Position numbers and translations under genes: made by a program | The notes under the pieces: model-generated | Seen by the model: the letters and a program-made list of their open reading frames with translations, nothing else | The model's database searches: none | What the model was told of the DNA's origin: nothing | Shown: positions 1 to 64,000 of the stretch, one piece after another | Layout: each line of letters starts with the position of its first letter | Numbering within the stretch: position 1 is the first letter of the stretch | Assembly (NCBI GenBank): GCA_030657355.1 | Contig: CP131056.1 | Coordinates: 1 to 64,000, forward strand | Direction of reading: 5' to 3' | Length of the DNA stretch: 64,000 bases | Origin: Radicibacter daui | GTDB lineage: Bacteria > Pseudomonadota > Alphaproteobacteria > Radicibacterales > Radicibacteraceae

Positions 1-1
1 T

Positions 2-157
2 TGCGACGAGCTGATCGCCCTCAACAGCGGCAGGGTCATTGCCCGCGGCAGTCCCGCCGGGATCATGCGCCCCGAGACGCTGGAGGCCATCTACCACCTG
101 CCGATGGGGGTATTGCCGAGCCCCGAGACCGGTCATCCGGTAAGTTATGTCCTCTGA
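2..157 (+). CDS. fhuC: FhuC-like siderophore ABC transporter ATPase, C-terminal end (partial)
   Basis: Only the last 51 codons are inside the window, so no Walker motif can be seen. The fragment reads as the end of an iron-siderophore ABC ATPase: a stretch with 'GRVIARGSP' is followed by a tail with 'LPMGVLPSPETGHPVSYVL'. That tail resembles the end of E. coli FhuC, which also closes with a PMGILP-type segment and PVSF. The stop lies 11 bases inside the next gene, a FhuD-like binding protein, which is followed by a fused FhuB-like permease. This gives the classic C-D-B order. The role is inferred: ATP hydrolysis driving ferric-hydroxamate uptake at the inner membrane. Confidence 0.8.
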   Translation, partial: CDELIALNSGRVIARGSPAGIMRPETLEAIYHLPMGVLPSPETGHPVSYVL

Positions 158-1052
158 CCTTCGCCTCACCCGCCGGGGCTTGATGGCTGCCGGGGCCGGC
201 GCGCTGCTGGCAAGCGGCTTTACCCCGGCACGGGCCGCGCTGCCTGCACGCCTTGCCGCCATCGACTGGTCGATGCTGGAGACGGCACTGGCCCTGAACG
301 TACCGCTGGTCGCCGCCACCGAACTCAAACTCTATCGCCGCGTCGTCGCCGAGCCGGCAGTGCCGGCGGCGGTGGCCGACCTCGGCCTGCGGGGCAGTCC
401 CAATCTGGAACTGCTGGCCAGCCTCGCACCCGACCTCATCCTCATTTCGCCCTTTTACGAGCGCTATCGCCCGCAACTGGAGCGTATCGCCGCTGTCCAG
501 TCCTTCACCGTCTACACCCCCGGCGCCCCGGCCTACGAGAATGGTGAGGCCGTGATGCGGGCGCTTGGTGACCAGATCGGCATGGAGCGGGAGGCGGCTG
601 ATTACATTGCTGCAACGGCAGCCGAGATCGCCGCCGGACGGAACGCCCTCGCCGGCAGCGCCGCCGCAAGCCGGCCGCTCTTTGCCATCAGCATCGGCGA
701 TGCCCGCCATGTACGGATCTTCGGCAGCGACAGCAATTTCGGCGCCGTGCTGGAGCGTTTTGGCCTGACCAACGCCTGGACCGGCCGCACCCGCTACAGC
801 GCCTTTGCCCCGGTGCCGATCGAGGCGCTGGCGCAGGTGCCCGAGGCCCGGCTGGTGATCATTCCGCCCGTGCCGCCCGACGTAACCCGCATTCTGGCCG
901 GCAGCCGCGTCTGGCAAACCCTGCCGGCCGTGCGTGAAGGCCGGGTGCACTGGCTGGAACCTGTCGATCATTTCGGCGCCCTGCCGGCGGCCCGCCGGTT
1001 CGCCCGGCTGCTGACCGCCAGCCTGCTCTCGGCGGAGGCGCATTTTGGCTGA
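147..1052 (+). CDS. fhuD: Iron-siderophore ABC transporter substrate-binding protein (FhuD-like)
   Basis: This 301-residue protein is close to the usual FhuD length. It begins with a twin-arginine type leader (TRRGLMAAGAGALLA, then an Ala-rich stretch ending near residue 31), so Tat export to the periplasm is likely. The mature part has the helical-backbone binding-protein look, with 'NLELLASLAPDLILIS' and 'RIFGSDSNFGAVLERFGL'. It would hand a ferric hydroxamate to the permease encoded next. The start overlaps the ATPase gene by 11 bases and the stop overlaps the permease gene by 8, so the three are translationally coupled. The substrate is inferred from gene order and cannot be read from binding residues. 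Confidence 0.88.
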   Translation: MSSDLRLTRRGLMAAGAGALLASGFTPARAALPARLAAIDWSMLETALALNVPLVAATELKLYRRVVAEPAVPAAVADLGLRGSPNLELLASLAPDLILISPFYERYRPQLERIAAVQSFTVYTPGAPAYENGEAVMRALGDQIGMEREAADYIAATAAEIAAGRNALAGSAAASRPLFAISIGDARHVRIFGSDSNFGAVLERFGLTNAWTGRTRYSAFAPVPIEALAQVPEARLVIIPPVPPDVTRILAGSRVWQTLPAVREGRVHWLEPVDHFGALPAARRFARLLTASLLSAEAHFG

Positions 1053-3057
1053 AAGCCTTCCCGCCACCAGCGCCGGCACCCGCCCGCCCGTCCCGGCATG
1101 GCTGATCTGGCCGTTGCTCGGCCTGATGGCGACGGCGCTCTCGCTGCATCTTCTCTGGCAGGCGAGCCCTCCGGCCGACTGGCTGTCCCTGCCGGCCCGG
1201 GCTGCGCATGAGCTGAAAGCAGCATTGGTCTTTTACGGTCTGCTGCCCCGTTTTGCCGTGGCCATCCTCGCCGGTGCCGCGCTCGGCCTTGCCGGTGTGC
1301 TGATGCAGCGCGTGCTGCGCAATCCGATTGCCGAACCCTCGACCCTCGGCGTTGCGGCCGGGGCCAAGCTGGCGCTTTCCGTCGGCATCGTGCTGGCCCC
1401 GGGCCTGCTGGCCGAAGGGCGCGAGCTGGTAGCCGTCGCCGGCGCGCTCTTGACCATGGCCCTGGTGCTCGCCCTCAGCTGGCGGCGCGGGCTCGACCCG
1501 GTCACCGTCGTTATCTCCGGCTCGCTCGTCAGCATGATCGCCGGCGCTCTTGGTGCGGCGCTCACCCTTGCCAATGGCGAATATCTGATGTCGCTGATGG
1601 TGTGGGGCGGCGGCGAGCTTTCCCAGCAAAGCTGGCAGCCGGCACTCGGGCTTGCCTGGCGCCTTGCTCTGGCAGGCTTTGCCGCGTTCCTGCTGCTGCG
1701 CCCGCTGGCCCTGCTCGGCCTTGATGATTCCCGGGCCAAAGGGCTTGGTCTTGCGGTTACCGCCACCCGCCTCGGCATCCTGCTGCTCGCTGTCTGGCTT
1801 GCCGCCAGCGTAACAGCCGCCGTCGGCATCATCGGCTTCATCGGCCTTGCCGCACCCGCCTTCGCACGCCTTGCAGGTGCGCATAGCCAGCGCCGCCTGC
1901 TCTGGGCAGCGCCGCTGCTGGGCGCCTTGCTGCTCTGGCTTACCGATAGTCTCCTGCTCACATTAGCCGGCACGGATGCTTCCTTGCCTACCGGCGCCAT
2001 CACCGCCCTCTTTGGCGGTCCTTTGCTGCTCTGGATGCTGCCGCGCCTCCATGGCGCCAACCGCCCCCACCTTGCCGGCCTGCCGCCCGCACTGGGCCGC
2101 ACTGCCCATCCGCTCCGGCTGATCGTCCTTCTGGTTCTGGCTCTCATCACCTTTGCCCTTATCGGGCTCATGGTCGGACAGGATACCGCCGGCTGGAACA
2201 TCGCCGGCTTCGACGCCTTGCACGCGCTGTTGCCCTGGCGCTGGCCGCGCCTTGTCTCGGCGGTTGCCGCCGGGGCGATGCTGGCTGCCGCCGGCACGAT
2301 CTGCCAGCGCCTCACCGGCAATCCGCTGGCAAGTCCGGAAGTGCTGGGCATCGGCGCCGGGGCCGGCGTCGGGATTACGGCCTCACTGTTCCTGCTGCCG
2401 GTGGCAACACCGCTTTCCATGCTTGGCTTCGCTGCCGCCGGTGCCGCCATCGCCCTCCTTTTCATGCTGGCGGTGGCTGCCCGCTCCGGCTTCGGGCCGG
2501 AACGGCTGCTGCTGGCCGGCATCGCCACCGGTGCCTTCTGTGGCGCCATCATCAGCGCGGTAATGGCGAGCGGGGATTTTCGCACCTTCGTGCTGCTGGC
2601 ATGGCTCAGCGGCGACAACAGCGCCGTCACCCCGATGCAGGCCGGCCTTTCCGCCGCCGTCGCGCTGCTGCTTCTCGCGCCGTTGCCGCTGCTTGGCCGC
2701 TGGCTGGAGCTTCTGCCGCTCGGCGCCCCGGCCGCACGGGCGAGCGGACTGCCCGTCACGCGCAGCCGCCTTGTGCTTGTGCTGCTGGCCGCCCTGCTGA
2801 CGGCCGCAGGCTGCCTGACGGTCGGCCCGCTCAGCCTTGTCGGCCTCGTCGCCCCGCATCTCGCCCGCCTCATCGGCTTCACCCGAGCCCGTAGCCAACT
2901 CGTCGCCGCCGTGCTGATGGGGGCCGTACTGATGGCACTGACGGACTGGCTCTCCCGCACCCTCATCTTCCCCTACCAGATCCCGAGTGGGCTCACCGCC
3001 TCCCTCATCGGCGGCCCCTATCTCATCTGGTTCCTGACCCGCCGCCGCGCCGCCTGA
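1045..3057 (+). CDS. fhuB: Fused double-domain siderophore ABC permease (FhuB-like)
   Basis: This 670-residue inner-membrane protein consists of two tandem FecCD permease domains, roughly residues 1-335 and 345-670. Each has many hydrophobic helices and a family signature: 'LMQRVLRNPIAEPSTLGVAAGA' in the first half and 'TICQRLTGNPLASPEVLGIGAGA' in the second. The length matches E. coli FhuB, which is also a natural fusion, rather than the single-domain FepD type. The start used is TTG, overlapping the binding-protein gene by 8 bases. No ATG gives a better fit. With the upstream ATPase and binding protein it forms a complete ferric-hydroxamate importer. Confidence 0.93.
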   Translation: MAESLPATSAGTRPPVPAWLIWPLLGLMATALSLHLLWQASPPADWLSLPARAAHELKAALVFYGLLPRFAVAILAGAALGLAGVLMQRVLRNPIAEPSTLGVAAGAKLALSVGIVLAPGLLAEGRELVAVAGALLTMALVLALSWRRGLDPVTVVISGSLVSMIAGALGAALTLANGEYLMSLMVWGGGELSQQSWQPALGLAWRLALAGFAAFLLLRPLALLGLDDSRAKGLGLAVTATRLGILLLAVWLAASVTAAVGIIGFIGLAAPAFARLAGAHSQRRLLWAAPLLGALLLWLTDSLLLTLAGTDASLPTGAITALFGGPLLLWMLPRLHGANRPHLAGLPPALGRTAHPLRLIVLLVLALITFALIGLMVGQDTAGWNIAGFDALHALLPWRWPRLVSAVAAGAMLAAAGTICQRLTGNPLASPEVLGIGAGAGVGITASLFLLPVATPLSMLGFAAAGAAIALLFMLAVAARSGFGPERLLLAGIATGAFCGAIISAVMASGDFRTFVLLAWLSGDNSAVTPMQAGLSAAVALLLLAPLPLLGRWLELLPLGAPAARASGLPVTRSRLVLVLLAALLTAAGCLTVGPLSLVGLVAPHLARLIGFTRARSQLVAAVLMGAVLMALTDWLSRTLIFPYQIPSGLTASLIGGPYLIWFLTRRRAA

Positions 3058-3100
3058 GACGCCCCGGCTCCTCTCCCGAGCGGAATAGGATCATCCCTCC

Positions 3101-4213
3101 ATGCATTTTGCCCAGTTGCGCGCTGAAGCCGACGTCACCGTCGCCAAGGCAGAGCACTGCTTTACGGCGCTGTGCGACCATATGAGCGAACATGCCGAGG
3201 TCACCCGCAAGGACGGCAAGGCCAAGATCCGGATGCCGTATGGCACCGCCTGGATTGACCTGCGCGAGGGCGGTCTCAAGCTCTTGGCACGGGCGGAAGA
3301 CGAAACGTCACTTGCCTTCGTGAAACTCGGTCTGGCCGAGCACCTGCTGCATTTCGCAGGAGACCCGAAGCCCAGCATCCGCTGGACCGGGGACGGCAAA
3401 AGCGGCGGTGCCCTGCCCTATTTCCGCGAGATGCGGGTAGTCTCCTCCCGCCGCATCACACCGCGCATGCAACGCGTCACCCTGACGGGCTCCGATCTTC
3501 AGCGTTTTGGCGAGCAAGGCGGCCTGCATATTCGGCTGCTGATCCCGCCCAAGGGCGTGGCCGCGCCCAAATGGCCGGTGATGGGGGAAGATGGCCGCCC
3601 GGTCTGGCCGCAGGGCGACGACACGCTCACGCTGCGCACCTATACGATCCGCCGCATTGATGTGGCCGGTGGAGAGATGGATATCGACATCGTGCTGCAT
3701 GAAGGTGCCGCCACCCCCGGCTCCGACTGGGGGCAGAACGCCGTGCCCGGCGACGTCATCGGCATTGTCGGCCCCGGTGGCGGAAACATGCCGGTCGCAG
3801 ACTGGTATCTGCTGGCCGGAGATGAGACCGCCATTCCGGCCATTGCCCGCCATCTGTCACGCCTGCCGGAAGGCGCACGCGGTGAGGTCTTCATCGAAAT
3901 CGCCGATGCGGCGGAAAAGCAGGAGCTGCCGCTTCCTTCCGGCTTCCGGCTCACCTGGCTGCTGCGCGATGGCGCTGCAGCCGGAGCAACTCAGCTAATT
4001 GACGAGGCCATCCGCAAGGCCGCGTTCCCGGAAGGCGAGGAAAACCTGTTCGTGTGGGTAGCGGCGGAGTATGCCTCTGCCAGCGCCATCCGGAAGTACC
4101 TGCGGACAGAACGCGGCCTTGGCCGCCGCCAGCACCAGGTCGCCGCCTACTGGCGCCGGGGACGCCAGGAAGGGGAGAACACACCAGATGACGGCGACAA
4201 AAGCCATGACTGA
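3101..4213 (+). CDS. Siderophore-interacting flavoreductase with N-terminal DUF2218 domain
   Basis: This is a 370-residue protein. Residues about 1-100 match the small DUF2218 domain, and residues about 110-360 match the siderophore-interacting (SIP/ViuB) fold. In the SIP part, an FAD-binding barrel with 'RTYTIRR' precedes a C-terminal half with 'WYLLAGDETAIPAI' and 'WVAAEYASASAIRKYLR', both typical of the family. Known family members reduce the ferric siderophore with NAD(P)H and FAD to release iron. It lies 43 bases after the FhuB-like gene on the same strand, so reduction of the imported siderophore is the natural role. The ATG at 3101 has an AGGA about 11 bases upstream. Confidence 0.88.
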   Translation: MHFAQLRAEADVTVAKAEHCFTALCDHMSEHAEVTRKDGKAKIRMPYGTAWIDLREGGLKLLARAEDETSLAFVKLGLAEHLLHFAGDPKPSIRWTGDGKSGGALPYFREMRVVSSRRITPRMQRVTLTGSDLQRFGEQGGLHIRLLIPPKGVAAPKWPVMGEDGRPVWPQGDDTLTLRTYTIRRIDVAGGEMDIDIVLHEGAATPGSDWGQNAVPGDVIGIVGPGGGNMPVADWYLLAGDETAIPAIARHLSRLPEGARGEVFIEIADAAEKQELPLPSGFRLTWLLRDGAAAGATQLIDEAIRKAAFPEGEENLFVWVAAEYASASAIRKYLRTERGLGRRQHQVAAYWRRGRQEGENTPDDGDKSHD

Positions 4214-4817
4214 TCTTTATCCCGGTATCGTCGCCCCCGGAATCGTGACCGACGAAGCCGCGCTGCGTGCCCATTATGGCGAGCCGCACAAGGATATCTG
4301 GCTGAAGCAGATCGACCATATCGATGCCGGCGCCCGCGCCCTCATCGCAGCCTCGCCCTTCATGGTCATGGCAACCTCCAGCCCCGCCGGGCTCGACTGC
4401 TCCCCCAAGGGCGATGAGCCGGGGTTCGTGCAGGTGCTGGATGAAAAGACGCTGCTCATCCCCGACCGCCCCGGCAACCGCCGGGTCGACGGGCTGCGCA
4501 ACATCCTGAAGGACCCGCGCGTCGGGCTCATCTTCTTCATCCCCGGCGTCGGCGAGACCTTCCGCGTCAATGGCCATGCCGCGGTCAGCCTTGATGACGG
4601 GCTGCGGGAACGTTGCGCCAAGGGCGGCAAACCGGCCACCGCCGTCATCGTGCTGCGGGTGGAGGAAGCTTTTATCCATTGCAGCCGCGCCGTTGCCGTG
4701 GCTGGCTTGTGGGCGGAAAATACCAAGGCTCCGTCCGGCCTGCCCACCGCCCGTGAAGTGTTCGAGGGCCACCTCGCACTCTCCCGCAGCAAGGAAGACG
4801 CACCCGCCGAGGGCTGA
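4188..4817 (+). CDS. Pyridoxamine 5'-phosphate oxidase-fold flavin-binding protein
   Basis: This 209-residue protein has the split-barrel PPOX fold. Typical segments are 'FMVMATSSPAGLDCSPKGDEPGFVQVLD', 'LLIPDRPGNRRVDGLRNIL', 'VGLIFFIPGVGETFRVNGHA', and a C-terminal part containing 'IHCSRAV'. Such proteins bind FMN or a related cofactor; the substrate is not predictable. The open frame extends further upstream, but the ATG at 4188 has an AAGGGGAG about 10 bases before it and overlaps the end of the siderophore reductase gene by 26 bases. That overlap suggests coupled translation and perhaps a shared role in iron or flavin chemistry, but this is inference. Confidence 0.82.
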   Translation: MTATKAMTDLYPGIVAPGIVTDEAALRAHYGEPHKDIWLKQIDHIDAGARALIAASPFMVMATSSPAGLDCSPKGDEPGFVQVLDEKTLLIPDRPGNRRVDGLRNILKDPRVGLIFFIPGVGETFRVNGHAAVSLDDGLRERCAKGGKPATAVIVLRVEEAFIHCSRAVAVAGLWAENTKAPSGLPTAREVFEGHLALSRSKEDAPAEG

Positions 4818-4852
4818 GCCAGACTGGACGGACCGGCCGGGAGGGCGAACCC

Positions 4853-5896
4853 ATGAGCGAGATCGGCGTTGCACTGGTTGGCTATGGCCTCGCGGGACGG
4901 GTATTTCATGCCCCGCTCCTTAGCGCCACACCGGGGCTGCGGCTCCGTACCATCATCTCCAGCCGCCCGGCCGAGGTACAGGCGGACCATCCGGCCGTCG
5001 CCATCGTGCCGGACCTGGAGACCGTCCTTGCCGACGCCGCCATCGATCTGGTGGTGATCGCCAGCCCCAACACCGCGCACTTCCCGCAGGCCGAAGCCGC
5101 GCTCAAGGCCGGCAAACATGTCGTCGTCGACAAACCGCTGACGCCGACGGTGGCGGAGGCCGAAGCCCTCATCAGCCTTGCCGCGCGGCAGAACCGCCAT
5201 CTCGGCGTCTTTCACAATGCGCGCTGGCATGGCGACTTCCTGACCCTGCGCCACCTGATCGCCGAAGACACCTTTGGCGACATCACCCTGTTCGAAGGTT
5301 TTTTTGACCGCTTCGTGCCCGGGGTGCGCGAACGCTGGCGCGAGCAGTTTCTGCCCGGCTCCGGCACCTTCTTTGACCTCGGCGCCCATCTCATCGATCA
5401 GACTCTCTGCCTCTTCGGCCCGCCGGAGGCTCTATGGGCGGACCTGCAGCCCCAACGTGAGGGCGCGCTGGCGGATGATTATTTCCACCTCACCCTCGCC
5501 TACGGCAAAAGCCGGGTCATCCTGCGCGGCAGCTCACTGGTACGCGAACCGCCCGGCCAGCGCCGCCGCTTTTCCGTTCATGGCAACAAGGCAAGTTTTC
5601 TCAAGGACGGCATCGACCCGCAGCAATCCCAGCTCGAAGCGGGCCTTCGCCCCGGCCACGCCGGCTGGGGCTACGAGCCGCCGGAAAACTGGGGCCGGCT
5701 GATCGGCGGGGATGGCGAAGAGCACCGCATCGAAACTCGGCCCGGCAGCTACGAGACTTATTATGCCGAGGTGCGCGACGCGCTGCTGGGCCATGGCCCA
5801 CTGCCGGTGCCGGGCGAAGCCGGGCTGGAAGTTATCCGGGTGATCGAGGCGGCGCTCGGGAGTAGTCAGAGCGGCCGTCGCGTTCGCTGTTCCTAG
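4853..5896 (+). CDS. Gfo/Idh/MocA family NAD(P)-dependent oxidoreductase
   Basis: This is a 347-residue protein with an N-terminal Rossmann fold (GYGLAGRVFHAPLL near residues 10-23). The family lysine motif appears as DKP at residues 93-95. The C-terminal half is an alpha/beta substrate domain with 'FFDLGAHLIDQTL', whose Asp and His are the usual catalytic pair. Length and layout fit the YdgJ/YvaA-type branch that acts on sugars or inositols. A strong Shine-Dalgarno (GGGAGGG) stands about 7 bases before the ATG. It lies 35 bases after the PPOX gene and may be the last gene of the siderophore operon, but its substrate is unknown. Confidence 0.85.
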   Translation: MSEIGVALVGYGLAGRVFHAPLLSATPGLRLRTIISSRPAEVQADHPAVAIVPDLETVLADAAIDLVVIASPNTAHFPQAEAALKAGKHVVVDKPLTPTVAEAEALISLAARQNRHLGVFHNARWHGDFLTLRHLIAEDTFGDITLFEGFFDRFVPGVRERWREQFLPGSGTFFDLGAHLIDQTLCLFGPPEALWADLQPQREGALADDYFHLTLAYGKSRVILRGSSLVREPPGQRRRFSVHGNKASFLKDGIDPQQSQLEAGLRPGHAGWGYEPPENWGRLIGGDGEEHRIETRPGSYETYYAEVRDALLGHGPLPVPGEAGLEVIRVIEAALGSSQSGRRVRCS

Positions 5897-5957
5897 GCCT
5901 TAAGACCAAGCGACGAACTGGGCGATTATTCGTGCCATCTAGCGGACACTTCCCCAT

Positions 5958-6323
5958 CTAAACATACTCATCACGCGATAAAATAAGCGTTTCTGCTGGG
6001 CTGGTTATGTCGACAAAATGATGACAGGGACCGGGAGCCCCCTTCATCGTCTCCAATTTTTCGAATATTTCGCCAAGCTTCGCCGCCGAGAAACACCAAG
6101 TTACCTTACCAGGCCTTAACTCCACGTCGGCTTTGTCATTCTTGACGGCAATAACGTGCGAAACTCCAGAGATTTCTACCTGCAAAGCCTCTCGGTCTGT
6201 TGGACGTATAACGTTAGCGATAGCAGACATAAAAGCCGTCAATCCATTTGCGTTCATTGCCAGCAACACAACGGCTGCGCCCTTGAATTCGGAAGCAATT
6301 TCAACGCGAACGATGCTCGTCAT
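5958..6323 (-). CDS. Hypothetical protein in a low-GC pocket
   Basis: A 121-residue protein that I do not recognise. It has no signal peptide, no clear membrane helix and no catalytic motif. The visible pattern is an alternation of short beta-like stretches (VRVEIASEF, ALQVEISGV, VELRPGKVTWCFS) and a helix (KLGEIFEKLETM). The ATG at 6323 has GAAAGG 7 bases upstream, which argues that it is a real gene. The local base composition is clearly lower in GC than its neighbours. It stands alone downstream of the terminator of the sugar-transport operon and converges on the oxidoreductase gene. Recent acquisition is possible but not shown, as no mobility genes flank it. Confidence 0.6.
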   Translation of the reverse strand: MTSIVRVEIASEFKGAAVVLLAMNANGLTAFMSAIANVIRPTDREALQVEISGVSHVIAVKNDKADVELRPGKVTWCFSAAKLGEIFEKLETMKGAPGPCHHFVDITSPAETLILSRDEYV

Positions 6324-6387
6324 ATAGTAGCCTTTCGGCAGCCGGGAAATCTTGCATAAGCCAAATCCTAGGCCTGTGCGCAAAATG

Positions 6388-6425
6388 AAAAAAGGCGGGC
6401 CGTACCCCCCGGTACCGGCCCGCCC
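6388..6425 (-). terminator. Rho-independent terminator of the amino-sugar ABC transporter operon
   Basis: Read on the minus strand, a GC-rich stem made of GGCGGGCC and GGCCCGCC arms, extended by a GTACC/GGTAC pairing, is followed by six T residues. It lies just beyond the stop of the ATPase gene, so it should end the transporter transcript. Confidence 0.8.
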
Positions 6426-6451
6426 GTCTTCACCCTGAACGCCCGGAAGCG

Positions 6452-7558
6452 TTACACGGCAAGAACGTGTTTTTCGGCCTTCGGCAGGCAGAGTCCTGCC
6501 TCGTCGAAGAGGTGGCAATGGGCGCCCTGAGCGGTGACGCCCACAATGTCGCCCACGCGGGCAAGGCATTCACCATCGGTCTTGACCACCAGCGTGGCGC
6601 CATCGGCGAGTTCCACATGCACCAGCGTTTCGCCGCCAAGGCGCTCTACCACCTGCGCCGTACCGGTAATGGAGGCACTCGCCGCATCGGCAATTGCCAG
6701 ATGCTCCGGCCGCACGCCAAAGGAGACCTTCGCACCGGGAGCCGGACTGGCACCGACGGGCACGCTGATGCTGGCGCCGGCGGCGAGGCGAACGGTGGCG
6801 TTATCGGCCGAGGCCGCTTCCACCGTACCAGCAAGGATGTTCATCTTCGGGCTGCCGATGAAGCCGGCGACGAAGAGATTGGCCGGGTGGTGATAAAGCT
6901 CCATCGGCGTGCCCACCTGCTCGATGCGCCCGCCATGCAGCACCACGATGCGGTCGGCGAGCGTCATCGCCTCCACCTGGTCGTGGGTTACATAGATCAT
7001 CGTGCTCTTGAGGCGCTGGTGCAGGCGCAGGATCTCCACGCGCATCTGCACGCGCAGGGCGGCGTCGAGGTTGGAGAGCGGTTCGTCGAAAAGGAAGATC
7101 TTGGGGTCGCGCACAATGGCGCGGCCGATGGCAACACGCTGGCGCTGGCCGCCGGAAAGCTGCTTGGGCCGGCGCTTCAACAGCGGCTCCAGACCGAGGA
7201 TAGCGGCCGCCTTGCTGACGCGCTCCTCGATCACAGCCTTGTCCACGCCGGCGTGTTTCAGCGCGAAGGCCATGTTGCCGTAGACATCCTTGTGCGGATA
7301 AAGCGCGTAGGACTGGAACACCATGGCAATGCCGCGGTCGGCCGGCCCCAGCTCGTTGATGCGCTGGCCGTCGATGCGGACATCACCGCCGGTGATCTCC
7401 TCAAGCCCCGCGATCATGCGCAGAAGCGTGGACTTGCCGCAGCCCGACGGGCCGACGAAGACGACAAACTCGCCATCGGCAATCTCGAGATCGGCGCCGG
7501 GAATCACCACATGCTTGTCGTAGGCCTTGCGGACGGCGCTCAGGGAAAGTTGTGCCAT
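6452..7558 (-). CDS. ugpC: Carbohydrate ABC transporter ATP-binding protein (UgpC/MalK family)
   Basis: This is a 368-residue ATPase with Walker [10 protein letters not shown] at residues 36-44, the signature [14 protein letters not shown], Walker [13 protein letters not shown] and the switch His in '[11 protein letters not shown]'. A C-terminal TOBE/OB-fold part follows from about residue 240 (SFGVRPEHL). That layout is the CUT1 type (MalK/UgpC), in which one ATPase powers two permeases. It is the last gene of the minus-strand operon that starts with the MurQ-like etherase, so amino-sugar uptake is the inferred role. The symbol names the family and is not evidence for glycerol-3-phosphate transport. 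A terminator follows at once. Confidence 0.9.
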
Positions 7559-7580
7559 TTGTCGTTAAAGCTCCGAAAAC

Positions 7581-8477
7581 TCAGCCCTTGACGGCGCCGG
7601 AAGTGATGCCGCGGATCAGCTGCCGCGAGAAGAAGGCGTAGAGAACCAGCACCGGAACGATGGCGAGCGTCAGCGCCGCCAGCACGGCGTTCCAGTTGAC
7701 GGTGTACTGGCCGATGAATTGCTGCACGCCCAGCGTCACCGTGCGTGTGCCCTCCCCCGGCGCCAGGATCAGCGGGAACCAGAGGTCGTTCCAGATCGGG
7801 ATCATGGAGAAGACGGCAACCGTTGCCAGCACCGGGCGGATCAGCGGCAGCACCACTTCAAAGAAGATGCGGTATTCGCTGAGCCCGTCGATACGGGCGC
7901 TGTCCTTGATGTCGCGCGAGAGGGTGCGCATGAACTCGGTGAGGATGAAGACCGCCACCGGCAACCCTTGCGCCGTATAGACGAGGATAAGCGCGGTCAG
8001 CGTATTCACCAGATGCAGCTGGACCATCATCTGCAGGATGGCCACGGTGCCGAGCCGGATCGGCACCATGATGCCGATGATGAGATAGACACCGAGAAAC
8101 CCGTTGCCGGGGAAACGGTATTCGGCAAGCGCATGCGCCGCCGCCGCGCCCAGCAGCACGATGAGGAACAGCGCCACCACCGTCACCACGAAGCTGTTGG
8201 TGAAGTAGGTGGCAAAATCCCCCTTGTGCAGCACATCAAGGTAGCCGATGGCGCTGAAAGTCTTGCCGAAGGGCAGGCCCAGCGGATCGCCGAAGATGGC
8301 GCGCTTGGTCTTGAAGGAGTTGAGCAGCACCAGCACCACCGGGAACAGGGCGATGATGGTGTAACCGAAGAGCACGGTGTGGATGGCCGTGGAGGTCGCG
8401 ATACGGCCGGTGCGGGCGCGGGCGATGCTCGGCTGCACCCGGGCGGCGGACGGCGTGGAGGTTTCAGGGGCACTCAT
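7581..8477 (-). CDS. Carbohydrate ABC transporter permease (MalG-like)
   Basis: This 298-residue inner-membrane protein has six predicted helices and the binding-protein-dependent permease loop: 'DSARIDGLSEYRIFFEVVLPLIRP' matches the EAA motif that docks on the ATPase. Length and order fit the MalG partner of a CUT1 importer. A GTG at 8492 would add five residues, but the ATG at 8477 has GAGG about 8 bases upstream and fits better. With that start the gene lies 11 bases after the stop of the other permease gene, so the two are very likely co-translated. Confidence 0.88.
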   Translation of the reverse strand: MSAPETSTPSAARVQPSIARARTGRIATSTAIHTVLFGYTIIALFPVVLVLLNSFKTKRAIFGDPLGLPFGKTFSAIGYLDVLHKGDFATYFTNSFVVTVVALFLIVLLGAAAAHALAEYRFPGNGFLGVYLIIGIMVPIRLGTVAILQMMVQLHLVNTLTALILVYTAQGLPVAVFILTEFMRTLSRDIKDSARIDGLSEYRIFFEVVLPLIRPVLATVAVFSMIPIWNDLWFPLILAPGEGTRTVTLGVQQFIGQYTVNWNAVLAALTLAIVPVLVLYAFFSRQLIRGITSGAVKG

Positions 8478-8488
8478 GGGGCCGGCCC

Positions 8489-9463
8489 TCACATCTCGTA
8501 GCGCTGGAGGCGCCGCTGCACCGCCAGCAGATAGACCGACACACCGGCCAGGATGATGAAGAAGAGAACGCTCGCCACGGTGGCGCCCATATGCGGGTCA
8601 CCCAGCTGCGTCTGCTGGCCGAAGAAGGTGCGGAAAAGGAAAGTGCCCATCACATCGGTGGAGAAATTGGGCCCGGCGAGCGCGCCCTGCACCGCATAGA
8701 TGAGGTCGAAGGACACCGTGAAGTTACCGATATAGGTAAGGATGCCGACGAGGCCGAGCGTGGGCAGGATGAGCGGCAGCTTCACCTTCCAGAAGATCGC
8801 CCAGCCGCGCAGTCCGTCAATGCGCGCCGCGTCGATCAGCTCATCCGGAATGGAGAGCAGCGCGGCATAGATGAGCATCATCGGCACACCGACATATTGC
8901 CAGACCGAGATCATGGAGAGGGTAAAGAGCGCCGAACCTTCAAGGCCAAGCCAGGGCTTGTAGGCATGGGCAAGGCCGATGGCGCGCAGGAACCCGTCCG
9001 TCACGCCCCAGAGCGGGGAGAGGATGAGCTGCCAGACGAAGCCGATGATGACGACAGATAGCAGCGTCGGCATGAAGAGCAGCGTGCGATAAGTGCCGGT
9101 AAAACGCACCTTCGGCAGGCTGAGCAGCGCCGCCAGCACAAGGCCGATCGGGTTCTGCACCACCATGATGGTGCAGAACATCACCACATTGTTCTTGAGC
9201 GCATTCAGGAACTGGTCGGCCCAGAGCGGGTCAAAGAACAGCTTGGCATAGTTGGCAAGGCCGACATAGTCGGCCTCACCGCCCGGCACGCTCGATTGCA
9301 GGCTGAGCCGCAGGCTCTCGATGAGCGGATAGATGGAAAAGAGGGTGTAGATAAGAACGGCCGGGGCAAGGAACACGGCAATGTGCAGGCGCATCTTGCG
9401 CCGGGGGGCACGTGCTGTTTCATCAGGCTTGGCGGGCGTCCCGGTTGGGGCAATATCGGTCAT
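8489..9463 (-). CDS. Carbohydrate ABC transporter permease (MalF-like)
   Basis: This 324-residue protein opens with a basic cytoplasmic tail and a hydrophobic helix (LHIAVFLAPAVLIYTLFSIYPLIESL). That pattern is typical of the first permease of CUT1 sugar importers. The ATPase-docking loop is visible as 'DAARIDGLRGWAIFWKVKLPLILP'. The frame is open further upstream, but that extension (Cys- and Gly-rich) does not look like the family, so the ATG at 9463 is preferred. It is encoded between the binding protein and the second permease and would form the membrane pore with the latter. Confidence 0.86.
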   Translation of the reverse strand: MTDIAPTGTPAKPDETARAPRRKMRLHIAVFLAPAVLIYTLFSIYPLIESLRLSLQSSVPGGEADYVGLANYAKLFFDPLWADQFLNALKNNVVMFCTIMVVQNPIGLVLAALLSLPKVRFTGTYRTLLFMPTLLSVVIIGFVWQLILSPLWGVTDGFLRAIGLAHAYKPWLGLEGSALFTLSMISVWQYVGVPMMLIYAALLSIPDELIDAARIDGLRGWAIFWKVKLPLILPTLGLVGILTYIGNFTVSFDLIYAVQGALAGPNFSTDVMGTFLFRTFFGQQTQLGDPHMGATVASVLFFIILAGVSVYLLAVQRRLQRYEM

Positions 9464-9667
9464 CGAGATCGGGCCCTGACGCGAAGGGGTCTTCGGGGCG
9501 AAAGGCAATACGGCACAGGCGCGCTCCTGAAACAGGAAGCTCCGCCGGCCTCTTTGCCTTGCCTCATGGAAACACAGAATCCCGCCGGCTCCATGCCCTT
9601 CATGCATTTCCGCCGGCAGGCAGACGGGCAAGAGCAGGAGGCCGGGTCAAAGGACGGTGACCGCCCC

Positions 9668-9691
9668 TTCCCGCCTCCCGTTATCGGGAAG
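9668..9691 (-). promoter_or_regulatory. Stem-loop between the binding-protein and permease genes
   Basis: Arms CTTCCCG and CGGGAAG flank an 11-base loop in the 279-base gap between the binding-protein stop and the first permease. There is no T tract, so it is not a simple terminator. Stem-loops here often protect the upstream mRNA and raise binding-protein levels over the permeases. That role is inferred from position only. Confidence 0.35.
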
Positions 9692-9742
9692 CGGAAGAGA
9701 CAGCCACCGCAGTTTCACCCACAGGGATTGGCAGAAAGAAAC

Positions 9743-10999
9743 TTACTTCTGCAGCGGGTACCAGGAAGCCAGGCCGTCCTGGATCTTCTTGGCGGCCTCG
9801 GCCGGCGTCTCGGTGCCATTCAGCACGTTGGCGCTTTCAACCCACATCTGGTTGTCCATGTTTGGCTCGCCGCGGGAGAGGATCTGCGCGGAAACGCGGA
9901 TCGAGCTCTCGCAGGTCTTGCGCCAGGAGATGAACTCCTGCGCCAGCGGGTCTTCCACCTTGAACGGGGCGCTGGAGAGCGAGAAGAAGCCCGGCAGCGA
10001 GTTGGTGTAGATGCTGGCGAATTCCGGCGAGGCCACCCACTCAAGGAAGGCCTTTGCGGCATCCTTGTTCTTGGAAGCGGCGTTCATGCCGATGCCGATG
10101 TCGGTGTGGTCGGAGATGACGCACTTGTCACCGGCCTTGGCAACCGGCGGCGGGAAGGCACCAACTTCGAAATCGGAATTGGCCTTGAAGCCGGTGATCT
10201 CCCACGAGCCGGTCGGATAGATCGCCGCACGGCCGAGGGTGAAGAGGTTCTGGCTGTCGGAGTAGGACTGGGCCTGATAGCCGTTACCCAGATAGGGGAT
10301 CCACTTGGCCAGCTCTTCGAAGCCCTTGACGAACTTGGGGTCGGTCATCTTGGCGGTGCCGTTGATCAGCTCGTCACGGCCCTTTTCACCACCATAATAG
10401 ACTGGGGCGATGTTGTAGTAGCCCATGGTCGCGGCTTCCCACTGGTCGGCGGTGCCGATATCGAGCGGGACGTACTTGCCGTTGGCCTTGATCTTGTCGA
10501 GGACAGCGTAGAATTCGGCCTCGGTCTTCGGCACTTCAACGCCGACTTCCTTGAAGGCTTCCTTGTTGTACATGAAGCCATGGATAACGGCGGCCATGGG
10601 GACGCAGAAGGTCTGCTTGCCGTCGTCGGTGGTCCAGGCCACCTTGGCAACGTCGCCGAAATTCTCCATGCCCTTGAGGCCGGTAATGTCGGTCAACTGG
10701 CCCTTCTTGAAGAGCGCGAGCGAACCGTCAAACGGACGGCAGACGATGAGGTCGCCAGCGGTACCGCCATCAAGGCGCGCATTGAGTGCGGCGTTGTATT
10801 CGGTCGGCGCGGTCGGCGCGAAGACGACCTTGATGCCCGGATGCGATTTCTCGAAGGCCGGGATGATCTTCTCGTCCCAGACGGCCTGGTCGTCAGAGCG
10901 CCAGCTTTCGATCTTCAGCGTGGTGTCGGCATGCGCGCTGCCGGCAAAAGCCACCAGCACGGCCGCAAGTGCGGCGCCGGAAAAAAGGGTGGATTTCAT
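9743..10999 (-). CDS. Carbohydrate ABC transporter substrate-binding protein
   Basis: This is a 418-residue protein with a clear signal peptide (MKSTLFSGAALAAVLVAFAGSAHA, cleavage after residue 24). The mature part is a family-1 solute-binding protein: 'AFEKSHPGIKVVFAPT' near the N-terminus, 'NKEAFKEVGVEVPKTEAEF' in the middle and 'DHTDIGIGMNAASKNKDAAKAFLEWVASPEF' in the C-terminal lobe. It would capture a sugar in the periplasm for the two permeases encoded next. Its ATG overlaps the stop of the MurQ-like gene by 4 bases (ATGA), tying uptake directly to amino-sugar metabolism. The ligand, GlcNAc, MurNAc or an oligomer, cannot be decided from sequence alone. Confidence 0.9.
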   Translation of the reverse strand: MKSTLFSGAALAAVLVAFAGSAHADTTLKIESWRSDDQAVWDEKIIPAFEKSHPGIKVVFAPTAPTEYNAALNARLDGGTAGDLIVCRPFDGSLALFKKGQLTDITGLKGMENFGDVAKVAWTTDDGKQTFCVPMAAVIHGFMYNKEAFKEVGVEVPKTEAEFYAVLDKIKANGKYVPLDIGTADQWEAATMGYYNIAPVYYGGEKGRDELINGTAKMTDPKFVKGFEELAKWIPYLGNGYQAQSYSDSQNLFTLGRAAIYPTGSWEITGFKANSDFEVGAFPPPVAKAGDKCVISDHTDIGIGMNAASKNKDAAKAFLEWVASPEFASIYTNSLPGFFSLSSAPFKVEDPLAQEFISWRKTCESSIRVSAQILSRGEPNMDNQMWVESANVLNGTETPAEAAKKIQDGLASWYPLQK

Positions 11000-11925
11000 G
11001 TTCGGGGCTCCCTGCTCACCTTGGTTGTAACACTCTGGGCACCGGCCTGATCGGCCAGTGCCTGGCGCAGATTTCCGCCGTTGCGGGCGAGCAGTGCCGC
11101 CGCGGCGTTCCGGGTGGCTCCCAGGGCAATGAGAGCCGCCGTCTTCACATGGCCACCCGCCTCCTTGAGCGCCGCCGCTGCGGCGGCCTCATCCACCTCG
11201 ACCACGCGGCGCAGCATGGCGAGCCGGCGCTTGTCGAGTTTGATGTTGGAGGAGGCGAGGTCGACCATAAGGTTGGACCAGGTGCGGCCAAGCCGCACCA
11301 TGATGGAGGTGGAAAGAATATTGAGCGCGGCCTTCTGCGCCGTGCCGGCTGCCATGCGGGTGGACCCGGCCACGACTTCGGCGCCGGTTTGCAGCAGCAC
11401 CGGATGGTCGCTCTCGGCAAAGAGCGGCGCCCCGGCATTATTCGCAAGGCCGATGACGAGCGCACCGGCAGCACGGGCCGCCCGGGCATAGGCAACGGTA
11501 AAGGGCGTGCCGCCGCTGGCAGCGATGGCAATCACCACATCTTCGGCGCCAAGGGCATGTTCGCCGGCAAGCCGTACGGCCTCCACAGCGTCATCCTCGG
11601 CCCCTTCAACCGATTCCATGAGCGCTCCGGCGCCGCCGGCCACCACATAGAGCAGCCGCGGGTCCGGCCAGCCATAAGTGGGAAACAGCTCGACGCCATC
11701 CTGCACACCAAGGCGGATAGAAGCACCGGCGCCAACATAAATAAGACGCCCCACCTCTCCGGCCAGTCGGCCTGCCGCTTCATCCGCTGCAGCGGTCAGC
11801 GCCTGCTGGCTGGCACGCACCGCCGATGCCGCGGAAATCTGGGCATCGACCAGCGCGGCCACAAGGTCGCCGGTAGGCCACAGATCAAGATCCGCGAAAC
11901 GGGGGCTTACATCCTCGGTGCGCAT
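10996..11925 (-). CDS. murQ: N-acetylmuramic acid 6-phosphate etherase-like SIS protein
   Basis: This 309-residue protein matches MurQ in length and motifs. MurQ cleaves the lactyl ether of MurNAc-6-P to give GlcNAc-6-P and D-lactate. Visible signatures are 'YVGAGASIRLGVQDGVELFPTYG' (Glu79 lines up with a family active-site Glu), 'SVEGAEDD' (Glu107 lines up with the other), the SIS phosphate loop 'IAASGGTPFT', and 'GSTRMAAGTAQKAALN'. The C-terminal tail is the small helical domain of the family. The ATG at 11925 is chosen because the upstream open frame runs into the divergent kinase gene. It is the first gene of the transporter operon, so MurNAc-6-P is probably made from imported sugar. Confidence 0.85.
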   Translation of the reverse strand: MRTEDVSPRFADLDLWPTGDLVAALVDAQISAASAVRASQQALTAAADEAAGRLAGEVGRLIYVGAGASIRLGVQDGVELFPTYGWPDPRLLYVVAGGAGALMESVEGAEDDAVEAVRLAGEHALGAEDVVIAIAASGGTPFTVAYARAARAAGALVIGLANNAGAPLFAESDHPVLLQTGAEVVAGSTRMAAGTAQKAALNILSTSIMVRLGRTWSNLMVDLASSNIKLDKRRLAMLRRVVEVDEAAAAAALKEAGGHVKTAALIALGATRNAAAALLARNGGNLRQALADQAGAQSVTTKVSREPRT

Positions 11926-11987
11926 CGGGGGATCCGGTCTCAAGAGGTCGAACGTGCGGCAACGATAGACCGCACAGAATCCAATTT

Positions 11988-12030
11988 CAATACCAATAAT
12001 GATGCCATTTTTGCCATCAACAATACCATT
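11988..12030. promoter_or_regulatory. Repeated operator-like motifs in the murQ/kinase divergent promoter region
   Basis: The 160-base gap between the two divergent operons contains an AT-rich core unlike its surroundings. CAATACCA occurs twice in direct orientation (11988-11995 and 12021-12028), with starts 33 bases apart, about three helical turns. The second copy extends to CAATACCATTG, a small dyad. Between them is TGATG..CATCA. These are good candidates for binding of the GntR-family regulator encoded at 13036, but the assignment is inferred. Confidence 0.5.
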
Positions 12031-12085
12031 GTTCTGTGGTGGTCCGGGTGTTATCGTTGCGCCACCAGCTTGAAGGCAAAGCCAG

Positions 12086-13039
12086 ATGTGCGCCCCGTCC
12101 CTGACTGAACCTCTTGTAGAGAGATCACTGCTGATCGCCATTGATGGCGGCGGAACAGGTACGCGCATCCGTGTGAAAAAGCCGAACTCCGGTGAATTTT
12201 TTGAAGCAAAATCAGGCCCATCCAGCCTGACACTCGGCGTAGACCAGGCCTGGAAGAACATCTCCGCCGCGCTGCGCGAAATTCTGGAGCAAGCCGGCAT
12301 CGCCGCGCAGGAGCTTGAGGGCGCGCATGTTGCCGCTGCCCTCGCCGGGGCACGCAACACCGCCAACCGGTCTCTTTTCTACAATACCAATCCTTACCAC
12401 TGGCGACCATTGGTCATGACTGATGGTTACGCCGGTCTTATCGGCGCCCTGGCGGGCAGTCCCGGCACGGTTCTGGCCGTGGGAACCGGGGTTGCGGCCC
12501 ACCGCATGCTGGCAAACGGGCACAGCATTTCCTGCAGCGGCTGGGGGTTTCCGGCTGGCGACGAAGGCGGCGGCGCCTGGATTGGTCTTAATGCCGTCCA
12601 GTACCTGCTGACCCGGATTGACGGGCGTGAACGACGCGCCTCGCAGATGTGGGACCAGCTGCTTGCCCACATTGGCGGCAACGCGGCCACCATCGAATCA
12701 TGGCTCTACCCGACCAGTGCGACCCGCTACGCCACTCTTGCGCCGGCGGTGATCGAGGCGGCCACAGCCGGCGACGCCGTCGCCCGGGAGATCCTCTATG
12801 CCGCCGCCAGCGAGATCGAACGCACCGTGATCGCCCTTGACCAGCATGAGGCTGCCGCCGATATGCCGGCTGAAAGCGTGGTTCTGATTGGCGGCCTTGC
12901 CGCGGCGCTGCATCCTTACCTCTCCAGAAACCTGCGCCAGCGCCTGCACCCGGCCGCCGGCGGCAATCTGGACGGCGTAATGCTGATTCTGACCGGAATG
13001 GCCCCCCCAGAAGCGGCCACCAGCGGGGAGAACGAATGA
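12086..13039 (+). CDS. BadF/BadG/BcrA-family amino-sugar kinase (GlcNAc and/or MurNAc)
   Basis: This 317-residue protein has the ASKHA fold. The phosphate-1 loop is DGGGTGT at residues 20-26, an adenosine-type glycine segment is 'AVGTGVAAHR', and a conserved block reads 'SCSGWGFPAGDEGGGAWIGLNA'. This is the branch that holds N-acetylglucosamine kinases, including MurK of Clostridium acetobutylicum, which phosphorylates both MurNAc and GlcNAc. It is divergent from the MurQ-like gene and overlaps the GntR gene start by 4 bases. Because the importer is an ABC system that does not phosphorylate its cargo, a cytosolic kinase is required, and this is the only candidate here. Which sugar it prefers is open. 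Confidence 0.82.
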   Translation: MCAPSLTEPLVERSLLIAIDGGGTGTRIRVKKPNSGEFFEAKSGPSSLTLGVDQAWKNISAALREILEQAGIAAQELEGAHVAAALAGARNTANRSLFYNTNPYHWRPLVMTDGYAGLIGALAGSPGTVLAVGTGVAAHRMLANGHSISCSGWGFPAGDEGGGAWIGLNAVQYLLTRIDGRERRASQMWDQLLAHIGGNAATIESWLYPTSATRYATLAPAVIEAATAGDAVAREILYAAASEIERTVIALDQHEAAADMPAESVVLIGGLAAALHPYLSRNLRQRLHPAAGGNLDGVMLILTGMAPPEAATSGENE

Positions 13040-13785
13040 TGAGCGACGCCGTCCCTACCCCTTTTTCTGGTCCGCCCCCCACAAGCGGGGAAGAAGAAGC
13101 GCCGCTTTATGTGCGCATTGCCGGCGATTATGCCGAGCGCATCCGTGAAGGAGCGCTGAGCCCCGGAGACGCTCTGCCGCCCGAGCGCAAGATTGCCGAG
13201 ATTTACGGCGTCTCCCGCGTTACCGTGCGCCGCGCGCTGGAACAGCTGGTGCTGGAGGGGCTGATCGAGCAGCGCCAGGGCTCCGGCACCTACGTCTCCC
13301 AGCGCCTGCAGCAGCCGCTCTCGGTGCTCACCAGCTTTACCGAGGATGTGCGTGCCCGGGGCATGACGCCCAACTCGCAATTCCTTGACCGCGCCATCGG
13401 CATTGCCACGCCGGAGGAAGCCATTGGTCTCGGCCTCAAGCCGGGCCAGGGTGTCAGCCGCATTGCCCGCCTGCGTAGCGCCGATGGCATTCCGCTTGCC
13501 ATCGAAACCGCCGCGGTCGTGCTGGATGCCCTGCCCGACCCGACAGTAGTGACTGACTCCCTTTATGACGTGCTGAGCTCGCGCGGCATGCGCCCGGTCC
13601 GCGCCATCCAGCGCCTTTCCGCCGTCGCGCTCGACAAGCGCAATGCCGAGTTGCTGGACGTCCCGCCCGGTAGCCCCGGCCTCTACATGGTGCGCGTCGG
13701 TTATGACGCGGGCGACCGTCCCATCGAATATACCCGGTCCTTCTATCGGGGCGACCGCTGGGACTTCATTACCGAACTGGCCTGA
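13036..13785 (+). CDS. GntR-family transcriptional regulator with UTRA domain (HutC/NagR type)
   Basis: This 249-residue protein has an N-terminal winged helix at about residues 25-95 (ALPPERKIAEIYGVSRVTVRRALEQLVLEGLIEQRQGSGTYV). A UTRA ligand-binding domain follows at about 110-245 (RLRSADGIPLAIETAAV, EYTRSFYRGDRWDF). Relatives such as NagR/YvoA bind GlcN-6-P or GlcNAc-6-P and repress GlcNAc use. Here it overlaps the kinase gene by 4 bases and sits 6 bases before nagA, so it very likely controls this locus. The candidate operator is the repeated motif between the divergent operons. Confidence 0.88.
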   Translation: MMSDAVPTPFSGPPPTSGEEEAPLYVRIAGDYAERIREGALSPGDALPPERKIAEIYGVSRVTVRRALEQLVLEGLIEQRQGSGTYVSQRLQQPLSVLTSFTEDVRARGMTPNSQFLDRAIGIATPEEAIGLGLKPGQGVSRIARLRSADGIPLAIETAAVVLDALPDPTVVTDSLYDVLSSRGMRPVRAIQRLSAVALDKRNAELLDVPPGSPGLYMVRVGYDAGDRPIEYTRSFYRGDRWDFITELA

Positions 13786-13791
13786 GATCTG

Positions 13792-14883
13792 ATGAGCGAA
13801 ACCCTCACCGGCAGCATTCTGACGCCCGATGGCTGGATTTCCGGAAGCATTCGCTTCGGGGAAGAGATCGCGGCTATCGACGGCGTACCGATCGAGGTGC
13901 CAGTGGCCCCTTACATTCTGCCCGGCTTTGTCGACCTGCATGTGCATGGCGGCGGCGGCGGCGACATGATGACGGGCGAAGAGGCCATCCGCACGGCAGC
14001 CCGCCTTCACGCCCGCCATGGCACCACCCGCCTTCTGGTCACCACCGTCACCGCGCCGCTGCCCGAAACCGCAGAGGTGCTGGACGCAACGAAGCGCATC
14101 ATGGCAACGCCCGCTGCCGGCGAAGCGCGGATCATGGGCGTTCATCTGGAAGGGCCCTTTATCAATCCGGGCAAACTGGGTGCCCAGCCGCCCTATGCCA
14201 TCTCCGGCGATGCGGAAACCTTCCGGCAGCTTGCAGCCCGCGCCCCGGTGCGGGTCATTACCTTTGCTCCGGAATGCGACAGGAATGGCCTGCTGCAAGC
14301 GGTGCTCGCCGCCGGGGTCAAGGCACAGATCGGCCATAGCCTGTGCGGGTATGCAGAGGCGGCGGCAGCACTTGCCTGCGGCTGCGGCATCACCCATCTT
14401 TTCAATGCCATGACGCCGGTCGCCCATCGCGGCAACGGCATAGCTGGCGCAGCGCTTGCCCATGCCAGCCATGCCGAGCTGATTCCCGACCTGCTGCATG
14501 TTGAGCCCGGCGCCATTCTGGCCGCCCGCCGCGCCATTCCCGGCCTTTATGGCGTAACGGATGCCACCGCCGGAGCAGGTATGCCGGATGGTGAGTACAT
14601 GCTCGGCCGCAACCCGGTCACCAAATCCGGCGGTGGCATTCGCCTTGCTGATGGCACGCTTGCCGGTTCGGTGCTCACCATGGACCAGGCATTGCGCAAT
14701 CTCGTGTCCATCGGCTTGCCGCTGGCCGAGGCATCAGCGCGCCTTTCCGCCATACCCGCCGACTGGATCGGCGAGGAAAAGCTGGGGCGCCTTGCCCCCG
14801 GCAATCCTGCCGACCTTCTGGTTTTTGACGATGCGCTCCTGCTTCAGGCCGTGCGCGTCGCGGGAGAGACGGTCACGCCGTGA
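13792..14883 (+). CDS. nagA: N-acetylglucosamine-6-phosphate deacetylase
   Basis: This 363-residue amidohydrolase converts GlcNAc-6-P to GlcN-6-P and acetate. Active-site pieces are all visible: 'DLHVHG' with His50 and His52, Glu120 in 'HLEGPF', His182 in 'GHS', His202 in 'THLFNAM', and the catalytic Asp257 in 'VTDATAGAG'. Length matches the family. It follows the regulator gene by 6 bases and precedes the SIS-type deaminase, so products pass in order along the operon. Nothing is missing, and it should be functional. Confidence 0.94.
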   Translation: MSETLTGSILTPDGWISGSIRFGEEIAAIDGVPIEVPVAPYILPGFVDLHVHGGGGGDMMTGEEAIRTAARLHARHGTTRLLVTTVTAPLPETAEVLDATKRIMATPAAGEARIMGVHLEGPFINPGKLGAQPPYAISGDAETFRQLAARAPVRVITFAPECDRNGLLQAVLAAGVKAQIGHSLCGYAEAAAALACGCGITHLFNAMTPVAHRGNGIAGAALAHASHAELIPDLLHVEPGAILAARRAIPGLYGVTDATAGAGMPDGEYMLGRNPVTKSGGGIRLADGTLAGSVLTMDQALRNLVSIGLPLAEASARLSAIPADWIGEEKLGRLAPGNPADLLVFDDALLLQAVRVAGETVTP

Positions 14884-14923
14884 CCTGTCCAACCGCAGAT
14901 CTTTTGAACAAGGAAGACTACCC

Positions 14924-15970
14924 GTGACGAGCAATGTTCCCGTGAGCCAGTCCCAGATGGTGCGCGAAGCGCTCTCGGTTTCCGACGTCGCCGCCACTGC
15001 ACTTGGCCGCAACGCCGCGCTGTTTGCTGAAGCTGCCGAGCGCATCCGCCGCTTCGATCCGCTGATGCTGGTAACGGTCGCCCGCGGCAGCTCGGACAAT
15101 GCCAGTGAATATATCAGCCGCCTTGCCGCAGCACGCCTCGGCCTGCTGCCAGCCAGCCTGCCACCGGCCGTGGTAACAGTGGATGGCGCCGCACTGCGCG
15201 CCGACCGCGCCGTCGTCATCGCCGTCTCGCAAAGCGGCCGCAGCCCTGACCTTATTGCTCCGGTAGAAGCACTGCGCAAGGCAGGCGCGCTTACCATCGC
15301 CCTCGTCAACCACACCGACAGCCCACTGGCCGCAGCCAGCGACATCGTGCTGCCGGTCGATGCCGGTGAGGAAAAGGCCGTTGCCGCCACCAAGAGCTTC
15401 ATCATGACGCTCATCCAGGGAGCTCGCCTGATTGCCGAAATCGGCAAGGACACTGCCTTTGCCGGCGCCATTTCCGCTCTGCCGCCGCTGCTGGATGCTG
15501 CAATGAAGACCGACTGGAGCGCCGCGCTCGGCCCGCTTGCAGCGGCCCGCAGCCCGTTTGTCGTCGGACGCGGCCTCGGATATGCTATCGCCCGCGAAAC
15601 AGCGCTCAAATTCAAGGAAGTGTGCGGTCTGCATGCAGAGGGCATCAGCGGCGCCGAGATCATGCATGGCCCCAAAGCGCTGATCGGCCCCACGGATCCG
15701 GTGCTCGCCTTCGCCCCGGCCGATAATTCCCGCAAGGTGATGGAAGCGGCAATCCGTGACCTCGGCGCCCTGACCAGCGGCCTTATTGCCGTCGGGGCAC
15801 CGACCAAAGGCGCAGCTACTGCCATCAGCCTGCCGGCCGCTCCGGCACCTGAGCTGGCAACCATTCTTGCCGGCGCCTCTTCCTATCCCTTCATCGCCGA
15901 CCTCGCGATTGCCCGCGGCCTGTCTCCGGATGAACCGCGCAATCTCAAGAAGGTGACGGAGACGCTCTGA
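14924..15970 (+). CDS. SIS-type glucosamine-6-phosphate deaminase (NagB-II-like)
   Basis: This 348-residue protein has two SIS domains. The first carries 'TVARGSSDNAS' and 'SQSGRSPDLI', the second 'VVGRGLGYAIARETALKFKEVCGLHAEGISGAEIMHGP'. It ends with 'LSPDEPRNLKKVTETL', the tail typical of GlmS-like isomerases. It lacks the glutaminase domain of GlmS, which marks the NagB-II/GlmD group that deaminates GlcN-6-P to fructose-6-P and ammonia. The GTG at 14924 is chosen: AAGGA lies about 9 bases before it, and the upstream open frame is only a shadow of nagA. It completes the catabolic route of this operon. Confidence 0.85.
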   Translation: MTSNVPVSQSQMVREALSVSDVAATALGRNAALFAEAAERIRRFDPLMLVTVARGSSDNASEYISRLAAARLGLLPASLPPAVVTVDGAALRADRAVVIAVSQSGRSPDLIAPVEALRKAGALTIALVNHTDSPLAAASDIVLPVDAGEEKAVAATKSFIMTLIQGARLIAEIGKDTAFAGAISALPPLLDAAMKTDWSAALGPLAAARSPFVVGRGLGYAIARETALKFKEVCGLHAEGISGAEIMHGPKALIGPTDPVLAFAPADNSRKVMEAAIRDLGALTSGLIAVGAPTKGAATAISLPAAPAPELATILAGASSYPFIADLAIARGLSPDEPRNLKKVTETL

Positions 15971-16026
15971 GCACCAGCCCGTTCCCGCAATTGCCCGACG
16001 GGGAAGAGCGGCGGTATGGATGAAGC

Positions 16027-16644
16027 ATGACGCACACCTCCGTCCCCTCCTCCCTCGATCCGGCCGGCATTGAAGCCCTGAAAACGCGCGCCCGGGCTTG
16101 CCGGGTCTGCGAAGCGCACCTGCCGCTCGGCCCTCACCCGGTCGTTCGGGCCAGCACCGGGGCACGCCTGCTGATCATCGGCCAGGCACCCGGCACTCGC
16201 GTTCATGAAAGCGGCATTCCCTGGAATGACCGCTCCGGCGACCGGCTGCGCCAATGGCTCGGCCTGACGCCCGAGGTTTTTTACGACGAATCCCGCATTG
16301 CCATCGTACCGATGGGCTTTTGTTATCCCGGTGTTGATCCGCGCGGTGGCGACCTGCCTCCGCGGCCCGAATGCGCGCCGCTCTGGCATCCGCCCTTTCT
16401 GGAGGCGATGCCGGAGGTGAGGCTTACCCTACTCATCGGCAGTTACGCACAGACGCGCTATCTGGGCGCCGCGCGCAAGGCGAGCATGACGGACACCGTC
16501 GCCAACTGGCGGGCCTATCTGCCTCGCTTCCTGCCGCTGCCGCACCCAAGCTGGCGCAACACGGCCTGGATCAGGAAAAACCCGTGGTTCGAGAGCGACC
16601 TGCTGCCCGTTCTGCAAACCGAAGTAACGCGGTATCTGGCCTGA
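16027..16644 (+). CDS. Uracil-DNA glycosylase family protein
   Basis: This 205-residue protein has the UDG fold. A CRVC pair (Cys25, Cys28) near the N-terminus is followed by the motif-A-like loop GQAPG at residues 52-56. Next come 'ESGIPWNDRSGDRLRQWLG', 'LPMGFCYPG'-like and 'LPPRPECAP' segments, and a motif-B-like 'LPLPHPSWRN' near residue 170. This is a proteobacterial branch related to family 4/5 enzymes (COG1573). Whether it removes uracil or another base has to be tested. It starts 56 bases after the deaminase gene on the same strand, but a link to amino-sugar metabolism is unlikely; co-transcription would be incidental. Confidence 0.78.
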   Translation: MTHTSVPSSLDPAGIEALKTRARACRVCEAHLPLGPHPVVRASTGARLLIIGQAPGTRVHESGIPWNDRSGDRLRQWLGLTPEVFYDESRIAIVPMGFCYPGVDPRGGDLPPRPECAPLWHPPFLEAMPEVRLTLLIGSYAQTRYLGAARKASMTDTVANWRAYLPRFLPLPHPSWRNTAWIRKNPWFESDLLPVLQTEVTRYLA

Positions 16645-16655
16645 TCCGGCCGGGT

Positions 16656-16946
16656 CTAGTGCGCCGTGCGCCCATCCAGCGGGCCGGGGCCGGCTTGCAG
16701 CACAAGCCCCTCATCATCCACAATCATGCGCCACTCGCGCGACCGGTACCGGAAGGTCAGGCGATGCGTACCGGCATCCTCGCCCGTGCCGCTCTCATGG
16801 ATCTGGAAGACCAGCCCCTTCTGCAGTGCCGCCATAAAAGCTTCCGGTGTCAGCCCCAGCCCAGGGGCCACCAGCGCGGCATCAACGACAAAACTGCCGT
16901 CCGCCTCGCGGGTTACCGCAGCCCCCTGTTCGCTTGCACTGCTCAT
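16656..16946 (-). CDS. DUF6522-like small protein
   Basis: A 96-residue cytoplasmic protein with no signal peptide or membrane helix. The visible pattern is a helix (GLTPEAFMAALQKGLVFQIHESG), 'GEDAGTHRLTFRYRSREWRMIVDD' and a short C-terminal strand. It matches my recollection of the DUF6522 family, which has no known function. Its ATG overlaps the stop of the SH3 gene by 4 bases on the same strand, so the two are translationally coupled. Confidence 0.7.
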   Translation of the reverse strand: MSSASEQGAAVTREADGSFVVDAALVAPGLGLTPEAFMAALQKGLVFQIHESGTGEDAGTHRLTFRYRSREWRMIVDDEGLVLQAGPGPLDGRTAH

Positions 16947-17491
16947 TCAATGGTCTCGTCGGGGTAAACACCCCAGAACTCGTCACGCTTCATCCAGCCT
17001 TCGTAGCCGGCTACCTGGATCTCGCACCAGTCCGGCTGGCAATGCTTGAGTGTGGCGATCACACCGGGTTCGAGCCGGGCCAGAATGTTGCTGCCCGCGG
17101 ACGGGTCTTCATGCAGGTCGCGCAGACTGCCGGTGACCAGAATGCTGCGCGCCCCGCGCAGCAGCGAGCGATGCACCCAGCCTTCGGTACCGTCGATATC
17201 GCGGATACGCCTCCACACATCGAACTCGGCAACCACCTCCACCGGCAGGCCACGCCGGGTAAACACCCAGTCGATCGGATAACCGCTGCCCGGGCCGGTG
17301 CGTACATTCACCTCGTCCGAGCGCAGGCTCACGAAACGCGGCAACGGCAGGCCTGTGCCCTGCGCAGCCTCGGCGCGCCCGGCCGGCAGAGCGACGCCCA
17401 GCACAAAGGCGGCAACGAGCACTCCGGCGCTCGCGGCGCACAGGTCCTTGAAGCGAAGGGAGAAAAAGCAAAAGTGACTGGTCAGGTACAT
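16943..17491 (-). CDS. Secreted SH3-domain protein
   Basis: This 182-residue protein has a hydrophobic leader (roughly residues 10-40, ending in AEAAQG). Two bacterial SH3 modules follow. The first reads 'DEVNVRTGPGSGYPIDWVFTRRGLPVEVVAEFDVWRRIRD' and 'GWVHRSLL'; the second reads 'LHEDPSAGSNILARLEPGVIATLKHC' and 'GWMKRDEFWGVYP'. Such proteins sit in the periplasm and are thought to bind cell-wall peptides. The ATG at 17491 has only a weak Shine-Dalgarno, so the true start may differ by a few residues. It is encoded between the hybrid kinase and the DUF6522 gene on the same strand. Confidence 0.8.
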   Translation of the reverse strand: MYLTSHFCFFSLRFKDLCAASAGVLVAAFVLGVALPAGRAEAAQGTGLPLPRFVSLRSDEVNVRTGPGSGYPIDWVFTRRGLPVEVVAEFDVWRRIRDIDGTEGWVHRSLLRGARSILVTGSLRDLHEDPSAGSNILARLEPGVIATLKHCQPDWCEIQVAGYEGWMKRDEFWGVYPDETIE

Positions 17492-17597
17492 GAGCCCCAA
17501 GTGGCATCCATCGATATTCTTGTCCGGCGCAACAACCTCGCAAAGCCGGCTGTGCACAGCAAGCCATTCCTTGTCGCGGGGGGAGCCCCTTGATGGA

Positions 17598-19868
17598 TCA
17601 GGCGGTCGTTTCAGGTTGCAGCACGGCGCGCAGATCGCTGCCCAGCACCTGCAGCCATTCGGCGCTCGGCAAGCCGGTACGGTCAATTTGCCGTTCGATG
17701 GAAAGACCAAGCATACCCTCCAGCTCCCGCGGTAGCCGCGCGGGCCCATAGAGCACGCTGACCGGCGGTGCCGCCGTGCCAGTGCGGAAGCGGGAGAGAA
17801 AGCTGACGGCATCCAGTCGTTCCAGCGCCAGCGAGACAAAGACGAGATCCGGGTCAAGTTCGCTCTGGCCCAGCGCCTGCGCACCGCCGGCAGCTTCCAC
17901 CACGTCGTAGCCCATGGTGCGCAGTTGCCCCGCAAGCACCGCCCGTTCGGCCGTGTGCTCGTCCACGACCAGCACCTGCCCTCCTACCGGCAGATCAGCA
18001 CGCCGGCAGATGGCGGCGAGGCTCTGGGCATCCGGCGGCCAGGAGAGGAAATCGCTGGGGCCGAAATAAAGTGCCCGCGTACTGTCGATGTCAGGCGAAT
18101 GCATGATGACCGGGACGGAGGCAAGCTCGGCCTCGTCACGCATTTCCGCCAGCAGCTCCCAGCCTGACCGGTCCGCCAGCTGCGCCGACAGCACGACCGC
18201 GCGCGGGTGCCCGCTGCGCGCCTTGATCAGTGCGTCGCCGCCGGAGCGGGCCGCCGCGACTGTCCATCCCTCGCGCAGCAGCGCCTCGACGACGACACCG
18301 CGGGCACCATCATCGCTCTCGATGACAAGGATCTGGCAAGCTTCGCTGGAGCGGCCTTTGTCAACGGCCACTGCCGGACGCTGGGGGGAAGAGGGCAAGG
18401 ATGCGGCCGGCGGAAGACCGGCATCTTTCATCTCATGGGCCTCTTCCTCAGGTCGCGCCTCGATGACTGCCGGCATCAGGAGACTGAAGACCGAGCCATA
18501 ACCCGGCCGGCTTTCTACCGTGATGTCGCCGCCCATCATGCGGGCAAAGCGCCGGCTGATCGCGAGACCAAGGCCTGTGCCGCCATATTTGCGGGTATCA
18601 GAGGCATCGACCTGCGAAAAATCCCGGAAGAGCTTGCGCATCTGCTCGGCATTCATGCCGATACCGGTATCGCTGACTTCCACGATCAGCATTTCCCGGT
18701 TTTCGCGCCGCCCCTCGCGTACCTTGAGCATCACCCGGCCGTCATGGGTAAACTTGCAGGCGTTGGAGAGCAGGTTCAGCAGGCACTGTCCGGCGCGGGT
18801 GACATCGCCGATCGCGCGCGGAAGATAAGCGGGCAGATCGACTTCAAGGATGTTGCCATTGGCCTCCGCCAGCGGCCTGACCGTCGCGGCCATATCCCGC
18901 ACCAGCATGGCCACATCAAACGGCGCGGCAGCCACCTCCATACGACCAGCCTCGATCTTGGAGAGGTCGAGAATGTCGTTGATGAGCGTCAGCAGATGCC
19001 GGCCAGCGCGCACCACCCGCTCCATGGGTTCAGAAGTCTCGCGGTTCTGCTGCTCGCGTGCATCCTCCAGCAGCATCTCCGAAATACCGATGATGGCGTT
19101 GAGGGGCGTGCGCAGCTCGTGGCTCATATTGGCGAGAAACTGGGATTTGGCGATGTTCGCAGCTTCCGCCTCGGCACGTTCGCGGGAGGCCCGGGCCGCC
19201 GCCTCGCGCAGCTCGGCCTGCTGCCGCACCTCCTGGGAATAGGTCTTGAAGAGCTGCACCACCCGGGCAAAGCGCCCTACTTCGTCGGTGCGGTCGCTGA
19301 AGGGAACTTCCACCTCCAGCTCGCCGCGGGCAAGGCGAGACATCGCCTCCTGCAACCGCTCCAGCGGCTTCAGCAGCAGCCCCAGAGATGCCGACAGCAC
19401 AAGAATCAGCACACCAACCGTCACCACCATCTCAAGGATGGAGATCATCAGCAGTCGCCTGATCTGCTCCTCGATCCGTCCGCGCGACATATAAAGGTCG
19501 AACCGGCCGAGGCGCTGGCCCTGGTTCATGATCTCGATAGAGGTGTGGATGGTATCGGGGGTTGTGGGATCGCCAATGGAGGTACTGGCGGCGCCGGCAT
19601 AGTCCGTCACCACGGCAGCGCTGAAATTGGGATCGGCCGCAAGGCCGCGCAGCTGTGCCTCGATCTGGCTGGCATTGATGTTCCAGAGCGGCAAGGCCAG
19701 CGCGGTTGCCTGCAGGCCCGCCAGAATTTCCGCCTGCAGCTGCAATGCCTGAATCTGGCGATCACGCTCGCGCAGCATGCCCAGAAGGCTCTGCAGGCCG
19801 ATGATGACAACCAGCACCACCGAAATCACGAGAACCATCCTGGTTCTCAGGCCGAGATTAATCCGCAT
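17598..19868 (-). CDS. Membrane hybrid histidine kinase with two degenerate receiver domains
   Basis: This is a 756-residue protein. A first membrane helix is at residues 11-30, a periplasmic sensor part at about 31-140, a second helix at 141-166 and a HAMP linker at about 165-220, followed by a short coiled coil. HisKA has His250 in '[13 protein letters not shown]'. The ATPase domain has Asn369, 'DTGIGM' at 400-405 and 'GGTGLGL' at 429-435. All kinase motifs are intact. Two receiver-like domains follow (about 512-622 and 632-750), and both lack the phospho-acceptor Asp. The aligned positions are Ser561 (VVLSAQL) and Ser679 (VFVSLAL). The acidic pairs remain, but the usual Lys is not evident. 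Phosphate must therefore go to a separate protein. Confidence 0.87.
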
Positions 19869-20001
19869 CCAGCGTCCCCTGAGCGCCTGAGCACCATACC
19901 GCCCGAGCCTGCAACTTTGGCGGACATAGTGCTGCCATTACCGGAGGCTGGCAATAATCCCGTAGGCAGCGCTTACCCCCAAAGTGAGGGTAAAGGCGGG
20001 A

Positions 20002-20502
20002 TCAGGCGCTGCGCGTCAGCTTCTGGTACCGCTTGATAATCCGATCGCGTTTCAGTTTCGACAGGCGCTCGATCCAGAAGACACCCTCCAGCTGGTCGAT
20101 TTCATGCTGAAGGCAGATGGCCAGCAATCCTTCTGCGTCTTCTTCCTTCTCTTCACCATCGAGGGTGCAATAACCCACCCGCACCTGGCGGGGACGCTCC
20201 ACCTCGGCACTGACGCCCGGCATGGAAACGCTGCCTTCCTCATGCCGGACCATATCGTGCGAAGCGGCAAGGATGCGCGGGTTCACATAGATGCGCACTC
20301 TGCCCTCATCCGGCAGCTCGATCACCACCAACCGGCAGGCGACACCGATATGGGGTGCGGTAATGCCGATGCCCGGAGCGGCACGCATGGTCTGCAAGAG
20401 ATCGTCCGCGAGTGTCCCCAGCGCGCTATCAAAGACTTCAGCGGATGCCGCCGGCTGGCGCAGCCGGGGGTCCGGAAACCGCAGAATCTCCCTGATTGTC
20501 AC
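20002..20502 (-). CDS. Peptide deformylase-like protein lacking two metal ligands
   Basis: This 166-residue protein is the full length of a peptide deformylase and keeps its fold pattern (ILRFPDPRLRQPA at the N-terminus). All three active-site motifs are altered. Motif 1, usually GxGLAAxQ, reads GIGITAPH at 44-51. Motif 2, usually EGCLS, reads EGSVS at 89-93, so the metal-binding Cys is Ser91. Motif 3, usually QHExDHL, reads QHEIDQL, keeping His133 and Glu134 but replacing the last His with Gln137. Two of three metal ligands are lost, so ordinary deformylase activity is doubtful. The frame is intact with normal codon use, so it is not decaying. It lies upstream of the hybrid kinase on the same strand. 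Confidence 0.85.
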   Translation of the reverse strand: MTIREILRFPDPRLRQPAASAEVFDSALGTLADDLLQTMRAAPGIGITAPHIGVACRLVVIELPDEGRVRIYVNPRILAASHDMVRHEEGSVSMPGVSAEVERPRQVRVGYCTLDGEEKEEDAEGLLAICLQHEIDQLEGVFWIERLSKLKRDRIIKRYQKLTRSA

Positions 20503-20710
20503 AATTCATCTCCGTGCGACTGGCTGAAGGCTCCAAACCACTCGCATCAATTACTATGAAATATCAAGGACCTGCCAGCTGCCCCGGAAATGCCTCAAAT
20601 TGGCTCGCAACGCATGGGGCCCATAAGCACTTGATCCTCTCATGGGGCGGGGCAAAAGCCCTCGGGAGCCACCTTCCCCGCCAGATTTTAACACCATGGA
20701 GTGTGCGATC

Positions 20711-21547
20711 ATGCCTTCACTGAAGCTGTTCGGCATTGCGCTTGCCACTGGTACTGTTATCGCCGCCAGCGGCATCGCCAACGCCCAGACCACCCAGACC
20801 ACGGTGACGACCGTCACCCCGGGCACGGCCACCGTCTATCCGGCAACCGCCGCCGCCCAGACCACCACCATCACCGCGGCCCCGACGCCGACCAGCGCTG
20901 TGACCTATCCGCCGAGCCCGCGTCCGCTGATGGTGCCGGCAACGCTGATGCAGAGCGGTCCGGCGCCGACTACCACCACCACGACAACTGTGATCACGCC
21001 GGTTGCGGCCACCACCACGGTCGGTACCCCGCCGCCGGAAAGCATGTCGTCCGTCACCCTGCTTGCCAGCAAGGAGGCGCCCGGCGCCGTTGAGGCCCTG
21101 CCGGAGGCCGGCCGCGATGCCTTCCAGACCTATCTGGGTCTCGCCCTGCCGAAGGCTTTTGCCGTTGACAAGGAAAACAAGGCCTATGGCTATATCGGCG
21201 GTGTCGGTGACGTGCAGAGCGCCGAACTTGAAGCAGTGAAGCGCTGCTCCGCCGTTTCCAGCGCCGGTGACTGCAAGGTCATCTCGGTCAATGAACTGCC
21301 GACCGTCGCGATGAATGGCTCCGCAGCTGTAGCCCCCAATGCCATCGATACCGCGACCGAAACCCGCTCCAAGTCGATTGCCGAATACACCCAGGCATCG
21401 GGCCCCAAGGCGCTTGCGACTTCCCCGGGTGGTGCCTGGGGCTGGGTTTCCGGCACCAAATCGGTTGACGAAGCCCGCAATCAGGCTCTGACCCGCTGTT
21501 CGGGTTGGGGTGACAACTGCACCATCGTCGAAGCCAGCGCCCAGTAA
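20711..21547 (+). CDS. Secreted Thr/Pro-rich protein with two DUF4189-like repeats
   Basis: A 278-residue protein. Residues 1-26 form a signal peptide (KLFGIALATGTVIAASGIANAQ). Residues about 27-125 are low-complexity Thr/Ala/Pro/Val sequence of the kind used as a flexible linker. Two repeats follow, at about 141-195 and 226-278. Each has the pattern K-A-x-A, an aromatic-Gly stretch, a helix with Ala, then a Cys pair (RCSAVSSAGDC and RCSGWGDNC). The repeats recall DUF4189 and probably each form one disulphide. The ATG at 20711 is chosen because it starts the signal peptide; the upstream frame has no family features. A terminator lies 58 bases after the stop. Function unknown. Confidence 0.7.
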   Translation: MPSLKLFGIALATGTVIAASGIANAQTTQTTVTTVTPGTATVYPATAAAQTTTITAAPTPTSAVTYPPSPRPLMVPATLMQSGPAPTTTTTTTVITPVAATTTVGTPPPESMSSVTLLASKEAPGAVEALPEAGRDAFQTYLGLALPKAFAVDKENKAYGYIGGVGDVQSAELEAVKRCSAVSSAGDCKVISVNELPTVAMNGSAAVAPNAIDTATETRSKSIAEYTQASGPKALATSPGGAWGWVSGTKSVDEARNQALTRCSGWGDNCTIVEASAQ

Positions 21548-21605
21548 CTGGCAAAAGCAACGCCGGCCGTCTTTTGACGATACCTGGTGTGGAAAGCAGG
21601 ACATG

Positions 21606-21635
21606 GAACCCGGCTATCAGGCCGGGTTCTTTTTT
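21606..21635 (+). terminator. Rho-independent terminator after the secreted repeat protein
   Basis: A perfect 9-base stem (GAACCCGGC and GCCGGGTTC) with a six-base loop is followed by six T residues. Confidence 0.88.
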
Positions 21636-21720
21636 ATTCTAGCCCCCTCTTTCCGGAGAAAAGAGGCTGTTAATTTCTTAAAGAGCAGAGTTAGAATAAA
21701 TTACTATTAAAAGTAATTAT

Positions 21721-22362
21721 ATGGAAAAGAGTCGGCCAAAAATGAGAAAATTTGCAGGTGCTACGTCCATGATCCTGCTGGCGCTGCTTGGCGGCTGCCA
21801 GACCACCAGCGAATATCACAATAACTTCGGCGAATGGCAGCCCATTACCCGCAGTCAGGCGCCCTTCAAGATCGAGCTTCCGACCGGTAGCTCAGAGTTC
21901 GAGCAGGCGACCAACAGCTCGACCAACACGCGGATCATCCATTTCAGCTGGACCGGGCAGAGCAGCTTTATTCAAGGCACCCACGCCGCAGCTGGCCCGT
22001 TCATCTACCTCAAGATCAATACCTCCGAAACAGACGAAATCGCCAAGAAGCTTGACTGGACTGGTCGCCTTAACAGCGAAACTGGAAACAAGTTCAATAC
22101 TGTACCCGATATCTCGACCGTACGCCGGCTAGACAATGCGAGTGTCTGGGTGGCTGACCTGCCACAACAGAGTGACACCCATGCCATCTGTATGACCGGT
22201 TTGTTTGTCGCTGACCGGGATGCCACTGCTGTCGGCCAGGATCTGCGCCGCGACAGCCGGGGTGTCACTGATGAAATTCAGCTCCTGTCCTGTGGCGACA
22301 ATCGCGCCGAGGAAGCGTTTCGCAAGCAGTTTGAAGCGGTGATGCTCTCGATCCGACTCTGA
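21721..22362 (+). CDS. Hypothetical lipoprotein
   Basis: A 213-residue protein that I do not recognise. Residues 1-26 form a lipoprotein leader with a good lipobox (LLGGC, Cys26), so lipidation and anchoring in the cell envelope are likely. The mature part is rich in Ser, Thr and Asn, with predicted beta content ('PFKIELPTGSSEFEQ', 'TRIIHFSWTGQSSF', 'SVWVADLPQ') and a C-terminal helix ending in 'FEAVMLSIRL'. Two Cys (in AICMTG and LLSCGD) could form a disulphide. Base composition is lower in GC than the flanks. An in-frame ATG at 21742 is an alternative start. It is a single gene between two terminators. Confidence 0.65.
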   Translation: MEKSRPKMRKFAGATSMILLALLGGCQTTSEYHNNFGEWQPITRSQAPFKIELPTGSSEFEQATNSSTNTRIIHFSWTGQSSFIQGTHAAAGPFIYLKINTSETDEIAKKLDWTGRLNSETGNKFNTVPDISTVRRLDNASVWVADLPQQSDTHAICMTGLFVADRDATAVGQDLRRDSRGVTDEIQLLSCGDNRAEEAFRKQFEAVMLSIRL

Positions 22363-22380
22363 GCACCTTACCCACGCCAC

Positions 22381-22415
22381 AAAAAAAGAACCCGGCAGCA
22401 AGCTGCCGGGTTTCT
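22381..22415. terminator. Bidirectional terminator between the lipoprotein gene and gltB
   Basis: A perfect 10-base stem, AACCCGGCAG and CTGCCGGGTT, with loop CAAG is flanked by seven A residues on one side and TTTC on the other. It can end both the lipoprotein transcript and, read on the minus strand, the glutamate synthase transcript. Confidence 0.85.
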
Positions 22416-22444
22416 AGTCAGGGTTGGTCACTCAAAAATACGGC

Positions 22445-25400
22445 TTATTCAGCCGCGACGGCCGGGGCGATGGGAACCGCAAGACGGTTGACCATTTCCT
22501 TCGGCACCACTTGCCAGAACTTGTCACGTTCCAGCGTCCAGTCGATGAGCAGGGTCTCGGCAAACTTGCTGAGCGTTTCCTGCACATGCTGTTCGATAAG
22601 GCCCTTAAGCAGGTCCTCGTAATGGGAAACCTGGATGCGCTGCCAGATGACGCTGTCGTCATTGATGCGCTGGGGCAGCGAGCCTTCTGCATCGTAGACG
22701 AAGGCCATGCCTCCGCTCATGCCGGCGGCGAAGTTGTCACCAACCCCGCCAAGGATGACGACGGTGCCGCCGGTCATGTATTCGCACCCGTTGGAGCCGC
22801 AGCCCTCGATCACCGCCGTGGCGCCGGAGTTGCGGACAGCAAAGCGCTCACCGGCCTGGCCGGCGGCAAACAGCTTGCCGGCGGTTGCACCGTAAAGAAC
22901 GGTGTTGCCGATAATGGTGTTTTCGTTCGACTTCAGCGGGCTGGAGGTTGTCGGCCGCACCACGATGGTGGCACCCGAAAGCCCCTTGCCGACATAGTCG
23001 TTGGCATCGCCGAACACCTGAATCTTGAGGCCCTGCACGCCAAAGGCGCCCAGCGACTGGCCGGCCGATCCACGCAGCCGCACGGTGATGTGCCCGTCCT
23101 TGAGGCCCGTCATCCCGAACTTGCGGGTGATCATGGCCGAAAGGCGCGTGCCGATCGTGCGGTGAGTGTTCTGCACATTGTAGGCGAGCTGCATCTTCTC
23201 GCCGTCCTTGAACAGCGAGGCCGCGTCCACGACCATCTGCGCATCGAGCGTATCCGGCAGCTCGTTGCGCTCGCCGGGGGCCAGCGTGCAGTGGGTGGGG
23301 TTACCGCCCGGGTCCGCCTGGGTCAGCAACGGATTGAGGTCGAGGTCGTCGAGATAGTCGTGACCACGGCTCACCTGGTGCAACAGGTCGGTGCGGCCCA
23401 CCACGTCCTTGAGCGTACGGAAACCAAGCTGGCTCAGGATGTCGCGCACCTCTTCGGCGATGAAGCTGAAGAGATTGACCACATGCTCCGGCTTGCCGGT
23501 GAAACGCTCGCGTAGCGCCTCGTCCTGTACGCACACGCCAACGGGGCAGGTGTTGGAGTGGCACTGGCGCACCATGATGCAGCCCATCGCCACCAGCGAC
23601 GCGGTGCCGACACCATATTCCTCGGCGCCCAGCATGGCCGCAATCACCACGTCACGACCGGTGCGGATGCCACCATCGGTGCGCAGCACCACGCGGTGGC
23701 GCAGGCCGTTGAGGGTAAGCAGCTGATGGGTCTCGGAAAGGCCCATCTCCCACGGCAGGCCGGCATATTTGATGGAGGTCTGCGGGCTGGCACCCGTACC
23801 GCCATTATGGCCGGAGACGAGAATGACGTCAGCGCCGGCCTTGGCAACGCCGGCGGCAATGGTGCCGATACCGGAGCGCGAGACCAGCTTCACGCACACC
23901 CGCGCCACCGGATTGATCTGCTTAAGGTCATAGATGAGCTGGGCCAGATCCTCGATGGAGTAGATGTCGTGGTGCGGCGGCGGGCTGATCAGCGTCACAC
24001 CCGGCGTAGAATGCCGCAGCTTGGCGATCAGTTCCGTGACCTTGAAGCCGGGCAGCTGGCCACCTTCGCCGGGCTTTGCGCCCTGGGCGACCTTGATCTC
24101 CAGCTCGATGCACTGGTTGAGGTACTCCGCCGTCACGCCGAAGCGGCCGGAGGCCACCTGCTTGATCTTGGAGTTCCAGTTGTCGCCATTGGCGTCGGGC
24201 TGGAAACGTTCACGGATCTCGCCGCCCTCACCGCTCACCGACTTGGAACCGATGCGGTTCATGGCGACATTCAGTGTGCCATGCGCTTCCGGCGACAGCG
24301 CACCCAGCGACATGCCCGGCGTGATCAGGCGCCGGCGCAGTTCGGTGATGCTCTCCACCTCTTCCAGCGGAATGGCCTCGCCGCCCTGGCGGAACTCCAG
24401 CAGATGCCGCAGGAAGATCGGCTTCTGTTCATGGATTGACTGGCTGTACTTGCGGAAGGTGGCGAAGCTGTCGTTCTTCACCGCCGCCTGCAGCATGTGG
24501 ATGAGGTTGGCCTCATAGGCGTGGCGCTCGCCACCCCGGCGATAGCGGTAGAAACCACCGACCGGCAGCGTCACCACATTGCCGGCAAAAGCCTGGGTGT
24601 GCTGGTCCAGCACCTTCTTCTGGATGCCATTGAGACCGATGCCGGAGATACGGCTCGGCATCGGCGGGAAATATTCCGCCACCAGGCTGCGCGACAGGCC
24701 CACCGCCTCGAAGAGGCAGCCGCCGCGGTAGCTGGAGATGACCGAGATACCCATCTTGGACATGATCTTCAGGAGGCCATCATCGATGGACTGCTTGAAG
24801 CGGCGCATGCACTCCTCGAGTGACATGTCGCCAAAGAGTCCGCGCGCCTGCCGGTCGCCAATCGCTTCCTGCGCCAGATAGGCGTTAACGGTCGAGGCAC
24901 CGCAACCGATCAGCACAGCAAAATAATGCGTCTCGAGGCACTCGCCGGAACGCACATTGAGGCTGGTGAAGGTACGCAGGTTGGAGCGCACGAGGTGGAT
25001 GTGCACCGCGCCGGTGGCCAGGATCATCGGCACAGGAGCCCGGCCGGCCGAGACATTCTCGTCCGTCAGCACCAGATGCTCGGCGCCGCCGCGCACGGCA
25101 TCCTCCGCTTCCTGACGGATACGGGCCAGCGCCTCGCGCAGCGCATCCGGGCCGCCATCGGCCGGGAAAGTGCAGTCCACTTCCGCCGCCGTCTCATCCA
25201 TATAGGAGCGCAGGGCCTTGTATTCGCCGTTGGTCAGCACCGGCGAATTCAGCTGCAGCAACCGGCACTGCTCGGCGCTTTCATCCAGAATGTTGCCGAG
25301 GTTGCCAAGGCGCGTCGTCAGCGACATGACCCGGCGCTCGCGCAGGCTGTCGATCGGCGGGTTGGTCACCTGGCTGAAATTCTGGCGGAAGAAATGGTGC

Positions 25401-27022
25401 AGGCCGCGATACTGGTCCGACAGCACCGCCATCGGGGTGTCGTCCCCCATCGAGCCGATGGCCTCCTTGCCGTCCTCGACCATCGGATGGAGGATGAGCT
25501 CCATGTCTTCCAGAGATTGGGAGTAGGCGCGCTGACGCCGGCGCAGATCGTCGCGGGCAAGCTCCAGCGGCTCCTGCTCGCGCGCGGCCTGCTTGACGAG
25601 ATCGTCCAGCTTGACGGTGTTCTTGACCCACTCGCCATACGGATGCTTGGCGGCGCAGTAGCTCTTGAGCTCGAGGTCGCGATAGAGGCGGCCGGCAGCA
25701 AGATCGACGCCGATCATCTGCCCCGGGCCGAGGCGGCCCTTCTCCACCACCTGCTGCTCGTTGGTCTTGACCATGCCGGCCTCGGAGCCCGCAATCAGCA
25801 GCCCGTCGCCGGTGATGACATAGCGCATCGGGCGCAGACCGTTGCGATCAAGCCCGCCGATGATCCAGCGGCCACCATAGATAGCGAGCGCCGCCGGGCC
25901 GTCCCAAGCTTCCATCACCGCGTTGCAGTAGGCGTAGAAGTTGCGCACATCTTCCGGCAGGTCCGGGCTGTTGGCCCAGGCTTCCGGCACCAGCATGGAC
26001 TTGACCTGCGGCACTTCGCGGCCAGCGCGCAACATCAGCTCGAACACGGCGTCCAGCGCCGCGCTGTCGGAAGCACCCTGCGGGATGACCGGCTTCACGT
26101 CCTCGATATAGGCACCGAGATCCGGGTGGGCCATGCGCGGCTCGTGCGCCTGCATCCAGTTGGTGTTGCCGCGCACGGTGTTGATCTCGCCATTGTGGGC
26201 AAGCGTGCGGAACGGCTGCGCCAGCGGCCAGCTCGGGAAGGTGTTGGTCGAGTAACGCTGATGGTAGACAGCGAAATTGCTCTCGAACCGCTCGTCGAGC
26301 AGATCGGGATAGAAAGCCGTCAGCTGCTCGGCCAGGAACATGCCCTTGTAGATGATGGAACGGGCCGAGAGGGAGCAGATGTAGAAGCCCAGCAGGTTCT
26401 CCGTCATCACCGCCTTCTCGATGCGGCGGCGGATAATGTAGAGCTCCTTGTGGAATTCGGGCGCCGGCAGGTTCTTGGAATTGCCGATGATGACCTGTTC
26501 GATCTCCGGACGCGTGGCATTGCCCTTGGCGCCGATGATATGGATGTTCACCGGCACCTGGCGCCAGCCATAGATGTAGTAACCAAAATTCAGGATCTCG
26601 GTTTCCACGATCGCGCGGCAGCGCTCCTGCGCTTCATAGTCCACGCGCGGCAGAAACACCTGGCCCACGGCCAGCTCATGTTCCGGGCGGCGGTGGCCGA
26701 TACGTTCGACATAATCCTTGAAGAAGGCCTGCGGCACCTGGATGTGGATGCCCGCACCGTCGCCGGTCTTGCCGTCGGCGTCCACGGCGCCGCGGTGCCA
26801 GACGGCCTTCAGCGCCTCGATGCCCTTTTCCACCACGTCGCGGCGCGGCTTGCCATCGATGGAAGCGATGAAACCCACGCCGCAGGCATCGTGCTCATCA
26901 GCCGGATTATAGGCGTGGGTGGCGGTGAGGCGGGTGACATTGTCCTGCCAGCGGCTGAGGAACTCCTTGCCTTCACGCTCTTCCGCACCCAGACCGGCAA
27001 CCGGCGTTTCATTCGTGGACAT
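22445..27022 (-). CDS. gltB: Glutamate synthase (NADPH) large subunit
   Basis: This 1525-residue protein is the expected size. A class II glutaminase domain begins at Cys47 ('DACGVGF'), so a 46-residue propeptide should be removed. A central domain and the FMN/TIM-barrel synthase domain follow (SPPPHHDIYSIEDLAQLI, SGHNGGTGASP). The 3Fe-4S cysteines are in 'CIMVRQCHSNTCPVGVC', about residues 1147-1163. The C-terminal beta-helix domain has the expected glycine-rich repeats (GATAGKLFAAGQAGERFAVRNSGA). It makes two glutamates from glutamine and 2-oxoglutarate with electrons from GltD. It is separated from gltD by a small GFA-fold gene, which is unusual, but all three are on one strand and probably one transcript. 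Confidence 0.97.
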   Translation of the reverse strand: MSTNETPVAGLGAEEREGKEFLSRWQDNVTRLTATHAYNPADEHDACGVGFIASIDGKPRRDVVEKGIEALKAVWHRGAVDADGKTGDGAGIHIQVPQAFFKDYVERIGHRRPEHELAVGQVFLPRVDYEAQERCRAIVETEILNFGYYIYGWRQVPVNIHIIGAKGNATRPEIEQVIIGNSKNLPAPEFHKELYIIRRRIEKAVMTENLLGFYICSLSARSIIYKGMFLAEQLTAFYPDLLDERFESNFAVYHQRYSTNTFPSWPLAQPFRTLAHNGEINTVRGNTNWMQAHEPRMAHPDLGAYIEDVKPVIPQGASDSAALDAVFELMLRAGREVPQVKSMLVPEAWANSPDLPEDVRNFYAYCNAVMEAWDGPAALAIYGGRWIIGGLDRNGLRPMRYVITGDGLLIAGSEAGMVKTNEQQVVEKGRLGPGQMIGVDLAAGRLYRDLELKSYCAAKHPYGEWVKNTVKLDDLVKQAAREQEPLELARDDLRRRQRAYSQSLEDMELILHPMVEDGKEAIGSMGDDTPMAVLSDQYRGLHHFFRQNFSQVTNPPIDSLRERRVMSLTTRLGNLGNILDESAEQCRLLQLNSPVLTNGEYKALRSYMDETAAEVDCTFPADGGPDALREALARIRQEAEDAVRGGAEHLVLTDENVSAGRAPVPMILATGAVHIHLVRSNLRTFTSLNVRSGECLETHYFAVLIGCGASTVNAYLAQEAIGDRQARGLFGDMSLEECMRRFKQSIDDGLLKIMSKMGISVISSYRGGCLFEAVGLSRSLVAEYFPPMPSRISGIGLNGIQKKVLDQHTQAFAGNVVTLPVGGFYRYRRGGERHAYEANLIHMLQAAVKNDSFATFRKYSQSIHEQKPIFLRHLLEFRQGGEAIPLEEVESITELRRRLITPGMSLGALSPEAHGTLNVAMNRIGSKSVSGEGGEIRERFQPDANGDNWNSKIKQVASGRFGVTAEYLNQCIELEIKVAQGAKPGEGGQLPGFKVTELIAKLRHSTPGVTLISPPPHHDIYSIEDLAQLIYDLKQINPVARVCVKLVSRSGIGTIAAGVAKAGADVILVSGHNGGTGASPQTSIKYAGLPWEMGLSETHQLLTLNGLRHRVVLRTDGGIRTGRDVVIAAMLGAEEYGVGTASLVAMGCIMVRQCHSNTCPVGVCVQDEALRERFTGKPEHVVNLFSFIAEEVRDILSQLGFRTLKDVVGRTDLLHQVSRGHDYLDDLDLNPLLTQADPGGNPTHCTLAPGERNELPDTLDAQMVVDAASLFKDGEKMQLAYNVQNTHRTIGTRLSAMITRKFGMTGLKDGHITVRLRGSAGQSLGAFGVQGLKIQVFGDANDYVGKGLSGATIVVRPTTSSPLKSNENTIIGNTVLYGATAGKLFAAGQAGERFAVRNSGATAVIEGCGSNGCEYMTGGTVVILGGVGDNFAAGMSGGMAFVYDAEGSLPQRINDDSVIWQRIQVSHYEDLLKGLIEQHVQETLSKFAETLLIDWTLERDKFWQVVPKEMVNRLAVPIAPAVAAE

Positions 27023-27121
27023 GGTATCCGTTCTCCTCGGAACCGGGCCGGGCCTTTCGGCCGCAAGCCTTGCTTTATCGGGTGGCGGCGCCTGCCGACG
27101 CCGGATTTCTGACTTCGTCGC

Positions 27122-27526
27122 TCAGCCGCCGGCAGCAAACCGGGGGGCGTCGTCGCCAATGGTGTAGTAAGTAGGCTTATCGTCTACGAAGATGTGACGG
27201 GCGATACTGAAGCTGTTGTTCTCATCAAGCGCCGTCAGGCTGATGGAGATGCGGGGATCTCCTTCCTGACGCCAGAACAGCGGCGAGCCGCATTTGCTGC
27301 AGAAACCGCGCTGATGTCCCGGGGACGAGCTGAACCAGCTGAGCGTTTCCCGTTTCTCGAAAGAGAGGTTCGGCTCCTGGCAATCCGTCGAGTGGAACGG
27401 GCCGCCGCTGATGCGCAGGCACTGGCTGCAATGGCAGGCGCTGACCTTGCCGAACGGACCGGTGGCCGTGAAGCTCACTCCGCCGCAATAACAGCCGCCG
27501 GCGATTGTTTCCGGGGCCGCGCTCAT
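27122..27526 (-). CDS. GFA-family (CENP-V fold) zinc-binding protein
   Basis: A 134-residue protein of the glutathione-dependent formaldehyde-activating enzyme-like family. The zinc-binding cysteines are clear: 'GGCYCGGVSF', 'SACHCSQCLR' and 'GFCSKCGSPLFW'. Most bacterial members have no proven activity, so naming it Gfa would overreach. The ATG at 27526 overlaps the gltD stop by 4 bases, and gltB begins about 100 bases after this gene ends. It therefore sits inside the glutamate synthase operon. Whether that position reflects a functional link, for instance to thiol or formaldehyde chemistry, is unknown. Confidence 0.85.
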   Translation of the reverse strand: MSAAPETIAGGCYCGGVSFTATGPFGKVSACHCSQCLRISGGPFHSTDCQEPNLSFEKRETLSWFSSSPGHQRGFCSKCGSPLFWRQEGDPRISISLTALDENNSFSIARHIFVDDKPTYYTIGDDAPRFAAGG

Positions 27527-28983
27527 TCCGCCGCGACAGCGGAAACCCGCCGCCCCTCCATGTAACGGTGCATGGCGGTCGCCGCATCGCGCCCGTCGCG
27601 CACGGCCCACACCACAAGGCTCGCCCCGCGCACGATATCGCCGGCGGCAAACACGCCGTCCATCGTGGTCATCTTCGAGCGATGATCAGCCTTCAGCGTG
27701 CCCCAGCGGGTCACTTCCAGCGACGGTTCGCCGAACATCGCGCTGATATCTTCCGGCTCGAAGCCCAGCGCCTCGATCACCATGTCCGCCTCGATGCGGA
27801 ACTGGCTTCCCTCGATCACCTGCGGGCTCTGGCGCCCGCTGGCATCGGGCACACCCAGATGGATGCGGTGGGCGAGCACGCCGTCCACCTTGTCCGAGCC
27901 GGTAAATCCCTCCGGTGCCGCCTGCCAGGTGAAGACCACGCCCTCTTCCTCGGCATTGGCCACCTCGCGTTGCGAGCCCGGCATGTTGGCGCGGTTACGG
28001 CGATAAAGGCAGGTAACCTCGACAGCGCCCTGGCGCACTGCGGTTCGCACGCAGTCCATCGCCGTGTCACCGCCGCCGATCACGACGACCTTCTTGCCCT
28101 TGGCATCCAGACTGCCATTCGCGAAAGCCTCGACCTTGTCCCCCAACGACACGCGGTTGGAGGTGGTGAGGTAATCGAGCGCCGGATAGATACCCTTGAG
28201 GCCGCTGCCGGGCGCCTTGAGACCACGGGCGCGATAGACGCCGATGGCGATCAGCACACTGTCATGGCGCCCGCGCAGTTCGGCAAAGCTGATATCCTTG
28301 CCCACATCGACGCCAAGGCGGAACTCGATGCCGCTTTCCACCATCTGCTGGTGACGGCGCAGCACGATGTCCTTCTCCAGCTTGAAGCCGGGGATGCCAT
28401 AGATCAGCAGCCCGCCAACGCGGTCGTAGCGGTCATAGACGATGACCTTGTAGCCCTGGGCGCGCAGCTGCATGGCTGCGGCAAGGCCGCCGGGACCGGC
28501 GCCGATGATGCCCACGGATTCCGCGCGCTCAAAAGCCGGCTTCACCGGCTTTACCCAGCCATTCTCCCAGGCGGTATCGGTGATGTACTTCTCCACCGAG
28601 CCGATGGTGATGGCGCCATGGCCTGACTGCTCGGTCGTGCAGTTACCTTCGCACAGCCGGTCCTGCGGACAGATTCGGCCGCAAATTTCCGGGAAATTGT
28701 TGGTCGCAGAGGAGATCTCGTAAGCCTCCTCAAGGCGGCCTTCCGCCGTCATCTTCAGCCAGTCGGGGATGTTGTTATGCAGCGGACAATGCACTTGGCA
28801 GAAGGGCACGCCGCACTGCGAGCAGCGGTTGGACTGCTCCTCGGCGCGGGCGGTGGCGTAACGACCATAGATCTCCAGAAAGTCTTCGCGGCGAAGCTCT
28901 GCCGGGCGTTTTTCCGGCATCTTCGGCTCTACGGAGACAAATCCGAGCATCCGCCCCTTCTTGGGCGACTTATGGTCGGCCAT
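27523..28983 (-). CDS. gltD: Glutamate synthase (NADPH) small subunit
   Basis: This 486-residue protein takes electrons from NADPH and passes them to GltB. N-terminal cysteines for two 4Fe-4S clusters are all present: C54, C57, C62 and C66 in 'CSQCGVPFCQVHC', and C101, C105, C111 and C115 in 'CGRICPQDRLCEGNC'. An FAD-binding loop (GIIGAGPGGLAAA) and an NADPH loop (VIGGGDTAMDC) follow, and the C-terminal 'GVFAAGDIVRGASLVVWAVRDGRDAA' closes the FAD site. It is first in the operon, with a hairpin in its leader. The tail reads 'MHRYMEGRRVSAVAAE'. Confidence 0.97.
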   Translation of the reverse strand: MADHKSPKKGRMLGFVSVEPKMPEKRPAELRREDFLEIYGRYATARAEEQSNRCSQCGVPFCQVHCPLHNNIPDWLKMTAEGRLEEAYEISSATNNFPEICGRICPQDRLCEGNCTTEQSGHGAITIGSVEKYITDTAWENGWVKPVKPAFERAESVGIIGAGPGGLAAAMQLRAQGYKVIVYDRYDRVGGLLIYGIPGFKLEKDIVLRRHQQMVESGIEFRLGVDVGKDISFAELRGRHDSVLIAIGVYRARGLKAPGSGLKGIYPALDYLTTSNRVSLGDKVEAFANGSLDAKGKKVVVIGGGDTAMDCVRTAVRQGAVEVTCLYRRNRANMPGSQREVANAEEEGVVFTWQAAPEGFTGSDKVDGVLAHRIHLGVPDASGRQSPQVIEGSQFRIEADMVIEALGFEPEDISAMFGEPSLEVTRWGTLKADHRSKMTTMDGVFAAGDIVRGASLVVWAVRDGRDAATAMHRYMEGRRVSAVAAE

Positions 28984-29010
28984 GGCCGATCCCTCCTCTC
29001 TGACGAAAGC

Positions 29011-29039
29011 GAAGGCGCCCCTGTTCAGGAAGCGCCTTC
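29011..29039 (-). promoter_or_regulatory. Leader stem-loop upstream of gltD
   Basis: GAAGGCGC and GCGCCTTC form an outer stem and CCTG/CAGG an inner one, with a small internal bulge. It begins 28 bases upstream of the gltD start, so it is in the 5' leader. No T tract follows in the gltD direction. It could be a leader structure, or the end of a transcript from the other side. Confidence 0.4.
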
Positions 29040-29090
29040 ATTTGGAAACATAACGGCTGCCAAAGCCGATTGCGAGCAAAAAATGCGCGT

Positions 29091-29111
29091 TAGGTCAACA
29101 CTAGTGACCTA
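29091..29111. promoter_or_regulatory. Perfect inverted repeat in the gltD-uppP divergent region
   Basis: TAGGTCA (29091-29097) and TGACCTA (29105-29111) form a perfect dyad with a 7-base spacer, in an AT-rich stretch between the divergent gltD and uppP genes. The geometry suits a dimeric regulator. The regulator is not identified. Confidence 0.5.
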
Positions 29112-29269
29112 TATTCGCGAAAATTTTATCAAATGCGAACCCGTCGCAACAAAGCTGGCCAAAAATTAGTCTCATAACGGACCATTCACCCTCCGAGGCC
29201 GCCCCTCGCCTTGCCTCGCAAGCTCTGCTATTCGAAAGCCCCGCCTGCCCGCCAGCAACCGGACCGCCC

Positions 29270-30076
29270 ATGCCTTTCCTGCACCTCGTCGTCCTCGCCA
29301 TCGTTCAGGGCATTACCGAGTTTCTGCCGATCAGCTCCAGCGGCCATCTCGTGCTCGTGCCCAACCTGCTCGGCTGGCAGGACCAGGGACAGACGATGGA
29401 TGTGGCAGTGCATCTGGGCACCCTTGCTGCCGTACTGCTCTATTTCTGGCGCGACCTGTGGTCACTGGTCATGGGGCTCGTCATGCTCCTGCGCGGCCGC
29501 CCCGACCAGCGCACGCGCCTTGTCGGAATGCTGCTGGTTGCCACCCTCCCGGCCGCCCTGTTCGGCCTGTGGCTGCATGCCAACGCGCCGGACTGGGACC
29601 GCTCGGTGCGCGTTATCGGCTGGACGACGCTCGGGTTCGGCATCCTGATGTGGATCGCGGATGGCGCCTTCATGCATGTGCGCGAGATCAAGCATATGGG
29701 CGTGCGTGACGCGCTGGTCATCGGCCTCATGCAGGCTATCGCCCTCGTGCCCGGCACCAGCCGCAGCGGGATTACCATGACCGGGGCACGTTTCCTTGGC
29801 TTCACCCGGGTGGAGGCCGCCCGTTTTTCCTTCCTGCTCTCCATCCCGACCATCGCCGGTGCCGGCATCCTGGCCGTGCACGACCTGATGAAGTCAGGCG
29901 ACAGTGCGCTTGTGGGCTCCGCCCTCACGGCCGGCGTGATGACCTTTGTCGTAGCCATCATCACCATCTCGCTGCTCATGCATTATGTCAGCCGCATCGG
30001 CCTTGCGCCCTTTGCCATCTATCGCATCCTGCTGGGCAGCGGCCTGCTGATTGCCGTCTATACGGGCGCACTCTGA
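29270..30076 (+). CDS. uppP: Undecaprenyl-diphosphate phosphatase
   Basis: This 268-residue integral membrane protein recycles the lipid carrier of peptidoglycan synthesis by hydrolysing undecaprenyl diphosphate. Both signature segments are present: 'EFLPISSSGHLVLVP' near the N-terminus and 'PGTSRSGITMTGA' in the second half, which carry the family Glu, Ser and Arg residues. The hydrophobicity pattern gives about eight helices. It stands alone on the plus strand, divergent from gltD, and converges on the NDUFA9-like gene with a gap of only 10 bases. Confidence 0.96.
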   Translation: MPFLHLVVLAIVQGITEFLPISSSGHLVLVPNLLGWQDQGQTMDVAVHLGTLAAVLLYFWRDLWSLVMGLVMLLRGRPDQRTRLVGMLLVATLPAALFGLWLHANAPDWDRSVRVIGWTTLGFGILMWIADGAFMHVREIKHMGVRDALVIGLMQAIALVPGTSRSGITMTGARFLGFTRVEAARFSFLLSIPTIAGAGILAVHDLMKSGDSALVGSALTAGVMTFVVAIITISLLMHYVSRIGLAPFAIYRILLGSGLLIAVYTGAL

Positions 30077-30086
30077 AGGCCAGGCC

Positions 30087-31040
30087 TCATCCGCGACTGG
30101 GCGCCACAAAACGCCCGCCGCTGCGATACTTGTCGAGATAGGTGGGGACGATGATCTCCGCCGCCGTCGGCGAAATGCCGAGATCGGCAAGCGTCATCGC
30201 ACCGGCGCTCACCACGTTGTCCTGCTTCAGAAGCCGCACCTGGTCGCGGGTCAGCATCGGCGCGCCGGGAAGGCATTCAAGAAAGCCAGCCTGCAGCATG
30301 GCAAGGCCCCACGGGATGACAACAAGGCGCCGCCGACGATTTGCCAGGCGCAGCGTCAGTGCCATCAACTCCCGGAAGCTGTAGACCATCGGCCCGCCCA
30401 GCTCGGCGGTGCTGCCGGCCAGCGCCGGGTCGGTTACCGCCCGCATGATCGCACCTACCACATCGCCGACATAGACCGGCTGCATGCGCGTCGTGCCACC
30501 ACCGATCAACGGCAGCGCCGGCAGGAACTGCGACAGCCGGGCGAAGCGGTTGAAGAACCCGTCTTCCGGGCCAAAGATCACCGACGGGCGAAGAATGACG
30601 GCAGGCGGAAAAGCCGCCCGTACCGCTGCCTCGCCCGCTGCCTTACTGCGTGCATAGGAAGACGGGCTTTCGGCCGAGGCGCCGATCGCCGAGATATGAA
30701 CGAGCGTGCGCACTCCCGCGGCGGCCGCGGCGCGGGCGATGCGCTCCGGCAGGCGATGATGTACAGTGTCGAAGCTTTGTCCGTGCCCCTCGGCCAGAAT
30801 GCCGATCAGGTTGACCACGGTATCCGAACCGGCCACCACCGCGGCGACAGAGGCATCATCCCTGTAATCGCAGGTGGCGGCAACGATCTGCGCGACGAAC
30901 CCGTTCGGCTTCAGCGTCAGCACGCGCTGCGGCGCGCGGGTAACCACCCGGATCTGCGCGCCGGTAGCAGCCAGGTGCGCGACCAGATAGTGGCCGATAA
31001 AACCCGTCCCGCCGAAGATTGTGACGATACGCGGCGTCAT
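30087..31040 (-). CDS. NAD(P)-binding epimerase-like protein, NDUFA9/complex I-associated family
   Basis: A 317-residue short-chain dehydrogenase-type protein with the nucleotide loop GGTGFIG at residues 10-16. A 'VHISAIGASAESPSSYARSKAAGE' segment holds the family Tyr and Lys positions. Conserved 'ILRPSVIFGPEDGFFNRFA' and 'MQPVYVGDVVGAI' blocks follow. Alphaproteobacterial members are the relatives of mitochondrial NDUFA9, a complex I accessory subunit. Whether this one binds complex I or acts on a quinone or nucleotide sugar cannot be told. It is a single gene. Its promoter region lies next to that of tRNA-Leu. Confidence 0.85.
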   Translation of the reverse strand: MTPRIVTIFGGTGFIGHYLVAHLAATGAQIRVVTRAPQRVLTLKPNGFVAQIVAATCDYRDDASVAAVVAGSDTVVNLIGILAEGHGQSFDTVHHRLPERIARAAAAAGVRTLVHISAIGASAESPSSYARSKAAGEAAVRAAFPPAVILRPSVIFGPEDGFFNRFARLSQFLPALPLIGGGTTRMQPVYVGDVVGAIMRAVTDPALAGSTAELGGPMVYSFRELMALTLRLANRRRRLVVIPWGLAMLQAGFLECLPGAPMLTRDQVRLLKQDNVVSAGAMTLADLGISPTAAEIIVPTYLDKYRSGGRFVAPSRG

Positions 31041-31163
31041 CTCTCTGGTCCTCCTCCGGCTATGGCCTGCTGGCTCCCCTCAACAAAAGAGTGCGCTTGC
31101 CCGGCATTTCAACCCCCGTCCGGTCACGGCAAAAAAAGCTGCCGAACGGACCAAAACTTCTCA

Positions 31164-31192
31164 TTGACAGGCCGCGCCCCGGTCATTAGATA
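31164..31192 (+). promoter_or_regulatory. Sigma-70-type promoter for tRNA-Leu
   Basis: A perfect -35 box TTGACA (31164-31169) is followed after 17 bases by TAGATA (31187-31192). The stretch after the -10 is GC-rich (CCGGCCCGC), the discriminator type typical of stable-RNA promoters under stringent control. The tRNA begins about 55 bases further on. Confidence 0.65.
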
Positions 31193-31246
31193 TCCGGCCC
31201 GCAGCAAATGCGAGCCGCCTCCGGGTGGTCCCGAAATGCCGCGAAC

Positions 31247-31333
31247 GCCCAGATGGCGGAATTGGTAGACGCGCAGGTTTCAGGTACCTGTGGCCGAAAG
31301 GTCGTGGAAGTTCGAGTCTTCTTCTGGGCACCA
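31247..31333 (+). tRNA. tRNA-Leu (anticodon CAG)
   Basis: An 87-nt class II tRNA. The acceptor arms GCCCAGA and TCTGGGC pair fully, the D-loop contains TTGGTAGAC and the anticodon stem CAGGT/ACCTG encloses loop TTCAGGT, giving anticodon CAG for CUG codons. A long variable arm (GGCCGAAAGGTCGT region) marks it as Leu. The T-loop is TTCGAGT, and the discriminator A and CCA are encoded. Confidence 0.96.
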
Positions 31334-31359
31334 TTTCCAAGTGAAATACAGTAACGCTG

Positions 31360-31392
31360 ATCGGCGGCTTCTCCACCCGGAGAGCCGCCGAT
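31360..31392 (+). terminator. Stem-loop after tRNA-Leu
   Basis: ATCGGCGGC and GCCGCCGAT pair, extended by TCTCC/GGAGA with one bulged base, making a stable 14-pair hairpin 27 bases after the tRNA. Only a weak T stretch follows, so it may be a processing end rather than a strong intrinsic terminator. Confidence 0.5.
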
Positions 31393-31580
31393 GGCGTTTC
31401 TGGGCCCTGGCAAACCCTGCGGCCTGAACGCCCGGCGGCAAGCCGAGGCGCTGGCCCTTTGCCCCCGGCTGATGTAAGGCTGCGCCCCATCCGGTCCGCC
31501 GATCTCATCAGGGCGCGCCGCTTCCTCCCCCGGCCGGGGCGGAGCCAGCGCTGCCCTTCAGCCAGGAAAGCCGCCAGCTC

Positions 31581-32192
31581 ATGACCATCCATGTCTATCA
31601 GAACGATCTGCCCGACGGCCTTTCCTTCGGCACGAGCGTTGCCATCGATACCGAGACCATGGGCCTCAACCCTATCCGTGACCGCCTCTGCCTCGTGCAG
31701 CTTTCGGCCGGCGATGGCGATGCCCATCTGGTGCAGTTTGCCGACCGCAACTATGCCGCCCCGAACCTGAAGCGCCTGCTGGCCGACCAGAATGTTCTGA
31801 AGATCTTCCACTTCGCCCGCTTCGATGTCGCCGTGCTGCAGGCCTATCTCGGCGTCACCACAACGCCGGTCTACTGCACCAAGATTGCCTCCAAGCTGGT
31901 GCGCACCTTCACGGACCGTCACGGCCTCAAGGAACTGTGCCGCGAGCTGCTGAATGTCGATCTCTCCAAGCAGCAGCAGAGCTCCGATTGGGGAGCACCG
32001 GGCCTGACGCCGGAACAGCAGACCTATGCCGCCAGCGACGTTCTGTACCTGCACCGCCTCAAGGAAATCCTCGACGGCATGCTGGCACGCGAGAACCGGA
32101 CCCATCTGGCCAAAGCCTGCTATGACTTCCTGCCCGCCCGGGCCGAGCTCGATCTCGCCGGCTGGCCTGAATTCGACATCTTCGCCCACTAA
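31581..32192 (+). CDS. rnd: Ribonuclease D-like 3'-5' exonuclease (short alphaproteobacterial form)
   Basis: This 203-residue protein consists only of the DEDDy exonuclease domain and lacks the HRDC domains of E. coli RNase D. The catalytic set is complete: Asp23 and Glu25 in 'DTETMGL', Asp82 in 'HFARFDVAVL', and Tyr149 with Asp153 in 'YAASDVLYL'. Short forms like this are normal in alphaproteobacteria, commonly just before the KdsD/Lpt genes as here. The likely role is 3' trimming of tRNA or other stable RNA, which fits chance proximity to the tRNA gene but is not proved by it. Confidence 0.9.
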   Translation: MTIHVYQNDLPDGLSFGTSVAIDTETMGLNPIRDRLCLVQLSAGDGDAHLVQFADRNYAAPNLKRLLADQNVLKIFHFARFDVAVLQAYLGVTTTPVYCTKIASKLVRTFTDRHGLKELCRELLNVDLSKQQQSSDWGAPGLTPEQQTYAASDVLYLHRLKEILDGMLARENRTHLAKACYDFLPARAELDLAGWPEFDIFAH

Positions 32193-32312
32193 AACCGACA
32201 GGAACCTGACTGAAGGCCGGCATCGCCAGCCTTCGTTGACCCCTGATTCGGCCTCCTGCATAGTTTTTGAACACGGCAAGACCAACCGCCCGAAACGAGA
32301 GTTCTTCCGACA

Positions 32313-33326
32313 GTGACCGCTGCCCCTGCCCCCATCCAGACCGAGGCTGCCCGCCGCGACATCGACCACGGCGTGCGAGTTCTGGAAATTGAAGCGCGCG
32401 CCGTTGCCGCTCTGGCCGCCAGCCTTGGTGATGACTTCGCCGCCGCCGTGGAAACGCTCTATGCCATCAAGGGCCGTGTGATCATCACCGGCATGGGCAA
32501 AAGCGGCCATGTCGCCCGCAAGATCGCCGCGACGATGGCTTCTGTTGGCACCCCGTCCCATTTCGTTCACCCGGCCGAAGCCAGCCATGGCGATCTCGGC
32601 ATGGTGACGGAAGCCGACGCCGTCATCGCCCTTTCCAATTCCGGCGAGACGGCGGAACTGGCGGACATCATCGCCTATACCCGCCGCTTCAATATCCCGC
32701 TCATCGCAATCACCAGCCGCGCCGGCTCCACGCTCGACACCCGCGCCGACATCACCTTGCTGTTGCCGCCGGAGCCTGAGGCCTGCCCAATGGGCCTTGC
32801 CCCCACCACCTCCACCACGCTGATGCTGGCGCTCGGCGACGCCCTGGCGGTCGCCCTGCTGGAGCGGCTGGGCTTCACCTCCACCGATTTCCGCACCTTC
32901 CATCCCGGCGGCAAGCTCGGCAAATCGCTGATGCTGGTGAAGGACCTGATGCATGGTGCGACAGAGCTGCCGCTGGTCAAACCCGAAGCCAGCCTTGAGC
33001 AGGTGCTCGCCACCATGTCGGCCGGCGGCTTCGGCTGTGCCGGCGTCATCGACGAAAACGGCCTCCTCACTGGCATCGTGACCGATGGCGACCTGCGTCG
33101 CCATATCCTGACCAGCCGCAAACCCGGCGGCGCCTTTGCCGAAAACGCGGCCGAACTGATGACGGTCAATCCCAAGACCGTTACCCCCGGCCAGATTGCC
33201 GGCGAAGCGCTGGCGGTCATGGACAGGCACAAGATTGCCAGCCTCTTCGTCGTGGCGAGCGCTGAAGATCGTCGGCCCATTGGCCTCCTGCAGACCTACG
33301 ACTGCCTGCGCGCCGGTCTGGCTTAA
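32313..33326 (+). CDS. kdsD: D-arabinose 5-phosphate isomerase (KpsF/GutQ family)
   Basis: This 337-residue protein interconverts ribulose-5-P and arabinose-5-P, the first step of Kdo synthesis for LPS. An N-terminal SIS domain carries 'GMGKSGHVARKIAATMASVGTPSHFVHPAEASHGDLGM' and 'SNSGETAEL'. Two CBS domains follow from about residue 205 (VKDLMH, then ELMTVNPKTV). A start upstream of ATG is used: GTG at 32313, followed by 'TAAPAPIQTEAARRD', which matches family length. The gene precedes lptC, lptA and lptB, consistent with co-regulation of LPS building and export. Confidence 0.94.
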   Translation: MTAAPAPIQTEAARRDIDHGVRVLEIEARAVAALAASLGDDFAAAVETLYAIKGRVIITGMGKSGHVARKIAATMASVGTPSHFVHPAEASHGDLGMVTEADAVIALSNSGETAELADIIAYTRRFNIPLIAITSRAGSTLDTRADITLLLPPEPEACPMGLAPTTSTTLMLALGDALAVALLERLGFTSTDFRTFHPGGKLGKSLMLVKDLMHGATELPLVKPEASLEQVLATMSAGGFGCAGVIDENGLLTGIVTDGDLRRHILTSRKPGGAFAENAAELMTVNPKTVTPGQIAGEALAVMDRHKIASLFVVASAEDRRPIGLLQTYDCLRAGLA

Positions 33327-33335
33327 GGATCCGGC

Positions 33336-34028
33336 ATGGCGAGCGGCGCAGAGAACAAGGGTAACGGCGAGAAGGGCGGGGTCCAGGCCGACCTCTTCGC
33401 CCCGCGCCCCATCAATGCCGCCTCTGCCACCCTGGCACGAACCGGCCGGGTCAAGCGCCTGCGCATCATCCTGCCCATTATCGCCATACTGCTGCTCGTG
33501 ATCATGCTGGGCTGGCCCTACTGGCAGGACGTGCGGGACGAGATCGCCCCGCTGCTGAACGCCGAGCAAGCACCGCCTCCCGCCACGGTCGACCAGCCGG
33601 AATCAGAAGTCGCCAACCCCCGTTTCGTCGGCACCGACCGCAAGAACCGCCCCTTCACCATCACGGCCGACAAGGCCATCCAGTCTACCGATGGCGGCGC
33701 GGTCGATCTGGTCAATGCCGAGGCGGACATGACGCTTGATGAGGGGCACTGGATCGCCTTGCGCGCCGAAAACGGGCGATATGACCGTAACAGCCAGACG
33801 CTCGATCTCAGCGGCCATGTCGTGCTGTTCCACGACAGCGGCTACCAGCTCGATACCGATCTCGTGCATGTCAATCTGGACACGCTGGTCGCCGACAGCT
33901 CCGCCCCCACCTCCGGCTCCGGCCCGATGGGCGAGTTTCACTCGCAGGGCTTCACCGTCGGCGATTCCGGCAACATCGTCACCCTCAAGGGCCAATCGCA
34001 TATCCTGCTGAGAGGGACCTCTCCATGA
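33336..34028 (+). CDS. lptC: LPS export ABC transporter periplasmic protein LptC
   Basis: This 230-residue protein has a short cytoplasmic tail, one membrane anchor at about residues 43-62 (RIILPIIAILLLVIMLGWPYW) and a periplasmic beta-jellyroll domain. The domain shows 'NPRFVGTDRKNRPFTITADKAI' and 'LDLSGHVVLFHDSGYQLDTD', typical of alphaproteobacterial LptC. It passes LPS from LptBFG to LptA. It starts 10 bases after kdsD and overlaps lptA by 4 bases, so the three are tightly coupled. Confidence 0.92.
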   Translation: MASGAENKGNGEKGGVQADLFAPRPINAASATLARTGRVKRLRIILPIIAILLLVIMLGWPYWQDVRDEIAPLLNAEQAPPPATVDQPESEVANPRFVGTDRKNRPFTITADKAIQSTDGGAVDLVNAEADMTLDEGHWIALRAENGRYDRNSQTLDLSGHVVLFHDSGYQLDTDLVHVNLDTLVADSSAPTSGSGPMGEFHSQGFTVGDSGNIVTLKGQSHILLRGTSP

Positions 34029-34945
34029 TCCGCCGCGCACGCCGCAAGGTAGCCCTCTGCGCCCTTCTCCTTGCACCGGCCGTCGGCCTCGGCGCCGGCA
34101 TTTTCCAGCCTGCGCTGGCGCAGACGCTCATGCGGCCGGGCAGCCAGCCGGTTGAGATCACTGCCGATGGCGCCATCCGCTGGGATCGCCCGGCGAGCAC
34201 CATTACCGCCGATGGCGGCACGCAGGTAGTGCAGGGCACGCTGACGCTGACAGCTCCGCGCCTTACCGCCACCTACACCGAAGGCCCTGCGAGCAACGGC
34301 GGCTCCGGCGGCATTGAAGTAAAGACGGTGGTGGCCGAAGGCGGGGTGCGCATCGTCGATGGCGACCGCGTAGCCGCGGGCGATACCGCCACCTATGACG
34401 TGGCGACCGGGCTGATGACACTGACCGGCGGCGCTCTTTCCGTGACCAGCGCCCAGGGCAAGGTCACCGCGCGCGACAAGATCACCTACAACTCCACCAG
34501 CCGTATTGCCACCGCCGACGGCAACGCCACAGTCTCCCAGCAGGATCGTGTGCTGGCAGCAGACCATATCACCGCGCATTTCGACGCCGCGCCTGCAGCC
34601 GGCGCCAAGGCAGGCAGTGCCCCGGCAAAAGCCGGCACATCTGCCGCCGGCACCGGTTCACTGTCCTCTGCCGATGCCGTGGGCAATGTGCAGGTCACCA
34701 CGGCAACGGAAACGGCCACCGGCGCACGGGGCCATTATGACGCGATTGCCGATACCGCCCGGCTGGAGGGTGGCGTGCGTATCGTGCGCGGCCGCACTAT
34801 TCTCACCGGTGAAGCGGCGACGGTGGACATGAAGTCGGGCGTCTCTACCCTGCTGGCCCCCAAAGGTCAGGGAGACGACAAAAAAGCCCGCATCCTCTTT
34901 TATCCCGGCGACAAGAACGGTGCGGGCGACAGCAAGAAGCCATGA
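34025..34945 (+). CDS. lptA: LPS transport periplasmic protein LptA
   Basis: This 306-residue OstA-domain protein has a signal peptide ending near residue 32 (LAQ). The jellyroll repeats are visible as 'PVEITADGAIRWDRPASTITADGGTQVVQGTLTLTAPRLTATY' and 'GGVRIVDGDRVAAGDTATYDVATGLMTLTGGALSVTS'. It is clearly longer than E. coli LptA (185). The extra length includes an Ala/Gly/Lys-rich insertion at about residues 182-216. Known LptA proteins polymerise into the bridge carrying LPS across the periplasm. It overlaps lptC by 4 bases and precedes lptB. Confidence 0.9.
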   Translation: MIRRARRKVALCALLLAPAVGLGAGIFQPALAQTLMRPGSQPVEITADGAIRWDRPASTITADGGTQVVQGTLTLTAPRLTATYTEGPASNGGSGGIEVKTVVAEGGVRIVDGDRVAAGDTATYDVATGLMTLTGGALSVTSAQGKVTARDKITYNSTSRIATADGNATVSQQDRVLAADHITAHFDAAPAAGAKAGSAPAKAGTSAAGTGSLSSADAVGNVQVTTATETATGARGHYDAIADTARLEGGVRIVRGRTILTGEAATVDMKSGVSTLLAPKGQGDDKKARILFYPGDKNGAGDSKKP

Positions 34946-35002
34946 GCTTCATGCTGATTACCCCTTTCCGCGACGCCCCATTCGTGGCTTAAGATCAGAT
35001 CC

Positions 35003-35857
35003 GTGAAAGACGACGAGCAAAAACGAGGCCAACCGATGCGTTCCGGCCCTCCAGCCCACGAGGCGGCCCCGCCGGACAGTGCCGATGGTGCTTCCGCGGA
35101 GGGTTCCGGCCAGCATCTGAGGGTCGTGGCCGACAATAGCGGCCTTACCGTGCGCAACCTCGGCAAGCGCTACAAGAAGCGCCCGGTGCTGCGGGACGTC
35201 AGCCTCAATGTGCAGCGCGGCGAGGTCATCGGCCTGCTCGGCCCCAACGGTGCCGGCAAGACGACCTGCTTCTACATCATCACCGGCCTCATTGCGGCCG
35301 ACAGCGGCTCCATCCTGCTTGACGGGCAGGATGTTACCCGCCTGCCCATGTACCAGCGTGCGCGCCTTGGCGTGGGCTATCTGCCGCAGGATGCCTCGAT
35401 CTTCCGCGGCATGACGGTGGAAGAGAACCTGCGCGCGGTGCTGGAGCTGTCGGAAGCCGACCGCGCCACCCGCGAGGCCATGCTCGACAGCCTGCTGGCC
35501 GAATTTTCCATCTCCCATCTGCGCCAGGCCCCGGCACTGGCGCTGTCCGGTGGCGAGCGCCGGCGCGTGGAAATCGCGCGCTGCCTTGCCGCCCGTCCGC
35601 ATTTCGTCCTTCTGGACGAGCCGCTCGCCGGCATCGATCCCATTGCCGTCAACGATATCCGCGAACTGGTCGGCCAGCTGCGCGATCGGGGCATCGGCGT
35701 ACTGATCACCGACCACAATGTGCGCGATACGCTCGACCTGGTGGACCGCGCCTATATCCTCCATGACGGCCACGTGCTGATGGAAGGCCGCCCGGCCGAC
35801 ATCGTCGCCCACCAGGATGTGCGGCGCGTCTATCTGGGTGAGCGTTTCAGCCTGTAG
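35003..35857 (+). CDS. lptB: LPS export ABC transporter ATPase LptB
   Basis: This 284-residue cytoplasmic ATPase drives LPS extraction by LptFG. Walker A GPNGAGKTT is at residues 80-88 from the GTG start at 35003. The signature ALSGGERRRVEIARCLA, Walker B FVLLDEPLAGIDP and the switch His in 'ITDHNVRDTL' are all intact. The N-terminal 45 residues before the ABC fold are longer than usual and low in complexity. An ATG at 35036 would shorten them by 11 residues. It ends 72 bases before rpoN, the standard neighbour of lptB. Confidence 0.95.
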   Translation: MKDDEQKRGQPMRSGPPAHEAAPPDSADGASAEGSGQHLRVVADNSGLTVRNLGKRYKKRPVLRDVSLNVQRGEVIGLLGPNGAGKTTCFYIITGLIAADSGSILLDGQDVTRLPMYQRARLGVGYLPQDASIFRGMTVEENLRAVLELSEADRATREAMLDSLLAEFSISHLRQAPALALSGGERRRVEIARCLAARPHFVLLDEPLAGIDPIAVNDIRELVGQLRDRGIGVLITDHNVRDTLDLVDRAYILHDGHVLMEGRPADIVAHQDVRRVYLGERFSL

Positions 35858-35929
35858 GCCGGTGGCACGATTTTAAAAATAACAAGAAAAACAAAAGGCT
35901 TCTGACATCGAAAGGCGGGGAAAGGGGTA

Positions 35930-37516
35930 ATGGCGTTCAGCCAACGGCTTGATCTGAGGCAATCGCAACAGCTGGTGATGACACCCCAGCTGCAGCAGGC
36001 CATCAAGCTTTTGCAGCTCAACAATGTCGAGCTGACCGCCTTCGTCGATGCGGAACTGGAACGCAACCCGCTGCTGGAAACCGGCGATCTCGATGACAGC
36101 CCGCTGGAACGCGGCCAGGCCGCCGACAGCACCGGCGAAGCCCTTTCCGGCGGATTCGAGGACAGCTACAGCCCACAGCAGGCCGAAGGGGGCTACTCCG
36201 CCGGCGAAGCGAGTGACGTTGCCGAGCTGACCGGCCGCTCCGGTATCGAGGAGCGCGACGCCCCGCTCGATACCGACTACGAGAATGTCTACACCAACAG
36301 CGCCCGCGGCGATGTGCCCGTCGATACCGGCGAGGCGATGGGAAGCTACACCGGCAGCGGTGGACGCAGCGACTTTTCCGATGATGACAGCTCGCTGGAG
36401 CGCACGCTCTCCCAGCCGGAGTCGCTGCGCGAGCATCTGGAACAGCAGATTGCCTGCGACATCTCGAGCCCGGCTGACCGCGCCATCGCGCTGGAGATCA
36501 TCGAGGGTCTGGACGCAAGCGGCTACTGGTCCGGCGATACCGCCGAGATGGCAGAGCGCCTCGGCTGCCCGGAGGAGCAGATCCTCGGCGTGATGGAGCG
36601 CGTCCAACGCTTCGATCCGCCCGGCATCTGCGCCCGCTCGGTGCAGGAATGCCTTGCCATCCAGCTGCGCGAGCTCAATCGCCTCGACCCCTGGATGCAG
36701 GCCCTCCTGGAGCGGCTGGACCTTCTGGCCAAGCGCGATGTGCCCGGCCTCCTGAAGGCCATCGGCTGCAGCCAGGAAGACCTTATGGACATGATCGCCG
36801 AGATCAGGGCGCTCAATCCGCGCCCGGCCTCCGGCTTCGATCACGACATCGCCCAGCCCGTCACACCCGATGTGCTGATGCGCCGCAACCCGTCGGGCAA
36901 CGGCTGGATCGTCGAGCTTAACCCCGACACGCTGCCGCGCGTGCTGGTCTCCCAGCGTTATTACGCCGAAATCGCCACCGGCCCGGCCGCCAAGCTGATG
37001 AGCAAGGCGGAGAAAGACTTTCTTACCGAACAGTGGCAATCTGCCAACTGGCTGGTGAAGTCGCTTCACCAGCGCGCAACCACCATCATGAAGGTGGCGC
37101 GCGAAATCGTCCGTCAGCAGGAGGCCTTCTTCACCCACGGGGTGACGCATCTTCGCCCCCTGGTGCTTCGCAACATCGCCGAAGCCATCGACATGCATGA
37201 GTCCACGGTCAGCCGTGTGACCAGCAACAAGTTCATCGCCACGCCGCGGGGGCTCTACGAGCTCAAATATTTCTTCACGGCAGCGATTGCAGGTGCGGAC
37301 GGGCAGGCAAGCCACTCGGCCGAAGCCGTGCGCCACCGCATCAAGGCTCTCATCGACCAGGAGGTGCCTGACAATGTGCTTTCAGATGACCAGATCGTCG
37401 CCACGCTCAAGACGGATGGCGTGGATGTCGCCCGGCGCACCGTGGCGAAGTACCGGGAGGCCATGGGGATCCCGTCATCGGTTCAGCGCCGCAAGCTGAA
37501 AATGATGCAGATCTGA
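35930..37516 (+). CDS. rpoN: RNA polymerase sigma-54 factor
   Basis: A 528-residue sigma factor. The Gln/Leu-rich activator-binding region is at residues 1-45 (RQSQQLVMTPQLQQAIKLLQL). An acidic variable region follows to about 160, then the core-binding domain (QPESLREHLEQQIACD), a helix-turn-helix (DMHESTVSRVTSNKF) and the RpoN box 'ARRTVAKYRE' close to the C-terminus. It is complete and slightly longer than average because of the acidic region. It is followed by hpf and ptsN, the conserved order that links nitrogen and PTS-Ntr regulation. The short upstream gap is AT-rich and may hold a promoter. Confidence 0.96.
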   Translation: MAFSQRLDLRQSQQLVMTPQLQQAIKLLQLNNVELTAFVDAELERNPLLETGDLDDSPLERGQAADSTGEALSGGFEDSYSPQQAEGGYSAGEASDVAELTGRSGIEERDAPLDTDYENVYTNSARGDVPVDTGEAMGSYTGSGGRSDFSDDDSSLERTLSQPESLREHLEQQIACDISSPADRAIALEIIEGLDASGYWSGDTAEMAERLGCPEEQILGVMERVQRFDPPGICARSVQECLAIQLRELNRLDPWMQALLERLDLLAKRDVPGLLKAIGCSQEDLMDMIAEIRALNPRPASGFDHDIAQPVTPDVLMRRNPSGNGWIVELNPDTLPRVLVSQRYYAEIATGPAAKLMSKAEKDFLTEQWQSANWLVKSLHQRATTIMKVAREIVRQQEAFFTHGVTHLRPLVLRNIAEAIDMHESTVSRVTSNKFIATPRGLYELKYFFTAAIAGADGQASHSAEAVRHRIKALIDQEVPDNVLSDDQIVATLKTDGVDVARRTVAKYREAMGIPSSVQRRKLKMMQI

Positions 37517-37688
37517 TCCTTGTCAGTGCGCTAGCGCGGCCCCACGTCAATCCTGAGGGCCTGCGCAACCGCGCGGAAGGTCCTTTAAACCAAGGCGCGC
37601 GCTCCTGCCGTTCGCCCCTTTCGCCGTGCCGCCCCATCTGGCGGCAAGACATCCGGGCACCGGAGTGCGAGGCCAGCAATAAAGCGGG

Positions 37689-38288
37689 ATGAATGCCATG
37701 CAGCTCACCATTCGAGGCAAGCAGATTGATGTTGGCGATGCCCTGCGCACGCATGTGTCAGGCGCACTCACCGAGGTCGCGAACAAATATTTCAACGACC
37801 CGATCGAGGCCAATGTCGTCTTCTCGCGCGAAGGCCATATGTTCAAGTGCGATGTCGTCATCCATGTCGGCAAGCGCATCCTGCTGCAAGCCAATGCCGA
37901 GGCAAATGAGCCCTACCCCAGTTTTGACGGCGCCGCCGAGAAGATCGGCAAGCGCCTGCGCCGCTACAAGCGCCGCCTGCGCGACCATCACCTGAACGGT
38001 GCAGACGGCGTTTCGCCGACCACCGCCCAGTATAATGTGATTGAATCCCGCGACGATCTGGACGATGAAGCTGGCGAGCACGCCGATGGGGCCCCCGTCA
38101 TCATCGCCGACATGACCACCCAGGTGGAGACACTTGCGGTGAGCGATGCGGTGATGCGACTGGACCTTGGTAACCTTTCGGCGTTAATGTTTCGCAATCC
38201 GGCCCATGGCGGGCTCAATATGATCTACCGCCGTCCCGACGGGAACATCGGTTGGGTCGATCCGGCAGTAGCCGGAAAGAGCCATTGA
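37689..38288 (+). CDS. hpf: Ribosome hibernation-promoting factor, long form
   Basis: This 199-residue protein has an N-terminal HPF/RaiA domain (residues about 4-105: MQLTIRGKQIDVGDALRTHV, then GKRLRRYKRRLRDHH). A C-terminal dimerisation domain covers about 140-195 (VMRLDLGNLSALMFRNPAHGGLNMIYRRPDGNIGWVDP). The two-domain layout is the long HPF that pairs 70S ribosomes into 100S dimers in resting cells. It lies 172 bases after rpoN and 42 bases before ptsN. ATG at 37689 is used; another ATG three codons later (37698) would serve as well. Confidence 0.93.
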   Translation: MNAMQLTIRGKQIDVGDALRTHVSGALTEVANKYFNDPIEANVVFSREGHMFKCDVVIHVGKRILLQANAEANEPYPSFDGAAEKIGKRLRRYKRRLRDHHLNGADGVSPTTAQYNVIESRDDLDDEAGEHADGAPVIIADMTTQVETLAVSDAVMRLDLGNLSALMFRNPAHGGLNMIYRRPDGNIGWVDPAVAGKSH

Positions 38289-38330
38289 GCGCCATCAGAG
38301 CCAAACGAGCGTGAGCGGTAACACCACGTC

Positions 38331-38792
38331 ATGAACGGTATCCTGACTCCGGACAGCGTCCTTCCGTCTCTCCACGTTACGTCGAAGAAACAGGCCCTCC
38401 ACGAACTAGCCAAGAGAGCCAGCGTCATCACCGGCCTCGGTGAGCGCGCGATCTTCGATACGCTTGTGGAACGCGAGCGGCTTGGCAGCACCGGGGTCGG
38501 GCGTGGCGTGGCCATCCCTCACGGCAAGCTTGCTTCGCTGGACCGGGTCTACGGGGTCTTTGCCCGTCTGACCCGGCCCATCGACTTCGACGCGGTGGAC
38601 GAGCACCCGGTCGATCTCATGTTCCTGCTGCTGGCGCCCGAAGGTGCCGGGGCGGATCATCTCAAGGCCCTCGCCCGCGTTTCGCGCCTGCTGCGCGATG
38701 ACGGCATGCTGGATCGTCTGCGCGGCTGCGAAACGGCAGATGCCCTTTTCTCTCTGCTGAACGAGCAGGAAGCCAGCAGCCACGCTGCCTGA
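38331..38792 (+). CDS. ptsN: PTS IIA-like nitrogen regulatory protein PtsN
   Basis: This 153-residue EIIA-Ntr protein has the phosphorylatable His64 in 'GRGVAIPHGKL'. The surrounding fold segments are 'ERERLGSTGVG', 'FDAVDEHPVDLMFLLLAPEGAGADHLKALARVSRLLRD'. It receives phosphate from PtsP/NPr and regulates potassium transport and nitrogen responses in relatives. PtsP and NPr are not in this window. The gene follows hpf as in most alphaproteobacteria. Confidence 0.95.
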   Translation: MNGILTPDSVLPSLHVTSKKQALHELAKRASVITGLGERAIFDTLVERERLGSTGVGRGVAIPHGKLASLDRVYGVFARLTRPIDFDAVDEHPVDLMFLLLAPEGAGADHLKALARVSRLLRDDGMLDRLRGCETADALFSLLNEQEASSHAA

Positions 38793-38929
38793 AAATTGCC
38801 GTGCTCGGCCATTAGGCACCAATTGGCAGGCCGTCATGCAGCCGCATGCGGTGCTTTGGCGTTTCATAGCCGCGAGGGAGTGCCAGGAGGCCCTGCCCCT
38901 GCGCGAAGCAACAGTTAACCGGAATTCCG

Positions 38930-41326
38930 ATGAGCGAGCGGCGTAGCCCGACCTTTCACAAACCGGGCCTCACCGCGCCCTTCCAGTCCGAGAACGAGCC
39001 GGGCCTGCGCGCAAGCCGTGACGGAGCACGCCAGGACGGGCTGCATGCCCCTGCGCGCGCTGCCAGCCATCGCCCCGCTGCGGCGCCAGGCGACGGTGGA
39101 CGGCAAACACCCACTTTCGGAACCACTTCCGGCCCGGTCATCACGGGTCCCGCCCTGCAGCGGCAGGCACAGGAGCGTCCCCCATTGCTGACGGCGACGC
39201 CCGACCCCGCCAATGACAGTGGCCTTGCCGCATCGGCCCGGGCACAAGGGCCCAGCCGGCCGGCGGCAAAACCGCGCCGCAAAACCGCTGCGAGCAAAAA
39301 AGCGGCCCCCGGCCATCGCAAGGAAAGCGCCGGCAAAGGCGGCGGTAATGGCAATGGCGGGTCCGGGTCCGGCTCCGGTGGCCGCCGCGGCGGGGGCAAG
39401 AAACCCCGGCGTCACTGGGCTGTCTCGCTGCTGCGCGTCGGTGTCGTCGCGATGATCTGGCTGGTGGTGTTCGGCGCCGCGGCCGTCGCCGTCGTCGGCT
39501 ACACCATCCCCCGCATCGACGAGGTGGAGGCCGCGCCGCGCCAGCCTTCCGTTACCATCATCGCCGGGGATGGCAGCACCTTTGCCCGTATCGGCCAGCT
39601 TTCCGGCAAACAGATCACGCTGGCCGACGTGCCGCCCTGGGTTCCCAACGCCGTCGTCGCCATCGAGGACAAGCGCTTCTACTACCATCCCGGAGTGGAC
39701 CCCATCGGCCTGCTCCGTGCCGCCTGGACCAACTGGCGCGCCGGCCGCATCGTGCAAGGCGGCTCCACCCTGACCCAGCAGCTCGCCAAGAACCTGTTTC
39801 TGACCCCCGACCGCACCATGCTGCGCAAGGCGCAGGAACTGGTGCTGGCGCTGTGGCTGGACTGGCACTACAGCAAGGAAGAGCTGCTGGCCGCCTATCT
39901 CAACCGCGTCTATCTCGGCGGTGGCGCTTACGGCGTCGATGCGGCTGCCCAGCGCTATTTCAACAAGGATGCCAGCAAGCTCAATGTGCGTGAGGCTGCC
40001 GTTATTGCGGGTCTCCTCAAGGCGCCGTCGCGTTATGCGCCTACCAATGACCCGCAGGCAGCACAGGATCGCTCCAACATCGTGCTCGATGCCATGCTGG
40101 AGCAGCATTATCTGACCCGCACCCAGTACGACACGGCCAGGGCGACCCCGGTAGAACGCCCGACGGACGGCGTAGGCCCCAACAGCGGCTACATCTCGTC
40201 CTGGATTGCCGACACGGTGTGGGATCTGGCTGGCGAGCAGGACCGTGACGTCGTCGCCCGCACCACGCTTGATCCGCGCATCCAGCGCGCCGCCGAAGAC
40301 AAGGTGGCCGCCATGATGCAGTCACCCGCCACTTCCAAGGCCAATGTCGGGCAAACGGCACTCGTGGCGATGGCGCCGGACGGCTCCGTGCTCGGCATGG
40401 TAGGCGGCACCGATTACGGCGAGAGCCGCTTCAACCGCGCCACCGACGCCCACCGCCAGCCGGGCTCGTCCTTCAAGCCCTTCGTCTATCTGGCGGCGCT
40501 GGAAGCCGGCAAGATCAAGCCGGACAGCATCGTGGTGGACGAGCCGATCAACATCAACGGCTACTCCCCCTCCAATTACGAGCCGGGTTATCTCGGCACC
40601 ATCTCCGCCCGTACGGCGCTGGAGGATTCGATCAACACGGTGGCGGTCAAGACGCTCTGGTCCACCGGCGTTTCGCGTACCATCAACCTTGCGCACTCGC
40701 TCGGCCTGCCCGAGGCGCTGCGCAGCGACTTGTCACTGGCGCTCGGCTCCAGCGAGGTAACGCCGCTCGATCTGGCCGGCCTCTATGCCGCACTCGCCAG
40801 TGGCGGGCGCCCGGTCTACCCCTACATCGTCACCGAGATCAGGGATACCCAGGGCAACGTGCTCTATCGCCGCCATAGCGAGCCGGCACCTCCTGTTGTC
40901 GGTCGTCGCGCCATCTCGGATCTCACCAGCATGATGACGGGCGTGCTGACCGAGGGCACCGGCAAGTCCGCAAGGCTTGACCGGCCCGCCGCCGGCAAGA
41001 CCGGCACCAGCCAGGACAGCCGCGATGCCTGGTTTGCCGGCTTTACCAGCGATCTGGTGGCGGTGGTGTGGATGGGCAATGACGACAACAAGCCAATGAA
41101 GCATGTCACCGGCGGCACCCTGCCCGCCCAGCTGTGGCGCGATTTCATGCTGGCCGCCACCAAGGGCCAGCCGGCGCGGCCCCTGCCTTATCTGCTGCCG
41201 GACGAAGTCGAGGTGCCGGTTGCAAGCAACGATGTCGGCCTTGCCGGCTCGGCGCGCGGCCCAGCCCCGCAACCGGAGCCTGAAGGCGGGCTTGCCGGCT
41301 TCCTCAAGCGCCTTTTCGGCCAGTAG
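38930..41326 (+). CDS. Class A penicillin-binding protein (PBP1A family)
   Basis: This 798-residue bifunctional peptidoglycan synthase is anchored by a helix at about residues 164-190. The glycosyltransferase domain has catalytic Glu246 in 'EDKRFYYHPG' and 'GGSTLTQQLAKNL'. The transpeptidase domain has Ser513 and Lys516 in 'SSFK', then 'SIN', and Lys690 in 'KTG'. All motifs are intact. The cytoplasmic tail of about 160 residues is unusually long, basic and glycine-rich (GNGNGGSGSGSGGRRGGGKK), a feature of several alphaproteobacterial enzymes. The C-terminal 23 bases overlap the convergent phosphatase gene. Confidence 0.93.
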   Translation: MSERRSPTFHKPGLTAPFQSENEPGLRASRDGARQDGLHAPARAASHRPAAAPGDGGRQTPTFGTTSGPVITGPALQRQAQERPPLLTATPDPANDSGLAASARAQGPSRPAAKPRRKTAASKKAAPGHRKESAGKGGGNGNGGSGSGSGGRRGGGKKPRRHWAVSLLRVGVVAMIWLVVFGAAAVAVVGYTIPRIDEVEAAPRQPSVTIIAGDGSTFARIGQLSGKQITLADVPPWVPNAVVAIEDKRFYYHPGVDPIGLLRAAWTNWRAGRIVQGGSTLTQQLAKNLFLTPDRTMLRKAQELVLALWLDWHYSKEELLAAYLNRVYLGGGAYGVDAAAQRYFNKDASKLNVREAAVIAGLLKAPSRYAPTNDPQAAQDRSNIVLDAMLEQHYLTRTQYDTARATPVERPTDGVGPNSGYISSWIADTVWDLAGEQDRDVVARTTLDPRIQRAAEDKVAAMMQSPATSKANVGQTALVAMAPDGSVLGMVGGTDYGESRFNRATDAHRQPGSSFKPFVYLAALEAGKIKPDSIVVDEPININGYSPSNYEPGYLGTISARTALEDSINTVAVKTLWSTGVSRTINLAHSLGLPEALRSDLSLALGSSEVTPLDLAGLYAALASGGRPVYPYIVTEIRDTQGNVLYRRHSEPAPPVVGRRAISDLTSMMTGVLTEGTGKSARLDRPAAGKTGTSQDSRDAWFAGFTSDLVAVVWMGNDDNKPMKHVTGGTLPAQLWRDFMLAATKGQPARPLPYLLPDEVEVPVASNDVGLAGSARGPAPQPEPEGGLAGFLKRLFGQ

Positions 41327-41801
41327 CGGCACGCCCGGCCCCGGTCAGTTCCGCGATCAGCCCGTCGCAGGCTGCTTCGATCAGGTCGAGCACCCGCTCG
41401 AAACCGCCATCGCCGCCATAATAGGGGTCCGGCACCTCTCTTGTGGCGGCGCCGGCAGCAAAATCCAGAAACAGCATGGTTCGGCCACGCCCCTGCTGCG
41501 GGGCCATGGCCTCCATCGCGTCCAGATGGCTCCTGTCCATCGCCAGCAGATAGTCGAAGCGCTGGAAATCCTCCGGGACCAGCCGCCGGGCACGCTGGTC
41601 TGAAAGATCATAGCCACGCCGGCGCGCATGTTGCTGGGAGCGCCGGTCAGGCGCCTCGCCCACATGGTAGCTGCTGATGCCGGCACTATCGACATGAATG
41701 CCGGCGGCAAGCCCTGCCGCTTCCAGCTTTGCGCGCATCACCCCTTCAGCGGTTGGCGAGCGACAGATATTGCCGGTACATACGAAGAGTATGGCGGTCA
41801 T
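41304..41801 (-). CDS. Low molecular weight protein-tyrosine phosphatase
   Basis: This 165-residue enzyme has the P-loop CTGNICRS at residues 8-15 with nucleophile Cys8 and Arg14. The general acid Asp is in 'VPDPYYGG', and 'LLAMDRSHLDAME' matches the family. Length is typical. Such enzymes dephosphorylate tyrosine kinases of exopolysaccharide systems or small aryl phosphates. No partner kinase is nearby. The open frame continues upstream, but the ATG at 41801 begins exactly at the conserved N-terminal strand. It converges on the penicillin-binding protein gene with a 23-base overlap. Confidence 0.92.
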   Translation of the reverse strand: MTAILFVCTGNICRSPTAEGVMRAKLEAAGLAAGIHVDSAGISSYHVGEAPDRRSQQHARRRGYDLSDQRARRLVPEDFQRFDYLLAMDRSHLDAMEAMAPQQGRGRTMLFLDFAAGAATREVPDPYYGGDGGFERVLDLIEAACDGLIAELTGAGRAATGRKGA

Positions 41802-41859
41802 GGCAGTTCCCCGCCGGGTCCGTTTCCGGAGCGCCTGGCACAAGAAAGGCTGGAGGTAG

Positions 41860-42572
41860 ATGCACCGCAACGCATCGATCGTCATACTGACAGGAGCCGG
41901 CGTCTCCGCCGAGTCCGGACTTGCCACTTTTCGTGACCGGACGGCATCTGGTCGAAGGTTCGGCTGGAAGAGGTGGCAACGCCCGAAGCCTTTGCGGCCA
42001 GTCCGGAACGCGTGCAGGATTTCTACAACTGGCGCCGGCGCCAGTTGCTTGATGCCGCTATCGCTCCCAACCCGGCCCATCTCGCGCTTGCCCGGTTGGA
42101 GCAGCACTGGCAGGGCAGTTTCCTGCTCGTTACCCAGAATATCGACAACCTGCATGAACGCGCCGGCAGTGGCGCGGGGCTGCGCCACATGCATGGGGAG
42201 CTTCTGAAGGTTCGCTGTCTCGCCTGTGCAGGCGGGCGGGAGTGGCACGGCGACCTGATGGTGGAGACCGCCTGCCCCGCCTGCGGCGCCACGGGTAGTC
42301 TCAGGCCCGATATCGTCTGGTTCGGAGAAATGCCGCTTTTCATGGACGAGATCATGGCTGCCATCGCCGACGCCGATCTTTTCGTCTCTATCGGCACCAG
42401 CGGCACGGTTTATCCCGCCGCCGGTTTTGTCGCCGAAGCGGCACTGCATGGCGCCCATACGCTGGAGCTCAATCTGGAGCCGTCCGCCGGCCGATCTGCT
42501 TTTGCCGAGGCCCGTTTCGGCCCGGCAAGCCAGCTCGTGCCGGCCTTCGTTTCCGGATTGCTCGGGCTTTGA
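41860..42572 (+). pseudogene. cobB: NAD-dependent sirtuin deacylase (CobB-like), frameshifted
   Basis: The sirtuin is split over two frames. Frame one starts at 41860 and encodes '[19 protein letters not shown]', the NAD-binding loop, up to about 41940. The match then continues in the -1 frame with '[10 protein letters not shown]', '[12 protein letters not shown]', catalytic His in 'HMHGEL', four zinc cysteines (CLAC, CPAC) and '[14 protein letters not shown]'-like sequence to the stop at 42572. Adding one G after GACCGG (41935-41940) would give the expected FRDRDGIW and restore a full protein of about 237 residues. The rest looks undamaged, so this is a very recent mutation or a sequencing error. 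A programmed shift is less likely, as no slippery heptamer is visible. Confidence 0.85.
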
Positions 42573-42672
42573 AGACCGGCGCCGATACCACGGCCTGAAC
42601 CGGCGGCTTGAACCGGCGCCCGCTCTGGGGCAAGCAGAGGAAAAGGCAGGACATGAAAAGCGGGAGAACGCC

Positions 42673-43362
42673 ATGACCACGCAGGACAAGGACACCCTCG
42701 GCACCCCGGTCGACTTCAAGGCCCCGCCGCCACCGGCACGTGTTGAACTCGCCGGCCGTTATGTCCTGGTGGAGCCGCTCGATCCAGCCCGCCATCTCGC
42801 AGGCCTTTCCGCTCTTGCCCTCGACCTGGCGGCCAACCCGACCTGGGATTATCTGGCCTATGGCCCCTTCGAGAGCGCGGCAGCCTATGAGGCACATCTG
42901 CGCGCACAGGCCGCCAGCACCGATCCACTGTTTTTTGTCTTCCGCAATCTCGATGCCGATGGCGCCGCCCAGGGCATCGCCAGTTTCCTGCGCATCACCG
43001 AGGCACAGGGCACGATCGAGATCGGCCATGTATGGTTCTCCCCGGCCCTGCAGCGTACCCGCGCCGCAACGGAAGGGTTGTTCCTGCTCGCCCGCTATGC
43101 CTTCGATCTCGGCTACCGGCGCCTTGAGTGGAAATGCAACGCTCTCAACGCCGCCTCCAAACGCGCGGCCGAGCGGCTCGGCTACAGCTATGAGGGCACC
43201 TTCCGCCAGATGATGGTGGTCAAGGGGCGCAACCGCGACACCGCCTGGTACTCCATCATCGACGGTGAATGGCCGGCTATAAAGGCACGCTTCGAGCAAT
43301 GGCTGGCGGAGAGTAATTTCGACTCTCGGGGACGCCAGCTTTCTGCACTGCGTACCCGATAA
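42673..43362 (+). CDS. GNAT family N-acetyltransferase (RimJ/RimL type)
   Basis: A 229-residue protein. Visible features are 'VLVEPLDPARHLAGLSAL' at the N-terminus, 'GTIEIGHVWFSPALQRTRAATEGLFLLARYAFDLGYRRLEWKCNALNAASKRAAERLGYSYEGTFRQ' in the acetyl-CoA domain, and 'NRDTAWYSIIDGEW' near the end. These match the RimJ/RimL/YjcK type that acetylates amino groups of proteins or small molecules. The substrate is unknown. The ATG at 42673 has GGGAGA 6 bases upstream, which decides the start. It follows the broken sirtuin gene on the same strand, an acylation/deacylation pairing that may be coincidental. Confidence 0.88.
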   Translation: MTTQDKDTLGTPVDFKAPPPPARVELAGRYVLVEPLDPARHLAGLSALALDLAANPTWDYLAYGPFESAAAYEAHLRAQAASTDPLFFVFRNLDADGAAQGIASFLRITEAQGTIEIGHVWFSPALQRTRAATEGLFLLARYAFDLGYRRLEWKCNALNAASKRAAERLGYSYEGTFRQMMVVKGRNRDTAWYSIIDGEWPAIKARFEQWLAESNFDSRGRQLSALRTR

Positions 43363-43388
43363 ACCAACCCCTCAGGGTCGCGTCGCGC

Positions 43389-44219
43389 CTACCCCACCTG
43401 CCATAGCGCCGAACCGTGGCGCTTCAACCAGTCGCGCGGGGCAAGCCCCTCTTCACTGAGACGCGCACACACGGCCCAGAAGGCGGGAGAGTGGTTCATC
43501 TCCGCCAGATGCGCCACCTCATGCGCGACCACATAATCGATGACCGCCTCCGGCGCGAGAATAAGCCGCCAGGAGAAACTGAGAGCTCCGCTGCTGGAGC
43601 AGGAACCCCAGCGGCTGCGCGTGTCTCGCACGGTAATCCGGGATATCGCCTTGCCCAGCAGTGCCGCCTTTTTGTCTGAGCGCTCGGCCAGTTCTTTGCG
43701 CGCAGCGGCCTTGAGCCAGGCAAGCAGCCGGCTTGCCACATGCTCGGCGGGCCCGCCCACCGCCAGGACGCCGGCAATGCCGGGCCCTGTTTCGTCCGGG
43801 CGCGCCAGACGCCGCTCCACGCGACGGCCGAGTGCAGGGTCATGCCGGATCAGGTGCGGCTCTCCCCTGAAGGGAATGATCTCACCATCGGCAAGCGATC
43901 CGCGCGGAGCCGCTTCTTCCAGCTTTTGCCGCGCCCAGTCGGCATGCCGGTCCAGAAATCCTTCGATCTGGCCGATTCCGATGCCCGGCGGCACCGTGAG
44001 CCGCACTACGCCGCGCGCAGCATCCACCCTAAGGGTCAGCCGGCGAGCATTGGGATGCGGGCGGATCGCCACCGAAACAGGCTCCGCCGCGCTTTCTGCC
44101 CCTTCCTGCGTCTCGACTGGTGCGTGCGCCGGGAGCCGCCCTGTCGGCAAGGGCAGCGTGTCAGGCAGGGCCGGCCGTCTGATCAGGCGGCGCAGTGTCG
44201 TGAGCTTGCGGCTGGGCAT
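43389..44219 (-). CDS. YgjP-like (SprT/M48-type) zinc metallopeptidase
   Basis: This 276-residue protein has an N-terminal part with 'SVAIRPHPNARRLTLRVDAARGVVRLTVPPG', typical of DUF45. The C-terminal metal site is 'VAHEVAHLAEMNHSPAFW', where the HEVAH pair and following His residues bind zinc. The block 'ITVRDTRSRWGSCSSSGALSFSWRLILAPEAVIDYVV' is the family hallmark. Activity and substrate are unproven for most members. The ATG at 44219 starts the family region; the upstream open frame is the antisense of the MOSC gene. It is divergent from the MOSC gene at 44292. Confidence 0.88.
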   Translation of the reverse strand: MPSRKLTTLRRLIRRPALPDTLPLPTGRLPAHAPVETQEGAESAAEPVSVAIRPHPNARRLTLRVDAARGVVRLTVPPGIGIGQIEGFLDRHADWARQKLEEAAPRGSLADGEIIPFRGEPHLIRHDPALGRRVERRLARPDETGPGIAGVLAVGGPAEHVASRLLAWLKAAARKELAERSDKKAALLGKAISRITVRDTRSRWGSCSSSGALSFSWRLILAPEAVIDYVVAHEVAHLAEMNHSPAFWAVCARLSEEGLAPRDWLKRHGSALWQVG

Positions 44220-44291
44220 GGCAAGACTATAGGATCGCCATGAAGCTGCCGGCAAGCCGGCCCCCTTTCCTAAAGAGCCGAGCACACTGCC

Positions 44292-45062
44292 ATGGGCGCC
44301 AGCATCGAAGCCATTTTCCGCTATCCGATCAAGGGCATGACCGCCCAGTCGCTGGAAAGCGCCGAACTTGAAGCCGAAGCCGGTATCGCGGGTGATCGTC
44401 GCTTCGCCCTCGCCCATGCCCGCAGTGCCTGCGAGCCGGAACAGCCGACACATCAGCGCAAGAGTCACTTCCTGCAGCTGATGCGCAACGCACCGCTCGC
44501 CAACCTGCGTCTCTCCATGGCGGACGGTCACACGGCGACCGTAGCCGTCGATGGGCATGTGCGCGTCGAAGCCGATCTGGAAACGCCGGAGGGCCGCGCC
44601 GCGCTGGAAGATTTCATGCTCGCTTACATTGACGAAGACATGACCTATGGCGGCGTGCGCGTGGTTGACGCGCGCGACGGCGCGGAAGGCCTTGTTCTCA
44701 CCGATCAGTCGAAGCCCTTTCTCTCGCTGATCAACAAGGCAAGCGTCAGCGAGGTAGAAGTCTTTGCCGGCCGGCCGGTCGATCCGATGCGGTTTCGGGG
44801 CAACCTGCTGATAGAGGGTATTGGCGCGTGGGAGGAGGCGAGCTGGATCGGGCGCAACCTCACCGTCGGCGAATGCGAGTTCGAAATCGTAAAGGCCATC
44901 GACCGCTGCGCCGCCACCGAGGTCGACCCGACGACGGCCGAGCGCGATATCAAGATGCTGTCAGTCCTGAAGGACAATTTCGGCAATATCGATTGCGGCA
45001 TCTTCGCCCGCGTGGTGAAGGGCGGACGGATCGCTCCGGGCGACGTGCTGGTTCTCTCCTGA
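44292..45062 (+). CDS. MOSC domain-containing protein
   Basis: This 256-residue protein has a MOSC N-terminal beta-barrel part ('IEAIFRYPIKGMTAQSLESAELEAEAGIAGDRRFALAH'). The C-terminal MOSC domain has 'FRGNLLIEGIGAWEEASWIGRNLTVGECEFEIVKAIDRCAATEVDP', and its Cys lines up with the residue that binds molybdenum cofactor sulphur in mARC-type proteins. The end reads 'GIFARVVKGGRIAPGDVL'. Relatives carry Mo-cofactor and reduce N-hydroxylated compounds, but the substrate is open. A second MOSC gene follows 35 bases later on the same strand. Confidence 0.88.
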   Translation: MGASIEAIFRYPIKGMTAQSLESAELEAEAGIAGDRRFALAHARSACEPEQPTHQRKSHFLQLMRNAPLANLRLSMADGHTATVAVDGHVRVEADLETPEGRAALEDFMLAYIDEDMTYGGVRVVDARDGAEGLVLTDQSKPFLSLINKASVSEVEVFAGRPVDPMRFRGNLLIEGIGAWEEASWIGRNLTVGECEFEIVKAIDRCAATEVDPTTAERDIKMLSVLKDNFGNIDCGIFARVVKGGRIAPGDVLVLS

Positions 45063-45097
45063 TCGCCCCGGCTTTCATCCCAGGCTGAAACCTCCCG

Positions 45098-45832
45098 ATG
45101 GCCATTACCCTTGCCGGCCTCTTCCGCTACCCCGTAAAGGGGCTGGGCGGAGAGGCGCTGGAAAGTGCCGCGCTTGGCTTCCACGCGGCTCTGCCCGGCG
45201 ACCGTGCCTTTGCGCCTGTCCGGCGCGGCCCGCCGCCAGTGCTGCTGCGCAAACCCGCCATCGCCACCATTGATGCCCGGCTGGAAGGGGCACCGGGTGC
45301 CGGTGCAGGCGAAAGCCGCCTTATCCTCAGCCGCGCGGGCGCTCCCATTGCCGCCGCCGATCCGGCGAGCGACACCGGCCGGCTTGAGCTTGCCGCCGCC
45401 ATCGCCGCCGCTCTCGATATTCTCGATCCGCTGGATATTGCGCCGGAAGGCAGCTTCCGCGGCGGGTTTCAGGGCCCTGCCTCGCTTTCGCTGATGGCGG
45501 AAGCTTCCGTCACCGCACTGCGCGAACGCCTCGACCTTTCAGGGCTCGACCCCCGGCGTTTTCGCTCCAATCTGGTGGTTGAAGGTTTGGCCGCCAATGA
45601 GGAACTAGGCTGGCGAGGGCGGCGCTTGCGCCTCGGCGAAGCCGAACTGCGCATCACCGGCCCCATCCGCCGGTGCCGGGTCATCGATACCAGCCTCGAT
45701 AGCGGGGAACGCGACCTTCCCCTGTTCGCTACCCTTGGGCAGGGCGGGGCCAATCCTTTGCTTGGCGTCTACGCCGAAGTCGTCAAGCCGGGTCGTATCG
45801 CACCCGGCGATGTCTGCATCCTGCTGGACTGA
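45098..45832 (+). CDS. Second MOSC domain-containing protein
   Basis: A 244-residue paralogue of the protein encoded just upstream. It shares the opening 'LFRYPVKGLGGEALESAALGFHAALPGDRAFAP', the central 'RRFRSNLVVEGLAANEELGWRGRRLRLGEAELRITGPIRRCRVID' with the cofactor Cys, and the closing 'GVYAEVVKPGRIAPGDV'. It is shorter and more divergent in its middle. The pair arose by tandem duplication or by fission of a functional dimer, and the 35-base spacing implies one transcript. A strong terminator follows. Confidence 0.85.
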   Translation: MAITLAGLFRYPVKGLGGEALESAALGFHAALPGDRAFAPVRRGPPPVLLRKPAIATIDARLEGAPGAGAGESRLILSRAGAPIAAADPASDTGRLELAAAIAAALDILDPLDIAPEGSFRGGFQGPASLSLMAEASVTALRERLDLSGLDPRRFRSNLVVEGLAANEELGWRGRRLRLGEAELRITGPIRRCRVIDTSLDSGERDLPLFATLGQGGANPLLGVYAEVVKPGRIAPGDVCILLD

Positions 45833-45857
45833 CGGCAATCGGGGCGCCCCCCAAAAC

Positions 45858-45895
45858 AAAAGGCCGCTTCCTGTCCTGACAGGAAGCGGCCTTTT
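45858..45895. terminator. Bidirectional terminator between the MOSC pair and the DUF4167 gene
   Basis: A perfect 17-base stem, AAAAGGCCGCTTCCTGT and ACAGGAAGCGGCCTTTT, encloses the loop CCTG. Arms begin with A4 and end with T4, so it works for both convergent transcripts. Confidence 0.92.
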
Positions 45896-45925
45896 ATCAT
45901 TTCAGCCAGCGCTCAGCCGTTGCCC

Positions 45926-46870
45926 TCAGGCATCGACCTCTTCACTGCCGCCATCATTGTCCACAGCCTCACGCTCCCGGCGGCGGGAACCGCCACCGAG
46001 GCCAAGCTGGCGCTGCAGACCGGCATCGAGCGTCTCACCCTCGCCACCTTCGCTGCCACGCGGCTGGCGCGGCTCACGGCGCCGGCGCGGCTGGCGCGGT
46101 TCGCGCTCGGTACGCGGGGCGGCGTCTGCCGGCTGGCTTACATCCAAGAACAGCGTTGCCGGTTCGCCGGTCTCGGCCGGCTGTGGAGCCGGTTCAGCGC
46201 TGCCCTGATTGCTCTCGGCCGCCTGGCGACGGTTGTTGCGCTCACGGCGCCAGTCCCGGTCGCCATCGCGATTATCACGGTCACGGTTGTCACGCTCGCG
46301 GCCGTCCCGATTGTCCCGGTCGCGGTTGTCACGATCGCGATTATCCCGCCCGCCATCACGGTTGTTGTCGCGCGAAAATTCGCGGCGGCGGTTGTCACGG
46401 CCTTCCTCGCGATAACCCTCGTCGCGATTGTCATCGCGGCGCGGCTCACGGGCGGTGAACTCGCCACCTTCCTGCGCTTCGCCACCTTCACCGCCGAAAC
46501 CGTAGTTCGACTGGGTCACAGCAGGCTGGTCGCCGGAGTAGAAATTATTATCGCCGCCCTGCGGGCGACCACCGCGCTCATTATTCTCCTCGTTGGCGAG
46601 GTTAATGAGACGCATGTAGTGCTCGGCATGCTGCATCAGGTTCTCGGCGCGCACCGGATCGCCCGAAGTCTGGGCATCGCGGGCCAGCGCCATATATTTT
46701 TCGTAAACCTGCCAGGCATTGCCGCGAATGCGCACATCCGGGCCATTGCTGTCAAAATTCTGGCTGCGCAACGGCACCTGGCGGCGATTGCCACCATTGT
46801 TGTTGTTGTTGCCACCGCCCCCATTGCCGCCCTTGTTACGGGATCGGCGCGGGTTGTTTCCTTGTCTCAT
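45926..46870 (-). CDS. DUF4167 domain-containing protein with a charged repeat tail
   Basis: A 314-residue protein. Residues about 1-30 are Gly/Asn/Arg-rich. The conserved DUF4167 core is at about 35-92 ('SNGPDVRIRGNAWQVYEKYMALARDAQTSGDPVRAENLMQHAEHYMRLIN'). The rest is low complexity, including tandem DNRDRDNRD-type repeats at about 157-205 and an Arg/Pro/Glu tail. DUF4167 is an alphaproteobacterial family near prmC/prfA. The charged tail suggests RNA binding or condensate formation, but there is no direct evidence. The ATG at 46870 is preferred over the longer open frame because MRQGNN is the family N-terminus. Confidence 0.88.
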   Translation of the reverse strand: MRQGNNPRRSRNKGGNGGGGNNNNNGGNRRQVPLRSQNFDSNGPDVRIRGNAWQVYEKYMALARDAQTSGDPVRAENLMQHAEHYMRLINLANEENNERGGRPQGGDNNFYSGDQPAVTQSNYGFGGEGGEAQEGGEFTAREPRRDDNRDEGYREEGRDNRRREFSRDNNRDGGRDNRDRDNRDRDNRDGRERDNRDRDNRDGDRDWRRERNNRRQAAESNQGSAEPAPQPAETGEPATLFLDVSQPADAAPRTEREPRQPRRRREPRQPRGSEGGEGETLDAGLQRQLGLGGGSRRREREAVDNDGGSEEVDA

Positions 46871-47285
46871 CGGACACGTCTTTTTTGGTTTCAAAGGCCG
46901 GGTGTTGCCGCTCTTTACCGGCACGGGATCAGGCAAGCCGTTCGCGATACTGCTGCAAACTTTCCCGGTTTTAACGGGCAAGACCGCAGCAAACCTCTCA
47001 TATCGCCGTATGACTACCTTCTCGTGCCACAACGCAGATACAGGGGCACCCGGGGCCGAACCCGGCCTGTGCTGCGTGCCATCCTGCCTGAAGCAGGCGG
47101 CCATTCCCTTTGCGGCTTTGGGGTTACCGGTCCGATGCGCTTATCCGGCAAAAGCCGTTTTTTTCGCCCGGTCCATGTAACAATCTGGACGGTACTGGCA
47201 ATCCCGCACCTTTCCAAGCCATTTTTTAGCAGGGCAGCCTGCTACCGACTGCACCGGCTCCGGTATCGGGGCAGCAGTCAGAATT
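46871..47285. other. 415-base gap between the DUF4167 gene and the PAS kinase
   Basis: No gene is supported here. In the DUF4167 direction the region would be a long leader. The main feature is a nested hairpin (TGCTGC..GCAGCA enclosing CCCG..CGGG, 46951-46991). A small CCTGCTTCAGG dyad lies near 47090-47100. No clean sigma-70 promoter was seen. Confidence 0.5.
46951..46991 (-). promoter_or_regulatory. Nested stem-loop in the DUF4167 leader
   Basis: TGCTGC (46951-46956) pairs with GCAGCA (46986-46991), and inside it CCCG (46964-46967) pairs with CGGG (46975-46978) around a TTTTAA-type loop. It lies 80-120 bases before the DUF4167 start on the minus strand. It may be a leader control element; this is inferred from structure alone. 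Confidence 0.35.
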
Positions 47286-49157
47286 TCAGGCCGCCCCGTC
47301 CGGCAGGTTGCCGGGCTCCGTTACCCGCTCGCTCTGGCGGGCCGGAGCGGGCAGGAACATTTCACGCGGCCGGCCGAAATAAAGATCGACCCTGGTTCCC
47401 TCGCCCGGCGTACTCTCAATTTCCAGCCGCCCGCCCTGCAGTTCCATGACCCGGGCCGCGATCGGCAGCCCCAATCCCAGCCCGCCATCGGCATGACCGC
47501 TGCCGAAAAGATCGGCCGCCTCCCCGCCCCGCTCGAAAGGCGAGAGCAGGCGCGAGGTGTCCGCGGCCTTGAAACCGGGCCCGGTGTCGATAACGGCCAC
47601 CCCGACAAAGCTTCTGTTGCCGCGCAGCAGCACCGTCACCGCGCCGCCCGCGGTGTTGTACCGCACGGCATTGTCGAGGATATGGTGCAGCGCCCGCCGG
47701 CAGGCCGCCCCTTCGGCAAGACCGCGCCAGTCGCCGGCGGGATCCGCTTCGAGCCTGAGCGACACCCCCCTGCCAGCGGCGGCGCTCTCGAACGCACGAA
47801 GGATGGACTGCACCAGCGGCAACATATCCGTGGTTTCCAGTTCCAGCGCGGCACTGCCATCGCTGTAGCGCGAAAACTCCAGCACATCATTGACGAGCCG
47901 CAGCATGTGATTGCCGGCAACATTGATATCGCCGGCATACTCGATGTATTCCCGCGGCTGGCCGGGGCCATACATTTCGTCGGCAATGATGCTGGAGAAG
48001 CCGATGATGGCATTGAGCGGCGTGCGCATCTCATGGCTCATCAACCGCAGGAACCGGGTCTTGATGCGGTTGGCGGCAATGGCCTCTTCGCGGCTCAGCT
48101 GGGCGTCGACGACATCCTGGTTTTCCAGCGACCGCACCAGCACGGAGACGAAAGTATCCGCCTCGCTTTCCACCTTGTGGATGTTGAGGATGAGGGGGAA
48201 CAGGCTGCCATCGGCCCGCCGGCCTTTGATCTCCCGCCAACGGCCGATTACCTTTTCACGCGCCGAGCCGGTAAAAAAGCCTTTGACCAGCGCATCATGG
48301 TGGCCACGCGTCGCATCGGGCACCAACTCATGCACCGTCATTCCCTCAAGCACACCATCCCCATAACCGAAGAGCTGGTCGGCCCGGCTGTTGGCAATAA
48401 CGATGGTTGCGGTCATATCGACCACGAGGACGGCATCATCCAGCCCCCGGATCACTCCCGCCAGAATATCCCTGTGCGCTTCGGCGGCATGACGCAGCCT
48501 GGCATAATTCAGGATCGGCCGAGCCAGCAGGTAGAGGGCCGCCGCCGCGACAGGCAAGGCTGCGAGCAGCGCCGTCGTCAGGGCAAGCTGCAGTGCCGCG
48601 AGGCGGGTGACTGCCGACAGATGACCGCTGATGCCGGCTGTGATCATACGGCGCAGCTCAGTAATCGCCGCAGCGGCACCGGCGTCATCAACCTTTACCC
48701 GCTGGTCGATCTCACCAATACCCAATTGCTGGCTGCGATAGAGGCGTACCTTGTCCAGCATGCCTTCATACCGGTCGAGCGTCTGCCGGATCGTCGCCAC
48801 CGGACCCGTGACACTTTCCGGCGCCAGATCAGGCGGTGTGAGCGTCAGCAGCCTGTCCATCGCCTTGTCGGCAACGGCGAAATTCTGCCGGGCGGCGACG
48901 TAAAACTCCTCCTCGCCACGCAGAACCCAGTTCTTGAAGTTATGAATGAAACCGTTATAGCCAATGACGGTATAGAGCTCGCCGGCATTACGGCCGTAGT
49001 CTCGCCAGCCATCCGTAGCAGCCTGCTCGTTGCGAACGGCATAGGTCGTCCAGCCGAGGGTGCCGGCCATCAGTGCAATAATCGTCAGGATAAGCGCGAT
49101 CAGCCACAGCAGCGTGCCGTGAATTCGCGCCATCTTGCGCCATCGCTCCAGGGACAT
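47286..49157 (-). CDS. Membrane PAS-domain sensor histidine kinase
   Basis: This 623-residue kinase has a membrane helix at about 15-41, a periplasmic helical sensor part at about 42-185 ('YNGFIHNFKNWVLRG' is its most striking segment) and a second helix at 186-213. A PAS domain covers about 228-348 (GLDDAVLVVDMTATIVIANSRADQLFGYG). HisKA has His375 in '[13 protein letters not shown]'. The ATPase domain has 'ILDNAVRYN', 'DTGPGF' and 'GGLGLGL'. No receiver is attached and no regulator gene is adjacent, so the partner is elsewhere. The ATG at 49157 has GGGAGG just upstream, which decides against the longer frame. The gene separates prmC from DUF4167. Confidence 0.88.
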   Translation of the reverse strand: MSLERWRKMARIHGTLLWLIALILTIIALMAGTLGWTTYAVRNEQAATDGWRDYGRNAGELYTVIGYNGFIHNFKNWVLRGEEEFYVAARQNFAVADKAMDRLLTLTPPDLAPESVTGPVATIRQTLDRYEGMLDKVRLYRSQQLGIGEIDQRVKVDDAGAAAAITELRRMITAGISGHLSAVTRLAALQLALTTALLAALPVAAAALYLLARPILNYARLRHAAEAHRDILAGVIRGLDDAVLVVDMTATIVIANSRADQLFGYGDGVLEGMTVHELVPDATRGHHDALVKGFFTGSAREKVIGRWREIKGRRADGSLFPLILNIHKVESEADTFVSVLVRSLENQDVVDAQLSREEAIAANRIKTRFLRLMSHEMRTPLNAIIGFSSIIADEMYGPGQPREYIEYAGDINVAGNHMLRLVNDVLEFSRYSDGSAALELETTDMLPLVQSILRAFESAAAGRGVSLRLEADPAGDWRGLAEGAACRRALHHILDNAVRYNTAGGAVTVLLRGNRSFVGVAVIDTGPGFKAADTSRLLSPFERGGEAADLFGSGHADGGLGLGLPIAARVMELQGGRLEIESTPGEGTRVDLYFGRPREMFLPAPARQSERVTEPGNLPDGAA

Positions 49158-49258
49158 ACTTTCCCTCCCCCTGGGAGAGCCTCTACCCAGACTCCCCTGA
49201 GGGCACAATCATAGGTGGCTTAAGCAAGCCCCCCTAAGTTTTTTACAAATGTTGACGA

Positions 49259-50128
49259 TCAATGCTTCGCCAATACACAACGGTTTATGCCTTGATAGTC
49301 ATTTTTAACTATAGGTGTATCTCCCAGTTGTTGCTTAAGCATTTCAGCAACATCCTGAGCCTGTCCGATTCCAACCTCGAACCCGATGATCCCGCCATCC
49401 CTCAGCAGGGTTGGGGCCGCTCCGGACAGCACACGATAGGGAGCCAGCCCGTCCGGCCCGCCATCAAGCGCGGCTTGCGGGTCGAACAGCCGGACTTCCG
49501 GATCCAGCCCGGTCAGATCGGCGCTCGGAATATAGGGCGGGTTGGAGACGATAATGTCGAAGCCATACGGCACCAGCGCCTGCGTCCAGTCGCCGACAGC
49601 AAAAAAAGCCCGGTCTGACAGACCGTTCCGCCCGGCATTCCGGCGCGCCGTAGCGGCCGCCTCCTCGCTGCGATCCAGCCCAAGGCCGATGGCGTTCGGC
49701 AGTTCGCTCAGCAGCGCCAGCAGGATACAGCCGGTACCGGTGCCCAGATCGACGACGGTAAGCGGCGCCTGGCGATCTGCCACCAGCTCCAGCACCCCCT
49801 CCACCAGCCGCTCGGTATCCGGGCGCGGCTCCAGCGTTGCCGGAGAAAGTTCCAGCTCAAGTGTCCAGAAACCGCGATGGCCGAGAATGCGCCCGACCGG
49901 CTCACGGGCAAGGCGTCGTTCGATGAAACCGGCAAAGACCCCGGCGGCCTCAGGAGGCGCTGCCTCGTCTCGCCGCAGCAGGAAACCGGCATGATCAAGC
50001 CCGGTCGCCGCTTCCAGCAGCAGCCGCGCATCAAGCGAAGGTGTGTCGAGCCCGGCTTCAGTGAGCCGCTTCGTCGCCTGCCGATGCAGGATGCGGTAAC
50101 TGGTCGGCTGATCCAGCCCGGCAGTCAT
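49259..50128 (-). CDS. prmC: Peptide chain release factor N5-glutamine methyltransferase
   Basis: This 289-residue enzyme methylates the Gln of the GGQ motif in release factors. The N-terminal helical domain is followed by a SAM-binding domain with 'VVDLGTGTGCILLALL' (about 126-140). The substrate motif NPPY is at 196-199 and should hold the Gln side chain. Length is standard. It begins 13 bases after the stop of prfA, encoding its substrate, so the two are one operon. The C-terminus ('INRCVLAKH') reaches into a lower-GC stretch but the protein looks complete. Confidence 0.95.
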   Translation of the reverse strand: MTAGLDQPTSYRILHRQATKRLTEAGLDTPSLDARLLLEAATGLDHAGFLLRRDEAAPPEAAGVFAGFIERRLAREPVGRILGHRGFWTLELELSPATLEPRPDTERLVEGVLELVADRQAPLTVVDLGTGTGCILLALLSELPNAIGLGLDRSEEAAATARRNAGRNGLSDRAFFAVGDWTQALVPYGFDIIVSNPPYIPSADLTGLDPEVRLFDPQAALDGGPDGLAPYRVLSGAAPTLLRDGGIIGFEVGIGQAQDVAEMLKQQLGDTPIVKNDYQGINRCVLAKH

Positions 50129-50141
50129 GACGGCGCCCCTG

Positions 50142-51218
50142 TCACTTCAATGTCGCAAGGCGCTGTGCCTGCTCTTCGGCAATCAGCGGCTCGATGATCT
50201 CGTCAAGCGCAGTCGCCATCATCACATCAGCGATCTTGTAGAGCGTCAGGTTGATGCGGTGATCGCTCACCCGGCCTTGCGGGAAATTGTAGGTGCGGAT
50301 GCGTTCCGAACGATCGCCCGAACCCACCTGCGCCTTGCGGTCGGCCGCGCGCTCGCTGTCCAGCATCTGTCGTTCACGGTCATATAGCCGGGCGCGCAGA
50401 ATCTTCATCGCCTTGGCGCGGTTCTTGTGCTGGGATTTTTCGTCCTGCTGGCTCACCACGATCCCGGTCGGCAGGTGAGTGATGCGCACAGCGCTTTCCG
50501 TACGGTTCACATGCTGCCCACCGGCGCCAGAGGCCCGGAAAACGTCGATACGCAGATCATTTTCGTTGATGTCGATATCGACATCCTCGGCTTCCGGCAG
50601 CACGGCCACGGTGGCGGCGGAGGTGTGGATACGGCCGCTGTTCTCCGTTTCCGGCACCCGCTGCACCCGGTGCACGCCGGATTCATATTTGAGCCGCGCG
50701 AAGACCCCGCTGCCATTGATGCTGGCCACACCCTCCTTGAGGCCGCCGATGCCGGTTTCGCTGGCCTCCATGACCTCGAAGCGCCAACCCTTGAGGGCGG
50801 CATAACGCTGGTACATGGCAAAGAGGTCGGCAGCAAACAGCGCCGCTTCCTCGCCGCCTGTGCCAGCGCGCACTTCAAGGATCGCCGACTTGTCGTCGTC
50901 GGCATCCTTGGGCAGCAACGCGATCTGCACCTTGAGCTCGATTTCCGGCAGTTCGCGCTTCAGCCGGTAATAGTCCTCCTCTGCCAGCGCCCGCATTTCG
51001 CTGTCGGTGGCGGGGTCGTCCATCAAGGCTTCCAGATCGGCATATTCGCGCCGGGCGGAATCGAGCGACCGGATGGCACCGGCCACCGGCTCCAGCTCGG
51101 CATATTCCTTGGACAGGGCGACGAACTTCTCGCCCTCCACACCGCTGGCGAGCGTGTCGCCCAGCTCATCGAAGCGGGCGAGCACCCGCCGAAAGCTGTC
51201 TTCAAGCATCACGGCCAT
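50142..51218 (-). CDS. prfA: Peptide chain release factor 1
   Basis: This 358-residue class I release factor reads UAA and UAG. GGQ is at residues 233-235 in '[11 protein letters not shown]'. The conserved '[15 protein letters not shown]', '[14 protein letters not shown]' and '[21 protein letters not shown]' blocks are all in place. The GTG or ATG start issue is minor: MAVMLEDSF is used, with an internal Met at position 4. It precedes prmC, whose product methylates Gln235. An upstream gap of 119 bases separates it from the WYL regulator gene. Confidence 0.96.
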
Positions 51219-51337
51219 ACGGCAGTTCCCGGCTTTCTGAAAATCAAAGTGCAGCGTTCCTAGGCGTTTTGGCGGTTCGCTTCAAGCTCGCGCGCACCGG
51301 CCGCTCCCACGGGGAGAGGCCGGAGTTTCGCTTTTTG

Positions 51338-52369
51338 TCAGCCCGTTACCGCTCCGCGGGCCTGCATGTCGCCATAGCGCCCCACCATGGTGGCAAGTTC
51401 CTCAGCCAGTTGCTGGCGAAGATGTGGCGGGCTCAGCAATTCAGCCTCCGGCCCCAGCCAGCGCACGAGGGAGAGCATGGCGCGCGGGCTGGTGTCGGGT
51501 ACTGTCATGCGAACCTTGCCGTCTTCGTCCGGCTCGAACAGTGCATGGGCGTAGTACCAGTCCTGCCGCAGCGTTTCGGCCTGCCGCTCCGTCATGCGGA
51601 TGCGTGTCATCTCGCTGTCCTGCGCCCACTGCTCCATGGCGCGCCCCAGCCAGGAGCGGCCAAGCATCGATTGCACGCTGAACTCCCGGTCTTGGCGAAA
51701 GGCCATGCCCATCACCTCCATGGAGATCACCCGGTCCGCCCGCCACATGCGGATGTCCCCGGCATCGATGGAATGGCCGACGAGGTACCAGAGATCGCGG
51801 TCAAACAGGATGGCGCGCGGCTCCACCTCATAAAAGCGCGAGCTTTCCCGCGAAGGATTGCGGTGCTCGAATCGTACCCGCCGGGCAGTGAGCAGCCCGC
51901 TCATGAAGGCATCGACCGCGCTTTGCGACAGCGTCGCCGATTTGGTGTCGTACCGGCCATGAAAGATATCGGGCGGCTGGCGCTCGATACCGACAAGGCG
52001 CGAGCCATCCAGCAGCAGCTCCCGCGCTGCCCGCGGCATGGAGGCAAGCAGCTTGCCCTGCGCACTGTCGAGTTCGGCCACCAGCGGAGTCGCCTTCAAT
52101 CCCCGCGCCACGGCAAGCGCCACCAGCAGTGCCGCCGTCTCGCTGCGGGTGAGGGCCACAGGCGCTTGCAGATACCCGTCGGCAAGCCGGTAGCCACCCA
52201 CGGCTCCACGCTCGGCCTCCACCGGCACGCCCAGCGCCAGCAACCGGTCGACATCCCGGTAGATGGTACGCAGCGACACTTCGAACTTTTCGGCAATCGC
52301 CGTCGCCGGCACCAGCCGCCCGCCCGAAAGCATCAGCAGGATGCCGAGCGCCCTTTCGATAGGATTCAT
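51338..52369 (-). CDS. WYL-domain transcriptional regulator (YafY type)
   Basis: This 343-residue protein has an N-terminal winged helix at about 1-60 (IERALGILLMLSGGRLVPATAIAEKFEVSLRTIYRDVDRL). A WYL domain covers about 140-225 ('RDLWYLVGHSIDAGDIRMWRADRVISMEV'), and a C-terminal WCX extension follows. Such regulators bind ligands or nucleic acids through the WYL barrel and often control nearby genes. It is divergent from the two DUF1127 genes, with a 149-base shared gap containing a dyad, so those genes are plausible targets. The ligand is unknown. Confidence 0.88.
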   Translation of the reverse strand: MNPIERALGILLMLSGGRLVPATAIAEKFEVSLRTIYRDVDRLLALGVPVEAERGAVGGYRLADGYLQAPVALTRSETAALLVALAVARGLKATPLVAELDSAQGKLLASMPRAARELLLDGSRLVGIERQPPDIFHGRYDTKSATLSQSAVDAFMSGLLTARRVRFEHRNPSRESSRFYEVEPRAILFDRDLWYLVGHSIDAGDIRMWRADRVISMEVMGMAFRQDREFSVQSMLGRSWLGRAMEQWAQDSEMTRIRMTERQAETLRQDWYYAHALFEPDEDGKVRMTVPDTSPRAMLSLVRWLGPEAELLSPPHLRQQLAEELATMVGRYGDMQARGAVTG

Positions 52370-52428
52370 GCCGTTTTCCCGTGAGGCCCCGATGATTTTT
52401 ACTTTTTTGGAACCTTAAGGGAACATAC

Positions 52429-52446
52429 CTGACACGCTGCTGTCAG
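52429..52446. promoter_or_regulatory. Inverted repeat between the WYL regulator and the DUF1127 genes
   Basis: CTGACA and TGTCAG form a perfect dyad with a six-base spacer, centred in the divergent promoter region. It is an operator candidate for the WYL protein. An AT-rich stretch with GGAAC motifs lies just upstream (52401-52425). Confidence 0.45.
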
Positions 52447-52517
52447 CTTTGACCTGTCATTCTCCCTCCATCGGCACCGCGAGCCTCTCGCGGCACCTCA
52501 TACGGGGAGTAACGAAC

Positions 52518-52748
52518 ATGTCCATGGTATCGCACAAAGCCGCGGCCCGCCTTGCTTCTCGCCGCCCGCTTCGCTCCGGCTTCGCAGCTGTCGGCGACTT
52601 CCTTGTCGGCCTCTGGCGCGTCCATCGCACCCGCCAGGCTCTCGACCGGCTGTCCGATTCCGGCCTCAACGACATCGGCCTGCGCCGCGACGAGTCGCTG
52701 TCGATGATGAACCCCTATTCCCGCTACCGCCCGTGGGACGGGCTTTGA
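52518..52748 (+). CDS. DUF1127 small protein, copy 1
   Basis: A 76-residue basic protein whose C-terminal half matches DUF1127 ('RTRQALDRLSDSGLNDIGLRRDE'). Small DUF1127 proteins act as RNA-binding or phosphate-, nitrogen- or stress-related regulators in alphaproteobacteria, but no function can be assigned here. The ATG at 52518 has GGGGAG 8 bases upstream, which is better than the longer open frame. A second, related gene follows 48 bases after the stop. Confidence 0.85.
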   Translation: MSMVSHKAAARLASRRPLRSGFAAVGDFLVGLWRVHRTRQALDRLSDSGLNDIGLRRDESLSMMNPYSRYRPWDGL

Positions 52749-52796
52749 AACCGGCCTTCGCGCCGTTTCGTTTCCGTGTTCAGAGGAGTTTTGATC

Positions 52797-53018
52797 ATGA
52801 GCTTTGCTCTTCTCCTGCGCACCGACCGTAAGGCTGCTGCCAGCCATCGCTCAGGCTTCAGCCTGTCACGCACCCTTGCCCGCTGGTCGCAGCGCCTTGC
52901 CACCCGCCGTGCGCTCGACCGGCTGTCCGACACCGGGCTCAAGGATATCGGCTTCGTCCGCCAGGGCCCTGCCGATGTCAGCTTCTTCACCGGCGATGGC
53001 ACCCGCCACGACTGGTAA
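52797..53018 (+). CDS. DUF1127 small protein, copy 2
   Basis: A 73-residue basic protein. Its core 'ATRRALDRLSDTGLKDIGFVRQ' repeats the DUF1127 motif of the upstream gene, while the rest differs. The tail ends in 'FFTGDGTRHDW'. The ATG at 52797 has AGAGGAG about 8 bases upstream. The pair looks like a tandem duplication in one transcript that ends at the strong terminator that follows. Confidence 0.85.
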   Translation: MSFALLLRTDRKAAASHRSGFSLSRTLARWSQRLATRRALDRLSDTGLKDIGFVRQGPADVSFFTGDGTRHDW

Positions 53019-53028
53019 GGGGCTCCGC

Positions 53029-53072
53029 AAAAACAAAAGCCCGGCATCACTGGATGCCGGGCTTTTGTTTTT
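53029..53072. terminator. Strong bidirectional terminator between DUF1127 and hisS
   Basis: A perfect 20-base stem (A5-C-A4-GCCCGGCATC with its complement) has a four-base loop ACTG. Poly-A on one side and poly-T on the other let it end both the DUF1127 and hisS transcripts. Confidence 0.95.
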
Positions 53073-53093
53073 GAAGTCGAAACCCTGCCGGAA

Positions 53094-54332
53094 TCAGGCC
53101 GTCAGCCGCGGTGCCAGCTGATCAAAGGCCACTTCCTGCTGCTCACCGCTGGTAAGGTCGCGCACCGTGACCACGCCCTTGGCCAGTTCATCCTCACCGA
53201 GGATAACCGCATGAGTGGCATTCTGCTTGTCGGCGCGCTGCAGGCGGCGCTTCAGGTTGCCGCTGTAACCCATCTCGACATAAAGCCCGGCGCGGCGCAG
53301 CTGCTCGGCCAGCACCAGCCCCTTGCGCTCCGCAGCCTCACCCAGCGGAATGAGCGCCACCGGACGCGGCGCTGCCGGCGCCTGATCGGCCAGCATCATC
53401 AGCCGCTCAATGCCCGAACCCCAGCCGATGCCCGGCAGCCTGGGGCCGCCCAGTTGCTCGACAAGGCCGTCATACCGGCCGCCGGCCAGCACCGTGCCCT
53501 GCGCGCCGAGCGCCGTGGTGGTGAACTCGAAGGTGGTGTGGGTGTAGTAGTCGAGCCCGCGCACCAGCGTCTGGTTACGCACATAGGGCACGCCAATCGC
53601 CTCCAGCCCTTCGCGGACCCGGGCAAAGAAGCTGAGCGAATATTCATTGAGGTAATCGTCAAAGCGCGGGGCATTCACCACCAGCGCCTTGTCGCCCTCA
53701 TCCTTGCTGTCGAGGATACGCAGCGGGTTGCGCTGCAGGCGCACGCGGCTGTCTTCCGACAGCTTGTCGGCATGGCCGGTGAAATAGGCAACCAGCGCCT
53801 CGCGGTAGGTAGCGCGGCTTTCAAGGTCGCCCAGCGTGTTGAGCTCGAGCGTGATCTTGTCGCCCAGGCCAAGCGCGGAAAGGATATGCGCACCCGTCGC
53901 GATCACCTCGATATCCGCCACCGGCGTTTCCACGCCGATCAGCTCGACACCGATCTGGTGGAACTGGCGATAGCGTCCCTTCTGCGGGCGCTCATAGCGG
54001 AACATCGGCCCGGCATAGAACACCTTCCACGGCACCTGGTTCTGCAGACCGTTGGAGATGAAGGCGCGCACCATGCCGGCGGTGCCTTCCGGGCGCAACG
54101 TCACGTTCTCGCCGCCGCGATCCTCGAAGCTGTACATCTCCTTGGAGACGACATCCGACGTCTCGCCCATCGAGCGGGCGAACACATCGGTCACTTCCAT
54201 GATCGGCGTGTCCGCATGCTCGAAGCCATAACGCCCGGCCACCGCACGGGCGGTGTCAACCACGTGACGGAACCGACGATAGTCTTCCGGCAGCATGTCC
54301 TGCATGCCGCGAACCGGCTGATAGGCGGGCAC
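53094..54332 (-). CDS. hisS: Histidyl-tRNA synthetase
   Basis: A 412-residue class II synthetase. Motif 2 is 'MFRYERPQKGRYRQFHQIGVE', the His-specific loop 'LVRGLDYYTHTTFEF', and motif 3 'GGRYDGLVEQLGG' with 'GIGWGSGIERLMM'. A C-terminal anticodon-binding domain follows from about 320. The GTG at 54332 is chosen: GGGAG lies 7 bases upstream, and MPAYQPVRGMQD is the family N-terminus. The longer open frame is Cys-rich and unlike any HisS. It is preceded by the metallophosphoesterase gene on the same strand. Confidence 0.95.
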   Translation of the reverse strand: MPAYQPVRGMQDMLPEDYRRFRHVVDTARAVAGRYGFEHADTPIMEVTDVFARSMGETSDVVSKEMYSFEDRGGENVTLRPEGTAGMVRAFISNGLQNQVPWKVFYAGPMFRYERPQKGRYRQFHQIGVELIGVETPVADIEVIATGAHILSALGLGDKITLELNTLGDLESRATYREALVAYFTGHADKLSEDSRVRLQRNPLRILDSKDEGDKALVVNAPRFDDYLNEYSLSFFARVREGLEAIGVPYVRNQTLVRGLDYYTHTTFEFTTTALGAQGTVLAGGRYDGLVEQLGGPRLPGIGWGSGIERLMMLADQAPAAPRPVALIPLGEAAERKGLVLAEQLRRAGLYVEMGYSGNLKRRLQRADKQNATHAVILGEDELAKGVVTVRDLTSGEQQEVAFDQLAPRLTA

Positions 54333-54437
54333 TGGCGAGCTCCCATATGGGCAAGATGGCGTCAGGCAAAACTGACTGTAAGTGCGGGCTCGTTTCCTAA
54401 GCGCTTTGGCGGCGGCGATCAAGGCTGCCCGGCAGGC

Positions 54438-55181
54438 TCATGCCGGCGTCACCCGTCCCGTTGCCAGCGCCTCGGCCCAATCCGCCCGCCCGCGCTGGGC
54501 CGCAAGCACTGCGGCGGCTTGCCAGTCATAGCTGACCGTCACGAACTCCGCCTGCCACTCTTCCCCCTCCTGCTCTGGCCCCTTCAGCAGCGCATAACGC
54601 GCATCGGGGCTGCCGGTCTGCATGCGATGATCATGGTCGAGGTAGGCCGGGCAACCGACGCTGCCGGGGTTGAGCAGCAGGCGCCCATCCGCCAGCCGCA
54701 GCCAGCGTGGCAGGTGGCTGTGCCCGTGCAGGATTACTTCCGCCTTGCCGGTATCCCCCAGCCGTGCGGCTATCTGCTCCGCCTCCGCCAGCACCATCTC
54801 GCCAGCGATCACCCGCTCGGCCAGATACTCCTCGTCGCTCACGGGCGTGCCATGGCAGGCAAGAAGGCGCCCTTCCAGCAAAGACACCGTCGCCGGCAGA
54901 CCAGCAAGCCAGCCCGATTGCTCCGCCGACAACTCGGAGCGGGCATGGGCATCCGACAGCCCGCCCCCGCCCGGCGTTACCACATAGCGGTCGTGGTTAC
55001 CGCGCACCGTCGGCCAGCCGAGGCGCATCAGCTCGCGCGCCGTTTCCCCGGCGTCCAGCGGGCCGGAAACACAGTCGCCCAGATTGACGATCAAGCCGGG
55101 CCGGCGGGGCTGAAGGTCCGCCAATACCGCCTTCAGCGCCGCAAGGTTTCCGTGAATGTCCGCCAGCACCGCAATCAGCAT
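54438..55181 (-). CDS. Metallophosphoesterase (YfcE-like)
   Basis: A 247-residue calcineurin-like phosphoesterase. The metal motifs are in order: 'DIHGNLAAL' at residues 8-16, 'GDCVSGPLD', 'GNHDRYV', 'CHGTPVSDEEYL' and 'HGHSHLPR'. The block 'LLLNPGSVGCPAY' is typical. Members hydrolyse phosphodiesters, Ap4A or phosphoproteins; the substrate cannot be chosen from sequence. It is 47 bases downstream of argP and 105 upstream of hisS, all on the minus strand, so it may be part of a longer transcript. Confidence 0.9.
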   Translation of the reverse strand: MLIAVLADIHGNLAALKAVLADLQPRRPGLIVNLGDCVSGPLDAGETARELMRLGWPTVRGNHDRYVVTPGGGGLSDAHARSELSAEQSGWLAGLPATVSLLEGRLLACHGTPVSDEEYLAERVIAGEMVLAEAEQIAARLGDTGKAEVILHGHSHLPRWLRLADGRLLLNPGSVGCPAYLDHDHRMQTGSPDARYALLKGPEQEGEEWQAEFVTVSYDWQAAAVLAAQRGRADWAEALATGRVTPA

Positions 55182-55228
55182 CGTGGTCGTTCCTTTCTTT
55201 CGCGCCTGGTCTTTCGCGCCTGGCCGCC

Positions 55229-56125
55229 TCAGACTTTCAGCAGATTTTTCGCTGCCGTGGTGCGGACAGCCTGCGTCAGCCGTTCCAGAAGCGGCGTGGC
55301 AAGCCGCGTGCGCTGCCAGTAGAGCGCTACATCAATGGCAAGTTTCGGCGCCAGCTCTACCAGCCGCCCTGCCGCCAGATGCCGTTCGGCCAGCACCGGC
55401 GGTGTCATCGCCCAGCCAAGGCCTGCAAGCGTCATGTCCAGCATGCCCTGCGTGGAGGGAAGCCAGTGACAGGGCGCGGCAAGGCGGATGCCCCATGCCG
55501 CCTGCGCCCAGCGCGACTGCAATTCGTCCCGGCGGTCAAAGCGCAGAATCGGTGCTTGCTGCAGGCTTTGCGCATCCACGCCGCCGGCGAAAAAGCGGGT
55601 GATGAAATCGGGGCTCGCCACGGCGACATAGCGGATGGCGCCCAGCGGATAGGTCTTGCAGCCCGGCACCGGGGCCGGGTCCGCCGTCACCGCGGCAATC
55701 ACCTCGCCGCTGCGCAGCCTGCCGGCAGTATGCGCCTCGTCCTCCATCACGAAATCCAGCAGCGCACCTGTCTCGGCACTGAAGCGTGCCGCAGCGGCGG
55801 AAAACCAGGTGGCAATGCTGTCCGCATTGACCGCCACCCGCACCATCGCCGGCCCCTGCGCCTGATCGGCGAGTTTGGGCAGCGCCCCCACCACGTCGCT
55901 TTCCAGCAGGCGAACCTGTTCGACATGGGCGCACAGTTTCGCCCCCACTTCGGTTGCCCGGCAGGGGACACCCCGTGTCAGCAAGATCGCACCGACACGC
56001 TCCTCCAGCCCCTTCACCCGCTGGGAAACTGCCGACGGCGTGATGCCGAGAACGGCGGCTGCCTTTTCAAAGCTGCCTTCACGCACCACGGCAGCAACAG
56101 CGGCAAGAGAGGGGTAGTCCAGCAT
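55229..56125 (-). CDS. argP: LysR-family regulator of the ArgP/LysG type
   Basis: A 298-residue protein. Residues 1-60 hold the winged helix ('SFEKAAAVLGITPSAVSQRVKGLEERVGAILLTRG'). The C-terminal periplasmic-binding-like effector domain follows, with 'GEVIAAVTADPAPVPGCKTYPLG', a distinctive ArgP segment. ArgP/LysG senses lysine or arginine and activates an amino-acid exporter. It is divergent from the LysE/ArgO-type exporter gene at 56195, the classic arrangement. The ATG at 56125 starts the family region; the upstream open frame is antisense to the exporter. Confidence 0.93.
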   Translation of the reverse strand: MLDYPSLAAVAAVVREGSFEKAAAVLGITPSAVSQRVKGLEERVGAILLTRGVPCRATEVGAKLCAHVEQVRLLESDVVGALPKLADQAQGPAMVRVAVNADSIATWFSAAAARFSAETGALLDFVMEDEAHTAGRLRSGEVIAAVTADPAPVPGCKTYPLGAIRYVAVASPDFITRFFAGGVDAQSLQQAPILRFDRRDELQSRWAQAAWGIRLAAPCHWLPSTQGMLDMTLAGLGWAMTPPVLAERHLAAGRLVELAPKLAIDVALYWQRTRLATPLLERLTQAVRTTAAKNLLKV

Positions 56126-56148
56126 TAGCCAGCCTAATTCAGGATAAG

Positions 56149-56164
56149 AATCTTTAGCTAGATT
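56149..56164. promoter_or_regulatory. Dyad in the argP-argO divergent promoter region
   Basis: AATCT and AGATT pair around TTAGCT in the 69-base gap between the divergent genes, which is AT-rich compared with the flanks. Position and size fit a LysR-type binding site for the ArgP-like protein; not proven. Confidence 0.5.
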
Positions 56165-56194
56165 ACAGCGCGGCCGCGCGTCATCAAAGGGCCC

Positions 56195-56821
56195 ATGATG
56201 ACTTCGCTCCTCCCCGCCTTCACCAAGGGCTTTGCCCTGTCCGCCGGCCTGATCATTGCCATCGGCGCACAGAACATGTTCGTGCTGCGCCAGGGGCTGA
56301 AGCGGGAGCATGTTTTGCCCATCGTGCTGTTCTGCGCGGCGGCGGATGCCACGCTCATTACTGCCGGCGTCAGTGGCCTTGGCGGCATTCTCGCCCTTAT
56401 CCCCGGCCTGTCGCTGGGCCTCAGCCTCGGCGGGGCGATCTTCCTCAGCTGGTACGGCATCTCCGCGCTGCGCCGTGCGGCGCATCCGGAAGCGCTGGTG
56501 CTCAGCCAGCAGGCCGGCCTTACATTGAGCGCCGCGCTGGCCGGCACTGCGGCTTTCACCTTCCTCAACCCGCATGTCTATATCGACACCGTGATGCTGA
56601 TGGGGGCAGTGGGTGCCAGCCTCATGGCGCCCGAGCGGCCCTTCTTCATCACCGGGGCGGCCCTTGCTAGTTTCACCTGGTTCGCCGCGCTCGGCTTCGG
56701 CGCCCGTTTCCTTGCTCCGCTGCTCTCACGCCCCGCTGCCTGGCGCGCACTGGATCTGGCCATCGGCCTTGTGATGCTGGCGCTGGCGGCCAATCTCGCC
56801 CATGGCGCACTCGCGCCTTAG
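56195..56821 (+). CDS. argO: LysE/ArgO-family amino-acid exporter
   Basis: This 208-residue protein has about six membrane helices. Family motifs are 'FALSAGLIIAIGAQNMFVLRQGLKREHVLPIVLFCAAADATLI' near the N-terminus, 'WYGISALRRA' in the loop, and 'TAAFTFLNPHVYIDTVMLMGAVG' in helix four. Known members export arginine or lysine, protecting the cell against basic amino acid excess. It is controlled by the divergent ArgP-like gene in relatives, and the same arrangement is seen here. Confidence 0.93.
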   Translation: MMTSLLPAFTKGFALSAGLIIAIGAQNMFVLRQGLKREHVLPIVLFCAAADATLITAGVSGLGGILALIPGLSLGLSLGGAIFLSWYGISALRRAAHPEALVLSQQAGLTLSAALAGTAAFTFLNPHVYIDTVMLMGAVGASLMAPERPFFITGAALASFTWFAALGFGARFLAPLLSRPAAWRALDLAIGLVMLALAANLAHGALAP

Positions 56822-56999
56822 GTCTCCGGCACGGAACGATGCCGGCATACCGTTGAAGGCTGCCGGCTTATCCTCCCGGATAGAGAGGTCATTTTTGCAA
56901 AATGGCTGACGCCAAATCGTAATGTTTTGGTTATAGGAATGACGGTCATAGTGCGCGCCTGAGCCCCCACTCCAGCACACCCGAGCCGACAGCCCGATC

Positions 57000-57926
57000 T
57001 TGCAGACCCACAGCCCACTCGACCCGCGTCCCGACCTGCGCAGCCCACGGCTTGCCGCCCGTCCCTTCGCGGTTTCGGCTCCGCAGCTGGCCCTGCCGCC
57101 GGCCGGCGATGAACCCAATTTCTCCTACGCCTCACCGGATGACGGGCCCTTCAAGCGCCTTGCCATCCGCACCATCGAGAAGGCGACCGGTCAGCCGCAT
57201 CTGCGCCGACTTTATCTCCAGCATCGCCGCGCCCCACGCCCGGGAGAAGATTTCTGGGCCTCTGCGGTGCGCCGCCTGGAACTCAATCTCGACTACGACC
57301 ATCAGCGCCTTGCTGACATTCCGCGGGAAGGCCCGCTGGTGGTGGTCGCCAATCACCCGTTCGGGGTGCTGGATGGCATCGTCATCTCGCACCTCGTTTC
57401 GCTGGTCCGCAGCGAATTCAAAGTGCTGACCAATTCGGTGCTCTACCAGGCGCCGGAGGTGCAGCCCTATGTGCTGCCGGTGGATTTTGCCGAAACGCCG
57501 GAAGCGCTGCGCACCAATCTGGAAACGCGCGCCTCGGCGCTCAAGCTGCTGCAGTCGGGCGGCACCATCGTGGTGTTTCCGGGCGGCGGCGTTGCCACCA
57601 CACCCAAACCCTTCGCCCGCCATGCCGTCGAGCTGGAGTGGAAGACCTTCACCGCCAAGCTCATCTCGGCCTCGAAGGCAACGGTGGTGCCGATCTATTT
57701 CCACGGCCAGAACAGCCGCCTGTTCCAGATCGCAAGCCATGTCAGCCTGACGCTCCGGCTCTCGCTGCTGTTCCGGGAAGTGCGCGGACGCATCGGCTCC
57801 ACGCTTCGTGTCGGCATCGGCGAGCCAATCTCGCCGGCGGAGCTGGCCGGCATCGGCGACCGCAAGCAGCTGATGGCGGAACTGCAGCGCCGGGTCATGG
57901 CGCTTGGCCAGCCCGGTACTGCCTGA
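57000..57926 (+). CDS. Lysophospholipid acyltransferase family protein (PlsC-like)
   Basis: A 308-residue protein with the acyltransferase motif 'VVANHPFGVLDGIVI', where NHPFG is the variant of NHxxxxD found in the 'hemolysin' or ornithine-lipid branch. Further family blocks are 'LVRSEFKVLTNSVLYQAPEV', 'FPGGGVATTPKPF' and 'VVPIYFHGQNSRLFQIASHVSLTLRLSLLFREV'. It probably acylates a lyso-lipid at the inner membrane, and ornithine-lipid synthesis is one possibility. The TTG at 57000 is the only convenient start, and its Shine-Dalgarno is weak, so the N-terminal 40 residues (Pro-rich) are uncertain. A terminator follows. Confidence 0.85.
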   Translation: MQTHSPLDPRPDLRSPRLAARPFAVSAPQLALPPAGDEPNFSYASPDDGPFKRLAIRTIEKATGQPHLRRLYLQHRRAPRPGEDFWASAVRRLELNLDYDHQRLADIPREGPLVVVANHPFGVLDGIVISHLVSLVRSEFKVLTNSVLYQAPEVQPYVLPVDFAETPEALRTNLETRASALKLLQSGGTIVVFPGGGVATTPKPFARHAVELEWKTFTAKLISASKATVVPIYFHGQNSRLFQIASHVSLTLRLSLLFREVRGRIGSTLRVGIGEPISPAELAGIGDRKQLMAELQRRVMALGQPGTA

Positions 57927-57949
57927 GTTTCAAAACATGCCGGATAGAT

Positions 57950-57980
57950 AAAAGGCGCCCCTCTCGGAGGGGCGCCTTTT
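57950..57980. terminator. Bidirectional terminator between the acyltransferase and chemoreceptor genes
   Basis: A 14-base stem, AAAAGGCGCCCCTC and GAGGGGCGCCTTTT, with loop TCG lies between convergent stops. A4 and T4 flanks make it usable from both sides. Confidence 0.92.
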
Positions 57981-57983
57981 GTT

Positions 57984-59705
57984 TCAGCCCTGACGGATCT
58001 GCTGCACCAGATCGGCGAAGGTAGAGGCCAGCTCGTTGCTGCGCTCCATCAGCGCATTGCCGCTATCCAGCAGGGTCGTTGCCGCTTCGCCGGTCTGGCG
58101 CGCCGCGCCATCAAGGCCCTTCACATTGCTGGAGACGGTGCCGGTACCCTCGGCCGCCTTGTCGATATTGTCGACGATGTGACGTGTGGCATGCTGCTGC
58201 TCGCCCACAGCCCGGGCGATGTGGCCGGAGATCTCGTCCACGCCGCCAATCGTCTGCGCAATCTGTTCGATCGCGGTGACGCTGCGGCGGGTCTCTTCCT
58301 GGATCGCGCCAACCTGGGCGGCAATTTCCTCGGTCGCCCGTGCCGTCTGACCCGCAAGATTCTTCACCTCGCCTGCCACCACGGCGAAGCCGCGACCGGC
58401 TTCGCCGGCCCGCGCCGCTTCGATGGTGGCGTTAAGGGCCAACAGATTGGTCTGGCTGGCGATGGAGGAGATCAGCTCGACGATCTCGCCGATCTTCTGC
58501 GAGGAAGCCTGCAGCCCTTCGACTGCCGAGCGGGTGGTGCGCGCCTCTTCTACAGCCGCAGCGATCACCTTGCTCGATTGCTGCACCTGACGGCCGATAT
58601 CCTCGCTGGAGCGGGCCAGCTGCTGGGCGGCAGACACAGCGGCATTCACCGTCTCGGTGGTATTGTCGCTGGCGCAGGCAGCGGAAGTTGCCTGAGAGAT
58701 GGAGGTGGCGGAAACACGGCTCAGCGCCTCGGCCTCACCGCGCATGGATGAGGTGCGCTGCTGCAGGTCGCCGACAATACGGCCGACACCGGTCTCGAAA
58801 CGGTCAGCCATGGCGCTCAGGGTACGGCGTCGCTCGACCGCCATCTCGCGCTCATGCTCAAGCTGACGTTCCTTGAGGCGCGCATTTTCGCGCAGGAAGT
58901 CTGCCATATGGTGGATAGCGCGGGCGATCTCGCCGATCTGGTCCTTGCGCCCCTCGAATTCCGGCACGCCGGCAAGATTGCCTTCGCGCAGGGCGTTGAG
59001 AGCGTTAACCGACTTGCCGAGCGGGCGCAGCGACTGGCGAATGACCAGCAGCGTCAGCACCATCAGCACCACGAAGACGAGGCCCGCCACCAGCATGGTA
59101 ACCTGCGTGACGTTGCCCACTACCGCCTGAATGCGCGCCTTTTCCACGCCGACATAAAGAATGCCAACGGCCGCACCCTGCTTGTCGAAGATCGGCACAT
59201 AGTTGGTGTAGTAGTCGCGGCCAAGGATATTGGCTTCGCCCAGATAGGCCTTGCCGGCGCGGATGACGGGATAAACAGCGCCCTGCTGCCCAAGCTGCGT
59301 GCCCACGGCACGGCTTCCATCCGGCTTCTTGATGTTCGTCGTGCGCCGCCAGTAATCCTGCGACTTGTCATCCCAGACGAAGACAGTGGCCGTGTTGCCG
59401 GTCAGGCGGCCGATTTCATCGGTCAGCGTATAGTCGGTGCCGAAGTCCGGCATTGCCTCGACGGAAATCTTCTCCACGTTACCGTCCGCGCCCAGCACGA
59501 CATCAATACCGGAATGAGCCGCCTTGAAGAGATGGGCCGCCACCCGCAGGCTCTGCTTCTGTTCGCTGACAGCGCGGCTGGTTGCATAGGACTGCAGATT
59601 GAGCCGGGCGGCAAAGGTCACGGCAGCGATGGCAACCAGCAGCAGAAAGCCGACGCCCAGCGTAAAGCGCTGGTTCAGCCCGATCTTCTGTCCAAGCGAA
59701 AACAT
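57984..59705 (-). CDS. Methyl-accepting chemotaxis protein with periplasmic Cache domain
   Basis: A 573-residue chemoreceptor. A first membrane helix is at about 15-37, and a periplasmic Cache domain covers about 40-195 ('[37 protein letters not shown]', '[30 protein letters not shown]'). A second helix is at about 200-225, then a HAMP domain and the signalling domain with hairpin tip '[38 protein letters not shown]'. No C-terminal CheR-binding pentapeptide is seen. Its ligand is unknown. The ATG at 59705 starts at the usual short basic tail. Two palindromes lie upstream. Confidence 0.92.
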
Positions 59706-59814
59706 TAAATTGGCCTCGTAGATGTTCCCGGCGGCGGCGGTCCGGTCGAAAGGCAAACAGCGCCCCGTTTCGCGCCAAGCTACTCACAGCGTGGCGCGCC
59801 CGTAAAAACCGCGA

Positions 59815-59830
59815 ACGGATAGGTATCCGT
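59815..59830. promoter_or_regulatory. Palindrome upstream of the chemoreceptor gene
   Basis: ACGGATA and TATCCGT form a perfect dyad with a two-base centre, 110 bases before the chemoreceptor start. It is operator-like, but the regulator is unknown. Confidence 0.4.
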
Positions 59831-59843
59831 ATGAATAATTGAT

Positions 59844-59853
59844 TAGTCGACTA
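59844..59853. promoter_or_regulatory. Ten-base palindrome upstream of the chemoreceptor gene
   Basis: TAGTCGACTA is a perfect palindrome in an AT-rich patch, 14 bases beyond the ACGGATA dyad. Short enough to arise by chance. Confidence 0.25.
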
Positions 59854-59864
59854 TGGAGTTATGC

Positions 59865-59894
59865 AAAAAACGGGCGGCACTGCTGCGCCGCCCG
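59865..59894 (-). terminator. Rho-independent terminator after trpS
   Basis: On the minus strand, CGGGCGGC pairs with GCCGCCCG around an eight-base loop, then six T residues follow. It lies 38 bases after the trpS stop. Confidence 0.88.
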
Positions 59895-59931
59895 TTGTTC
59901 GTCAAGGATACAAATTGTCCAAGCTGGTGAC

Positions 59932-60939
<1,008 letters not shown>

Positions 60940-61069
60940 GACCGCCACTCTCCATCCGGGATAAGAAGTATCTTGGTAGACGCCACCCGTTTGCGGGGCG
61001 GCAGTTGCACAACGCCTTAAAGAACCGCGCCCGGACTGGTCAAGGGAATGCGGCGCAGCGGACTGCCTC

Positions 61070-62620
61070 TCACACCTGCCGGCGATGCAGGATGCTGCGC
61101 AGATCGGCAAGTGCGATTGCCTTGAAGGCAACGCAGATGCCGAAATAGACCGTCAGCGCCACTCCCATGATGGCAACCAGCCCGCCGAGTTCCGGCAAGG
61201 TGCCAAGCGTGAACAGCCTGTCCACTCCGGCGCGCACCGCCAGGATAGCCAGCACCATCACGGCGGTTGCCAGCAGCATGATGCGCAGGCGGAACAGCAG
61301 CCTCTCATCCGGCTCAAGCAGCCCTGCCCGGTGCAGGAAATAGATGAGCAGGATGGTATTGACCCAGGAAGCGATCGTGGTGCCGGCGGCAATGCCGACC
61401 GCACCATAGAAATGCAGCAGCGTGCCCCCCACCACGAGATTGACCACCATGCCGATCAGCCCGACCCACATGGGCGTGCGGGTATCCTCGCGGGCAAAGA
61501 AGGCCGCTTGCAGCCCCTTGAGCAGCAGATAGGCCGGAACCCCAAGACCGAAGACCGCCGTGGTATGGGCGGTGAAGAGCGCATCCTCGGCTGTGAAGGC
61601 GCCGTGCTGGAAGAGCACGGTCACGATGGGCCAGGCCGCAACGGCAAGGCCGGCCGCAGCGGGCAGACCGAACATCAGCGCAAGCTCGAAGGAGCGGTTC
61701 TGCACATAGCGGGCGCCTTCGACATCGCCGGCCTTGATGCGACGTGCAATCAGCGGCAGCGAGGCGGTGCCGATGGCGACGCCGATGATGCCGAGCGGCA
61801 TCTGGTAGAGCCGGTCGGAGTAATAGAGATGGGAGATGCCGCCCGTCGGCAACAAAGAGCCCAGAACCACATCGATGAAGGCGTTGATCTGCACCACGCC
61901 GCCACCGATCACCGCCGGCCCCATATTGATGAAGAGCCGTCTGACCGGCGGGGTGAGCCGCGGCAGCCGTGGCCAGAACAACAGGTTCTCGCGCTTGAGG
62001 AACCAGCCCATCCAGATGAGCTGAACGGCGCCGGAGATCGTGGTGCCCCAGGCAAGCGCGGTGACCGGCGCGTGGAAACCGAATTGCCCGATCAGCAGCG
62101 AGACGATCAGCGTGGCGTTGAACAGGACGGGAGCAAAGGCGAAGGGGCCGAACCGTTCGACCGAATTCAGCATGCCTCCCACCAGCGCCACCAGCGAGAT
62201 GAGCGGCAGATAGGGGAAGGTGATCCGGGAGAGATCGATGGCGAGCTGATAACGGTAGGGGTCGCTGTTGAAACCCGGCGCGACGGCAATAACCAGCCAA
62301 GGCATGAAAATCATCGCCAACGCAGTGACCACGCCCAGCGCCGCCAGCAGCAATGTCGCTATCTGCGCGGCATAACGCCGTGCCGGCTCCACGCCCTCCT
62401 TTTCAGCGATGCCGGCAAAAAGCGGCACGAAGGCATAGGAGAAGGCCCCTTCGGCAAAAACGCGGCGGAAGAGATTGGGGAGCTTGAGCGCCACGAAAAA
62501 AGCGTCTGCCGCCGGCCCGGCACCGATGAAGGAGGCTGTGAGAATATCCCGCAGGAAACCGGCGATACGGCTTACCAGCGTAAGGCTGCTGACCGTCGCC
62601 ACCGCCCGTCCAAAACTCAA
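61070..62620 (-). CDS. murJ: Lipid II flippase MurJ
   Basis: This 516-residue integral membrane protein has about 14 helices and moves lipid II across the inner membrane for peptidoglycan synthesis. Conserved segments are '[62 protein letters not shown]' at the N-terminus and '[34 protein letters not shown]' in the middle. It is followed by trpS, a common order. Together with uppP and the class A penicillin-binding protein it gives this window three envelope-biogenesis steps. Confidence 0.95.
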
Positions 62621-63094
62621 AGGCCATTACTCCTGACAAGCCCGGGGAAGCGCCCGGCGGGCGCGGGCGATCCTAAGCACCGGGCGAGCGGGCCGCAATG
62701 GAGACGAAAATCAAGGCATCGGCAGGGCGGTAAATGGGTTGACAATGAAAAGCCCCGTCCAGCATTCTGCTGTTGGTGGGTATGATATGACGCAAAGCGG
62801 TCGACACATCCCCTGGCTGCACAACCCGTTACGGGAACTGCATGCGGGAGGATGAGGTCGGCCTGATCTCGTTGAGGTCGTTAGCCGGCTGACCATAATC
62901 CTGACAAAAGGATCGGGCACCGGATGGCAACCGCAGCGGCAGCCGACATCCCCAACGATGCGGCAATTATTGCAAGCTGCGGGAAGATAAACGCTTTTTC
63001 TGCTGCCGGCGGGCGCGCAGGGAAAGCCGGGTGGACTGAACGGAACTGAGGGGGCACTGATGCTTTACTCCCGACCGGGACAGGAACCGCGCCG
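62621..63094. other. 474-base gap upstream of the secreted M23-like gene
   Basis: No gene, RNA or repeat is supported. A perfect TTGACA is present near 62739, but no convincing -10 lies at the right spacing. The gap probably holds the promoters of murJ and the M23-like gene. Confidence 0.5.
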
Positions 63095-64000
63095 GTGAGG
63101 CCGCGGATCAAGGCAAGTGCAGCCAGTCTGATTCTGGCCGCAACCGCGCTGATGACGTCTCCGAGCCCGGCCGAACAGGTCGCTGGCAAGACGGAGGTGA
63201 CTCCCCTTCCTGCTGCGAATCCCCTGCGCGAGACGACGACACTCGCCGAGGCGACAGTAGTCCAGCCGACCGAACCGCTGGCCCCCGTGCCGACGGCCAA
63301 CCCGTTCCGCGTGGCCGATGCATCTGCCTCTACCAATAACGCTGCCACTCCCGCGGGAGTTCCCGTACCGGCAACCAACCCGTTCCGCGTCGTCGGCCTG
63401 GTGGATGATCCCGGCCCGCTGGCGCCGCGCACCCCCGGCCTGCTTGATGCGCTGCTCGGCCGCGTCAGTTCGCTCACCGGCATTGGCGCTGCCAGCACGG
63501 ATGAAGGCGACAGCGATGTCGACGCGGCGGATGCCGATACCGATCCGACCGCCGGTGACGACGCCGTCGCGAGCGCCGATACCACGGCAGCCGACCGCGA
63601 CCCGCTGCCGGACGAACTTACGAACGTCGTCAGCGACAATGCCGATGCGCTGGAGCTTTCCGTCGAGCGCGGCGATACGCTGCTGTCTCTGCTGACGGAT
63701 CGCGCCGGCCTTGATCGTGGCCAGGCTTCCGCCGCCGTCGACGCGCTCAAGGATGTGTTCGACCCGCGCAAGCTGAATATCGGCCAGCAGGTCACTCTCT
63801 ACATCCAGCCGGGCGGCGACGAAGGCCCGCAGCTTCAGGCGCTGACCCTTCAGCCGGAAATCGAGCGCATGGCCATCGTCATGCGCGGCAGCGACGATAG
63901 CGAAAACCTCTCCTTCCGCAGCCAGGAAGTAAAGAAGCCGCTCTCCGTGGCACTGGCCGGCGGCTCAGGCACCATCGACGACAGCCTGCTGGCCGCCGGT
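63095..64000 (+). CDS. Secreted peptidoglycan-peptidase-like protein (probable M23 family), 3' end missing
   Basis: The window ends inside this frame after 302 codons. The GTG at 63095 with AGGA about 10 bases upstream is the best start. Residues 1-27 form a signal peptide (ASLILAATALMTSPSPA). A Pro/Ala/Asp-rich linker follows and contains three copies of a P-[LV]-P-x-x-N-P-[LF]-R motif at residues about 37-45, 64-72 and 90-98. From about 190 an OapA/LysM-like domain reads 'SVERGDTLLSLLTDRAGLDRGQASAAVDALKDVFDPRKLNIGQQVTLYI', and the last segment 'GTIDDSLLAAG' matches the part before the peptidase domain in alphaproteobacterial M23 proteins. The catalytic domain itself is not visible, so the family is inferred. 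Confidence 0.75.
   Translation, partial: MRPRIKASAASLILAATALMTSPSPAEQVAGKTEVTPLPAANPLRETTTLAEATVVQPTEPLAPVPTANPFRVADASASTNNAATPAGVPVPATNPFRVVGLVDDPGPLAPRTPGLLDALLGRVSSLTGIGAASTDEGDSDVDAADADTDPTAGDDAVASADTTAADRDPLPDELTNVVSDNADALELSVERGDTLLSLLTDRAGLDRGQASAAVDALKDVFDPRKLNIGQQVTLYIQPGGDEGPQLQALTLQPEIERMAIVMRGSDDSENLSFRSQEVKKPLSVALAGGSGTIDDSLLAAG

Follow-up and report, generated by a model that had tools for sequence, protein, structure and literature searches.

A branch of alphaproteobacterial peptide deformylase paralogues with fixed replacements in all three active-site motifs

Results

A deformylase-like gene with an altered metal centre

On the minus strand of the window (the whole 64,000-nucleotide stretch of Radicibacter daui DNA that was analysed), positions 20002..20502 encode a deformylase-like protein of 166 aa. 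The frame runs from a GTG start (20502-20500), preceded by a ribosome-binding-like GGAG that can be read at 20510..20513 on the same strand, to a TGA stop (20004-20002), with no internal stops. An earlier note on this DNA had these coordinates, the intact frame and length and the three motif changes right, leaving out the strand. By its sequence the product is a full-length peptide deformylase (PDF) homologue: it scores 149.5 bits against Pfam PF01327 (gathering cut-off 22.8), which places it in the peptide deformylase superfamily.

In PDFs, a Cys and two His residues are the metal ligands and a Glu is the catalytic residue. The window protein reads GIGITAPH in motif I, EGSVS in motif II and HEIDQ in motif III; thus, two of the three ligands are gone: the motif II Cys is Ser91 (codon at 20230..20232, minus strand, like all codons given here) and the second His of motif III is Gln137 (20092..20094). 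The motif I Gln is also lost, being His51 (20350..20352). What is kept is the pair His133-Glu134 (20101..20106), that is, one metal-ligand His and the catalytic Glu of motif III, and it is followed by a Phe142-Trp143 pair (20074..20079).

A hybrid histidine kinase gene (17598-19868, minus strand) lies downstream on the same strand after a 133-bp gap, so the earlier note was correct in placing the deformylase-like gene upstream of it; no recurrence of this adjacency was seen in relatives. In 48 neighbour proteins taken from various lineages, three is the most in which any one family occurs, the families matched by at least two of them include no kinase domain, and no operon shared by the branch relatives was found in this (incomplete) neighbour survey, for which a first ORF caller took antisense ORFs in many loci and a second failed to call the PDF of 6 loci and that of the window. 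The kinase is therefore probably a bystander, and a functional link to it was set aside, as none was seen to recur near relatives. Nor could a function be read from the neighbourhood at large: mgtE, a MerR regulator, a DUF1624 gene and a serine ammonia-lyase recur nearby but are confined to rhizobial loci and two f196 family loci, and a NitT/TauT-like ABC transporter (named by sequence reading) near members of three lineages (L091, L197, L200) is probably there by chance. On the other side of the gene, a divergent plus-strand neighbour (20642-21547) encodes a protein of 301 aa whose N-terminal part is rich in Thr and Pro and which has a DUF4189 domain at 35.9 bits.

The three exchanges define a single branch

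The collected loci gave 59 sequences with Ser91 or Gln137, 94 canonical PDFs and 5 others; a frame-shifted (L014) and a truncated (L095) copy were left out of the 59, so that 57 full-length members, spanning at least 17 family codes, were counted. All three exchanges occur together in every one of the 57 and in none of the 94 canonical relatives: position 51 is His in the branch and Gln in the canonical proteins, position 91 Ser and Cys, position 137 Gln and His, each 57/57 versus 94/94. Six members obtained later carry the same His, Ser and Gln. His133 and Glu134 are present in all 57 and all 94, and Asp136, Phe142 and Trp143 are likewise invariant in the branch; at the latter two positions the canonical proteins have Leu (92/94) or Val (2/94), then mostly Phe or Tyr. 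The invariance of these eight residues does not come from shallow sampling because the members are diverse: their tree totals 16.8 substitutions per site, and their identities range from 45 to 98% (median 57%).

Choosing members by Ser91 or Gln137 is circular for these two residues, and three controls were used: a score-based search, a DNA pattern search and trees. Of 385 class genomes, 14 were above the cut-off of the family model NF009484. A search of the same genomes for HExDQ at the DNA level returned these 14 plus three non-PDF matches, and in none of the 385 did it find a PDF with Gln137 lacking the other changes. In a quick tree of 155 rows a single split with support of 100 separates the branch from the rest, and when the motif columns (44-53, 88-97 and 130-144) were removed the 57 still fell on one side of one split, with support of 0.999. 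Conservation of Ser91 and Gln137 as a clade, a check proposed in the earlier note, is therefore found, and decay or sequencing error in a single genome was ruled out as the source of the exchanges by their conservation across the 57 members. In branch members of family f34, the loop after residue 65 carries acidic insertions (L089:5567-6649 in genome G259; L053:1489-2268 in genome G033), which in G259 form a tandem AEAGD-like repeat.

Purifying selection beside canonical copies

Within the branch, dN/dS (NG86) ranges from 0.076 to 0.358 over 76 within-group pairs, all well under 1, which indicates purifying selection and agrees with the earlier description of a kept gene. In three Rhizobium genome pairs the branch copies gave 0.117-0.140 versus 0.029-0.053 for the canonical ones, and in one f34 pair 0.246 versus 0.058; the branch is thus constrained, yet it evolves more quickly, by a factor of about 2 to 5, than the canonical copies with which it shares a genome. 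Together with the trees, these values identify the gene, at the level of sequence comparison, as a member of a branch of type-1B-like PDF paralogues that arose once and has been kept by selection.

Other PDF genes were found alongside in every branch genome checked. The R. daui genome (5.06 Mb, 2 contigs) has two of the canonical def genes that the earlier note had suggested looking for, L001 (EGCLS, QHEIDH) and L002 (EGCLS, QHEVDH). A second PDF with Cys/His/His ligands is present in all 20 branch genomes checked (R. daui and 19 others): in 19 of them it has EGC[LF]S and QHExDH and in the last (G098) ESCLS and QHEIDH, with all three ligands. In an order-level search, all 28 branch genomes gave at least two PDF matches, and in none of the branch genomes examined is the branch protein the sole PDF.

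A patchy distribution, partly on plasmids

The branch has been found so far in alphaproteobacteria. Within the class it is patchy, with members in 14 of the 385 genomes, and it occurs in 6/6 sampled genomes of one genus (g266). Among 299 genomes of the phylum, 24 match at E <= 1e-42; just two of these belong to another class, and both are canonical by sequence. No members turned up when viral contigs were scanned with the branch alignment. Sixteen plasmid records match the window protein, of which the weakest (38-46% identity) may be canonical PDFs; members lie on Sinorhizobium, Aminobacter, Acuticoccus, Tistrella and Mesorhizobium records.

Two copies are damaged: one in Chelatococcus composti is frame-shifted (L014, near 5941-6490), and one on plasmid p_1 of Mesorhizobium huakuii has an N-terminal break (L095, near 6000-6488). 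The damage in both may be sequencing error. A match in Mesorhizobium sp. AR07 spans query residues 41-164 only. Neither the lack of conservation nor the decay in close relatives that the earlier note would have taken as refuting its reading is seen, apart from the two damaged copies.

A modelled type 1B fold and a conserved, putative docking helix

An AlphaFold run with 12 alignment rows (pLDDT 53.8) was set aside in favour of one with 66 rows, 56 of which are canonical phage PDFs (57 distinct ones were found by a canonical query), giving a pLDDT of 96.4. The best solved-structure matches to this model are all PDFs: Pseudomonas aeruginosa 1n5n (Z 27.5, 1.5 A over 166 residues) and the Escherichia coli Fe-PDF 1xen (Z 27.3, 1.3 A over 164 residues), and Foldseek agrees. 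Since most alignment rows are ordinary PDFs, the model says that the sequence fits the fold and not how the active site is arranged. Residues 149-165 (20008..20058, minus strand) are modelled as a C-terminal helix, and parts of a family-wide study define type 1B PDFs by just such an alpha-helical tail (PMC12690207). By sequence and model the protein shares with the type 1B PDFs of P. aeruginosa (1n5n/1ix1, about 45% identity) and E. coli (1xen) the fold (Z 27.3-27.5, rmsd 1.3-1.5 A), the length, His133, Glu134 and the C-terminal helix, whereas it differs from them by Ser for Cys, Gln for the second His, His for the motif I Gln and the Phe-Trp after motif III.

The docking positions were placed with a presumed E. 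coli PDF numbering. According to passages of the same study, E. coli PDF contacts uL22 through L149, K150, R153 and K157, and 23S rRNA through K160 and R163 (PMC12690207). The R163 position was dropped from the count because it is variable in the branch (Arg in 25 and Lys in 7 of 57); of the remaining five, the L149 position was scored as filled by Leu and the other four by Lys or Arg. The full set of five is present in 57/57 branch members versus 11/94 canonical PDFs, the latter count being lowered by a second, longer PDF type in that set whose C-terminus differs. Most canonical proteins have Met at the R153 position (53/94).

A family model that names the branch

NCBIfam NF009484 (PRK12846.1-5, 'peptide deformylase') gives the window protein 252.6 bits for a cut-off of 190, and the canonical L001 protein 174.6. 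In the order of genome G360, 36 of 199 genomes score above the cut-off, 28 of them with branch members (222-286 bits); the remaining 8 have only copies in the canonical range (190-198 bits), and the two of these whose sequences were obtained (L152, L153) are both canonical. Like the branch members found, the window protein scores above the cut-off of this model, an equivalog whose name implies deformylase activity; the model's high scorers lack two metal ligands, and some canonical PDFs pass too. Genome pipelines, through NF009484 and record labels, consequently call the branch 'peptide deformylase' though every full-length member analysed is without two metal ligands, and databases probably name it after a reaction that it has ceased to carry out in the usual manner. 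Rhizobial Swiss-Prot entries noted by curators as 'peptide deformylase-like' may be the same proteins.

Discussion

On a deformylase fold, the branch has replaced the Cys-His-His centre by a fixed set of residues, His51, Ser91, His133-Glu134 and Gln137 with Phe142-Trp143. We tentatively favour, at somewhat less than even chances, a ribosome-docked paralogue whose rebuilt active site would work on nascent N-termini. The branch protein would sit at the ribosomal tunnel exit, like PDF itself, and engage nascent N-termini through a re-plumbed site in which Gln and His have in effect swapped sides (Q51/H137 to H51/Q137). His51 and His133 could then bind a metal, or Ser91 and Glu134 could join them in a metal-free site, and the protein would carry out hydrolysis in a modified form or process N-termini selectively, as opposed to canonical Cys-His-His deformylation. 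This chemistry is a guess from residue conservation. A narrower version is that of a ligand-swapped enzyme (Q51/H137 to H51/Q137, Cys to Ser) with its metal moved or replaced by a Ser-His-Glu arrangement, a ribosome-docked hydrolase for a new N-terminal substrate that evolved once and spread through alphaproteobacteria; so specified, it is rather unlikely.

The main rival, binding without cutting as also suggested in the earlier note, is a pure binder: a metal-free protein that would hold formyl-Met nascent chains, or the ribosomal site of PDF, without cutting, and so regulate or protect, for example by competing with the active PDF. Taken by itself this is a real possibility, with the chances against it. 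It would account for the loss of two of three metal ligands and the retention of the ribosome-contact positions in 57/57 members, and for the presence of another PDF with the usual ligands in 20/20 genomes. However, a pure binder needs no invariant His133 and Glu134, yet both are there in all 57, and it is particular residues that have come in as replacements, not random ones. The His/Gln swap across the site and the constant presence of His133 and Glu134 make a rebuilt site somewhat more likely than an empty one, the pure binder being nearly as likely. Counting against a rebuilt site, His133 and Glu134 could be kept as structural residues; the branch alignment has no new invariant Asp, Glu or Cys as an obvious third metal ligand. 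The damaged copies L014 and L095, the faster evolution, the patchy and partly plasmid-borne spread and the absence of conserved neighbours are also points against the favoured reading.

It is distinctly unlikely that the branch consists of deformylases that remain active with unusual ligands, either Ser/His/Gln or His/His; such enzymes might be weak, or might not respond to actinonin and other hydroxamate inhibitors. The fold and the pocket backbone appear to be retained in the model, and parts of PMC12690207 state that 7.1% of reference genomes lack a PDF bearing the updated motifs and that the motif-changed PDFs of T. brucei are active; the branch protein, nevertheless, is never the only PDF of its genome (a second match in 28/28, a Cys/His/His PDF in 20/20). 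That the gene is a relic drifting under weak constraint is very improbable, being largely refuted by conservation: the two damaged copies, the partial AR07 match and the faster evolution would fit it, but 57 full-length members with identical replacements, a dN/dS well under 1 and the presence in all six sampled g266 genomes do not.

The PDF fold family and PDFs with changed motifs are already known. As described in parts of two studies, type 3 PDFs are substituted in motifs I and II and include archaeal and trypanosomatid proteins, and these proteins and the accessory PDFs of Staphylococcus aureus and Streptococcus pneumoniae, the latter inactive, have weak activity or none (PMC12690207, PMC5591237). 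The branch resembles them in being accessory or divergent with changed motifs, and the window protein has substitutions in conserved motifs, as type 3 is described there, in fact in all three. Those descriptions nevertheless set it apart: its three motifs are changed in one fixed way, and it adjoins the type-1B-like PDFs of alphaproteobacteria. According to a passage of PMC12690207, an exact match to the classical motifs is found in only 61.9% of PDFs, so that such altered copies have already been counted in bulk; the examined parts of that paper hold no description of this branch (the word stem Rhizobi is absent from its main text), and our literature searches found no study of it.

If the protein is indeed a ribosome-docked reader or a re-plumbed hydrolase, rhizobia and other bacteria would have a second player in N-terminal processing that has gone unrecognised. 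The His/Gln exchange is a clean natural case of a rewired metalloenzyme site. It also matters to tell active from altered copies, since accessory PDFs are relevant to resistance against PDF inhibitors. In Sinorhizobium meliloti, COG0242 (peptide deformylase) is listed, in a part of PMC8407117, among functions that putatively promote competition and nodule coinfection; this may or may not be the accessory branch.

A separate kind of altered PDF was met on the way: genome G022 has three tandem PDF genes (L019:507-1013, 998-1621 and 1486-2004), one of which keeps GANQ in motif I and has EASPN for EGCLS, and HQIDH. Tandem PDF clusters are typical of Rhodobacterales, as a passage of PMC12690207 has it.
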